Assembly: GCA_944385895.1 (NCBI GenBank)
Contig: CALWYZ010000018.1
Coordinates: forward strand, 1 to 39,498
DNA from: an uncultured Clostridia bacterium
GTDB lineage: Bacteria > Bacillota > Clostridia > Oscillospirales > QAKW01
Length of the DNA stretch: 39,498 nt
Reading direction: 5' to 3'
Shown one piece after another: positions 1 through 39,498 of the stretch; the first letter of the stretch is position 1; every line of letters starts with the position of its first letter. The notes beneath the pieces were generated by a model, which saw only the letters and a program-made list of their open reading frames with translations, had not been told where the DNA came from and made no database searches. The position numbers and the translations under genes were made by a program.

Positions 1-1
1 A

Positions 2-340
2 TACGGATTTGAAAATTCAGGAGCGTTACCGAATTGGCGACATCATGCGCAAAGAATGTTATCTTGCCCTATCCATAAGCTAAACAAAAATCGCATTGAC
101 TTTGGCTTTATAGAAAACAATGCTTCTGCAAATGGCGATACCTACAACTGTCTTATCATTTCTACAAAGCAACATAGTATTATCTGTGAGCAAGCAGGAT
201 GTACGATAGAACCGCTGAATCCTTCAGGAAGTCAGACCGCTGTGGTATGGAAAAAGGCTTCAAGCAATGCCCTTGTCAATAGCTTTTCTGATTTGCTTTT
301 GTCAAATCAAGCGGCAATCAATGCGGAATATGTAAAGTAG
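2..340 (+). CDS. Partial CDS, possible LysR-type regulator C-terminus
   Basis: The frame is open from base 2 to a TAG at 338-340, so the gene begins before the window; the internal ATG at 56 is not a credible start because no ribosome site precedes it. About 112 residues are visible. The stretch IEPLNPSG followed by AVVWKK and then ALVNSFSDLLL resembles the end of a LysR substrate-binding domain (a 'pl.P' segment, then 'lvWrk', then a final helix), and RIDFGFI resembles the 'g.lDlgfi' strand earlier in that domain. The fragment is short and the usual 'G.GIallP' segment is not seen, so it may be shortened inside, or the family call may be wrong. It lies 47 bases upstream of the CorA gene in the same direction. 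Confidence 0.4.
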   Translation, partial: YGFENSGALPNWRHHAQRMLSCPIHKLNKNRIDFGFIENNASANGDTYNCLIISTKQHSIICEQAGCTIEPLNPSGSQTAVVWKKASSNALVNSFSDLLLSNQAAINAEYVK

Positions 341-387
341 AAAATACTTTCATACTGTGATATAATAAAGAGCGGAAAGGAGGTGCT

Positions 388-1302
388 ATGATGCAATACT
401 TCATTGATTTAAAAGACGGGAGTCTGCAAGCCGCCCAAAACTGCGGCGATAGAAAACCGTTTTTCACGGTTATGAGTACGGCGGAATTTCACGAATGTAA
501 AGAACAACTGCCGTATTATAAAGAACTTCTCCACTGCCTCGGATCGATTCGTTACTGTAAAGCGGAAGTGTTCAAAAACTGCATCATCGGGACCTTACGC
601 CTGCCTCAGAAAAGCGAACAGCGTTCACCGCAGCTTTCTTTCGGCTTTTATTTGACGGGACAGTCGCTCTTATTTGTCGAAGATGTAGGCGATTTGAAAT
701 TATGGGTAGACAAACGGATAGGTATGCTTCAGGAACTGAACAGCCCGGCTCAGCTTCTTTTGCGGTTTATGGAGCAAATGATAGAAGATGATGTTCTCTA
801 TCTTTCTCACATAGAGTCAGAAACAGAGAAAATGGAAGAAAATATCGGTTCCGGCGGTTCGGCAGACTTTTTCCCTTTGCTCACAAAACACAGGCAAAAG
901 CTGTCCGAATTAAACGCTTACTATGAACAACTGACGAATATCGGAGAGTTGTTTCAATCCCGCACGTGTTCTTCATTTGCAGACGATACGCAGGACTGGG
1001 ATAAATTTGCCTATCGTGCCGAGAGATTGCAAAATCATGTTCAGCTGCTTCGTGAAAATATGCTTCAGCTTCGTGAGCTTTATCAGTCAAAGCAAGACGC
1101 ACGGCAAAATAAAATTATGGGGATTCTCACAATCGTCACAACCTTTTTCCTGCCTCTTACTTTAATCACGGGATGGTACGGAATGAACTTTGCCTATATG
1201 CCTGAGCTTAAATGGCGGTACGGTTACCCGGTTGTTATACTTGTTGCGCTGATTATTGCAGTCGTCGAATTTATTTACTTCAAAAGGAAAAAATTCTTTT
1301 AA
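388..1302 (+). CDS. corA: CorA family magnesium/divalent cation channel
   Basis: A 304-residue protein of the 2-TM-GxN family, which forms pentameric Mg2+ channels in the cytoplasmic membrane. The large N-terminal part is cytoplasmic, with a long charged helical stretch (about residues 110-235). Two membrane segments follow at the C-terminus (about 243-266 and 279-298), separated by the diagnostic YGMNF motif, and the protein ends in a basic tail (FKRKKFF). AAAGGAGGTGCT precedes two consecutive ATGs at 388 and 391; spacing slightly favours 391. A TATAAT-like hexamer at 361-366 could be its -10, but no good -35 is seen. It is followed 41 bases later by kdpD, so ion-homeostasis genes are grouped here. 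Confidence 0.88.
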   Translation: MMQYFIDLKDGSLQAAQNCGDRKPFFTVMSTAEFHECKEQLPYYKELLHCLGSIRYCKAEVFKNCIIGTLRLPQKSEQRSPQLSFGFYLTGQSLLFVEDVGDLKLWVDKRIGMLQELNSPAQLLLRFMEQMIEDDVLYLSHIESETEKMEENIGSGGSADFFPLLTKHRQKLSELNAYYEQLTNIGELFQSRTCSSFADDTQDWDKFAYRAERLQNHVQLLRENMLQLRELYQSKQDARQNKIMGILTIVTTFFLPLTLITGWYGMNFAYMPELKWRYGYPVVILVALIIAVVEFIYFKRKKFF

Positions 1303-1343
1303 TTTCACTCTCTTAAAATATGAGACTTACAGGAGGTGTTTTT

Positions 1344-4046
1344 ATGGACGAAACAAGGCAAAGCCCGGAACAGATTTTGAAGCAAATTGAAAAGGAAGAA
1401 CAAAGCCTTAATCGCGGGCATTTGAAGATATTTTTCGGATATGCCGCAGGCGTAGGCAAAACCTATGCCATGCTGAAAGCCGCACATTCGGCAAAGAGGC
1501 GCGGTGTTGATGTTGTTGCAGGTTACATTGAACCGCACGCCCGTCCGCAGACCTCTGCACTTGTAAACGGGCTGGAATGTCTTCCGAATCTTGTTTCGGA
1601 ATATAACGGAATTACTCTTTCGGAATTTAATCTTGATGCTGCGCTTGCCAGGCACCCACAGTTAATCCTTGTGGATGAGCTTGCCCATACCAATGCGCCT
1701 GTGTGCCGACATACAAAGCGTTATCAGGATATTGAAGAGCTGCTTAATGCGGGAATAGATGTTTATACCACGGTAAATGTTCAGCATATTGAAAGTCTCA
1801 ATGACACCGTTGCATCTATAACGGGCATTATGGTACACGAGCGTATCCCCGATTCGGTATTTGATAATGCCGGTCAGGTTGAGCTTGTTGATATTGAGCC
1901 GCAGGAATTGATTGAACGGCTGCAAGCGGGTAAAGTTTATAACCCGACTCAGGCTGAGCGTGCAACAGAGAATTTCTTTACCGTGGAAAATCTTACGGCG
2001 CTTCGTGAAATTGCTTTGCGACGCTGCGCTGATAGAGTAAATCTGCTTACCGAAGCTGTAAGAATTAAAAGCCACAGCGATTATCATACGGACGAGCATA
2101 TCCTTGTCTGCCTTTCATCATCGCCGTCCAATCCCAAAATCATTCGTACTGCTGCCCGAATGGCGAATGCCTTTAAGGGTGCTTTTACCGCGCTGTTTGT
2201 GGAAACCCCTGATTATCAGGTCATGTCCGAGGAAGATGTAAAGCGACTGCGGAGCAATATGCGTCTTGCGGAACAGCTCGGCGCAAAAATCGAAACTGTG
2301 TACGGGGAAGATGTACCTTTTCAAATAGCTGAGTTTGCAAGGCTGTCGGGCGTGTCGAAAATCGTGATTGGCAGGAGCGCTGCAACCCGAAGGAGCATAT
2401 TCTCTAAACCTACGCTTACAGATAAGTTAATTGCAAGTACGCCGAATTTGGATGTGCATATTATACCGGACACAGAAGGAAAAAGTGTAGCATACCGTGT
2501 CAAAAAAGCAAGGAAGAAAAATGAAATCGTGTTCTCGGTTTCCGATCTCTTGAAAAGCGTTGCTATTTTGATTTTGTCAAGCTGTATCGGAATGCTGTTT
2601 CGATACTTGGGCTTTGCAGAAGCCAATATTATAACGGTATATGTTCTCGGTGTCCTTGTAACCTCGGTTGTGACAAGGCATCGAATTTACAGTCTGATAT
2701 CCTCTATTGTCAGCGTATTGGTTTTCAACTTTTTCTTCACCGAACCGCACTTCACTCTTCAGGCTTACGATCAAGGCTATCCTGTCACCTTTTTGATTAT
2801 GTTTTTGGCGGCGCTGCTTACAAGCTCTCTTGCCGTAAAGCTCAAAAATCATGCAAAGCAGGCTGCGCAGGCTGCTTACAGAACCAAGGTGCTGTTTGAC
2901 ACAAACCAGCTTTTACAGCAGGCAAAGGGTAAAAACGAAATCGTTTCTGCAACGGCAAATCAACTTATTAAACTGCTCGGTAAGGATATTGTGTTCTATT
3001 TGTCAGAAAACGAAACTTTAAGCGAGCCGCATATTTTTACCGTTTCAGGTGACAAAACGGACGAGGAAATAACCGGTATAAATGAAAAGGCGGTTGCAGA
3101 GTGGGTACTGAAAAATAACAAGCACGCAGGCGCTACTACCGAAACGCTTTCAAGTGCAAAATGCCTATGCCTTGCTGTAAGGGTAAACAGCCGAGTCTAC
3201 GGTGTTGTCGGCATTTATATAGGCAATGAGCCGCTTGATTCGTTTGAAAAGAGTATTCTTTTGTCTATACTCGGCGAATGTGCTTTGTCGCTGGAAAACG
3301 AAAAGAATGCAAGAGAGAAAGAAGAAGCGGCAATTCTCGCTAAGAATGAACAGCTCCGTGCCAATCTCTTGCGGGCTATTTCCCACGATTTGCGAACGCC
3401 GCTTACTTCCATTTCAGGCAATGCAAGCAACCTTATATCAAACGGCAATTCCTTTGACGAAGCGACAAAGAATCAGCTTTATACCGATATTTACGATGAC
3501 TCTATGTGGCTTATCAATTTGGTGGAAAATCTGCTTTCGGTCGCAAGAATCGAAGAAGGACGGCTTAATCTTAACATTACAGAGGATTTAGTAGACGATG
3601 TCATCACAGAAGCGCTACATCATGTGAACCGAAAAAGCGTAGAACATCATATTACCGTTCGGCATAAAGAAGATTATCTGCTCGCCAAAATGGACGCAAA
3701 GCTTATGGTACAGGTTATTATAAATATTGTGGATAACGCCATTAAATACACGCCTAAAGGTTCTAATATTTTGATTAAAACTTGGAAGCAGGAAGATAAA
3801 GCTGTTATAACCATTGCCGATGACGGCGACGGGATACCCGATGATATGAAAGAGCGGGTATTTGATATGTTTTACAGCGGTGCAAATAAAATAGCCGACA
3901 GCCGCCGCAGCTTGGGGCTGGGCTTGTCGCTGTGCCGTTCCATTGTAAATGCACACGGCGGCAAAATAACCGTTTCAGACAACACACCGCACGGCACGGT
4001 GTTCACTGTTACATTACCTGCCGGGGAGGTAGAAATTCATGAATAA
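1344..4046 (+). CDS. kdpD: KdpD-type osmosensitive K+ sensor histidine kinase
   Basis: About 900 residues with the full KdpD layout, typical of the family in length. The N-terminal KdpD domain has Walker A GYAAGVGKT (residues 32-40) and Walker B LILVDELAHT (Asp111). A universal-stress-protein-like domain follows (about 245-370), then four closely spaced membrane segments (about 400-495), a GAF-like region, the HisKA phosphoacceptor in AISHDLRTPL (His681), and an ATPase domain with N-box DNAIKY and GLGLSLC. The start at 1344 is chosen because CAGGAGGTGTTTTT ends directly before it; an in-frame ATG at 1320 has no ribosome site. KdpD senses K+/turgor and controls KdpE. The 3' end overlaps kdpE by 8 bases. 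No kdpFABC pump genes are visible, so the target may be an unseen transporter upstream or elsewhere. Confidence 0.95.
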   Translation: MDETRQSPEQILKQIEKEEQSLNRGHLKIFFGYAAGVGKTYAMLKAAHSAKRRGVDVVAGYIEPHARPQTSALVNGLECLPNLVSEYNGITLSEFNLDAALARHPQLILVDELAHTNAPVCRHTKRYQDIEELLNAGIDVYTTVNVQHIESLNDTVASITGIMVHERIPDSVFDNAGQVELVDIEPQELIERLQAGKVYNPTQAERATENFFTVENLTALREIALRRCADRVNLLTEAVRIKSHSDYHTDEHILVCLSSSPSNPKIIRTAARMANAFKGAFTALFVETPDYQVMSEEDVKRLRSNMRLAEQLGAKIETVYGEDVPFQIAEFARLSGVSKIVIGRSAATRRSIFSKPTLTDKLIASTPNLDVHIIPDTEGKSVAYRVKKARKKNEIVFSVSDLLKSVAILILSSCIGMLFRYLGFAEANIITVYVLGVLVTSVVTRHRIYSLISSIVSVLVFNFFFTEPHFTLQAYDQGYPVTFLIMFLAALLTSSLAVKLKNHAKQAAQAAYRTKVLFDTNQLLQQAKGKNEIVSATANQLIKLLGKDIVFYLSENETLSEPHIFTVSGDKTDEEITGINEKAVAEWVLKNNKHAGATTETLSSAKCLCLAVRVNSRVYGVVGIYIGNEPLDSFEKSILLSILGECALSLENEKNAREKEEAAILAKNEQLRANLLRAISHDLRTPLTSISGNASNLISNGNSFDEATKNQLYTDIYDDSMWLINLVENLLSVARIEEGRLNLNITEDLVDDVITEALHHVNRKSVEHHITVRHKEDYLLAKMDAKLMVQVIINIVDNAIKYTPKGSNILIKTWKQEDKAVITIADDGDGIPDDMKERVFDMFYSGANKIADSRRSLGLGLSLCRSIVNAHGGKITVSDNTPHGTVFTVTLPAGEVEIHE

Positions 4047-4740
4047 ACCATTGATATTGGTTGTTGAAGATGATAATTCGGTCAAAAATCTTATTACAAC
4101 AACCCTTAAAGCGCACGATTACAGATACTTAACCGCACCTAACGGTTCCACCGCCATTTTGGAAGCGTCATCGCACAATCCCGATATTGTCCTCTTAGAT
4201 TTAGGACTTCCCGATATTGACGGCGTTGATGTTATTAAAAAAATCCGCACTTGGTCGAATATGCCGATTATCGTTATCAGCGCACGAAGCGAAGATACCG
4301 ATAAAATTGACGCACTCGATGCAGGCGCCGACGATTATCTGACCAAACCGTTTTCGGTGGAAGAACTTTTGGCAAGGCTCAGGGTAACGCAAAGGCGGCT
4401 TAATATGATACAGAACGAGACCGCCGCCGAAGCGTCCGTTTTCACAAACGGTCAGCTTCGTATAGATTATGCCGCAGGATGCGCCTATTTAGGCGATGAA
4501 GAATTGCACCTTACACCTATTGAATATAAACTTCTGTGTCTGCTTTCAAGAAATATAGGCAAGGTTTTAACCCATACCTTTATTACACAGAGCATTTGGG
4601 GCAGTTGTTGGGATAACGATATTGCCTCTCTGCGCGTCTTTATGGCAACGCTCCGCAAAAAACTGGAAAAGGACGCAGATTCTCCACAATATATCCAAAC
4701 GCATATCGGCGTTGGTTACAGAATGATGAAGGTTGAATAA
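4039..4740 (+). CDS. kdpE: KdpE-type response regulator (OmpR family)
   Basis: A 233-residue two-domain response regulator. The receiver domain has the acidic pair at residues 10-12, the phospho-acceptor Asp54 in VLLDLGLPDID and the conserved Lys in LTKPFS (about 103). The C-terminal winged helix (about 135-232) has the OmpR/PhoB pattern LTPIEYKLLCLL and ends VGYRMMKVE. The start overlaps the end of kdpD, with GGGGAGGTAGAAATTC as ribosome site, so the two are translationally coupled. It is inferred to be phosphorylated by the adjacent KdpD and to activate a K+ uptake or osmotic response operon; that target is not in view. A strong stem-loop follows. Confidence 0.95.
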   Translation: MNKPLILVVEDDNSVKNLITTTLKAHDYRYLTAPNGSTAILEASSHNPDIVLLDLGLPDIDGVDVIKKIRTWSNMPIIVISARSEDTDKIDALDAGADDYLTKPFSVEELLARLRVTQRRLNMIQNETAAEASVFTNGQLRIDYAAGCAYLGDEELHLTPIEYKLLCLLSRNIGKVLTHTFITQSIWGSCWDNDIASLRVFMATLRKKLEKDADSPQYIQTHIGVGYRMMKVE

Positions 4741-4768
4741 TTTGTTAAACAAAAAATGAATACGCAAA

Positions 4769-4807
4769 AACGGTGCTGTAAATCCTTTTGATCTTTACAG
4801 CACCGTT
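4769..4807. terminator. Bidirectional intrinsic terminator between kdpE and tnpV
   Basis: A perfect 14-bp stem (4769-4782 with 4794-4807) and an 11-base loop. An A-run precedes it, which reads as a T-run on the minus strand, and a shorter T-rich stretch follows it. It lies between the convergent kdpE (+) and tnpV (-) and overlaps the tnpV stop codon, so it probably ends both transcripts. Confidence 0.8.
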
Positions 4808-5192
4808 AATCTTTTATGAAAAAAATCAATTCATTATTTATGACTTCCTTTGCTCTGCTGCGGATGTTATTCATTTGAGCAACCCATTTCATTTGATTAT
4901 CCGCTTTGAGTTTCTCGGTAACACCCTCATGCTCCGCTATCTGTTTTACCAAGCGAAAAAACATCTCCTCAGCCTGTTTGTCAATATCTGAGAGGTAGCC
5001 GTTCAGTTTACCGCTTGTCAGCAGATTGAGATAAAAGACCTTACGATTTTGCTTGATATACTGCAAATGTCGCTGTCCCCATAAACCGACAGGCTGTTGT
5101 TCTCCTTCGGGCAGTTTTAAACACGGTAGATAGTAGTCACCTTGAAGTTCGAACCAAAGACCGTTCTTTTCGTCATAAATGTACTTTTCCAT
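4806..5192 (-). CDS. tnpV: TnpV family transposon-encoded protein (copy 1)
   Basis: A 128-residue soluble protein beginning MEKYIYDEKNGLWFELQGDY, recognisable as the TnpV family known from Tn4451-like and related Clostridial mobile elements. Visible family features are the PCLKLPE and LWGQRHLQY segments, SGKLNGYLSDIDKQAEEMF and the LKADNQMKWVAQMNNIR stretch. The biochemical function is not established. The start at 5192 is chosen because GGAGG lies 8 bases upstream; a GTG at 5198 is too close to it. The upstream small gene ends at 5195, so the two are probably cotranscribed. A second, similar copy lies at 28995-29372 on the opposite strand. Confidence 0.85.
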   Translation of the reverse strand: MEKYIYDEKNGLWFELQGDYYLPCLKLPEGEQQPVGLWGQRHLQYIKQNRKVFYLNLLTSGKLNGYLSDIDKQAEEMFFRLVKQIAEHEGVTEKLKADNQMKWVAQMNNIRSRAKEVINNELIFFIKD

Positions 5193-5194
5193 AA

Positions 5195-5380
5195 TCACGC
5201 CTCCTTGTAAATTACTTTGAATTTCTTTTGTTTTGCACCAATGATTTTCAATAGAACTTCATCCACCGCATCGGTGTACTTGCCGTCAGCAATAATCTTG
5301 TTCCGCATTTCGTTCAGGCAGTTCACAATCACCCGCCGTTCAAAATCATCAAGCACTATGTAATACTTCTTATCTCGCAT
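5195..5380 (-). CDS. Small hypothetical protein upstream of tnpV
   Basis: A 61-residue charged, soluble protein (MRDKKYYIVLDDFERRVIVN at the start, KFKVIYKEA at the end) with no membrane segment or cysteine motif. GGAGG lies 7 bases upstream of the ATG, which supports translation. It ends 2 bases before the tnpV start, consistent with a two-gene transcript. Similar short proteins are, to my knowledge, common companions of TnpV in Clostridial mobile elements. No function can be assigned. Confidence 0.72.
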   Translation of the reverse strand: MRDKKYYIVLDDFERRVIVNCLNEMRNKIIADGKYTDAVDEVLLKIIGAKQKKFKVIYKEA

Positions 5381-5450
5381 ATCGAATCCTCCTTTGCCTG
5401 TATTGTAACAAAGGAAAGCGCAATTAACGAATGTGCGGACATAACAAAAC

Positions 5451-5482
5451 CCGCCACCTTAGACTTTCATCTAAGATGGCGG
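5451..5482 (-). terminator. Intrinsic terminator downstream of ssrA and gene remnant
   Basis: A 13-bp stem (5451-5463 with 5470-5482, one G-T pair) and a 6-base loop. On the minus strand it follows ssrA and the short remnant at 5496-5558, and it is trailed by GGGTTTTGTT, a modest T-run. On the plus strand TTTCTGTTTC follows. It separates ssrA transcription from the two-gene tnpV unit. Confidence 0.65.
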
Positions 5483-5495
5483 TTTCTGTTTCGTA

Positions 5496-5558
5496 TCAGA
5501 GCATCACCTTGACGGCAAAGCCGCCGCTAAAGAAGTAGGTGTTCGTCCAATACACGTT
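5496..5558 (-). pseudogene. Gene remnant (3' end) fused to the ssrA 3' terminus
   Basis: On the minus strand, directly after the CCA end of ssrA, an open frame reads NVYWTNTYF, then FSGGFAVKVML and a TGA stop at 5496-5498. The sequence is protein-like (aromatic and glycine-rich end, sensible codons) but has no start of its own: upstream of it is only tmRNA sequence. It ends 13 bases before a terminator, as a normal gene end would. I read it as the tail of a gene whose front part was replaced when DNA joined at the ssrA end. The parent protein was not recognised, and a chance open frame of 20 codons cannot be excluded. Confidence 0.35.
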
Positions 5559-5907
5559 TGGTGGAGGCGAGGGGAATTGAACCCCTGTCCGAAAACTATC
5601 CGGCATTGCTTTCTACGGATGTAGCTTTATATTTAAATTCCCTACAAACGGCGTCATAAAGCAGACTTCGTTTTTTGGTAGCTTCATATTACAAATAACC
5701 ATTCAAAGCTTTATGGTATTCGTTCACCACTAAATGTTACACCCTCTTGCGCTCGTGGTCCTTCGCATTTGGATGACGCTGCAATTAAGCAGCGTAAGCT
5801 AATTTATTATTGTTAGCGTTTAATTTTAAGTTACACATTTTTAAGAGGTTGTGTGCCTCTATCCGCTTACAATACCATCCGGTCCCCGTCGAAACCATTG
5901 CGCCCCC
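5559..5907 (-). ncRNA. ssrA: tmRNA (transfer-messenger RNA), ssrA
   Basis: Transfer-messenger RNA of about 349 nt on the minus strand. The 5' end GGGGGCGCAATGG (5907 down) pairs with the 3' end CGCCTCC before ACCA (5559 side) to form a 7-bp acceptor stem with one G·U. The 3' T-arm GGACAGGGGTTCAATTCCCC is typical, and CCA is encoded. The tag frame reads GCT AAC AAT AAT AAA TTA GCT TAC GCT GCT TAA (about 5826-5794), giving the tag AANNNKLAYAA once the charged alanine is counted. It ends in the usual small residues recognised by ClpXP-type proteases. tmRNA rescues stalled ribosomes with SmpB, encoded about 1 kb upstream. Its 3' end is a common integrase target, and accessory DNA adjoins it here. 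Confidence 0.96.
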
Positions 5908-5910
5908 GCA

Positions 5911-5939
5911 ATATAAGATTGTATAGTACAATCTTATAT
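5911..5939. repeat. 29-bp perfect palindrome in the ssrA leader
   Basis: Two 13-base arms (5911-5923 and 5927-5939, core AAGATTGTA/TACAATCTT) around a 3-base centre, perfectly complementary. It lies 3 bases upstream of the mature tmRNA 5' end and downstream of the predicted start site, so it would form a hairpin in the 5' leader removed by RNase P. There is no T-run after it in the ssrA direction, so a terminator is unlikely. An operator is the alternative. Confidence 0.6.
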
Positions 5940-5972
5940 ATTATTATATTATATACAATATAAAAAATCAAT
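5940..5972 (-). promoter_or_regulatory. Predicted σA promoter of ssrA
   Basis: On the minus strand TTGATT is followed after 17 bases by the second of two overlapping TATAAT hexamers, in a very A+T-rich stretch. This places the start a few bases before the leader palindrome, giving a precursor with roughly 35 extra 5' bases. Confidence 0.5.
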
Positions 5973-5995
5973 GGAAGCTTTTGTTTGTTATTTTA

Positions 5996-6850
5996 TCATC
6001 GGATATACTTACTTCTTGTGTCAAGTAGCCAATCACATGCCTCGTTTAACCAGTTTTTCAGTCTATAAGTTTCTGTGTTTGTAACAAGATCTCCGGTTGA
6101 TTTACCATGAGAGCCTTTTTCATAAATATGCAGTTCAAAAGGCACACCGTTTTTCTTTAGTGCGGTTGCAAATCTAAGTGAACTTTCGCATGGTACTCCT
6201 GTATCTTCAAATGTACTCCAGATAAATGTCGGGGGAGTATCTTTTGATACCTGTCTATCAAGGCACAAATATTCAAGCATATTTTTATCGTTGCACTTTT
6301 CTCCCAGAAGATTGTTGAAAGAGCCCTTGTGAATTTGAATCTCTCCGTCATAGTCGTTTATGATTACCGGATATGCTAAAATAAGACCGTTTGGTTTTAC
6401 CTGTTCAACATCTTTAAAATAATCGACGGCTTCCTTTTTGTTCCAAAGTGTGCCTGCCGAAGCAGCCAGATGTCCGCCTGCTGAAAATCCGCAAATATAT
6501 ATTTTATCTTTGTTCCCGTGATACTGCTGTGCGGTTTCACGAAGATATTTTACAGCTGTCAGTGTTTCTAAAAGTGAAACCGGAAATACAGCTGGATTTA
6601 CACTGTAATACAAAATTGCAGCGTTCATTCCGCGCTGTAAAAAATTAAAAGCTATCGGTTCCGCCTCCCGCTCGGAAGTCATGTGATATCCTCCGCCAGG
6701 TAAAATCAATACGGTTGTACGGTCCGGTGTATATTTTGAAACTTCCTCGCTGTCATTAGGTATAAATATTTTGAGCTTCGGTATGTAGTCAATACGATCG
6801 ACCGCAATTTTTGAATAGTCAAGATTTATTTCCTTTACTTCATAAATCAT
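5996..6850 (-). CDS. Alpha/beta hydrolase, acetyl-esterase-like
   Basis: A 284-residue soluble esterase of the BD-FAE/acetyl-xylan-esterase-like alpha/beta hydrolase type. The oxyanion-hole loop is PGGGYH (residues 51-56), and the nucleophile elbow is GFSAGGH with Ser123. The C-terminal pattern IWSTFEDTGVP, then ESSLRFATAL and a final GSHG supplies the likely acid and catalytic His. No signal peptide is seen, so it is cytoplasmic. The start at 6850 is chosen because GGAG lies 9 bases upstream; an ATG at 6865 overlaps that site. It is the third gene of the operon with smpB (24-base gap). The substrate is unknown; related enzymes remove acetyl groups from sugars. Confidence 0.85.
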   Translation of the reverse strand: MIYEVKEINLDYSKIAVDRIDYIPKLKIFIPNDSEEVSKYTPDRTTVLILPGGGYHMTSEREAEPIAFNFLQRGMNAAILYYSVNPAVFPVSLLETLTAVKYLRETAQQYHGNKDKIYICGFSAGGHLAASAGTLWNKKEAVDYFKDVEQVKPNGLILAYPVIINDYDGEIQIHKGSFNNLLGEKCNDKNMLEYLCLDRQVSKDTPPTFIWSTFEDTGVPCESSLRFATALKKNGVPFELHIYEKGSHGKSTGDLVTNTETYRLKNWLNEACDWLLDTRSKYIR

Positions 6851-6874
6851 GATTTTGCACTCCATTCTGTTATA

Positions 6875-7339
6875 TTAATATTTATTTCTGTCTCTCAATG
6901 TTCTCTGTATATCTCTGTCGGCTTGCTTTTTGGACTCGGAATCTCTTTTGTCATAAAGCTTTTTACCTTTACATAATCCTATTTCTACTTTTACCTTTGA
7001 GCCTGCAAAATACAGTGACAGAGGAATAATAGAAAAACCTTCTTGCTTAACCTTTCCAAGCAAAGACATAATTTCCCGTTTATGCATTAAGAGTTTTTTG
7101 TCTCTGAGCGGGTCGCGGTTAAAAACGTTCCCTTTTTCGTACGGAGAAATATGCATACCTTTTATAAAAAGCTCTCCATTGTCTATCGAGCAAAAGCTGT
7201 CTTTTAGATTTACGTTTCCGGCACGAATAGATTTGACCTCAGTTCCGTAAAGTTCTATGCCCGCCTCGTATGTGCTTAATACAAAATAGTCGAAATACGC
7301 CTTTTTATTTTTTGAAATAATTTTATTATGCTCTTTCAT
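6875..7339 (-). CDS. smpB: SsrA-binding protein SmpB
   Basis: A 154-residue small basic protein that binds tmRNA and delivers it to stalled ribosomes. Family marks are the N-terminal [38 protein letters not shown], and the C-terminal [18 protein letters not shown] basic tail that enters the decoding region. Length and layout match the family. The ATG overlaps the stop of the upstream acyltransferase-like gene by 4 bases, so they are coupled. Location next to ssrA is common in Firmicutes. Confidence 0.97.
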
Positions 7340-8202
7340 CTGATATCCTTAATTACATTTTCCGGAGGTGAATCAAGAATTTCCGGATTATTGAATATAG
7401 TACGCATATATTTGAGCGCAGATGCAAAATAGAAGCCGTCACATATTCTCTCGTCGGTAACAACGGTAATATCGATATAGCGTTTTGGTATGGATTTGCC
7501 GTCTTTATCCAATTCATATACTTTTCTTTTTGCACCGTATGAGATAAACACGGGAATATTTCCAAAATCATATAAATGATGATAGATCGGCGGAATTCCA
7601 AGTGAACCCATAGATGTAATAGCAAGAGAGCCATGAAAAGGACTGATATGTGTAAGAGTTCTCGGCACCAGACCGAAATAATCTATAAACCTTAAAAATC
7701 CTATGGTAAAGCGTAAAAATATTCCGGGAATATATGTAAGAATACGCGCCGTAATATCAAATCCGCTTTCACCGTTTCCGCTTTTTGCTTTGTTTTCTTC
7801 AACAAGCTTGTTGAAATTATGATAAACAGTTTCAGCCGTTTCCTGAGGGGTCATATAAAATTTTATGCATGTATCAGGTGACTCCAGAGTCATTTCTTTT
7901 TTTATTGTCATCATAACTTCGATATGATCGCGTGTGTAAATTCTCTGACCGCGAATAAACCTGTTTATACCCGGCTTTTGAGAAACGGTTCTTGCGTAAG
8001 CGGCAAGAAAAATATGAAGCATACCGAATGAAGAAAGTCCTTCCTGACGTTTTTTGCGTATATAAGCTTCAGCTTTCTCTATATCTATTGAATCTCTGAT
8101 ATAATTCATAGATGTATTTCTGGTTTTCATTATGTAAGGTATTACATATGACATCGGAGGCAGCGACCTGACTCTGCGCCCCTCTTTGGGATATTTGCTC
8201 AT
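7336..8202 (-). CDS. E2-type acyltransferase-fold protein lacking catalytic His
   Basis: A 288-residue protein resembling the catalytic domain of 2-oxoacid dehydrogenase E2/chloramphenicol acetyltransferase. The C-terminal half has [19 protein letters not shown] and then [18 protein letters not shown], which aligns with the E2 active-site signature DHRxxDG. Here the His is replaced by Glu, so classical acyl transfer is doubtful. There is no lipoyl domain and no E1 or E3 neighbour. The start at 8202 follows GGGGAGAGGT; a longer open frame (to 8337) covers the promoter and is rejected. The gene heads the minus-strand operon with smpB and the hydrolase. Its function is unknown. Confidence 0.75.
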
Positions 8203-8242
8203 ACCTCTCCCCCTAAATATAATTATAGCCAAATGCAGTCTA

Positions 8243-8271
8243 ATTATATATACAATAATGTGATTTGTCAA
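8243..8271 (-). promoter_or_regulatory. σA promoter of the acyltransferase-like/smpB/hydrolase operon
   Basis: On the minus strand a consensus TTGACA (8271-8266), a 17-base spacer and a consensus TATAAT (8248-8243) lie about 40 bases upstream of the 8202 start. This supports that start over the longer frame. Confidence 0.8.
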
Positions 8272-8353
8272 TCGATATGTTTTATGCTGACACCAACAAA
8301 GAACATATAAAATATGCGGCAAAAGAATATTTTTCAAAATTAAGAAAAAGTTG

Positions 8354-8382
8354 TTGCAAAATCGGATATAATATTATACAAT
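8354..8382 (+). promoter_or_regulatory. Predicted σA promoter of gap
   Basis: TTGCAA (8354-8359), 17-base spacer, TACAAT (8377-8382). This gives a leader of about 30 bases before the gap start at 8420, and it is divergent from the smpB operon promoter. Confidence 0.6.
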
Positions 8383-8419
8383 AACTGTTGGAAATTTTTT
8401 ATTAACGGAGGATATAAAA

Positions 8420-9430
8420 ATGGTTAAAGTTGCTATTAACGGTTTTGGAAGAATCGGAAGACTTGCTTTCAGACAGATGTTTGGCGCAGAGGGCTATGAG
8501 GTTGTTGCTATCAATGATCTTACAAACCCCCAGATGCTTGCTCATCTTCTCAAGTATGACTCAGCTCAGGGCAGATATGCTCTTGCGGATAAGGTAGTTG
8601 CCGGCGAGGATTCTATTACAGTTGACGGTAAAACTATTAAAATTTACGCGGAAAAAGACGCAAAAGATCTTCCCTGGGGAAAGATCGGTGTAGACGTAGT
8701 TCTGGAATGCACCGGTTTTTATACTTCAAAAGCTAAAGCTCAGGCACATATAGATGCAGGTGCTAAAAAGGTTGTAATCTCTGCTCCTGCGGGCAATGAT
8801 CTTCCTACAATAGTATACAGCGTCAATGAAAAAACGCTTACCAAGGAAGACAATATCATATCCGCAGCTTCATGTACGACAAACTGCCTTGCTCCTATGG
8901 CAAAGGCTCTTAACGACTATGCGCCCATTCAGAGCGGTATCATGACGACCGTTCATGCGTTTACAGGTGATCAGATGGTTCTTGACGGACCTCACAGAAA
9001 AGGCGATCTGCGCCGTGCTCGTGCAGCTGCTGTAAATATCGTTCCTAACTCAACAGGTGCTGCAAAAGCTATCGGTCTTGTTATTCCCGAGCTTAACGGA
9101 AAGCTTATCGGTTCTGCTCAGCGTGTTCCCGTACCGACAGGTTCTACCACTATTCTTGTAGCTGTAGTTAAGGGCAAGGATATAACCAAGGAAGGAATTA
9201 ATGCTGCTATGAAAGCCGCTTCTTCTGTTTCATTCGGTTATACAGAGGAACAGCTCGTATCTTCTGATATTATCGGAATAACATACGGCTCACTCTTTGA
9301 CGCTACTCAGACAATGGTAACAAAGATAGATGATGACACATATCAGGTACAGGTAGTATCTTGGTATGACAACGAAAACTCATATACAAGCCAGATGGTA
9401 AGAACCATTAAGTACTTTGCTGAAATGTAA
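8420..9430 (+). CDS. gap: Type I glyceraldehyde-3-phosphate dehydrogenase
   Basis: A 336-residue cytoplasmic glycolytic enzyme that converts glyceraldehyde-3-phosphate, NAD+ and phosphate to 1,3-bisphosphoglycerate. The NAD-binding [14 protein letters not shown] is at residues 7-20, the catalytic Cys152 lies in SAASCTTNC and the catalytic His179 in [10 protein letters not shown]. The C-terminal [16 protein letters not shown] is typical. The ATG follows GGAGGATATAAAA. It is monocistronic between its own promoter and a strong terminator. Codon choice looks optimised (many GCT, GTT, CTT), fitting high expression. Confidence 0.97.
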
Positions 9431-9445
9431 TTAAATTCAGATAAA

Positions 9446-9479
9446 GCCGGCTCTCAATTAGAGAGCCGGCTTTTGTTTT
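9446..9479 (+). terminator. Intrinsic terminator of gap
   Basis: A perfect 10-bp G+C-rich stem (9446-9455 with 9461-9470), a 5-base loop and a following TTTTGTTTT. Confidence 0.92.
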
Positions 9480-9611
9480 ATTATAGTAGCTGAAAAAGCG
9501 GTATGTGTTTATTTGTATAATTGTAAATACTACCTCAAAATTTATTTGCATAAAATGTTATGAATTTACATAATCATGTACAAAAGACAGTAAGATACGG
9601 AGGAGCATAAG

Positions 9612-11093
9612 ATGGCGACGCAAACAGACATATACCGCGATATCGCAACACGCACGGGCGGAGATATATACATCGGAGTAGTGGGGCCCGTGCGCACGGG
9701 AAAGTCAACATTTATAAAAAAATTTATGGAGACCCTTGTTATCCCGAATATACCCAACGAATATAAACGAGAGCGCGCGGTTGATGAATTGCCGCAGTCA
9801 GCAGCAGGGAAAACGATAATGACAACTGAGCCCAAATTTATTCCCGATGAAGCGGTGGAAATAGTTATGGAAGACAACGCACATTTTAATGTGCGTATGA
9901 TTGACTGCGTAGGATATGTTGTTGACAGTGCGCTGGGTTATATAGAAAATGAGCAGCCGCGCCGTGTTATGACACCTTGGGATGATAATGAAATGGAATT
10001 TCAGCAAGCTGCTGAAATGGGCACCAAGAAAGTGATTTGCGAGCATTCCACGATAGGTCTTGTGATAACAACCGATGGCAGTATCGGCGAGATTCCGCGA
10101 TCCGATTATGTGCCTGTGGAACGTAGAATAATAGATGAGCTTAAATCTATAAATAAACCTTTTGTTGTGCTTGTAAATTCGATGTTTCCCGATAGCAGCA
10201 GCGCTCAGTCTTTACGTGCTCAGCTTGAAGAAGAATACGATGTCCCTGTCATGTGCGTAAACTGTCTTGAACTGGATCAGCAGCAGATATTGGATATAAT
10301 CAAAACAGTCCTTATGGAGTTTCCGGTAAAGCAAATAGAAGTCAATATTCCGGAGTGGATCAACAGTCTTGACAGTAATCACTGGTTAAAGCAAAGCATT
10401 TGCAGCGCTATAACAGATAGTGCTAAAAATCTGCATAATATTCGTGATATCAAAAAGATGGTCAGTGGTCTTGCCGATCTTGACAGACTGGAGAGCTGCA
10501 GCCTGTCGGGTATGGATCTTGGCGTAGGAAGCGCGGATATAAAGCTTGATTTTGATAAAGAATTGTATTATAAAATACTAAGCGAAACAGCGGGCGTAGA
10601 TATAGCAAATGACGGTGAGCTGATAGAATTTATAACCGCAATGTCTCAGATAAAGGAAAAGTACGATAAAATCAGCTCAGCGTTTGAGGAAGCGCAGGCG
10701 ACAGGCTACGGAATTGTAAATCCCGGAATGGAAGATCTGACGCTGGATGAACCGGAAATATTTAAACAGGGCGGAAGATTCGGAGTCAAGCTTAAGGCCA
10801 GCGCACCTTCCTACCATATAATTCAGGCAAATATCAAAGCTGAGGTAAGTCCAATCGTAGGAAGTGAAAAACAGAGCGAGGAGCTTATAATGTATCTTAT
10901 GGAAGATTTTGAGGAAAATCCCCAGAAGATATGGGAGTCAAATATCTTTGGAAAATCAGTGCATGAACTTGTAAATGAGGGACTGCAGAACAAACTTTCG
11001 AAAATGCCGGATGATGCACGCTATAAGCTTCAGGAAACACTGTCACGTATAATAAACGAGGGCAGCGGAGGCCTGATTTGTATTATTCTTTAA
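9612..11093 (+). CDS. spoIVA: Stage IV sporulation protein A (spore coat ATPase)
   Basis: A 493-residue ATPase that polymerises on the forespore surface as the basement layer of the coat and is needed for coat and cortex assembly. Near the N-terminus is Walker A GPVRTGKS (residues 25-32), then DELPQSAAGKTIMTTEPKF and the Walker B-like RMIDCVGYVV, all typical of SpoIVA. The C-terminus GGLICIIL matches the short hydrophobic tail used for membrane anchoring. GGAGGAGCATAAG precedes the ATG. In Bacillus it is made in the mother cell under σE; I see no convincing σA promoter in the 9480-9611 gap and could not fix a σE promoter. Its presence is the main evidence that the organism forms endospores. 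Confidence 0.97.
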   Translation: MATQTDIYRDIATRTGGDIYIGVVGPVRTGKSTFIKKFMETLVIPNIPNEYKRERAVDELPQSAAGKTIMTTEPKFIPDEAVEIVMEDNAHFNVRMIDCVGYVVDSALGYIENEQPRRVMTPWDDNEMEFQQAAEMGTKKVICEHSTIGLVITTDGSIGEIPRSDYVPVERRIIDELKSINKPFVVLVNSMFPDSSSAQSLRAQLEEEYDVPVMCVNCLELDQQQILDIIKTVLMEFPVKQIEVNIPEWINSLDSNHWLKQSICSAITDSAKNLHNIRDIKKMVSGLADLDRLESCSLSGMDLGVGSADIKLDFDKELYYKILSETAGVDIANDGELIEFITAMSQIKEKYDKISSAFEEAQATGYGIVNPGMEDLTLDEPEIFKQGGRFGVKLKASAPSYHIIQANIKAEVSPIVGSEKQSEELIMYLMEDFEENPQKIWESNIFGKSVHELVNEGLQNKLSKMPDDARYKLQETLSRIINEGSGGLICIIL

Positions 11094-11098
11094 AAGAA

Positions 11099-11122
11099 GG
11101 AGCGTATATACGCTCCTTTTTT
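11099..11122 (+). terminator. Intrinsic terminator of spoIVA
   Basis: An 18-base palindrome, GGAGCGTATATACGCTCC, starts 5 bases after the stop codon and is followed by six Ts. Confidence 0.75.
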
Positions 11123-11169
11123 AGTATATATTGTTAAAAAGTGCAAACAATAAATTCGGAGGTGATATC

Positions 11170-11310
11170 ATGTCAGAAAATGAAAGCAGAATAGCTGAGT
11201 ACATGGACAGTCTTCCTGAATATATACGGGAGAATATCAAACAAAGCGGCGTTAAAATAGAAAGTGTTGAGCAATTAAAAAAGATAGTAGACGGAATACA
11301 GAATAAATAA
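11170..11310 (+). CDS. Small 46-residue hypothetical protein
   Basis: A short gene encoding a highly charged, probably helical, soluble protein of 46 residues (starts MSENESRIAEYMDSLPEYIR, ends KKIVDGIQNK). There are no cysteines and no membrane segment. Support for translation is strong: CGGAGGTGATATC precedes the ATG, the gene sits alone between two good terminators, and codon use is like its neighbours. No upstream promoter was fixed in the short gap after the spoIVA terminator. No family was recognised. Position next to spoIVA hints at sporulation, but this is weak. Confidence 0.68.
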   Translation: MSENESRIAEYMDSLPEYIRENIKQSGVKIESVEQLKKIVDGIQNK

Positions 11311-11314
11311 AAAA

Positions 11315-11351
11315 AGAGACCGCAAAGCTTTTGCTTTGCGGTCTCTTTTTT
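11315..11351 (+). terminator. Intrinsic terminator of the 46-codon gene
   Basis: A perfect 14-bp stem (11315-11328 with 11333-11346), TTTT loop, then a T-run. A-rich sequence before it means it could also stop minus-strand transcripts. Confidence 0.92.
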
Positions 11352-11382
11352 AAAAAAACGTCAAAAAATTACCGACAAATTA

Positions 11383-11411
11383 TTTACAATATCATAAATA
11401 AATTATATACT
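11383..11411 (+). promoter_or_regulatory. Predicted σA promoter of the comEC-holA unit
   Basis: TTTACA (11383-11388), 17-base spacer, TATACT (11406-11411), ending 20 bases before the comEC start. Confidence 0.5.
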
Positions 11412-11431
11412 TAAATTTAAAAGGTGATAAA

Positions 11432-13729
11432 ATGAAGGAATTTATCAAAAAACGTCCGTTGTTTTGCGTATGCCTGTCTGCCGTGTTAACCGCCTTCGTT
11501 TGTTCGTTTATGGAAAGCCGCGCCATACTTGCATTTTGCTGCGCTGTTGTATTTGCGATATTTTTCGTATTGCCTTTAAAATTTGAATTTAAAAAAGTTG
11601 TAATATTGTCGCTTATATTTTCTGCGGCAATGTCTATGTCGTTCTTTGCGTATTATAAATTTTCTTATGAAAAGGCATGCCGTCTGAACGGCAAGACAAT
11701 ATCTGTCAACTGTACAGCCATTACGGAAAGTGCCATTACAACAAACGGGAATTATTCGGTAGATGTCCGTATAAACAGAATAGACAATAACGAATCAAAT
11801 CTTCCAGAGGACTGTAAGTTAAGAATATACTATTCTGAAGATGTGTCTTTTCTGCCGTCCGCTGTATTCTCTGCAGTTGTTTCAGTGGGCGACTCTGATT
11901 CAAACGATAAATTTGACGGTGAAGGTGTACATATAACAGCTTACGCTACTAAAATCAATACCGAAAGAGCATATAATGCTAAGTCTTTTTCGTACATATG
12001 TTATAAAATGCGATCTTTTGTGTCTGACAGAATTGACAGCTTTGAGACTGAGACGGCTGCATTTGTTAGAGGTATGATCCTGGGCGATAAAAGCACTATG
12101 TCGGGAGTGTTTGTCAATAAGTTTTCTGATATAGGAATGTCACATGTAATGGCGGTAAGCGGTATGCATTTATTGTTTGCCGTTTTGTTCTTTGATTTTC
12201 TTTTTGCGTTTTTTGGAATTGGGTATAAACTCAGGTGTCTGTTTTCTGTCTTGTCTGTTATATTATTTCTGATACTAAGCGGCTTTGCGGTATCTTGCAT
12301 TAGGTCTGCAATTATGATTATTATACTGTATATCGGCAGACTGGCTGATAAATTTTCCGATAGCCTTACATCTTTATCTTTGGCAGCGTTTCTAATATTG
12401 CTTGTTTGGCCGTTCAATATAAGGTCCGCGTCGTTTGTACTGTCAGCATCCGCGACGCTGGGAATAATAGTCTTAACTCCGGTTTTAAATTTAAGCAGAG
12501 TTCATACATTCAAAAATCATTATGTGAATACGTCGTTCAAGTTTATTTGTACTTCGGTTGCGGTTTCGCTTGCGGCCAATATTGCATGCCTGCCCGCGCT
12601 TATAATAATGTTTAAAGAAGTGAACTTCTTGTCGCCGGTATCGAATATAATACTGATATTCCCGATTCAGATATTGTTTTACATGGGGTTTGCACAGATA
12701 ATATTTTCATTTATTCCGATATTGTCGTCAATGCTTGGCCAATTGGCATCTTTTCTTTATGGCTTTATAAAATTTATTACTGATTGGGAATATAACTTCA
12801 AATTCACATCTGTTAACGCCGGGTATAAGTACTTCTATCTGGTGTTTGCTCTTTTTGGGGTTTTGGTGCTGGGCATTTTCGTATACTATTTCAAATTTCC
12901 CAAAAAGAAAGTTTATCCTTATATTTTAAGTTATGCAGTGTTTTGTTTGATTCTTTTTGCAATTAATTTTGTCAGCAACCGCAATACTGCAAAAGCGGAA
13001 TTTGTAGACGTAGGTCAGGGAAGCTGTACTGTCTTCAGTAAGGATGAGCATGCTGTTATAATAGACTGCGGCGGAGAATATTCCGATAAGCTGTATGAGA
13101 CTCTCAAGTATTCATCTGTCAAGCGCATAGAACTTGTCGCGCTTACACATGTGGATACAGACCATGTCAAATATCTGCGCTATTTGATAAATTCTTATGA
13201 TATCGATAAGATAATATATCCGGAATTTTGTGACGTTTCAGAAATTTCAGCCATTCTTGAAAAGGCTTGTTCAAACGGCACGGAAGTATACGCCGTATCT
13301 GAGGATGTAACGTTTGAAGTGCTAAGCGGAGCATCTGTAACGGTATTTATAAACCGTGCATATGATCTGAGATTGGAGGATAACACTAGCGCGTTGTATA
13401 AATTCAGTTTTCAGGGTAGTTCTGTCGTATGTCCCGGCGATATGTCATTTTATCAGGAGTATGTATATCTCGGTTATGGCTCTTTGCTTGACTGCGATAT
13501 CCTGCTGGCTCCGCATCACGGCGCTGCAAAATCATCACTTCAATCGATACTGGAACTGTACTCACCTGAATATACCGTTATCAGCTGCGGCAAGGATAAT
13601 TCTTACGGTCATCCCAATGATAATGTGCTTGACAGATTGCTGGATGTATCGGAGGTCCTGCGTACAGACCAGATGTCTACTATTATTTTCATATTAAACG
13701 ATAAAGGATACAAATTGGTGCAAACATGA
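11432..13729 (+). CDS. comEC: ComEC/Rec2-type DNA uptake channel protein
   Basis: A 765-residue polytopic membrane protein that in competent bacteria forms the inner-membrane channel for single-stranded DNA. It has N-terminal membrane segments with a short soluble domain (about 20-180), then a competence domain with the family signature FVRGMILGDKS and IGMSHVMAVSGMHLLF (about 210-255) and further membrane helices to about 510. A C-terminal metallo-beta-lactamase-like domain follows, with EFVDVGQGSC, THVDTDH and APHHG motifs (about 525-765). Length and order fit full ComEC. AAAGGTGATAAA precedes the ATG. The stop overlaps holA by 4 bases (ATGA), a common arrangement. Confidence 0.94.
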   Translation: MKEFIKKRPLFCVCLSAVLTAFVCSFMESRAILAFCCAVVFAIFFVLPLKFEFKKVVILSLIFSAAMSMSFFAYYKFSYEKACRLNGKTISVNCTAITESAITTNGNYSVDVRINRIDNNESNLPEDCKLRIYYSEDVSFLPSAVFSAVVSVGDSDSNDKFDGEGVHITAYATKINTERAYNAKSFSYICYKMRSFVSDRIDSFETETAAFVRGMILGDKSTMSGVFVNKFSDIGMSHVMAVSGMHLLFAVLFFDFLFAFFGIGYKLRCLFSVLSVILFLILSGFAVSCIRSAIMIIILYIGRLADKFSDSLTSLSLAAFLILLVWPFNIRSASFVLSASATLGIIVLTPVLNLSRVHTFKNHYVNTSFKFICTSVAVSLAANIACLPALIIMFKEVNFLSPVSNIILIFPIQILFYMGFAQIIFSFIPILSSMLGQLASFLYGFIKFITDWEYNFKFTSVNAGYKYFYLVFALFGVLVLGIFVYYFKFPKKKVYPYILSYAVFCLILFAINFVSNRNTAKAEFVDVGQGSCTVFSKDEHAVIIDCGGEYSDKLYETLKYSSVKRIELVALTHVDTDHVKYLRYLINSYDIDKIIYPEFCDVSEISAILEKACSNGTEVYAVSEDVTFEVLSGASVTVFINRAYDLRLEDNTSALYKFSFQGSSVVCPGDMSFYQEYVYLGYGSLLDCDILLAPHHGAAKSSLQSILELYSPEYTVISCGKDNSYGHPNDNVLDRLLDVSEVLRTDQMSTIIFILNDKGYKLVQT

Positions 13730-14754
13730 GTTCAGCAACGGCTATAAATAATATAAAGAAAGAAAAACTTTGCAGCTTATATTATATTTACGGAGAAGAG
13801 GAGTATTTAAAGCTGCATTACTGCTTGCGTATAGTTAAGAACGCGGTAAGTGCCGTTCCCGAATTGAATTTAATTGAATTTGACGGCAGAAATTTTGATT
13901 TGACTGACTTGGAAAACTGCGTAAACAGCTATCCTGTCATGTCAGATAAAAAAGCTGTAAAAATTGTAGATATGGATAATAACCGTCTAAAAAAAGAATT
14001 CAGCGGCCGGCTTTTGAAAATATTAGAGAACATACCTGATTTTTGTGTGGTGATATTCTATGATACTCAAGCCAAAAATGAAAGCAATAACACTTCTTTG
14101 ATTAAGATTGTTGAAAAAGCCGGCGGAGTGATTGAAAAAGCGGACCATCCTGCCTTGGCAAAACTGGAATCATGGTGTCTGCGCCACTTTAAAGAAGAAG
14201 GGAAAAATATATCACGTCAGGATATTGGCTATTTTCTTCAAATTACTGATAATGATATGACTTTTTTGAAAAATGAGATACAAAAGCTTTGCAGTGGAAC
14301 AACATCAGATACAGTAACCAAAAACGATATAGACAGACTTGTTGTCAGAAGCATTGATGCCAATCGCTATGCGATAATAGATGCGTTTTGCGCCGGGAAT
14401 TATTCTCTGGTCATGGAAATTATCAATAAGCTTTATTTGCAGAATACCGATGACATGATTATAGCAAATGTTTTTTACCGAGCATTTTTGGATCTGTGGC
14501 ATGCAAGACTGGCTTTGGACAACGGCAAATCACAGGCTGAGTTATCAAAGGATTTTAATATGAAATCATATGGAGCACTAAAAGCTTTGAAAAATGCTAA
14601 AAATATGAGTCTTGGATTTATTCATCAGTCATTGCAGCTGGCATTAAAGCTTGATACGGAGCTGAAGAGCACTTCTTATAATAAGCGCGATCTTATAACC
14701 GCTTTTGTGGCTGATGTCATATTCAGGAGGAATAATGGAAAAGCTGAAAATTGA
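13726..14754 (+). CDS. holA: DNA polymerase III subunit delta
   Basis: A 342-residue clamp-loader subunit that opens the beta clamp for replication. The N-terminal YYIYGEEEYLKLHYC matches the 'GeE.fL' start of the delta family, followed by the AAA+-like middle region with PVMSDKKAVKIVDM and VVIFYDT, and the helical C-terminal collar domain with SIDANRYAIIDAFCAGNY (about 205-330). Length matches the family. It is translationally coupled to comEC and overlaps the next gene by 20 bases. Confidence 0.93.
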   Translation: MSSATAINNIKKEKLCSLYYIYGEEEYLKLHYCLRIVKNAVSAVPELNLIEFDGRNFDLTDLENCVNSYPVMSDKKAVKIVDMDNNRLKKEFSGRLLKILENIPDFCVVIFYDTQAKNESNNTSLIKIVEKAGGVIEKADHPALAKLESWCLRHFKEEGKNISRQDIGYFLQITDNDMTFLKNEIQKLCSGTTSDTVTKNDIDRLVVRSIDANRYAIIDAFCAGNYSLVMEIINKLYLQNTDDMIIANVFYRAFLDLWHARLALDNGKSQAELSKDFNMKSYGALKALKNAKNMSLGFIHQSLQLALKLDTELKSTSYNKRDLITAFVADVIFRRNNGKAEN

Positions 14755-15310
14755 CCGTCTTATCATAGTTGAGGGCAAATATGATAAGATCAGGTTGGAA
14801 AACATAGTTGATGCTACAGTAATTGATATAAATGGATTTAATATATTTAAAGACAAAAAACTTTGGAAAACACTCAAGGCTCTCTCTGCAAACGGCGTTA
14901 TAGTTATAACGGACAGCGATACTGCGGGCTATAAAATACGTGTCTTTTTATCTAAAATACTTTCCGGCAGCGAAATAACAGATGTTTTTGTTCCGCAGAT
15001 ACCCGGCAAGGAACGCAGGAAAAATATTGCGTCCGCGGAGGGCTTTTTGGGCGTGGAGGGGATACCTGATACAGTTTTGAGAGACTGCCTTTTGCGGTAT
15101 TGCTCAAATTCTGAACAAACTGCAAATATAACATCTGCCGATCTTTACGAATTGGGGTATACAGGTAAGCCTGGAGCACAGCAAAAGAAAAACGCATTGC
15201 TCGAGTATCTCGGTGTTCAAAAAAACGTGTCGAATAAATTTCTTCTCAGGATAATAAACGAAAGATTTACAAAAGCTGAGCTGTCAGACTTGAAAATCAA
15301 TTTTAAGTAG
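14735..15310 (+). CDS. RNase M5-like Toprim protein
   Basis: A 191-residue protein with an N-terminal Toprim domain: IVEGKYDKIRLENIV supplies the catalytic Glu (about residue 11), and VIVITDSDTAGYKIR the DxD acidic pair. The middle part PGKERRKNIASAEGFLGVEGIP resembles RNase M5, the enzyme that matures 5S rRNA in Firmicutes. The C-terminal third (about 130-190) looks like the DUF4093 domain of Clostridial M5-like proteins. The acidic motif differs from the usual TDPDFPGE, so the exact role is less certain. The start at 14735 follows CAGGAGGAATA and lies inside the end of holA. Confidence 0.75.
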   Translation: MEKLKIDRLIIVEGKYDKIRLENIVDATVIDINGFNIFKDKKLWKTLKALSANGVIVITDSDTAGYKIRVFLSKILSGSEITDVFVPQIPGKERRKNIASAEGFLGVEGIPDTVLRDCLLRYCSNSEQTANITSADLYELGYTGKPGAQQKKNALLEYLGVQKNVSNKFLLRIINERFTKAELSDLKINFK

Positions 15311-15344
15311 TATATACTTTTTAGAAAAAGCGAGGATTACAAAA

Positions 15345-16790
15345 ATGCGTGAAAATGATATAAGATTCAGTATGTTGACCGATTTTTATGAATTCACCAT
15401 GAGTAACGGTTATTTTGAAAAAGGGAAAAAGGACGAAATCGCATATTTTGACATGTTTTTCCGCAAAATTCCTGACGGCGGAGGTTTTGCAATTGCAGCC
15501 GGTCTGGAACAAGTCATAGATTATATGCAGAATTTGAAATTTGATGCCGAGGAAATAAGCTTTCTCCGTTCAAAGGGTATTTTCAGCGAGGGATTTTTAA
15601 AATATCTTGAGACGTTTGAGTTTTCCTGCGATGTATATGCAGTGCCTGAGGGCACACCTATTTTCCCGGGCGAACCTATACTTATAGTCCGTGGTCCTGC
15701 AATTCAGGCTCAACTTCTTGAGACCATGGTTCTGCTTACCATAAATCATCAGTCATTAATAGCCACAAAAGCGTCAAGAATAGTGCGTGCGGCGCAGGGC
15801 AGGGCAGTAAGTGAGTTCGGTTCAAGACGCGCTCAGGGATATAGCGGAGCATTGCTTGGAGCACGCGCTGCGTATATAGCAGGATGTGTGGGAACTTCAA
15901 ATACACTTTGCGATATGATTTACGGTATTCCTTCTAATGGCACAATGGCGCATAGCTGGGTGCAGAACTTTGACAGTGAATATGAGGCGTTCAAAGCATA
16001 TGCGGAAATATATCCTGACAACTGCGTTTTGCTGATAGATACATATAATGTTTTAAAATCAGGCATAGTTAACGCGATAAAAGTCTTTAATGATGTTTTG
16101 GTACCGCGCGGATACCGTCCTGCCGGAATAAGGATTGATTCGGGCGATATAACATACCTTACTAAAAAACTCAGAAAGATACTTGATGATAGCGGATTTC
16201 CCGACTGTAAAATCATGGTTTCCAACTCTTTGGATGAGTATATAATTCGTGATACGATTATACAGGGTGCACAAATAGATTCTTTCGGAGTGGGCGAACG
16301 TCTGATAACATCAAAGAGCGAGCCGGTTTTCGGCGGAGTATACAAGCTTGTCGCTGTTGAAGATAATGAAGGTAATATTATTCCTAAAATAAAAGTGTCG
16401 GAAAATGTTGAAAAAATAACAACGCCTCACTTTAAAAAGGTTTACAGGTTTTATTCGAATGAAACAGGCAAGGCAATGGCGGATCTTGTATCGCTTTATA
16501 ATGAAGAAATAGACGATACAAAGCCTTATACACTTTTTGATCCGGTCTATACATGGAAACAGAAAGAAGTTGATAATTTCACGGCGATAAATATCTTAAA
16601 GCCGATATTTATAAAAGGAAAGCTTGTGTACAAAAAACCGAAAGCGTTTGACATACGGGAGTATTGTCTGGCGCAGATAGATACCCTGTGGGACGAGGTA
16701 AAAAGATTTGAAAATCCTCATAAATTTTACGTTGACCTTACCCCTCAGTTATGGCAAATAAAAAATGATTTACTAAATAAGTATAACTAA
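15345..16790 (+). CDS. pncB: Nicotinate phosphoribosyltransferase
   Basis: A 481-residue cytoplasmic enzyme of NAD salvage that joins nicotinate and PRPP to give nicotinate mononucleotide, with ATP hydrolysis. Family marks are MLTDFYEFTMSNGYF at the N-terminus, EFGSRRAQG, GTSNTLCDMIYGIPSNGTMAHSW in the middle, and the PRPP-side GIRIDSGDITYLTKKLR. The length is that of the long bacterial class. A weak GCGAGGATTACAAAA precedes the ATG. It follows the M5-like gene by 34 bases and is probably the last gene of the comEC unit. Confidence 0.95.
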   Translation: MRENDIRFSMLTDFYEFTMSNGYFEKGKKDEIAYFDMFFRKIPDGGGFAIAAGLEQVIDYMQNLKFDAEEISFLRSKGIFSEGFLKYLETFEFSCDVYAVPEGTPIFPGEPILIVRGPAIQAQLLETMVLLTINHQSLIATKASRIVRAAQGRAVSEFGSRRAQGYSGALLGARAAYIAGCVGTSNTLCDMIYGIPSNGTMAHSWVQNFDSEYEAFKAYAEIYPDNCVLLIDTYNVLKSGIVNAIKVFNDVLVPRGYRPAGIRIDSGDITYLTKKLRKILDDSGFPDCKIMVSNSLDEYIIRDTIIQGAQIDSFGVGERLITSKSEPVFGGVYKLVAVEDNEGNIIPKIKVSENVEKITTPHFKKVYRFYSNETGKAMADLVSLYNEEIDDTKPYTLFDPVYTWKQKEVDNFTAINILKPIFIKGKLVYKKPKAFDIREYCLAQIDTLWDEVKRFENPHKFYVDLTPQLWQIKNDLLNKYN

Positions 16791-16801
16791 ATATTGTTTA
16801 C

Positions 16802-16875
16802 AATTTGTGCAACATGTCTAAAAATTGACGCAATAAATTTGTGATTAGGCGATTTTTAGGTATGTTGCACAAATT
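16802..16875. repeat. Long stem-loop, 24-bp arms, downstream of pncB
   Basis: Arms 16802-16825 and 16852-16875 pair along their full length with only two non-Watson-Crick positions, both G·T/T·G, which would be wobble pairs in RNA. The loop is 26 bases. The outer part (AATTTGTGCAACAT / ATGTTGCACAAATT) is perfect. It starts 12 bases after the pncB stop and is followed by ATTTTTAG, so it may end the pncB transcript, though it is A+T-rich and long for a standard terminator. The 327-base gap to the next gene otherwise holds A+T-rich sequence and the promoter below. Confidence 0.7.
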
Positions 16876-16972
16876 ATTTTTAGCTATATTTAGTTTGAAA
16901 GCATATTTAAAATCTGTTTTAAGTTTTTTTGAAAAATTATTGCTTTTAAATTTAAATTTATTAATATAAGTG

Positions 16973-17001
16973 TTGCATAAAATTAATAAATTTGTTATAA
17001 T
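16973..17001 (+). promoter_or_regulatory. σA promoter of the sugar ABC transporter operon
   Basis: TTGCAT (16973-16978), 17-base spacer, consensus TATAAT (16996-17001), with A/T tracts upstream that could act as an UP element. The start would be near 17008, leaving a leader of about 110 bases. The leader holds an 8-bp inverted repeat TGTCAAAT/ATTTGACA that might be regulatory. Confidence 0.72.
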
Positions 17002-17117
17002 TGGCTACTGTAAAGCAGTCTGTTATGTCAAATGACTGTAAAATATGTCTATTAATAAACAGAAATTTGACAAAAACTGCATAAAAACTGATTTTTTTAA
17101 AAGCGGAGGTATTCATA

Positions 17118-20100
17118 ATGTGTAACAGCAAAATTTCGAAATTTTTATTGAGAACTATTTATATGCTGTTAGCTTTTGTTATGCTTCTGTCATCTTTCAG
17201 TGTGTTTGTCTTTGCTGACTCTTCCGACAATACCACTCAGGGCTCGTCGGCAAACGATACTGCAGTAAATGACACTTCCGATGAAAATGAATTTGACAGC
17301 TCTCCCGAGCCGTCTACAGGAAGTACATCCATTGAGGCAGGCGGTAGTAAGGAAGACCTTACTGAAACTGTTGATGACGAAGAATTAAAGCAGCTTTATA
17401 TTGAGGGATTTGAACGTACCGGCATATATGATGATTATTATAATAAATATGCCGAGTATGACAAAGTGCTGCCGGAGATTATTATTAATCCCAGAGAGTA
17501 TGCGTCTACAACTGCACAGATTACTCAGTATGACGAGTACGAGGGCAAGCAGAATGTTATCAAGATAGATAAAAACGGTGATTTAGTGTACAATGTGCAA
17601 ATCCCCGAAACGGGAATGTATGCTATCGAATTTACATATTTTTCATTGATCGATAAAGTCACTAGAGATCTTGAATTTGCCATATACATTGATGATCAGG
17701 TGCCGTTTTCCAGCACAGAAAGTCTTACCTTGAAGCGCAACTGGGTGGATGAGTCAGAAGAACCCAGCTTTGACAGTGTGGGAAATCAGCTGCTTCCGAC
17801 GCAGGTGCTTTCGCCAAAGTGGCTTACTGTTGATTTTTATGAGCCTAACGGAAATTATAACGATCCGCTGAAATATTATCTGACGGCCGGAACTCATAAA
17901 ATTACAATCAAATCAGTATCCGGAACCTTTGCTTTGTCCCAGATAAGAATTCATAATGACGGAAGCCTGATATCCTATGATGAATACATAGCTGAGAATG
18001 ATGCTGCCGGTGCTACAGATGCCACAACTTATTTTGAACTTGAGGCTGAGGATTATGTTGACAAGACAGACTCCATAATGCAAAGTGCCTACGACAGAAG
18101 TGATCCTAAGGTAACTCCGTACAGTGTAAGCAAGACAACACTCAATACTTTTGGCGGAGCAAACTGGAATACAAGCCTTGGCAGAGTCAATTATGAAATA
18201 AACGTTGAAGAGAGCGGTTATTACGAACTTTCTTTTAGATACAGACAGTCTTTCCAGAGAGGTGTTACAATATACCGCAGGCTGTATGTTGATGACGTTG
18301 TACCTTTTGACGAGGCACAGTCATTGGCGTTTTCCTATGGCTCCGGCTATCAGTATACGGTTGCCGGAAGAGAAAAGGAAGACGGCACTTTTGAGCCGTA
18401 TAAGGTTTATCTCGAGGCTGGAAAGCATATTATTTCGCTTGAGGCTGTTATAGGTGATATGGCGCAGGCCAGCCGTGATGTTGAGCAGGCGGTATATCAG
18501 CTTAACTACATATACCGTAAAATTATAATGATAACCGGTACATCTCCTGATACTTACCGTGACTATGAGCTTTTTGAAAGCGTAGAAAATCTGAGAGCAA
18601 TGTTCCTTCAGATTTCAGATACTCTTAAAGAGATAAAGGCAAATGTTGATATGGTGTCTACCAATACCGGTGGTGAGAGTGAAATTCTCAATACACTTGC
18701 CATTCAGATTGACAGTTTTCTTGAGAAGCCTTATACCATACCTTCCCGTTTGTCTACATTTAAAGACAATATAAGCTCGCTCGGTTCATGGATGATCGAG
18801 ATAAGAGACATTCCTCTTCAGCTTGATAAAATAATCTTTGCCGGACAGGATGTGGATACGCCCAACTATAAATCCAATGTGTTTGAAAAGACAGCACATG
18901 AGGTTAGAGCATTTATTTCATCGTTTGTTGATGATTATACCGCTATCGGCGGTACATCCGACGAAGACGAAAGAGTGATCACTGCGTGGGTCGGAACTGG
19001 CCGTGACCAGGCAATAACACTGAAAACACTGGTTGATAACTATTTTACGCCGGATACCGGAATAAAAGTCAACGTTTCACTCGTGCCGCTGTCGGTTTTG
19101 TCAAAGGCGATTGTTGCAGGCCGCGGACCTGATGTTGCTCTTCATGTTTCGCGTTCCGAACCGATGAACCTCGGCTTCCGAAATGCGCTTGTAAATCTAA
19201 AGCAGTATGATGATTATGATGAAGTAATTCAAAGGTTTACCGAATATGCAACAGTACCATACACGCTTGATACAACTGATGCGGACGGAAACGAGATACA
19301 TCAGGCGTTTGCATTGCCCGAAACCCAGAACTTTACGATGCTCTTTTATAGAAAAGACGTATTTGCGGAGCTTAAGATAAGCGTTCCCAATACCTGGGAT
19401 GAGTTTGACGCTATTCTTCCGGTAATACAGGAAAACAACATGTCGGTTGGTATAGAGTCTGCAATTTCTACGAATCTTTTCTTTACATTTATAATGCAGA
19501 ATGAAGGGGAAATTTATTACGAAGACGGATCAAAGACAAAATTCGAAGAGGAATATGCCGTTGATGCGTTTACAAAGTGGACAAATTATTATACATTGTA
19601 TGATTTCCCGCTCTCTTACAGCTGGTATACACGTTTCAGAAACGGTGAAATGCCGCTTGTATTTGAATCCTATTCAAACATAACATACCTTGCTGAGTCG
19701 GCACCCGAATTGAAGGGATTATGGGGTGTAGCACCTATTCCCGGAACTGTTGATTCAACAGGTAAAATAAACAGAACAGAGAGCTCAGTCGGACTTACAG
19801 CATGCTGTATAGTTAAGAGCAGTTCCAGTGATCCTGAAATCGCACAGCGCAAGCAGGACGATTCATGGGAATTTCTTAAATGGTGGACATCAGCTGATAT
19901 TATGGCAGAGTACGGTAACAGAATTGAAATGGCAATAGGACCTGTTGCAAGATATACAACAGCTAATGTCGAGGCGTTTGATCTTTTGAACTGGACTACA
20001 GAAGAGTCCCAGGCGATCAAGGCACAGCGTCAGTGGGTCAAGGAATATCCTGAGCTTGTCGGCGGTTACTATGTAAGCCGTTCAATAGTTAATGCGTTTA

Positions 20101-20228
20101 GAAACGTTACAAACAATTACACAAACCCCAGAGAAATGCTTTTCTATTACAATGATCAGATTAATGATGAAATCTGGCGTAAACGTATAGAATATAATTT
20201 ATCAGTACCGGAGGAGGCGAATAACTAA
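17118..20228 (+). CDS. Very large extracellular sugar-binding protein with two CBM-like domains
   Basis: 1036 residues. A signal peptide (about 1-33, cleavage near VFA-DSS) has no lipobox Cys. An S/T/D/E-rich linker (about 34-85) follows, then two similar beta-sandwich regions (about 100-280 and 300-470), each closing with a 'YLTAGTHKITIKS' or 'YLEAGKHIISLEA' type strand; the second opens FELEAEDY, as CBM6/35-like domains do. A helical region (about 480-600) leads to a family-1 solute-binding domain (about 625-1030: TAWVGTGRDQAITLKTLVD, GRGPDVALHVS, FALPETQNFTMLFYRKD). Ordinary members have 400-550 residues. It heads the operon and its stop overlaps the next start (TAATG). It is inferred to capture a carbohydrate outside the cell; how it is held at the surface is unclear. 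Confidence 0.85.
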   Translation: MCNSKISKFLLRTIYMLLAFVMLLSSFSVFVFADSSDNTTQGSSANDTAVNDTSDENEFDSSPEPSTGSTSIEAGGSKEDLTETVDDEELKQLYIEGFERTGIYDDYYNKYAEYDKVLPEIIINPREYASTTAQITQYDEYEGKQNVIKIDKNGDLVYNVQIPETGMYAIEFTYFSLIDKVTRDLEFAIYIDDQVPFSSTESLTLKRNWVDESEEPSFDSVGNQLLPTQVLSPKWLTVDFYEPNGNYNDPLKYYLTAGTHKITIKSVSGTFALSQIRIHNDGSLISYDEYIAENDAAGATDATTYFELEAEDYVDKTDSIMQSAYDRSDPKVTPYSVSKTTLNTFGGANWNTSLGRVNYEINVEESGYYELSFRYRQSFQRGVTIYRRLYVDDVVPFDEAQSLAFSYGSGYQYTVAGREKEDGTFEPYKVYLEAGKHIISLEAVIGDMAQASRDVEQAVYQLNYIYRKIIMITGTSPDTYRDYELFESVENLRAMFLQISDTLKEIKANVDMVSTNTGGESEILNTLAIQIDSFLEKPYTIPSRLSTFKDNISSLGSWMIEIRDIPLQLDKIIFAGQDVDTPNYKSNVFEKTAHEVRAFISSFVDDYTAIGGTSDEDERVITAWVGTGRDQAITLKTLVDNYFTPDTGIKVNVSLVPLSVLSKAIVAGRGPDVALHVSRSEPMNLGFRNALVNLKQYDDYDEVIQRFTEYATVPYTLDTTDADGNEIHQAFALPETQNFTMLFYRKDVFAELKISVPNTWDEFDAILPVIQENNMSVGIESAISTNLFFTFIMQNEGEIYYEDGSKTKFEEEYAVDAFTKWTNYYTLYDFPLSYSWYTRFRNGEMPLVFESYSNITYLAESAPELKGLWGVAPIPGTVDSTGKINRTESSVGLTACCIVKSSSSDPEIAQRKQDDSWEFLKWWTSADIMAEYGNRIEMAIGPVARYTTANVEAFDLLNWTTEESQAIKAQRQWVKEYPELVGGYYVSRSIVNAFRNVTNNYTNPREMLFYYNDQINDEIWRKRIEYNLSVPEEANN

Positions 20229-21187
20229 TGGCTACAGTTTCCAGCAAAGAAGTAGAGTTACTTAAAAAGTCAAGACTGTCTTTTAGGGAAAAAGCTCATC
20301 TTACATGGAAGCGAATGAAGGATAATAAAATTAATTATTTGCTTATTCTTCCATTTTTAGTTTTTTTCCTGTTGTTTACGATTTTGCCGGTTTTATCGTC
20401 GATCGTATTGTCCTTTACAAGATATGATATTTTGAATGCTCCCGAATTTGTTGGATGGGACAACTATCTCAGAATGTTTCTTGAGGATGAGGTTTTTCTT
20501 ATAGCTCTTAAGAATACATTTCAGTTTGCGGTTATAACCGGTCCTGTTTCTTACTTTTTGTGCTTTGTTTTTGCGTGGTTTATCAATGATTTGCCGCCAA
20601 TTGCCAGAGCAATATTTACGGTTATTTTCTATGCACCTACGCTTGCCAATATATACTTTATATTCCAGTATATATTCAGTGGAGATATGTACGGTCTTTT
20701 GAATTCTTTCCTGCTTCAGTTCGGGTTGATCAATGAGCCTGTTCAGTGGCTGACAAACACCGATTACATGCTTAACATTGTTATTTTTGTGCAGTTGTGG
20801 TGTAGTTTGGGTACAGGCTTTCTGGCGTTTGTCGCAGGACTTCAGAATCTCGATCCATCACTTATCGAAGCTGGAGCTATTGACGGAATTCGCAACAGAT
20901 TCCAGGAACTTATTTACATAATTCTCCCACAGATGGGCGGTTCGCTTATGTTCGGTGCTGTTATGCAGATATCGCAGGCATTTTCAGTCGGAAGCATTTC
21001 GTCTGCACTTGTAGGTTTCCCGTCTATCGATTATGCCGCACATACTATAGTTCTTCATATTTCCGACTTTGGTAATACGCGGTTTGAACTTGGATATGCA
21101 TCTGCATTGTCAGTTGTACTGTTTGCAATAATGCTTGCTATAAAAGGTATTGTTAACAGACTGCTCAGACGTTTTTCACATGATTAA
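20228..21187 (+). CDS. Sugar ABC transporter permease, MalF/UgpA type
   Basis: A 319-residue integral membrane protein with a cytoplasmic N-terminal segment and six predicted membrane helices starting at INYLLILPFLVFFLLFTILPV. The ATPase-docking EAA loop reads EAGAIDGIRNRFQELIYIILP (about residues 217-237). It pairs with the permease at 21208. The start overlaps the binding-protein stop, with CCGGAGGAGGCGAATAACTA as ribosome site. Confidence 0.92.
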   Translation: MATVSSKEVELLKKSRLSFREKAHLTWKRMKDNKINYLLILPFLVFFLLFTILPVLSSIVLSFTRYDILNAPEFVGWDNYLRMFLEDEVFLIALKNTFQFAVITGPVSYFLCFVFAWFINDLPPIARAIFTVIFYAPTLANIYFIFQYIFSGDMYGLLNSFLLQFGLINEPVQWLTNTDYMLNIVIFVQLWCSLGTGFLAFVAGLQNLDPSLIEAGAIDGIRNRFQELIYIILPQMGGSLMFGAVMQISQAFSVGSISSALVGFPSIDYAAHTIVLHISDFGNTRFELGYASALSVVLFAIMLAIKGIVNRLLRRFSHD

Positions 21188-21207
21188 TGGAAAGGAGATT
21201 ATTGTAA

Positions 21208-22062
21208 ATGTCAAAATTAAGAAGAAATAAAGTTGCAATAGCAGGCGATATTACCACATATATTTTGCTTTTGCTTTATGGTGCATTTATGGCATTGCCG
21301 TTAATCTATTCCGTTATCCAAGCATTTAAGCCGTATAATGAACTGTTCATTTTCCCGCCGCGATTTTTTGCAAGACAGCCAACGCTGGCCAACTTCTCCC
21401 AGCTGTTTGACCTTACTTCATCAACTTGGGTGCCGTTTTCCAGATATGTATTCAACACAATTTTAAATACGGTTGTCGGTACATTTCTGCATATTATTGC
21501 TGCGGCTATGTGTGCATATCCGCTTGCAAAGAATAACTTCCCAGGTAAAAAGTTTATATTCAACATTGTTGTATGGTCTCTTCTTTTCTCGGGAGGCGTT
21601 CTTGAAATACCTGTATATCTTGTAATGTCATATCTTGGTATTATCGATACATACTTTGCATACTGGCTGCCGGAAATTGCAGTTGCTATGGGTACATTCC
21701 TGCTTAAGCAGAATATGGCGGAAATACCTGACGCGATGATAGAGGCGGCGCGTATCGACGGCGCAAGTGAATGGAAAATCCTATGGCGTATTGCAATGCC
21801 TGCGGTAAAGCCGGCTTGGCTGACACTTGCTATCTTTGCTTTCCAGCGTAACTGGAATGCAACATCATCTTCGTATATATATACTGAGACGATCAAAACA
21901 TTGCCTACTGCACTTAGCCAGATTACATCTACAGGTTCTGTTGCCCGTGCCGGTGAGGCATACGCTGCATCTGTATTAATGCTGGTTCCTCCTATTATAT
22001 TTTTTATACTTGCGCAGAGCAGTACTGTTAAGACGATGGCCCATGCGGGTATTAAGGGTTAA
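21208..22062 (+). CDS. Sugar ABC transporter permease, MalG type
   Basis: A 284-residue membrane protein with six predicted helices and the EAA loop EAARIDGASEWKILWRIAMP (about residues 182-201). AAAGGAGATTATTGTAA precedes the ATG, 20 bases after the first permease. It forms the second half of the first permease pair. The C-terminus KTMAHAGIKG is typical of MalG/LplC-like proteins. Confidence 0.92.
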   Translation: MSKLRRNKVAIAGDITTYILLLLYGAFMALPLIYSVIQAFKPYNELFIFPPRFFARQPTLANFSQLFDLTSSTWVPFSRYVFNTILNTVVGTFLHIIAAAMCAYPLAKNNFPGKKFIFNIVVWSLLFSGGVLEIPVYLVMSYLGIIDTYFAYWLPEIAVAMGTFLLKQNMAEIPDAMIEAARIDGASEWKILWRIAMPAVKPAWLTLAIFAFQRNWNATSSSYIYTETIKTLPTALSQITSTGSVARAGEAYAASVLMLVPPIIFFILAQSSTVKTMAHAGIKG

Positions 22063-22076
22063 GGAGGCAGGATAAT

Positions 22077-23615
22077 ATGAAAACAATATTTAAAAAATTA
22101 TCTGTTTTACTCATTGTAGTTGTTTTGGCAATTTCGGTTGCCGCTCCTGCACTCGCATATATACCTTATAATACCTATATCTATAACTTTTACGGTGAGA
22201 CGGTAGGCAGCCCTTCAGGATATGTCCCTGAAAGGATATATCTTGCAGAAGATCTGGGCATAAGTTCAATACATAATCCTAACGATGTGTTTGTAAGCGA
22301 CAAGAATGAAATATATTTTCTTGATCTGGGCGGAGAAAATACACGCGGACGCTTATGTATATTTGATTCAGAATTTAATCTTATAAAAGAATTCAAAAGT
22401 CTAACAGATATAGACGGATCTGTTTACTATATGACCAATCCTTGCGGTGTTACTGTTGACAAGGATGGCTACATATATGTTTGTGACACAAATAACGCCG
22501 CAGTTATTAAGATAAACAGAGAAGGTCAGATCATACTGAAATACGAGCAGCCCGGTGATGATGTATTTGACGAGTCTTATACCTATCAGCCATATAAAAT
22601 AGCTATCGGCATCAACGGCGCAGCATACGTTATTTCTCGCGGATGTCTTGATGGTATTCTTGAATTTGATGTAGAGGGAAACTTTGTACGCTTTTTCGGC
22701 GCGCCAAAAGTACAGCTTTCGATCACCGATTATATATCAATTTATTGGAGGCAGATTTACCGTGCATTCGGCGGAGCTGAAGTTGACTCTTCGTTTGTAA
22801 CGTTTGTTCCTACAGAGTTTGAAAATCTCGAAATAGATGAAAACGGATTTATATTTTCAACAGTTATTGCAAATGAATCATCTACTAATGAAGTATCAAA
22901 GCTTAACTTTACCGGATCCAACGTTTTAAGCCCGACTACAAAGAGTACCAAGAAAGTTTCGGATGCTCTTTCTTCCAACTACGGAGATCTCGAAGTACTG
23001 CCGGACAATAATAATAACTTTGTTGATATTGTTGTGGATGAAGACGGATTCTTCTCAGTTCTTGATACAAAACTTTCAAAAATTTTTGAATATGACGCAG
23101 AGGGGAACTTGATTTTTGTTTATGGAGGCGCCGGCCAGCAGGTTGGGACTTTGGTGCAGGCCACATCAATGGCAAAGCTGGGCAAAAAGACATTGGTAGC
23201 CGACAAAACGGTATGTGGTATAACCGTATATGATCTTTCGGATTACGGCAAAGCACTGCATGATGCAGTTGTCCTTTATAACAAGGGCCTATATAATGAA
23301 GCGGAACCTCTTTGGCGTGAAGTCCTGAGATATAATTCCAATTCGGATATAGCACATGTCGGTATAGGTAAAGTCTATTATATGAACGGTCAATATAAAG
23401 AGGCAATGGACGAATTTAAACTTGCCAATGACCGCGAAAATTATTCTCGTTCATATGAGCTTTACAGAAAAGAACAAATAAGAAATAGTTTCGGTCTGTT
23501 TATGACAGTAATTGTCGTGTTAATAGTTTTAGCGTTGTTGTGGCGTATTTTTGGCAAAAAAATAATACGCAGCATCAAAGAGAGAAAAGAGGGAGGTGCG
23601 CAGATAAATGGATAA
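22077..23615 (+). CDS. NHL-repeat/TPR surface protein with C-terminal anchor
   Basis: 512 residues. A signal peptide (about 1-27, ending APALAY) leads to a beta-propeller-like region (about 60-380) with NHL-type repeats such as NPCGVTVDKDGYIYVCDTNN and VDIVVDEDGFFSVLDT. A TPR-like pair (about 395-460: YNKGLYNEAEPLWREVLRYN and YYMNGQYKEAMDEFKLAND) follows, then one membrane helix (about 475-496, LFMTVIVVLIVLALLWRIF) and a basic cytoplasmic tail. The bulk is therefore outside the cell. It starts 14 bases after the permease with AAGGAGGCAGGATAAT and overlaps the next gene by 8 bases. Role unknown; a scaffold or ligand-handling part of the transporter is inferred. Confidence 0.8.
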   Translation: MKTIFKKLSVLLIVVVLAISVAAPALAYIPYNTYIYNFYGETVGSPSGYVPERIYLAEDLGISSIHNPNDVFVSDKNEIYFLDLGGENTRGRLCIFDSEFNLIKEFKSLTDIDGSVYYMTNPCGVTVDKDGYIYVCDTNNAAVIKINREGQIILKYEQPGDDVFDESYTYQPYKIAIGINGAAYVISRGCLDGILEFDVEGNFVRFFGAPKVQLSITDYISIYWRQIYRAFGGAEVDSSFVTFVPTEFENLEIDENGFIFSTVIANESSTNEVSKLNFTGSNVLSPTTKSTKKVSDALSSNYGDLEVLPDNNNNFVDIVVDEDGFFSVLDTKLSKIFEYDAEGNLIFVYGGAGQQVGTLVQATSMAKLGKKTLVADKTVCGITVYDLSDYGKALHDAVVLYNKGLYNEAEPLWREVLRYNSNSDIAHVGIGKVYYMNGQYKEAMDEFKLANDRENYSRSYELYRKEQIRNSFGLFMTVIVVLIVLALLWRIFGKKIIRSIKERKEGGAQING

Positions 23616-24237
23616 GGCGTTTGCATTTAGAGGCACTGTTAATCCACTCAAAATAATTAACCATCCCATTGATACGGTAGAATCTCTTAAGGAAAAGAAA
23701 AACGGTTCTATCTTTTCCGCCACTATTCTCCTCGCCCTTTTTACCATTTCTGAGATAGTACTTGATGTATTGAAAGGTTTTATACAAAACACTTCTCGAA
23801 TACAAGATTTTAATATAATAATGGTACTTGCACGGTCATTGTTTATGGTTTTGCTGTTTGTTGTTACAAACTGGGGGCTTTGTACTCTTCTTAACGGCGA
23901 GGGTCGGATGATCGATATATACATCTCAATATGTTATTGCCTTTTGCCCCTTATATTTGCAAGGTTCTTTGAAACAATTGCATCCAATGTCCTTACAGCA
24001 GACGAATATGTGTTTGTAGACATGATAGTGTTGTGCCTCAATATATGGTTTGTGTGTTTGGTTCTGTTTTCACTAAAAACCATACATAATTATTCGTTGG
24101 GCGGAATGATATTAAATGCAATTGCTACTTTGATTGGAATGGCTATAGTATTTTTCATAATTTTTCTGTTTGTTATTTTGATGCAGCAGTTGTATATATT
24201 CTTTGCAACAATAATAACTGAAATAATGATGAGATAG
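23608..24237 (+). CDS. YIP1-like multi-spanning membrane protein
   Basis: 209 residues with an N-terminal FRGTVNPLKIINHPIDTVESLKE stretch (the 'P.~hP~~~f~~ik' opening of bacterial Yip1-domain proteins) and five hydrophobic segments (about residues 38-56, 72-92, 105-125, 132-152, 165-200). The pattern YISICYCLLPLIFA fits the Yip1 family. Overlap with the preceding NHL gene (GGGAGGTGCGCAGATAA ribosome site) and an 18-base gap to the next gene place it firmly in the operon. Bacterial Yip1-domain proteins have no well-defined function. Confidence 0.75.
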   Translation: MDKAFAFRGTVNPLKIINHPIDTVESLKEKKNGSIFSATILLALFTISEIVLDVLKGFIQNTSRIQDFNIIMVLARSLFMVLLFVVTNWGLCTLLNGEGRMIDIYISICYCLLPLIFARFFETIASNVLTADEYVFVDMIVLCLNIWFVCLVLFSLKTIHNYSLGGMILNAIATLIGMAIVFFIIFLFVILMQQLYIFFATIITEIMMR

Positions 24238-24255
24238 AAAGGGGAGTGTTGATTA

Positions 24256-26634
24256 ATGAAATTTAAAAAGGCATTATCTTTAATACTGGCAGTTTTGATG
24301 ACACTTTCAATGCTCTCTGCATTTTCCGTCGCAGAAGAAAGTGATGACATTTCTGCCGACTCATCTGCCCAAGACAGTACTGACAGTACAGATGCCAATA
24401 CCGGCGAAAGCACTACTGATACTTCTGTAAGTACTACAACAAGTACAGGCGAGGAGCAGAAAAACGAGTTTGGTGATATTATTGCCAGCAACATGACAGG
24501 CGATGGTACAACCGGAAATGTTGCGGATCTTGCACAGTTTACTCTTGCATCCGAAAATGAAAATCTTGCATTTTATATCAACGATATAAACGGATTTTTC
24601 GCACTCTATAATAAAAAGGATGGCTCTATTTGGTATTCCAATCCGCTTGACTGGGAAAAGGATACTGTTGCACAGGCTGCCAACAAAGAGCAGCTTCAGT
24701 CTCAGCTTGTAGTTACTTATCTTAATTCCAGCTATGATATAATCACGGTTGCATCAATGCAGGCGCATATAGTATCAGAGCATAAAGATAATCAGCAAAT
24801 ACTCACATATGTTTTCAGCGGAGCTACAAGAAATTTTTCCATTCCGGTAAAGTATGAGCTTATGGAGGATTATCTTGATGTTCAAATTATTATAGAAGAT
24901 ATCGAAGAAAACTCTGACGCAAGGATCACCCAGATAACATTGCTTCCATTCCTCGGTTGCGGCGGGCTTGCCGACAGCGGATATGCGCTTATTCCGGACG
25001 GCAGTGGTTCGCTTATGACATTTAATAAGACATGCAAAAACTTGTCACAGTATACAGGTTATATTTATAACCGTGATATTACTGCGTCATCAAATAATGT
25101 TTCTTATGTTGACCTCAATGAGACAATCAGTATGCCTGTATATGGAATAAGCAAAAATGGTGCCGGCTATCTTTCGGTTATTACAGAGGGTGCCGGAACG
25201 GGCGCTATAAAGTGTAATGTAAGTAAAATGTTTAACTCGTATAATAGCGTTTCCTCGCACTTTATTATTCGCGATACTCAGACAAGAGTAAACGCGACAG
25301 GAACAACCGGAGCCGGTGTATACTACGCTGACAATACCTGTGGAAATATATCTATGAGGGTATATCCGTTAAATAAGGAAAACTCAGATTATGTGGGAAT
25401 GGCTCAACGTTACAGAAAGTACCTTATTGATGAGCAAGGACTATCACCGTTGGATTCCACCAGCACATATGCAAATTCCCTTAACATGAATCTTTTCTGT
25501 GCTGTTAAGTCACCTATGCATTTTCTTGGAATTCCGTACACAGGAGTCAAGAAACTGACATCATTCAGTGATGTTAAAGATATAATAGACGAAGTTAAGG
25601 CAAAGGGAATAGATAGTCTTATTATAACTTTGTCAGGCTGGAGCTCGGGAGGACTTGAATCAGCTATTGATACCAAGTTCAGCCCTGAGTCAAAAATAGG
25701 CGGAATGTCGGGTGCAAAGGATTTGATCGCTTATGCTCAAGAGCAGGGTGTGTATCTTATGTTTGACAATGATGTACAGTCGTTTTATTCAGGCTCATCA
25801 CAGGTCAAAAAATTTAAACATACTGCTTATTCACTGTCCGGTACACCTGTTACTGTTTATCCTTTTTCCAAATCTCTTAACAGATCGGTTATAAGCGATA
25901 AATTTTATCATTTGATTCATCCAAATTACATGGTGCAATTTGCAAATGAGTTTGTTGACAACGCCATGAAGCTTAATATACACAATTTTTCATTTAACTC
26001 GGCAGGTACAGATCCATATGCTGCATATAATGATGATTCTCTTTTGACAAGAGATAAATCAGTTGAGCTTATGAAAGAGTTATTTAAAAATGTTGCTGAT
26101 AAAACGGATGGTATCGTGAGCACGAAGGTAGGTAATTCGTTTGTTTTTGGCAGTGTAGACAACTTAGTGGAAACTCCTGTTTATTCAAGTGATCTAATCA
26201 TGGCCCAGACAAGCGTTCCGTTCTATCAGATAGTGCTTCGCGGATATGTGAACATGTCTGCAGAAACCATGAATCTCTCGTCAGAGGTTACAGAGCTTGA
26301 GCTTAAGTGTGCTGAGTCCGGACTCAGTCTGTATTATCAGCTTATGGATTCCGATTCAACTGAGTTCCAGGATACATCCTTCAGTGACTATTATGCATGC
26401 AGCTATAATGACTACTTTGATATCATGACAGATACATATCAGAGAATGAAAAAAGTTTATGACGCTGTAGGCGTAAGCAGCATTGAAGATCATGAAATTT
26501 TCAGCGATACGGTCAGAATAACGACATTCTCAAACGGTGCCAAAGTTTATGTTAATTACGGCCAGGAGGATGTAACAGTAAACGGCGTTGCAGTTGCCGC
26601 CAGATCGTACACTGCAGTGGGAGGTGCTAACTAA
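24256..26634 (+). CDS. Secreted DUF5696-like protein, possible glycan-active enzyme
   Basis: 792 residues. A signal peptide (about 1-26, ending AFSVA) and an S/T/D-rich linker (about 27-65) are followed by a beta-rich region (about 80-350) containing FYINDINGFFALYNKKDGSIWYSNP. A part that looks like a TIM-barrel (about 385-690) follows, with KGIDSLIITLSGWSSGG, AQEQGVYLMFDND and later VEL/MELFKN-type strands. I associate this layout with DUF5696 proteins found beside LplABC-type transporters. Catalytic acids cannot be assigned with confidence. The stop overlaps the next permease start (TAATG). It is probably extracellular and may process or bind the transported glycan; that is inference. Confidence 0.72.
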   Translation: MKFKKALSLILAVLMTLSMLSAFSVAEESDDISADSSAQDSTDSTDANTGESTTDTSVSTTTSTGEEQKNEFGDIIASNMTGDGTTGNVADLAQFTLASENENLAFYINDINGFFALYNKKDGSIWYSNPLDWEKDTVAQAANKEQLQSQLVVTYLNSSYDIITVASMQAHIVSEHKDNQQILTYVFSGATRNFSIPVKYELMEDYLDVQIIIEDIEENSDARITQITLLPFLGCGGLADSGYALIPDGSGSLMTFNKTCKNLSQYTGYIYNRDITASSNNVSYVDLNETISMPVYGISKNGAGYLSVITEGAGTGAIKCNVSKMFNSYNSVSSHFIIRDTQTRVNATGTTGAGVYYADNTCGNISMRVYPLNKENSDYVGMAQRYRKYLIDEQGLSPLDSTSTYANSLNMNLFCAVKSPMHFLGIPYTGVKKLTSFSDVKDIIDEVKAKGIDSLIITLSGWSSGGLESAIDTKFSPESKIGGMSGAKDLIAYAQEQGVYLMFDNDVQSFYSGSSQVKKFKHTAYSLSGTPVTVYPFSKSLNRSVISDKFYHLIHPNYMVQFANEFVDNAMKLNIHNFSFNSAGTDPYAAYNDDSLLTRDKSVELMKELFKNVADKTDGIVSTKVGNSFVFGSVDNLVETPVYSSDLIMAQTSVPFYQIVLRGYVNMSAETMNLSSEVTELELKCAESGLSLYYQLMDSDSTEFQDTSFSDYYACSYNDYFDIMTDTYQRMKKVYDAVGVSSIEDHEIFSDTVRITTFSNGAKVYVNYGQEDVTVNGVAVAARSYTAVGGAN

Positions 26635-27680
26635 TGGCTGATGTTATAAATAACGAAGCTGTAAATCCTGCCGAAGAAAATAAAGAAATAATAGATCAGG
26701 CTGAAGTCAAAAAAGTTAAGGTTAAAAAGATAAAGACTAAAAAAGACAAACCTGGCAAACAACCTAAGGCTAAAAAGAAAGAAAAAAGATTTAGCAAAAT
26801 GCCATATGAGAAAAAGCAAGGCTTTGTGGGATTTATGTTTACACTTCCGTGGCTAATAGGCTTTTTTATGTTTTTCTTTATTCCAGCAATTAAGTCCATA
26901 AATTTTTCGCTATCGGATGTAAAAATATTTGAAAACTATGCAACTGAGTGGAACAACTTTTACAACTATAAATATATTTTTGCAAGCGGCTCCACATATC
27001 TACAGAATTTGTTTTCAACACTTGGGGATCTTGCAATAAATGTTCCTGTAATTCTTATTTTCAGTTTGTTTGTTGCAGTTCTGCTAAACCGTAAATTTAT
27101 CGGACGCAGTGTTGCAAGAGCGGTATTCTTTTTACCGGTTATAGTTACAACCGGTGTTGTTATGACAGCTTTTAACGGCGCATCTGATACATCTGCTGTT
27201 TTTGAGGGTGATGTTTCCAACGGTATAATGTTTTCCACTATGAATGCAACAGATGTGCTAAACAGCCTCGGGCTATCCGAGCAGATAACAAAGTATTTAA
27301 TACTGGTTTCAGACAGAATATTTGATGTCGTGTGGGATTCTGGTATACAAATAATTCTGTTTCTTGCGGCTCTCCAGAGTATCTCTCCTGCCTTGTATGA
27401 GGCATGTGACGTTGAGGGTGCAACAGCATGGGAGAAGTTTTGGCTGATAACCTTCCCCAGCGTATCACCGATCATTCTTGTTAATATCGTTTATACGATT
27501 GTTGATACATTCTCTGATCCGTCAAACCCAGTGTTGGCTCAAATCGACGGAGTTATTAAAAACTCCTTTAACTATGGTGTAGGAGCTGCTATGGTTTGGG
27601 TATACTTTGTGATCATACTTGCAATTATCGGATTGATATTCCTTATTTGCAAAAAACTTATATTTTATTCTGTGGATTAA
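26634..27680 (+). CDS. Second sugar ABC permease, MalF/LplB type, with charged N-tail
   Basis: 348 residues. The first 65 form an unusual Lys-rich cytoplasmic tail (repeated KVKVKKIKTKKD-like runs). Six predicted membrane helices begin at FVGFMFTLPWLIGFFMFFFIP. The EAA loop is EACDVEGATAWEKFWLITFP (about residues 256-275). It forms the second permease pair with the 27695 gene. The start overlaps the preceding stop. Confidence 0.9.
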   Translation: MADVINNEAVNPAEENKEIIDQAEVKKVKVKKIKTKKDKPGKQPKAKKKEKRFSKMPYEKKQGFVGFMFTLPWLIGFFMFFFIPAIKSINFSLSDVKIFENYATEWNNFYNYKYIFASGSTYLQNLFSTLGDLAINVPVILIFSLFVAVLLNRKFIGRSVARAVFFLPVIVTTGVVMTAFNGASDTSAVFEGDVSNGIMFSTMNATDVLNSLGLSEQITKYLILVSDRIFDVVWDSGIQIILFLAALQSISPALYEACDVEGATAWEKFWLITFPSVSPIILVNIVYTIVDTFSDPSNPVLAQIDGVIKNSFNYGVGAAMVWVYFVIILAIIGLIFLICKKLIFYSVD

Positions 27681-27694
27681 GGAGGTGTATGTAA

Positions 27695-28702
27695 ATGAAT
27701 ATAACAAAAGCTATTGTATCACAGTTTACAAAGCATAAAGGCAAAAAAACCGACAAGAGGCTATGGCTTAATGTCATATCCAATTTTATCGGTAAAATTG
27801 TCGTTTCTCTTATTTTATTAGGTCTTGCATACGTTATCCTTTATCCGCTGATTTACTGTATTTCTCAGGCGATTCGCTTGCCGTCTGATATGTATGATCC
27901 GCGAGTAATCTATATTCCGCGTCATTTCACATTGCAGAATTTAAAAGATGCATGGGATTTTCTTGATTATCCCAGAATACTTTTGAATACTGTTAACGTG
28001 TCTTTGTGGCCTACAATTTTGCAGTTGTGTACTTGTGCACTGGCCGGCTATGGTTTTGCAAGATTTAAGTTTAAAGGAAAGGGTATAATGTTTGGTTTGG
28101 TAATATTGACACTCATAGTACCTCCGCAGACAATTTCCGTTACAACTTATACTACTTTCCGTTACTTTGATCCTTTCTTTATTTCCTCAGGATTAAATTT
28201 GGTTGGATTATTACCTGAAAACTATATAGATATAACTGATACGCTCTGGTCTTTTATTCTTCCAGCATTGTTCGCAAGCGGACTGAAAAGCGGACTGTTT
28301 ATATTTATATACAGACAGTTCTTCCGCGGTATTCCTAAGGAATTGGAGGAGGCTGCGTACATAGACGGATGCGGATCTTTTGGCACGTTTTTGAAGATAA
28401 TCGTTCCAAATGCTGTTCCTGCGTTTATAACAGTATTTCTTCTCAGCCTTGTGTGGTATTATAATGACTATTTTACAGTACCGCTGTTTTTGCCTCTGAC
28501 AGAGGTCTTATCAAGTTCTTTAAACGACATGTTTACAAATATGACCACTGTCGGAGGACTATATGCGGGCGTAGATGTGTTGCTTGTATATCCTATTTGG
28601 CGTGCCGGTATAATACTGTATATATTGCCTTTGTTAATAATTTTCTTGGTAACCCAAAGAAAATTTACAGAGTCTATCGCAAGATCCGGTATAGTTGGTT
28701 AA
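27695..28702 (+). CDS. Second sugar ABC permease, MalG/LplC type
   Basis: 335 residues, longer than the MalG norm because of an N-terminal extension of about 45 residues. It has six predicted helices and the EAA loop EEAAYIDGCGSFGTFLKIIVP (about residues 215-235). AAGGAGGTGTATGTAA precedes the ATG, 14 bases after its partner. It is the last intact gene of the operon; a stem-loop terminator follows. No ABC ATPase gene is present, so the complex probably uses an ATPase encoded elsewhere. Confidence 0.92.
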   Translation: MNITKAIVSQFTKHKGKKTDKRLWLNVISNFIGKIVVSLILLGLAYVILYPLIYCISQAIRLPSDMYDPRVIYIPRHFTLQNLKDAWDFLDYPRILLNTVNVSLWPTILQLCTCALAGYGFARFKFKGKGIMFGLVILTLIVPPQTISVTTYTTFRYFDPFFISSGLNLVGLLPENYIDITDTLWSFILPALFASGLKSGLFIFIYRQFFRGIPKELEEAAYIDGCGSFGTFLKIIVPNAVPAFITVFLLSLVWYYNDYFTVPLFLPLTEVLSSSLNDMFTNMTTVGGLYAGVDVLLVYPIWRAGIILYILPLLIIFLVTQRKFTESIARSGIVG

Positions 28703-28715
28703 ACTTATTAAAATT

Positions 28716-28750
28716 AAAAAATGGGCTTGTTTTATACAAGCTCATTTTTT
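28716..28750 (+). terminator. Intrinsic terminator of the sugar ABC operon
   Basis: A 15-bp stem (28716-28730 with 28736-28750, one G·T pair), 5-base loop, ending in a run of six Ts. The A-run on the other side makes it usable on both strands. Confidence 0.85.
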
Positions 28751-28784
28751 AATTAATAACGAGGAATTGCTGGAGGTATATCAA

Positions 28785-28814
28785 ATGCCTTTTTTAAAGA
28801 GAAAAAAGGTTTAA
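28785..28814 (+). pseudogene. Nine-codon start remnant (MPFLKRKKV)
   Basis: An ATG with a strong TGGAGGTATATCAA ribosome site opens a frame of nine codons and stops at TAA (28812-28814). Such a good site before so short a frame suggests the preserved start of a gene whose body was lost when accessory DNA joined here. It lies between the operon terminator and the mobile-type sequence. A tiny leader peptide or chance is possible. Confidence 0.3.
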
Positions 28815-28825
28815 AATACAAAAAG

Positions 28826-28867
28826 AGTCTGGAACAAAATAGGCTCCAGACTCCGCATGGTGCGGAT
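28826..28867. repeat. Tandem small hairpins at the core/accessory junction
   Basis: An 8-bp stem AGTCTGGA/TCCAGACT is followed directly by a CCGCATGGTGCGG hairpin. No long T-run follows. They lie in the 180-base stretch between the nine-codon remnant and tnpV copy 2 and may mark an element end. Confidence 0.4.
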
Positions 28868-28933
28868 GTTCTTAACCAACCTAAATTTCATACTTAAAAA
28901 ACCGGCTGATGGCTCACATATTTCTCCGTACAT

Positions 28934-28962
28934 TTGCTTGCATTGTAACTATTTGATATGAT
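28934..28962 (+). promoter_or_regulatory. Predicted σA promoter of tnpV copy 2
   Basis: TTGCTT (28934-28939), 17-base spacer, TATGAT (28957-28962), 32 bases before the gene start. Confidence 0.55.
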
Positions 28963-28994
28963 GGTAGCACAAGATTTTAGGAGGTCAAGATTTT

Positions 28995-29372
28995 ATGGAA
29001 AAGTACAAATATGACGAAAGCAACGGACTGTGGTATGAACTGGAGGGTGATTATTATTTGCCGCGTCTAAAACTTCCGGAGGCAGAACAGGTACATATCG
29101 GTATTTGGGGACAGCGGCACTTGAATTATCTGCGAGAAAATAAGCGGGTATTGCTCTCCAACTTGCAAATCAGTGGAAAACTGAACATTTATCTCGCCGA
29201 CATCGACAAGCAGGCAGAAGAAATGTTTTCCCGGCTTGTAAGTCAGATGGCAGAGCGGGAGGGCGTGACCGAGCGACTCAAAGCAGATAATCAAATGGAA
29301 TGGGTTGGGCGGATGAATGACATTCGTGGACGAGCCACAGAAATTGTAAACAGTGATTTGATTTACAAATAA
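28995..29372 (+). CDS. tnpV: TnpV family transposon-encoded protein (copy 2)
   Basis: A 125-residue protein beginning MEKYKYDESNGLWYELEGDY, clearly homologous to the protein at 4806-5192 over its whole length (shared IWGQRHLNYL, SGKLNIYLADIDKQAEEMF and LKADNQMEWVGRMNDIR type segments). The two differ at many positions, so they are diverged rather than recent copies. AGGAGGTCAAGATTTT precedes the ATG. Unlike copy 1 it has no small gene before it. It points away from the chromosomal core only in the sense that the two copies lie on opposite strands at opposite borders. Confidence 0.85.
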   Translation: MEKYKYDESNGLWYELEGDYYLPRLKLPEAEQVHIGIWGQRHLNYLRENKRVLLSNLQISGKLNIYLADIDKQAEEMFSRLVSQMAEREGVTERLKADNQMEWVGRMNDIRGRATEIVNSDLIYK

Positions 29373-29407
29373 CAAAAAGCAAATAAGGAATTATATACAA
29401 ATGGCAC

Positions 29408-29441
29408 AAAAGAGGTAGTGACCCAAAATCACTGCCTCTTT
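29408..29441. terminator. Bidirectional terminator between tnpV copy 2 and zinc-ribbon operon
   Basis: A 13-bp stem (29409-29421 with 29429-29441, one G·T) and a 7-base loop, with a short T-run on each side. It lies between convergent units. A weaker AATGG/CCATT hairpin near 29532-29549 lies closer to the end of the minus-strand operon. Confidence 0.65.
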
Positions 29442-29576
29442 AATCGGTATTATCGGTTTTATCAAGAAAAGTGTGTTAAATTATCAAAAAAGTATTTGCA
29501 TAGACTCGATATATACCCAAATTAAATAGTCAATGGCTTTTTACCATTATTTAAATATCGTGAATGAATTGCCTTG

Positions 29577-30392
29577 TTAATCATCCAAATGGTCGATAGC
29601 GTACTGAGCTTCCTCAGCGGTAAATTGGCCACCGTATTCAGAAACAAGCTGATCATAAATTGCACTCTTGGACATACTCATCATGCTTTGATATGTTTTA
29701 GCTGATTCTAATGCGTTTTTCTTATAATCAGCATCTAAATTGTCTATAGCATATTGAGCTGCATCATCTTCGAACTGACCACCATATTCGGACGTCAACT
29801 GATCGAAGATTGCTTTTTTAGACATATGCATCATTTCAGAATATGTTTCTGCCTGTTTTAACGCATTTTGGTATTCGATAGAAGGCTTTTTGCCTTTTGA
29901 AATTACAACTTTAATCGTTGCGCCTTGTTTAACGGTTTCGTTAGCCTTTTTATTTTGGCTGATTACAGAACCCGAAGCAACGGTATCTGAGTAATCTTCG
30001 CTAAATTTAACGGTCACTTTATTTGTTGCAGCCCAGTTTTCAATATCAGCCTTATTCATTGCGCTGAAATCAATAACAGTGATTTTATTGCTGTCGGTTT
30101 TGTTATCAGTTGTATCATTATTGGTTTCATCGCCACTTTGAACAACAGAACTGCCGTTATCGGTGTTAGTAGAAGATTCATTACCACCGTTTACACTGCC
30201 GATGATGCCAATAGCTACAACCGCAATAATTACCCAAAACCACCATTTTTTATAAATCGGTTTTTTAGCCTTTACCGAAGCAACGGGCATAACTGGTGCT
30301 TGCTCTACTGCAGGTGTTTCTGCTTGTGCAGGCGCACCGCAGTTAGGGCAAAATTTTCCTTCAAATTGAGTTCCACATTGATTGCAATTCAT
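29577..30392 (-). CDS. Zinc-ribbon, PASTA and Ltp-repeat membrane protein
   Basis: 271 residues. The N-terminal zinc ribbon MNCNQCGTQFEGKFCPNCGA (Cys 3, 6, 15, 18) is followed by a Pro/Val linker, one membrane helix (about 49-66), an N/D/T-rich stretch (70-103), a PASTA-like domain (104-167, with SGSVISQNKKANETVKQG) and two copies of an Ltp-type helical repeat (174-221 and 224-270, each ending AQYAIDxLD). The predicted topology is zinc ribbon inside, PASTA and Ltp repeats outside. Ltp repeats occur in cell-surface lipoproteins, including a phage superinfection-exclusion protein of Streptococcus phage TP-J34. It is the last gene of the nine-gene operon, with GGAGG 9 bases before the ATG. Confidence 0.85.
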   Translation of the reverse strand: MNCNQCGTQFEGKFCPNCGAPAQAETPAVEQAPVMPVASVKAKKPIYKKWWFWVIIAVVAIGIIGSVNGGNESSTNTDNGSSVVQSGDETNNDTTDNKTDSNKITVIDFSAMNKADIENWAATNKVTVKFSEDYSDTVASGSVISQNKKANETVKQGATIKVVISKGKKPSIEYQNALKQAETYSEMMHMSKKAIFDQLTSEYGGQFEDDAAQYAIDNLDADYKKNALESAKTYQSMMSMSKSAIYDQLVSEYGGQFTAEEAQYAIDHLDD

Positions 30393-30416
30393 ATATTTAA
30401 TCCTCCAATTTTATAA

Positions 30417-30776
30417 TTATGCATTCCACTGATTGCCGCAGTTTTGGCACACACAAACTTTTCTTTGTTTGTTAACAACTTTTTGTTTTTTGTGGCCGAA
30501 AATTGCAAAAATCAAAGCCGGTAATGTTAGGAAAAGCCACTTAAACGGTATCCACCACCAACCCACACAAATCCACCATAGGCAACCATGATGCTGATTT
30601 TTAAGTTTAACCTCATTAATTACCTGAATACTAACATTTGTACTTCCGCACTTTCTGCATGTAACAACATTTTTAGAACTAATATTGTTTGCAGTTGGAG
30701 CGACTTGGCCTGCAGGAGTTCCACAGTTTGTGCAAAACTTACCCTCGAACTCTGAACCACATACATTACATTTCAT
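30417..30776 (-). CDS. Zinc-ribbon membrane protein with Trp-rich segment
   Basis: 119 residues with three cysteine motifs: the N-terminal ribbon MKCNVCGSEFEGKFCTNCGT (Cys 3, 6, 15, 18), CRKCG (40-44) and, after a hydrophobic Trp-rich segment (about 64-93), CVCQNCGNQW at the end. The last two could form one ribbon across the membrane hairpin. The start at 30776 follows GAGGAAAAAGAT; an ATG at 30863 lies inside the upstream gene. The N-terminal ribbon is nearly the same as in the 29577 protein. No known function. Confidence 0.78.
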   Translation of the reverse strand: MKCNVCGSEFEGKFCTNCGTPAGQVAPTANNISSKNVVTCRKCGSTNVSIQVINEVKLKNQHHGCLWWICVGWWWIPFKWLFLTLPALIFAIFGHKKQKVVNKQRKVCVCQNCGNQWNA

Positions 30777-30795
30777 ATCTTTTTCCTCCTCTATT

Positions 30796-31197
30796 TTATA
30801 GCGGCGAACCGCAATATTCACAAATTGATGATTTTGTACCGGTAATCTTATTAGGTGCGCCACAGTTTGGGCAGTTGACTACTTCATTATCAGTAAATGT
30901 CATCAAAGAATAACTGGCTACAACACCGCTCATTCCGTTTTGTGCTTGAATAATATAATCTTTATTTATATCAATATTTACAGTTAGCTTATTGCTTTTT
31001 ACGCCCATTGAACGAGCAGCCTTAAAAACCACAGTATGAGAACCCGGAGGTAATTCTATTTCAGTTTCTTCTCCCGGTCGCAACGTTGCAACAACGTTTT
31101 TATCAATCTTCACATTATAGGCATTTGCATTTCCCAATCCCATAGTTAAAGCCTTAAAGAACATATTTTCATTTTTAAGCACCTTTAAAACGACCAA
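30796..31197 (-). CDS. PEGA-like domain protein with C-terminal zinc ribbon
   Basis: 133 residues, soluble. The N-terminal part (about 1-95) looks like a small beta-sandwich with ATLRPGEETEIELPPGSHTVVFKA, similar to PEGA-type domains. The C-terminus is a zinc ribbon with Cys 109, 112, 126, 129 (VNCPNCGA, then CEYCGSPL). The start is TTG at 31197, chosen because AGGAG lies 7-8 bases upstream and no nearer ATG has a site. The final ribbon closely matches those of the next two upstream proteins. Confidence 0.75.
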   Translation of the reverse strand: MVVLKVLKNENMFFKALTMGLGNANAYNVKIDKNVVATLRPGEETEIELPPGSHTVVFKAARSMGVKSNKLTVNIDINKDYIIQAQNGMSGVVASYSLMTFTDNEVVNCPNCGAPNKITGTKSSICEYCGSPL

Positions 31198-31231
31198 TCA
31201 AATTCTCCTCTCATTAAATATTCTGTTTGTT

Positions 31232-31876
31232 TTACAGTGGTGAACCGCAATACTCACATTCGTTCGCAGTGCCTGGCACAACTGTATTTGTTGCACCACA
31301 ATTTTTGCATTTTACACTTGTTGATTGGGTACTTGATGGCGAAGCACTTTGATTTATATTGATGTTAACTGAAGCTGCTTTTTGCGGCATTATCAGCTCT
31401 CTGCGGTTTAAATCCACATACGCATTCATAAAATATCCGTCATCAAGCATTGACTGTAAATCCTTTGCCGCTTGTTCAAAAGAAGTAGGATAAGCGGCAG
31501 CAATATTATCGATTAATGTATCATTGCTGCTGTTGATAATGGCAACATATCTGTTGTACTTTGTACCTTTCTTTATGTACGAATGGGCCTTATACAATGC
31601 AAAAGCACCACCGCCGCCGAAGATCATAAGCATTACAATAACGCCACCTACAACGCTTGATCCATCTTCGGTTTCGAGTTCGCCTGTGATTCCCATAATC
31701 AAATACATTACAGCAAAGCCTATTAATATCCATGCTAAAATTTTTAAAGACCTTCCGTTTTTGATATAGTTAAATTTTTCGTCAGTCATCTTTTTAACTA
31801 ACATCCAAATACCAATGGGGAAAAACAGAAAGAACATTAATGCAATAATTCCCCATGAAAAAGATTTTTTCTGCAT
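31232..31876 (-). CDS. Membrane protein with helical domain and C-terminal zinc ribbon
   Basis: 214 residues: membrane helices at about 7-27, 44-64 and 76-97, a cytoplasmic helical domain (about 104-165, DNIAAAYPTSFEQAAKDLQSM, then GYFMNAYVDLNRRELIMP), an S/T/Q linker and a C-terminal zinc ribbon (Cys 190, 193, 207, 210). The helical domain matches one in the 31890 protein, so the two are paralogues. The start at 31876 is preferred over a GTG at 31885 because AGGAGG lies 9 bases upstream. Function unknown. Confidence 0.78.
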   Translation of the reverse strand: MQKKSFSWGIIALMFFLFFPIGIWMLVKKMTDEKFNYIKNGRSLKILAWILIGFAVMYLIMGITGELETEDGSSVVGGVIVMLMIFGGGGAFALYKAHSYIKKGTKYNRYVAIINSSNDTLIDNIAAAYPTSFEQAAKDLQSMLDDGYFMNAYVDLNRRELIMPQKAASVNININQSASPSSTQSTSVKCKNCGATNTVVPGTANECEYCGSPL

Positions 31877-31889
31877 TTTCTTCACCCTC

Positions 31890-32468
31890 CTATTCTGAAA
31901 TCTGCGATCCGCAGAATTCGCATTCGCCTACCGTTCCCGAGACAATCTTATTTGTTGCACCGCAACCCTTGCATTGAACGGTGGTATATTTTACCGTTTG
32001 AGTTGTTGCATTAGGAGCAGGTGTAGCGACGGTTGAAACTTGTTGTTGCGGCATTGTTGGTACAACTAACTTATTGTGCTGCCCATCAAGATAGCAGTTA
32101 GGGAAAAAGCCAAATGCTATCATGTAGCTGATGTTTTTTATCGCTATTGCAACAGTAACGCCGGTGGCAGAAGCCAATAAATCAATTGATTTTTCCGGAT
32201 CAGCTGCAAGTCGAGCTGAATAATCGTAAAATGTTCTGATTAATTTAAATTTTTGATTTCCCTTAATAATTAGCCAAACACCAACGGCAGCAATTGCCAA
32301 AAAGAATAATACCAATGTTACATCAAGAGCTTCTTTAAATCCGGATGTTGCACACCCAACAAAAGCAATAAATCCGTTAAAAACAGCTATTATCCAACCA
32401 AATACTCTTTGAATTGTGCCTTTAACTTTTACCTTGTTAATTGCAGAATCAACACTGTTTGACGCCAT
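31890..32468 (-). CDS. Paralogous membrane protein with C-terminal zinc ribbon
   Basis: 192 residues. Two membrane helices (about 20-41 and 50-68), a helical domain (about 75-137, SIDLLASATGVTVAIAIKNI, then FGFFPNCYLDGQHNKLVVP) and a C-terminal ribbon with Cys 166, 169, 183, 186 (VQCKGCGATNK, CEFCGSQ). Same plan as the 31232 protein with one helix fewer. GGAGGTATATAATT precedes the ATG; the upstream gene stops 2 bases before it. No known function. Confidence 0.78.
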   Translation of the reverse strand: MASNSVDSAINKVKVKGTIQRVFGWIIAVFNGFIAFVGCATSGFKEALDVTLVLFFLAIAAVGVWLIIKGNQKFKLIRTFYDYSARLAADPEKSIDLLASATGVTVAIAIKNISYMIAFGFFPNCYLDGQHNKLVVPTMPQQQVSTVATPAPNATTQTVKYTTVQCKGCGATNKIVSGTVGECEFCGSQISE

Positions 32469-32470
32469 AA

Positions 32471-33169
32471 TTATATACCTCCGATTTTCAATCTGCTCAC
32501 TTCAGCGTTTCTCTGCTTAATAAGGCACATTGTTTTTTCGCAAATTTCAAGAATTCTCTCGTTATTTCTTTCTTTAAGATTCAACTGTTCCAACAAAGTA
32601 TTAACGCTCTCATCTATTAGATTATCGGTATCAACGCAAACGCTCTGATCACAACTTTTTACTGCATCATCTATTTTTTTAAGCTCGCCATGAATGGTTT
32701 TTTTGCAATCGATAGAGTTTAAACTCTCTGTTTTATATTCCAGTGCTTTAAAAAAGCGGAAAGCGTTATCAACGGCATTAGCTTTATCAGAAACTTTCTT
32801 GCCGAAGAAATATACTAAGACTGACGAAATTAAAAATACTCCGGTTAGGCAAACAAATATAATTTTATATGTTGCAATTGCATTTCTGTAATAAAAAGCA
32901 AACAACATCGATAATGCAATAACTAAAACCTGATAACCGAAAAGTATTGTATACCCCCCTGCAGTCATCGTAAGTTTCTTTTTGCCAGAAACGGTGTTAT
33001 AGAATAGAGTTCCCAATAAAGTAATCACTTCCGAAACTATGACACCAAACAAAGTGGTTTTATCCATCAGCAATTTTTCGTATGGAAGTAAATAATATAT
33101 TGCAACCGTTAAGGCGATGAGCAGCAAAAAACCAAATGTAGAAATTAAATTCTTTTTGAGTTTCCTCAT
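32471..33169 (-). CDS. 4-TM membrane protein with C-terminal helical domain
   Basis: 232 residues. Four membrane helices fill roughly residues 9-120 (LISTFGFLLLIALTVAIYYLL, TLFGVIVSEVITLLGTLFY, YTILFGYQVLVIALSMLFAF, IIFVCLTGVFLISSVLVYFF). A charged, probably coiled-coil cytoplasmic domain follows to the end. No cysteine ribbon. The start at 33169 follows AAAGGTGATAACA; a GTG at 33178 is inside that site. It has the same topology as the 34501 protein, and the two flank the SPFH gene. Function unknown. Confidence 0.75.
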   Translation of the reverse strand: MRKLKKNLISTFGFLLLIALTVAIYYLLPYEKLLMDKTTLFGVIVSEVITLLGTLFYNTVSGKKKLTMTAGGYTILFGYQVLVIALSMLFAFYYRNAIATYKIIFVCLTGVFLISSVLVYFFGKKVSDKANAVDNAFRFFKALEYKTESLNSIDCKKTIHGELKKIDDAVKSCDQSVCVDTDNLIDESVNTLLEQLNLKERNNERILEICEKTMCLIKQRNAEVSRLKIGGI

Positions 33170-33185
33170 TGTTATCACCTTTACC

Positions 33186-34487
33186 TTACTCTATTTTTGT
33201 ACCACACTCAGGGCAGAATTTGGGAGTACCGGTTATCGGAGAATTACAAGAGGGACAAGTTTTTATTAAAGACTTACCGCATTCAGGACAGAATCTTGTA
33301 TTCTTACCGGGGAGAGCAGCACCACAATGAGGGCAAGGCTGAGGAGCCTCATATCCGCAGGATGTGCATGTTACAGCACCTGCTGGCAAATCCGCACCGC
33401 ATTTGGGGCAGGGATTATATTTGTCGCCGCACTCGGGACAGAACTTCATGGTGTTTTTATACTCAAAGCCGCAGTTACTGCATTTTACAGTATCTTTTGC
33501 ATTGTTCTCTTCCTTCTTGTTGGTATCACAACCACAGTCGGAGCAGAATCGTTTGCTCTTAGGCATTATAGCACCGCACAAAGGGCAAGATTTTGTATCT
33601 TCGGCATTTGTATCAAGCGTTTTTGCAATTCCACCAAATTGACCGCCAACTGCGCCTCCCATTGTAACGCCCATTCCGAGACCTAACCCAGCACCCATAA
33701 GATCTCCAGAGGTTCCGGGATTCTTTGCGGCGCCTTCCAACGTATCGAAAGAGCGCTCTTGCTGATAGTTATATCCGATAATATTCATCTCGGCCTTCTT
33801 GGCAAGAGCATCTTTGAGTTTTTTAACAGCTGTGTCATCTTCGGGAACACTGATGTCATTAACATAAAAGTTAACAAGTTTTATGCCGTATTCTTCAAGT
33901 ACGGGCTGCATCTTTTCTTGCAGATATGTGGAGAGTTCTTCAATATAAGCATTGATCTCCATAATGCTTATTTGTTTATGTACCAAATAAGAGGAAATCG
34001 CATCTTTTACCTTTGTAAGATATAAACCGCGGAAATATTTAAGAATATTGGTTTTATCAAATACAGAAAGAGTTCCAACCAATTTAACGAGGAACTGTTT
34101 GGAGTTTTCAATTCTAATTCCAAACTGTCCGAAAGCTCTGACAGGGATAAATACAGAATATTTAGGGTCCTGCAATTGAATTGGTGAAGCTGTGCCCCAC
34201 TTGATATCAAGTGAGTTTACCTTGTTTATGTACCAAACCTCCGCAGTAAACGGTGAACGACCACCGAAAGGGAGGTTGATTATCTTATTTAAAATCGGAA
34301 TATTGGCGGTTTCTAAAGTATGACGACCACTCTGGAATACATCCAGTGCTTTACCACCCTTAAAAAGTATCGCTTCTTGCGACTCATTAACGATCAGTTG
34401 TGTCCAAGTGCCTAATTCTTCACTCGGGTATTTCCAAGCGAATACATCCGGACTACCGTTATACTTAACTACTTCTACAATTGCCAT
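33186..34487 (-). CDS. SPFH-domain protein with five zinc-ribbon units (YdjI-like)
   Basis: 433 residues. An SPFH/band-7-like domain (about 20-235; LIVNESQEAILFKGGKALDVFQSGRH, PVRAFGQFGIRI, KLVNFYVNDISVPEDD) is followed by a helical stretch, a Gly-rich linker (about 255-290) and a tail with ten CxxC motifs, that is five zinc-ribbon units (CPLCG/CSDCG, CSNCG/CPECG, CPKCG/CTSCG, CPHCG/CPECG, CPSCN/CPECG). SPFH proteins form membrane-associated rings or scaffolds. Bacillus YdjI, linked to PspA membrane-stress response, is the closest relative I recognise; the long ribbon array here is larger than I would expect. GAGGAGGAAACAAAA precedes the ATG. It is probably the core of this operon. Confidence 0.87.
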   Translation of the reverse strand: MAIVEVVKYNGSPDVFAWKYPSEELGTWTQLIVNESQEAILFKGGKALDVFQSGRHTLETANIPILNKIINLPFGGRSPFTAEVWYINKVNSLDIKWGTASPIQLQDPKYSVFIPVRAFGQFGIRIENSKQFLVKLVGTLSVFDKTNILKYFRGLYLTKVKDAISSYLVHKQISIMEINAYIEELSTYLQEKMQPVLEEYGIKLVNFYVNDISVPEDDTAVKKLKDALAKKAEMNIIGYNYQQERSFDTLEGAAKNPGTSGDLMGAGLGLGMGVTMGGAVGGQFGGIAKTLDTNAEDTKSCPLCGAIMPKSKRFCSDCGCDTNKKEENNAKDTVKCSNCGFEYKNTMKFCPECGDKYNPCPKCGADLPAGAVTCTSCGYEAPQPCPHCGAALPGKNTRFCPECGKSLIKTCPSCNSPITGTPKFCPECGTKIE

Positions 34488-34500
34488 TTTTGTTTCCTCC

Positions 34501-35223
34501 TCAAATGCTACTGCTCATCAATCTGATTTGCATATTTCTATCTTTTACTACTTTTTTGATATCGTTGATAATGGCTTCCATGCTTGTGATATCATCAGAT
34601 TTTATTAAAACCAAATTATCAACTTCCGCAGAAAGCATCTCAGCCATCGAGCGAAGCCGTGTGTCTATATCAGAGACATCGACCGTTAGACCGAAATCTG
34701 AAAATCTTAACTCATCAAGAAGGCTATCTATAAGCGGCAAAGCCTTCTTCTTTGATTCGAGCTGCATATCTATAAGTTTTGTTTTAATTTTTTCAAATTC
34801 ATATATGAGAATTTGCATTTCACATATTTTACCGTTTACTTGATTGGTTTGTTTTATTACCAGATTCTTGGTTGCAAACATTAAGACGGTAATTATTGCG
34901 TATAAGGCCATACACATCAAATGAATACTTATGAATATATTAACAGCAGTGTTAAATATGAACCCGAACAAAATGTTGATAGCAACCACAACAGCAACAT
35001 AAATTGCAGAAAAAGCCACCATCGAAATTTCCAACGGAAATGCCGAACTTCTTTTTCGATTAGTCACTACTGTTATAACTGCGGCTAAGCCAACCGCAAA
35101 CAGCACCATTGCAAAGCCGATCCAAAATACTGTGTCCCTATCGGTAGTCAAAATTATCGATAGAGCGATATATAACGCTACAATGATCGAATATACCGAT
35201 AGAATTATCCCGTGCTTTCTCAT
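34501..35223 (-). CDS. 4-TM membrane protein with coiled-coil C-terminus
   Basis: 240 residues. Four membrane helices (about 6-26, 33-54, 67-93, 97-118) are followed by a long helical cytoplasmic domain (about 125-240; KICEMQILIYEFEKIKTKL, then VDNLVLIKSDDITSMEAIIND). The start at 35223 follows GGGAAAGAGGGATAAA; a longer frame to 35325 would overlap the ribbon-helix-helix gene and has no site. It lies 1 base after the upstream stop and 13 bases before the SPFH gene. Similar plan to the 32471 protein, suggesting duplication. Function unknown. Confidence 0.75.
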   Translation of the reverse strand: MRKHGIILSVYSIIVALYIALSIILTTDRDTVFWIGFAMVLFAVGLAAVITVVTNRKRSSAFPLEISMVAFSAIYVAVVVAINILFGFIFNTAVNIFISIHLMCMALYAIITVLMFATKNLVIKQTNQVNGKICEMQILIYEFEKIKTKLIDMQLESKKKALPLIDSLLDELRFSDFGLTVDVSDIDTRLRSMAEMLSAEVDNLVLIKSDDITSMEAIINDIKKVVKDRNMQIRLMSSSI

Positions 35224-35224
35224 T

Positions 35225-35428
35225 TTATCCCTCTTTCCCATCTGTGTCAGTTTCAAGATTATCAATTGCGAATTCCAGACATAACATAATAATTTCATTT
35301 CTATTTCGTCCAGTGTTCTCTGCAATGCGATCCAAATCTTTTATTAACTCGTTCGGTAATCTTGCGGACACAACAGAGGTATCACCCTTATAGCGTTTTG
35401 ATGGTATAAATAATTTCTTACCAGCCAA
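35225..35428 (-). CDS. Ribbon-helix-helix (CopG/Arc-type) DNA-binding protein
   Basis: 67 residues. The beta strand and two helices TSVVSARLPNELIKDLDRIAENTGRNRNEIIMLCLEFAIDNL fit the ribbon-helix-helix fold used by small dimeric repressors. The start is TTG at 35428, chosen because GGAGGTG lies 7 bases upstream; an upstream in-frame TTG at 35446 has no site. It is the first gene of the nine-gene operon and directly downstream of its promoter, so autoregulation is likely. Some such proteins are antitoxins, but the next gene does not look like a toxin. Confidence 0.78.
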   Translation of the reverse strand: MAGKKLFIPSKRYKGDTSVVSARLPNELIKDLDRIAENTGRNRNEIIMLCLEFAIDNLETDTDGKEG

Positions 35429-35472
35429 GATTATACACCTCCACAATATTGCTGTTATTATCCAACGCTATT

Positions 35473-35501
35473 ATTGTAATACAAATGTTTACAGATGTCA
35501 A
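35473..35501 (-). promoter_or_regulatory. σA promoter of the SPFH/zinc-ribbon operon
   Basis: On the minus strand a consensus TTGACA (35501-35496), 17-base spacer and TACAAT (35478-35473), about 45 bases upstream of the TTG start. Confidence 0.8.
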
Positions 35502-35515
35502 CACCATTTTCGACA

Positions 35516-35615
35516 TATCGCAAACTTTTCTTGTATAATTTTCGCTCTTTATTGCATATTATATCGCATTAATTCCAAAATTGCGATATATCCTACACGA
35601 TTTATCGCAATTTTG
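35516..35615. promoter_or_regulatory. Repeated TATCGCAA operator-like sites in the divergent region
   Basis: Four copies of a TATCGCA(A) half-site: 35516-35524, 35562-35568, 35576-35588 (inverted) and 35603-35615. The last two form a perfect 13-base inverted repeat, CAAAATTGCGATA and TATCGCAATTTTG, 14 bases apart, just upstream of the XRE gene. The first lies 15 bases upstream of the operon -35. This is what a shared operator for the divergent XRE gene and the operon would look like. Confidence 0.65.
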
Positions 35616-35647
35616 AGTAAAATTTTATGTAATAAGGAGGTGCGCCG

Positions 35648-35890
35648 GTGAATACAAAAGAAGCAGTTGCCAAAAGAATACTACAATTGTGCGAGGAAAA
35701 GCATATTGCAATTAATGCTTTAGCCAACATCTCCGGTGTAGCGCCCTCTACAATTTATAGTATGCTAAATGAAAAGAGTCAAAATCCGGGAGTCGTTTCT
35801 ATAAAGAAAATATGTGACGGTCTCGAAATAACTGTTCGTGAATTCTTTGATTGCGAATTTTTCGACAGCAGAGAACAAGAAATATGTTAA
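35648..35890 (+). CDS. XRE-family HTH transcriptional regulator
   Basis: 80 residues, almost entirely a Cro/C1-type helix-turn-helix (about 5-68): VAKRILQLCEEKHIAINALANISGVAPSTIYSML, then ISIKK-like PGVVSIKKICDGLEITVREFF. Small XRE proteins of this type are common in Clostridial mobile elements. The start codon is GTG at 35648, preceded by AAGGAGGTGCGCCG. It is transcribed away from the SPFH operon and has its own terminator, and it is a natural candidate to bind the TATCGCAA sites between them. Confidence 0.85.
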   Translation: MNTKEAVAKRILQLCEEKHIAINALANISGVAPSTIYSMLNEKSQNPGVVSIKKICDGLEITVREFFDCEFFDSREQEIC

Positions 35891-35931
35891 AAAGCTTATG
35901 AACTCATTTGAATTCATAAGCTTTGTTTTTT
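35890..35931 (+). terminator. Intrinsic terminator of the XRE gene
   Basis: A 12-bp stem (35891-35902 with 35913-35924) is followed by GTTTTTT; an A-run precedes it. Confidence 0.82.
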
Positions 35932-36030
35932 AAATATCACTATAAGAAACACTTTTTTATTATGATAGTTACATCCGTAAACAATATTGTATCTATTTCA
36001 GGTGACATTTTCGTTATTTCAGATAATCAG

Positions 36031-37254
36031 TTAAACATGGTCAACTTCGTTTCTCACTTCTCTTGTCATCACGGTAGTGGAATTTTGCTGAGCCACTTTT
36101 TCTGAAATTGTTGTTTCCATAACCATATATTTAGGTATGTGATTCCTATTTGTATTTTGCATAATCCATTCTCCTGCGGAGGCGAAAAAGAAATCACCCT
36201 TTTTGTCGGCATAAACATATTGAACAACATCGTAATCGTCTTCGCCGAAGGTATAGTGGATTTTGCCCCAGTCATTGTTATGATCGGCACAGTATTCATA
36301 GGTGACTGAGTTATTGTCAGCGGATGTCAACCTCAGCTCTACAATATGGATGTACTCATCAATCGCAAGCTCAATCAGCATTTTCTCATATGCGCCGTTT
36401 ACAATTTGGAAAGCAGTATCCGGAGACGATAACATATGCTCGGCGGCGAGGTCTATGTAGGCTTTCCCTTTGCGGAGCAGCTTGACCGAATTGCCGTTTT
36501 CGTCTTTACTGAGTTCATAAATCCCGTAACATTCCGGGCAAAAGCCGAGATGATCGGCAACCATCATGCGTTCTCGGTAATCAAGTGCTTCGTAAGCGGT
36601 AAACAGTGCTTCTGCCTGCCACTGTTTGAAAAATAACCTTTCAGGATTGGAGGTAGTGTCAACCGTCACATCCTCCGCCGTGCTTTCACCGTCCTCGTCA
36701 GCGTATTTGCGGTAAAAATCGGTGTAGTGCGTGCTGTCAATTCCGGCACGGATGATCTCTTTGGTGTCTTTGACGCTTTTCCCGATTTCGGCGGCGATTA
36801 TGGTTATCGTTTCATCATCAAACTTATACTCATATTTTGCATACAGCGCCATTGCCTTTCTGAGCGTTCGGTATTCGTCCACACTTTGAACGGAATAACC
36901 TGTCCGCATGGTACTGATGTACTTGTCGATTTCATTTTTTACATAATGCTCTTTGAAAATAAGAAACGGCACTCCGGTGGAAATATCGTATTTTTGCAAC
37001 GCCTTGTAGATACCGAAAATATACGCCTGTTTCAAATCGGCGAAGTGCCCTTGCATTGCGGTTTCTTGCACCGTATCCATAATAATTGTGTTCAGCCTTG
37101 GCTCATAATAGTGGAAGAACCAACCGAGGTATTTTTCGTCCTTTTCAGCAAAGTAAAGAGCAATATACTCCTGAAAATCATCTTTTTTCGGCGGTGCCGG
37201 CTTCATACGGTATAAATACAAATCTTCTGTCCACTTTTCGTTTTTCACCGGCAC
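36031..37254 (-). CDS. Sigma-70-like factor of a mobile element, long C-terminal part
   Basis: 407 residues. About residues 30-130 resemble sigma region 2: GHFADLKQAYIFGIYKALQKYD, then TGVPFLIFKEHYVKNEIDKYI. A second helical region (about 135-260) could correspond to regions 3-4 (DDETITIIAAEIGKSVKDTKEII; YEALDYRERMMVADHLGFC). The C-terminal 140 residues, with GEDDYDVVQYVYADKKGDFFF, are not sigma-like and were not recognised. The ATG at 37254 lies after GGAAGGTGTGTGCCGGTGAAAA-type sequence on the minus strand (a GTG at 37245 is an alternative). It ends far from the XRE gene and follows the DUF6076-like gene by 10 bases, so those two are probably cotranscribed. Confidence 0.6.
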   Translation of the reverse strand: MPVKNEKWTEDLYLYRMKPAPPKKDDFQEYIALYFAEKDEKYLGWFFHYYEPRLNTIIMDTVQETAMQGHFADLKQAYIFGIYKALQKYDISTGVPFLIFKEHYVKNEIDKYISTMRTGYSVQSVDEYRTLRKAMALYAKYEYKFDDETITIIAAEIGKSVKDTKEIIRAGIDSTHYTDFYRKYADEDGESTAEDVTVDTTSNPERLFFKQWQAEALFTAYEALDYRERMMVADHLGFCPECYGIYELSKDENGNSVKLLRKGKAYIDLAAEHMLSSPDTAFQIVNGAYEKMLIELAIDEYIHIVELRLTSADNNSVTYEYCADHNNDWGKIHYTFGEDDYDVVQYVYADKKGDFFFASAGEWIMQNTNRNHIPKYMVMETTISEKVAQQNSTTVMTREVRNEVDHV

Positions 37255-37264
37255 ACACCTTCCT

Positions 37265-38398
37265 TCACTTCAAATTCCTGTCCACTTCGGCGTATAACGC
37301 TTCTCGACTCATATCTATTTTGTACTGCGTTTTTGCATATTGATCGTCCGCCAACGCTCGCAGCTTATGTTCCTTTGCAAGATGTTTCGCCGCTTCACCA
37401 AATGCTTTGGATATTGTACATCTGCCAACCTCTGTACGAATGGCACCGCAGCGGCGATTATACAGTGATACAATCGGATCGTTCTCCGCTTTTTCTTTTC
37501 TGTTCAGCACGGCGGCATATTTTCGGCAAGTAATCTTCTTGCCCCGGTACAACTCCGGAGCAATGCCGTAAGAACAGTATTTCTGCCGTCTTGCGCTTTG
37601 CATAAGAAAGTACTTTCCGCAAATTTCACACTTGCGGGGATAGTGCCCGTAGTGTAGCCCCTCAAAAAAGTCTGTCAGTATAAAGCTGTAATAGCTGTCG
37701 AAATTAAGCCTCTTTGCCACGGTTCCGGTTACGCTTTTTGCGTTCTTCTTTACCGATATGTATCTGCCGCTTTGCGTAAAGTGATGGTCTACGAATATTT
37801 CTAACGCCAATGGTAATAAATGCGCCTCGTCAAGTCGTTCAACCTCGTCAATGCGGTTGCAGAAATTTAATAGGTTCCCGTGTGCAAGTATCAAGTCATC
37901 GGCAAGAGAATCAAAGAATAACAATATCGATTTTATCTCTGCAATGTTGTTTTCAATCACAGAAAAATCCGTTACGTTTTTCATCCTGTCCGCCGTGCCT
38001 GCGGCAATATCATCTTGTGTCAATAAACTGAGCTTTGCCTTGTTGGCAAAGTATTCGCATATCTTCTTCCCGGTTTCTTCCGTGAAAAGCGTTGTTACTG
38101 TATTTTGGATTTCTTCAAAATTCAGCCCGTCAAACGGTCGCAGTTTTGGTAATGCTTTTAAGGCTTCAAGAGTATTTGCACCCGTTTTCACAAATTCCGT
38201 GATGCTCAAGTATCCGTTGCTAAGCTGTGTGAGAATATGATAATTCAAATCATCCCGAAATACTGCAATCCGCGCGGCAGTATCTTTTATGTAAAACTGA
38301 TTGAGTAGGTGCGTGGCAAACACTCCGGCGGGATAGCTTTTGCCGCCGAATATCACTCTGCCGTCACGGTAATCGGCAGTAAAAAACGCAGAAATCAT
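37265..38398 (-). CDS. DUF6076-like protein with Cys cluster
   Basis: 377 residues, mostly helical, cytoplasmic. A Cys motif KCEICGKYFLMQSARRQKYCS, then a further Cys in KKITCRKYA (about residues 255-295), suggests a structural metal site like CGNR/treble-clef modules. I associate this layout with DUF6076 proteins of Clostridial integrative elements; no activity is known. AAAGGAGCAAAAAA precedes the ATG. It lies upstream of the sigma-like gene on the same strand. Confidence 0.65.
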   Translation of the reverse strand: MISAFFTADYRDGRVIFGGKSYPAGVFATHLLNQFYIKDTAARIAVFRDDLNYHILTQLSNGYLSITEFVKTGANTLEALKALPKLRPFDGLNFEEIQNTVTTLFTEETGKKICEYFANKAKLSLLTQDDIAAGTADRMKNVTDFSVIENNIAEIKSILLFFDSLADDLILAHGNLLNFCNRIDEVERLDEAHLLPLALEIFVDHHFTQSGRYISVKKNAKSVTGTVAKRLNFDSYYSFILTDFFEGLHYGHYPRKCEICGKYFLMQSARRQKYCSYGIAPELYRGKKITCRKYAAVLNRKEKAENDPIVSLYNRRCGAIRTEVGRCTISKAFGEAAKHLAKEHKLRALADDQYAKTQYKIDMSREALYAEVDRNLK

Positions 38399-38693
38399 TT
38401 TTTTGCTCCTTTGCTTCTATTCTATCATGGCAAATGTCCCAAAAGATGGGCTTAACGCAGACATAAAGTCAAAAAGTTCTGTTCGCACAAGTATTATATA
38501 TTCTATTATACCGTAAAAATTGCTGAATTTCAAGGATTATCGCTTGTTGCGTTTTAGAAGTTTTGGTTGTTGCGCTGTTTCGTAAAAAATCTCTGTTTTC
38601 CGTTATTATATATACAGAAGGCAGGAAATGAGCCGTCGAGGTCACGCTCGGCGGCTTTTTTCTGCCCGAAAAACGGAAAGGAGGCGAAAATCC
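38399..38693. other. Divergent intergenic region with attenuator-like hairpin
   Basis: A 295-base gap between divergent genes. It holds A+T-rich promoter-like sequence in the middle, two TTGTTGCG repeats (near 38548 and 38569) and, at 38631-38661, a 10-bp stem AGCCGTCGAG/CTCGGCGGCT (one G·T) followed by six Ts. That hairpin lies 30 bases before the Cys-rich gene and would act as a terminator or attenuator for transcripts entering it. Confidence 0.6.
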
Positions 38694-38927
38694 ATGTTGC
38701 TCAAAATCACACCGAAGCAACGGACGAAAATCAATGCCCTTGTGCGCAGGTCATGCTGTAACTGCTACAAGGGTAACTGCCTGCTGCTTGATGACGGTGA
38801 AGAAACAAAATGTGTGCAGCTCATTTCACGGTACGGTATCTACTGCAATTATTTTTTGAAAGCAGTGTTGCCGGATGAAAAGGAACTGTACACGGAAATC
38901 TTACAGCAAAACGGGGTTATGAGATAA
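38694..38927 (+). CDS. Cysteine-rich VLP domain protein
   Basis: 77 residues: MLLKITPKQRTKINALVRR, then six cysteines (21, 22, 24, 29, 40, 51) and a closing KAVLPDEKELYTEIL. The 'VLP' in the last part and the cysteine spacing fit the Cys-rich VLP family of conjugative elements in gut Clostridia; it probably binds a metal. The start at 38694 follows GGAGGCGAAAATCC; an upstream ATG at 38628 precedes the attenuator hairpin and is rejected. ParM-like gene follows 65 bases later. Confidence 0.8.
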   Translation: MLLKITPKQRTKINALVRRSCCNCYKGNCLLLDDGEETKCVQLISRYGIYCNYFLKAVLPDEKELYTEILQQNGVMR

Positions 38928-38992
38928 CTGCCCCCACAAAAGTTATCCAAGAATATTTTGAATTGCGCTTAAAGCGCAGGAAAGGAATTACT

Positions 38993-39498
38993 ATGAAAAC
39001 GAATAAAAACACAAAAATCATTGGCATTGACCACGGCTACGGCAATATGAAGACAGCCAACCACTGCTTCAAAACAGGCATATCCGCCTATGACAGCGAG
39101 CCGTTGTTCACAGCAGATATGCTTACCTTTAACGGCAAGTATTATCTTATCGGCGATGGTCACAAAGAATTTGCTCCCGACAAGGTAAAAGACGAGGACT
39201 ATTATGTCCTCACCCTTGCGGCTATTGCCAAGGAACTGAAAGCGGAAAACCTCACCGAAGCACACATTGTGATTGCCGCCGGTCTGCCATTGACTTGGAC
39301 AAGCGGGCAAAAGGCAGAGTTTAAAGCATATCTCTCGAAAAATTCGGAGCTGGAATTTGTCTACAAGAAAACCACTTACCACATCTATATTGATGATGTT
39401 CGCATTTATCCGCAAGGTTACGCCGCTATTGCGAGCTTTGCCACTACACTGAAAGGCGTTAATTTAATTGCAGACATCGGAAACGGCACAATGAATGT
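38993..39498 (+). CDS. ParM/StbA-like actin-type ATPase (partial, runs off the window)
   Basis: The first 168 residues are visible and the frame is open to the window end. The actin-fold phosphate-1 motif IGIDHGYGNMKT (residues 9-20) and the phosphate-2 motif LIADIGNGTMNV (from about 157) identify the ParM/Alp family, which forms filaments that segregate plasmids or circular element DNA. GGAAAGGAATTACT precedes the ATG. Together with the Cys-rich VLP gene it marks the start of the plasmid-like backbone of an integrative element. Confidence 0.85.
   Translation, partial: MKTNKNTKIIGIDHGYGNMKTANHCFKTGISAYDSEPLFTADMLTFNGKYYLIGDGHKEFAPDKVKDEDYYVLTLAAIAKELKAENLTEAHIVIAAGLPLTWTSGQKAEFKAYLSKNSELEFVYKKTTYHIYIDDVRIYPQGYAAIASFATTLKGVNLIADIGNGTMN

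What the first reader, a model, noticed from the sequence alone, without database searches (positions are those of the whole stretch)
29577..35428. Nine-gene SPFH/zinc-ribbon membrane operon in mobile DNA
Nine minus-strand genes with gaps of 1-34 bases encode a ribbon-helix-helix protein, two 4-TM coiled-coil proteins around an SPFH protein carrying five zinc-ribbon units, and five further zinc-ribbon proteins, four of them membrane-embedded. The nearest known idea is the PspA-linked YdjG/YdjH/YdjI membrane-stress module of Bacillus subtilis, but there is no PspA here, the set is larger, and it sits between mobile-element genes. A membrane-guarding or phage-exclusion role is possible; the Ltp repeats in the last gene point the same way. 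This is inference.
Basis: partly seen in the sequence, partly recalled or inferred. Interest (0 to 1): 0.8.

Follow-up and report, generated by a model that had tools for sequence, protein, structure and literature searches.

The report
Mobile zinc-ribbon membrane guard operon
A bacterium of the Clostridia carries, in DNA that two other species of its genus lack at that spot, a nine-gene set that is predicted to build a protein platform on the cell membrane and would likely help keep invading phage DNA out; its closest relatives stand next to TIR immune-type genes, not next to the PspA stress system it was first compared with.

Summary
The operon is real: nine minus-strand genes, gaps 1-34 nt, domains as described. 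It recurs as a unit: four of seven related loci keep genes 1-6 in order, two are shorter, one is contig-cut; genes 7-8 are swapped in near-identical copies. It lies in apparently acquired DNA: two same-genus genomes lack it at this site, and a same-order genome of another family shares the segment at 92-94%. The PspA-YdjGHI comparison fails: no PspA in the 99.8%-complete genome, PspA-linked SPFH proteins form another clade, and their partners are not homologous to the 4-TM proteins. The SPFH and both 4-TM proteins belong instead to a family of SPFH-4TM pairs accompanied by zinc-ribbon genes, often ribbon-TIR genes; the same genome carries one such TIR locus. A unique promoter/operator precedes gene 1 and recurs in distant relatives. 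Best reading: a mobile SPFH/4TM scaffold with ribbon-tagged clients, ending in a surface PASTA-Ltp protein that likely blocks phage DNA entry. Function is inferred; neighbours are not enriched in known defence genes.

The parts
35473..35501 (-). promoter with a TTGTA-repeat operator: TTGACA - 17 nt - TACAAT
   Evidence: only match in the 1.95-Mb genome with up to 3 mismatches, reversed-pattern control 0; 21-23/23 in 12 of 19 RHH-led rows; sigma-type hexamers 11 of 12
35225..35428 (-). gene 1, ribbon-helix-helix protein, TTG start, 67 aa; predicted autorepressor
   Evidence: RHH_1 3.7e-5, over cut-off; 75-99% aa identity in 6 related loci
34501..35223 (-). gene 2, TM4a, 240 aa: four predicted TM helices then a helical domain
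   Evidence: 67 homologues in 5.8 billion proteins; model pLDDT 73.7; same family as TM4b and the TIR-locus 4TM
33186..34487 (-). gene 3, SPFH protein with five C-terminal zinc ribbons, 433 aa
   Evidence: Band_7_1 2e-48; ten CxxC; 73-100% aa identity in 7 related loci
32471..33169 (-). gene 4, TM4b, 232 aa, paralogue of gene 2
   Evidence: hhalign to TM4a E 1.3e-13 and to TIR-locus 4TM E 1.3e-20
31890..32468 (-). gene 5, membrane protein with C-terminal zinc ribbon, 192 aa
   Evidence: paralogue of gene 6: its L013 homologue also matches gene 6 at 4e-23 (phmmer)
31232..31876 (-). gene 6, 214 aa: three predicted TM helices, a predicted winged-helix domain (about 101-168), C-terminal zinc ribbon
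30796..31197 (-). gene 7, soluble protein with C-terminal zinc ribbon, 133 aa; swappable position
   Evidence: no Pfam hit over cut-off; only 22-25% aa to the best counterparts in L013 and L014, 77% in L017
30417..30776 (-). gene 8, small membrane protein with four CxxC, 119 aa; swappable position
   Evidence: CxxC at 3, 15, 40, 110; 33-35% aa in L013 and L014, 78% in L017
29577..30392 (-). gene 9: N-terminal zinc ribbon, one TM helix, then PASTA and two Ltp repeats, predicted outside the cell, 271 aa
   Evidence: PASTA 4.8e-12, Lipoprotein_Ltp 9.8e-47; a PASTA-Ltp gene in 5 of 13 other window-type loci examined
35648..35890 (+). divergent HTH_26 regulator, 80 aa, possibly part of the unit
   Evidence: HTH_26 2.2e-9; same place in L013 and L014
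28861..28877 (+). left edge of the segment shared with L013
   Evidence: blastn similarity to L013 starts at 28858; the 17-mer occurs once in the genome; same-genus synteny stops at 28751-28754
28995..29372 (+). TnpV transposon-type gene, convergent with gene 9
   Evidence: PF14198 9.2e-45; TnpV homologues within about 3.5 kb of the related sets in L013, L017, L019 and L087, and a similar gene on C20

Best explanation
The nine genes are arranged as one operon led by a ribbon-helix-helix gene, in apparently acquired DNA, and they likely build an SPFH/4-TM membrane scaffold that would hold zinc-ribbon-tagged client proteins, the last of which is predicted to face outward and block incoming phage DNA. 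Shown: gene content and order, recurrence of the set, homology of both 4-TM proteins to the 4-TM partner in ribbon-TIR loci, absence of PspA, absence of the insert at this site in two same-genus genomes, swapped genes 7-8 between near-identical copies, and a promoter/operator unique in the genome and conserved in distant relatives. Inferred: the RHH protein represses its own promoter through the TTGTA repeats; SPFH subunits oligomerise on the inner face of the membrane, anchored by TM4a and TM4b; the five ribbons of the SPFH protein bind the ribbons of genes 5-9, so that the ribbon is a docking tag and clients can be exchanged; gene 9, anchored by its TM helix, presents PASTA (wall binding) and Ltp repeats (as in phage TP-J34 Ltp) outside and blocks phage DNA passage. 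The TIR-linked relatives would be the same platform with an intracellular NAD-attacking client.
For: Operon anatomy. Recurrence in 7 named genome loci, four of them with genes 1-6 in order. SPFH tree: 14-row window clade (support 96; 13 of 14 with a neighbouring 4TM, the other cut by a contig end) inside a 70-row clade (100) that also holds the TIR-linked loci. Of 79 sampled Band_7_1 loci, 39 fall in this SPFH branch: 4TM within 300 nt in 29 of 39, TIR nearby in 13 of 39, PspA nearby in 0 of 39; in the other 40: 4TM 2, TIR 0, PspA 9. In a second, partly overlapping set (39 of 55 branch loci that have a same-strand gene after the 4TM) a zinc-ribbon gene is first or second in 34 of 39, against 60 of 834 other ORFs. 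TM4a, TM4b and the TIR-locus 4TM are one family. Operator. Mobility: two same-genus genomes without the insert, shared segment in another family, and a window-type SPFH-4TM-ribbon set just after holin and integrase genes in L170, a contig of the viral collection; 5 of the 6 viral-collection loci have a 4TM gene, one a TIR gene. The repeat domain of TP-J34 Ltp is described as the exclusion unit of a protein that stops DNA injection (passages of PMC3952083).
Against: No functional data. PASTA-Ltp is found in only 5 of 13 other window-type loci examined, so the core does not need it. The core also sits in ordinary chromosomal places (L089, L092). PADLOC finds nothing convincing in the operon; 83 neighbour proteins match 63 PADLOC families, 82 control neighbours 81, so there is no sign of enrichment (each list shows only the first 25 families). 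No TIR gene in the stretches held for the 14-row window clade. No relative of gene 2 in viral contigs or plasmids. Seven of 19 RHH-led rows lack the operator. The ribbon-docking idea has no structural support here. TP-J34 Ltp is lipid-anchored, gene 9 is not.
Confidence: 0.42

Rival explanations
1. A PspA-free envelope-stress guard: the scaffold stabilises the membrane against antimicrobial peptides, bile or lantibiotics, and rides on mobile elements as a fitness cargo. The Ltp-PASTA protein would be a wall anchor, not an anti-phage part.
For: The SPFH domain is of the PF13421 type, as in PspA-linked loci, and YdjI works with membrane partners in the B. subtilis membrane-stress response (passages of PMC8581546). 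Core loci without Ltp exist, two of them between ordinary chromosomal genes. No defence-gene enrichment around it.
Against: No PspA in the genome; partners not homologous to those of PspA-linked loci; TIR genes in 13 of 39 sampled relatives; patchy presence, strong gene-2 matches in 3 of 394 genomes of the order and weak ones in 14 more.
Confidence: 0.3
2. A mobile-element self-service module, such as entry exclusion against a second copy of the element or a membrane platform for its own transfer.
For: TnpV and Cys_rich_VLP genes and a stretch like L017's actin-like partition gene around it; the TIR-linked relative L041 stands beside an integrase and a similar partition-type stretch.
Against: The same core sits in a phage-type contig (L170) and in two chromosomes of one genus where I noted no mobile gene in the stretches read. 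Conjugation genes were not searched for; the window's contig ends at 39498.
Confidence: 0.15
3. A loose set of accessory membrane genes that happen to be co-transcribed.
For: Genes 7-9 vary between loci.
Against: Genes 1-6 in order in four of seven related loci and SPFH 73-100% identical in the seven compared; 34 of 39 loci have a ribbon gene right after the pair; dedicated operator.
Confidence: 0.05

Closest known systems
TIR-linked SPFH-4TM loci of Clostridia (no published name found; 21 rows of the tree, plus L011 in the window's own genome)
   Same: SPFH protein with a homologous 4-TM partner gene beside it; ribbon-bearing genes in the operon; in some an RHH gene first, with the same operator in L121; some in mobile DNA
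   Different: The ribbon gene encodes a TIR protein, mostly with TPR; one 4-TM gene; SPFH has 0-11 CxxC motifs; in the operons listed none of the 21 shows a gene-5, gene-6 or gene-9 homologue
PspA-YdjG-YdjH-YdjI of Bacillus subtilis and its clostridial counterparts
   Same: PF13421 SPFH protein with C-terminal zinc ribbon(s) and membrane partners, one with zinc ribbons
   Different: No PspA; SPFH in another clade; partners of the clostridial counterparts not homologous
Ltp superinfection-exclusion lipoproteins of Streptococcus thermophilus phages
   Same: Ltp repeats (PF07553), predicted outside the cytoplasmic membrane
   Different: TM anchor with cytoplasmic zinc ribbon in place of a lipid; PASTA added; part of a nine-gene operon

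Membership tests
PspA-YdjGHI membrane-stress module | PspA/IM30 encoded with the SPFH gene | tested here: not met
   0 PF04012 matches in the 99.8%-complete genome
PspA-YdjGHI membrane-stress module | PF13421 SPFH protein | tested here: met
   2e-48
PspA-YdjGHI membrane-stress module | SPFH groups with PspA-linked SPFH proteins | tested here: not met
   tree of 101 rows: the 9 PspA-linked rows sit in a 13-row clade (99) apart from the 70-row clade (100) with the window (quick method, single support value)
PspA-YdjGHI membrane-stress module | membrane partners homologous to those of PspA-linked loci | tested here: not met
   hhalign probability: 4TM vs two-ribbon TM partner 1.0%, vs TPM partner 1.8%, gene 6 vs TPM partner 0.7%; gene 6 vs the TM partner aligns only over the ribbon. 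B. subtilis YdjG/YdjH themselves were not compared
TIR-linked SPFH-4TM loci | 4-TM partner of the same family adjacent to SPFH | tested here: met
   hhalign E 4.9e-16 and 1.3e-20
TIR-linked SPFH-4TM loci | zinc-ribbon genes in the operon | tested here: met
   genes 5-9; 34 of 39 branch loci
TIR-linked SPFH-4TM loci | TIR-domain protein | tested here: not met
   no TIR in the nine genes, in any window ORF of 50 aa or more, or in the stretches held for its clade
Ltp superinfection-exclusion proteins | Ltp repeats (PF07553) | tested here: met
   9.8e-47, two stretches
Ltp superinfection-exclusion proteins | lipoprotein anchor | tested here: not met
   read from the translation: N-terminal zinc ribbon and internal TM helix, no N-terminal signal with lipobox
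Ltp superinfection-exclusion proteins | blocks phage DNA injection | not testable with these tools
   needs phage assays
Known anti-phage systems (PADLOC 2023) | match to a defence model beyond a shared accessory domain | tested here: not met
   only PD-T4-6 models (best 1.4e-10) over gene 9 residues 48-190, which I take as the PASTA part of kinases, and two hits at 0.05
Integrative mobile element cargo | absent at the same site in close relatives | tested here: met
   G001 and G002, two of the three other same-genus genomes, keep synteny to 28751-28754 and then have other genes, different in each; G003 has no match to the flanking gene
Integrative mobile element cargo | both ends of the element and its integrase defined | tested here: inconclusive
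   left edge near 28858; the contig ends at 39498; no integrase among the ORFs I scanned, not all ORFs were scanned

The most novel reading that the evidence does not exclude
A previously unnamed class of bacterial immune platform: RHH-controlled SPFH-4TM membrane scaffolds that dock interchangeable zinc-ribbon-tagged effectors, with an intracellular TIR arm in one branch and an extracellular Ltp-PASTA exclusion arm in the branch seen here, the ribbon being the plug that lets mobile elements swap arms.
Probability: 0.3. Interest if true: 0.88.

Novelty: new variant of a known kind. Interest (0 to 1): 0.64.

Why it matters
YdjI-type SPFH proteins are read as PspA helpers. In the Clostridia sampled here, a branch of 39 loci has PspA nearby in none, its own 4-TM partner within 300 nt in 29, and a TIR gene in 13. 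If the ribbon is a docking tag, one could predict clients of the platform from sequence alone and test directly whether membrane microdomain scaffolds take part in phage immunity.

Tried and rejected

Sampling: of the places listed (its list is cut) I took 80 by hand, 60 almost in series from E 3e-50 to 1e-31 and 20 from the classes above and below, so it is not a random draw; L164 had no SPFH hit and was dropped. Loci L041-L053 were chosen by a gene-2 profile match, L055 and L056 by an SPFH match in the genus and family; they are used in the tree and, not in the 79-locus counts. L043 had no SPFH gene and was dropped. In the tree, the 4TM label of the first eight rows (window, L013, L014, L016-L019, L040) was set by me; their lack of TIR was checked afterwards.

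Paper searches for SPFH (or stomatin, flotillin) with TIR, zinc ribbon, antiphage, mobile element or gene neighbourhood gave no description of this system in the listings. Passages only were read of PMC8581546, PMC7159879, PMC3952083 and PMC10936438. One search was the search that found the Ltp paper.
Full report
Observation. The nine genes are present as described, with gaps of 1-34 nt. Pfam supports the RHH, SPFH, PASTA and Ltp assignments; genes 2, 4, 5, 6, 7 and 8 match no Pfam family over its cut-off. Every gene except the RHH gene and the two 4-TM genes carries CxxC pairs.

A unit. A gene-2 profile finds 7 loci in the named genome collection and 0 in viral contigs. L013, L014, L017 and L019 have genes 1-6 in the same order. 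L016 has no recognised gene 1 or gene 5, though DNA similarity runs through the gene-1 stretch (to 35510); L018 lacks genes 4 and 5, and its gene 2 is split; L015 is cut inside SPFH by its contig end and has no recognised RHH ORF. A more distant locus, L040, has RHH, TM4a, SPFH, a gene-6 homologue and a PASTA-Ltp gene. SPFH is 99-100% identical in L013 and L014 and 73-90% in the other five compared. In the window's order 3 of 394 genomes have a strong gene-2 match, in three families; 14 more have weak ones.

Swapped tail. Window 31230-36473 is 93.6% identical to L013 and 31230-35939 is 94.9% identical to L014; in both, similarity stops at the end of gene 6. The best counterparts of genes 7 and 8 there share only 22-35% aa, and the gene-9 stretch resumes at 91.8% (L013) and 78.4% (L014) nucleotide identity. 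L017, much more distant, does have genes 7 and 8 (77-78% aa) but its last ribbon gene has no PASTA or Ltp match. So ribbon genes move between tails.

Apparently acquired DNA. In G001 and G002 (same genus) synteny with the window runs to 28751-28754 and then other genes follow, different in each; G003 had no match to the flanking gene. L013 is the same contig as G369:C7 (equal length 61812 and matching place), of another family in the same order, and shares the window from 28858 on. TnpV homologues lie near the operon in the window, L013, L017 and L019. The window's contig ends in a stretch similar to L017's actin-like partition gene region. In L170, a contig of the viral collection, a window-type SPFH-4TM-ribbon-ribbon set (SPFH 70% identical) follows a holin and an integrase gene. 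Of the six viral-collection loci, five have a 4TM gene and one, L174, a TIR gene. The core is also in two chromosomes of one genus between ordinary genes (L089, L092), so mobility is not obligatory.

Not the PspA module. The genome has no PspA. I sampled 80 Band_7_1 loci in the class; 79 gave an SPFH gene. 39 belong to the window's branch (profile E under 1e-100): 4TM within 300 nt in 29, TIR in 13, PspA in 0. Of the 10 without a near 4TM, four are at contig ends (L090, L112, L130, L132), two have one 1.5-2.2 kb away (L096, L129), four have none found (L110, L139, L140, L142). The other 40: 4TM 2, TIR 0, PspA 9. The tree separates the PspA-linked rows from the 70-row clade (100) that holds the window clade (14 rows, 96) and a 43-row clade (100) with the 21 TIR-linked rows (quick method, single support value, some long branches flagged). 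Profile comparison puts TM4a, TM4b and the TIR-locus 4TM in one family and finds no relation to the partners in PspA loci, apart from the ribbon.

TIR relatives. In the same genome, contig C20 has a ribbon-TIR-TPR gene, an SPFH-ribbon gene and a 4-TM gene in a row, with a TnpV-like gene further on. TIR_2 is over its cut-off in the four TIR proteins tested. One of these four matched a PADLOC model, PDC-S66, 1.5e-10.

Ribbon tag. Among 55 branch loci (39 sampled ones, 14 chosen by gene-2, SPFH or 4TM matches, and L141 and L154), 39 have a same-strand gene of 90 aa or more after the 4TM; the first or second such gene has a ribbon in 34, against 60 of 834 other ORFs. In four of the other five (L050-L052, L131) a ribbon-TIR gene lies upstream of SPFH; L128 has neither. 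An RHH gene precedes SPFH in 10 of the 55. Docking through ribbons is my inference.

Regulation. A sigma-type promoter at 35501-35473 with 17-nt spacing has TTGTA repeats in its spacer. The site occurs once in the genome with up to 3 mismatches and scores 21-23 of 23 in 12 of 19 RHH-led rows, including L120, L121, L124, L125, L133 and L137 from the sister clade. One contig is counted twice (L013, L039), and the consensus was drawn from some of the same rows.

Parts with predicted structure. Gene 6: three TM helices, a winged-helix domain and a ribbon. Gene 9: a lysine-rich segment before one TM helix, so ribbon inside and PASTA-Ltp outside (read from sequence). PASTA-Ltp is found in 5 of 13 other window-type loci (L013, L014, L016, L019, L040; not in L017, L018, L087, L089, L091, L092, L106 and L170). 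All five have TM4a as well.

Reading. The most likely mechanism is a membrane scaffold with exchangeable ribbon clients, here ending in an outward Ltp-PASTA protein that would hinder phage DNA entry. The scaffold genes' kinship and their mobility rest on calls; assembly, docking and the phage step are inference. The negative defence-island test and the Ltp-free cores keep the stress-guard rival alive.

Noticed in passing
G000 contig C20, L011:371-4774: A second SPFH locus of the same genome: ribbon-TIR-TPR protein, SPFH with ribbons at both ends and a 4-TM protein, with a TnpV-like gene further on.
   Followed up: partly
window 4806-5198 and 5559-5907: Another stretch similar to the TnpV regions of L011, L013 and L042 lies beside the tmRNA gene; L042 also matches part of the tmRNA stretch next to its TnpV.
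   Followed up: no
L172:7862-11443: An SPFH gene with a 4TM-family gene and a ribbon gene sits between a phage portal gene and a major head gene in a viral-collection contig, like an inserted cargo.
   Followed up: partly
L174:9992-15037: SPFH, 4TM and TIR genes together in a viral-collection contig.
   Followed up: no
L017:8544-9784: Upstream of the RHH gene: a small FGHR-motif protein and an ion-channel protein (Ion_trans 1.2e-27); L019 has a similar FGHR-motif gene at the same place and a YhcG-type nuclease nearby.
   Followed up: partly
L018:611-1350: Gene 2 is split into two overlapping reading frames, and the operon is short.
   Followed up: no
P0061: A metagenome protein joins the N-terminal half of gene 2 to the PASTA-Ltp part of gene 9; either an assembly artefact or a deletion.
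   Followed up: no
window 36031-37254 and 37265-38398: Two minus-strand genes, one without any Pfam match and one DUF6076, recur together in L017 on the other side of the operon, which suggests a shared element backbone.
   Followed up: partly
window 24256-26634: A DUF5696 protein (4.7e-161) next to permease-type genes just left of the insertion.
   Followed up: no
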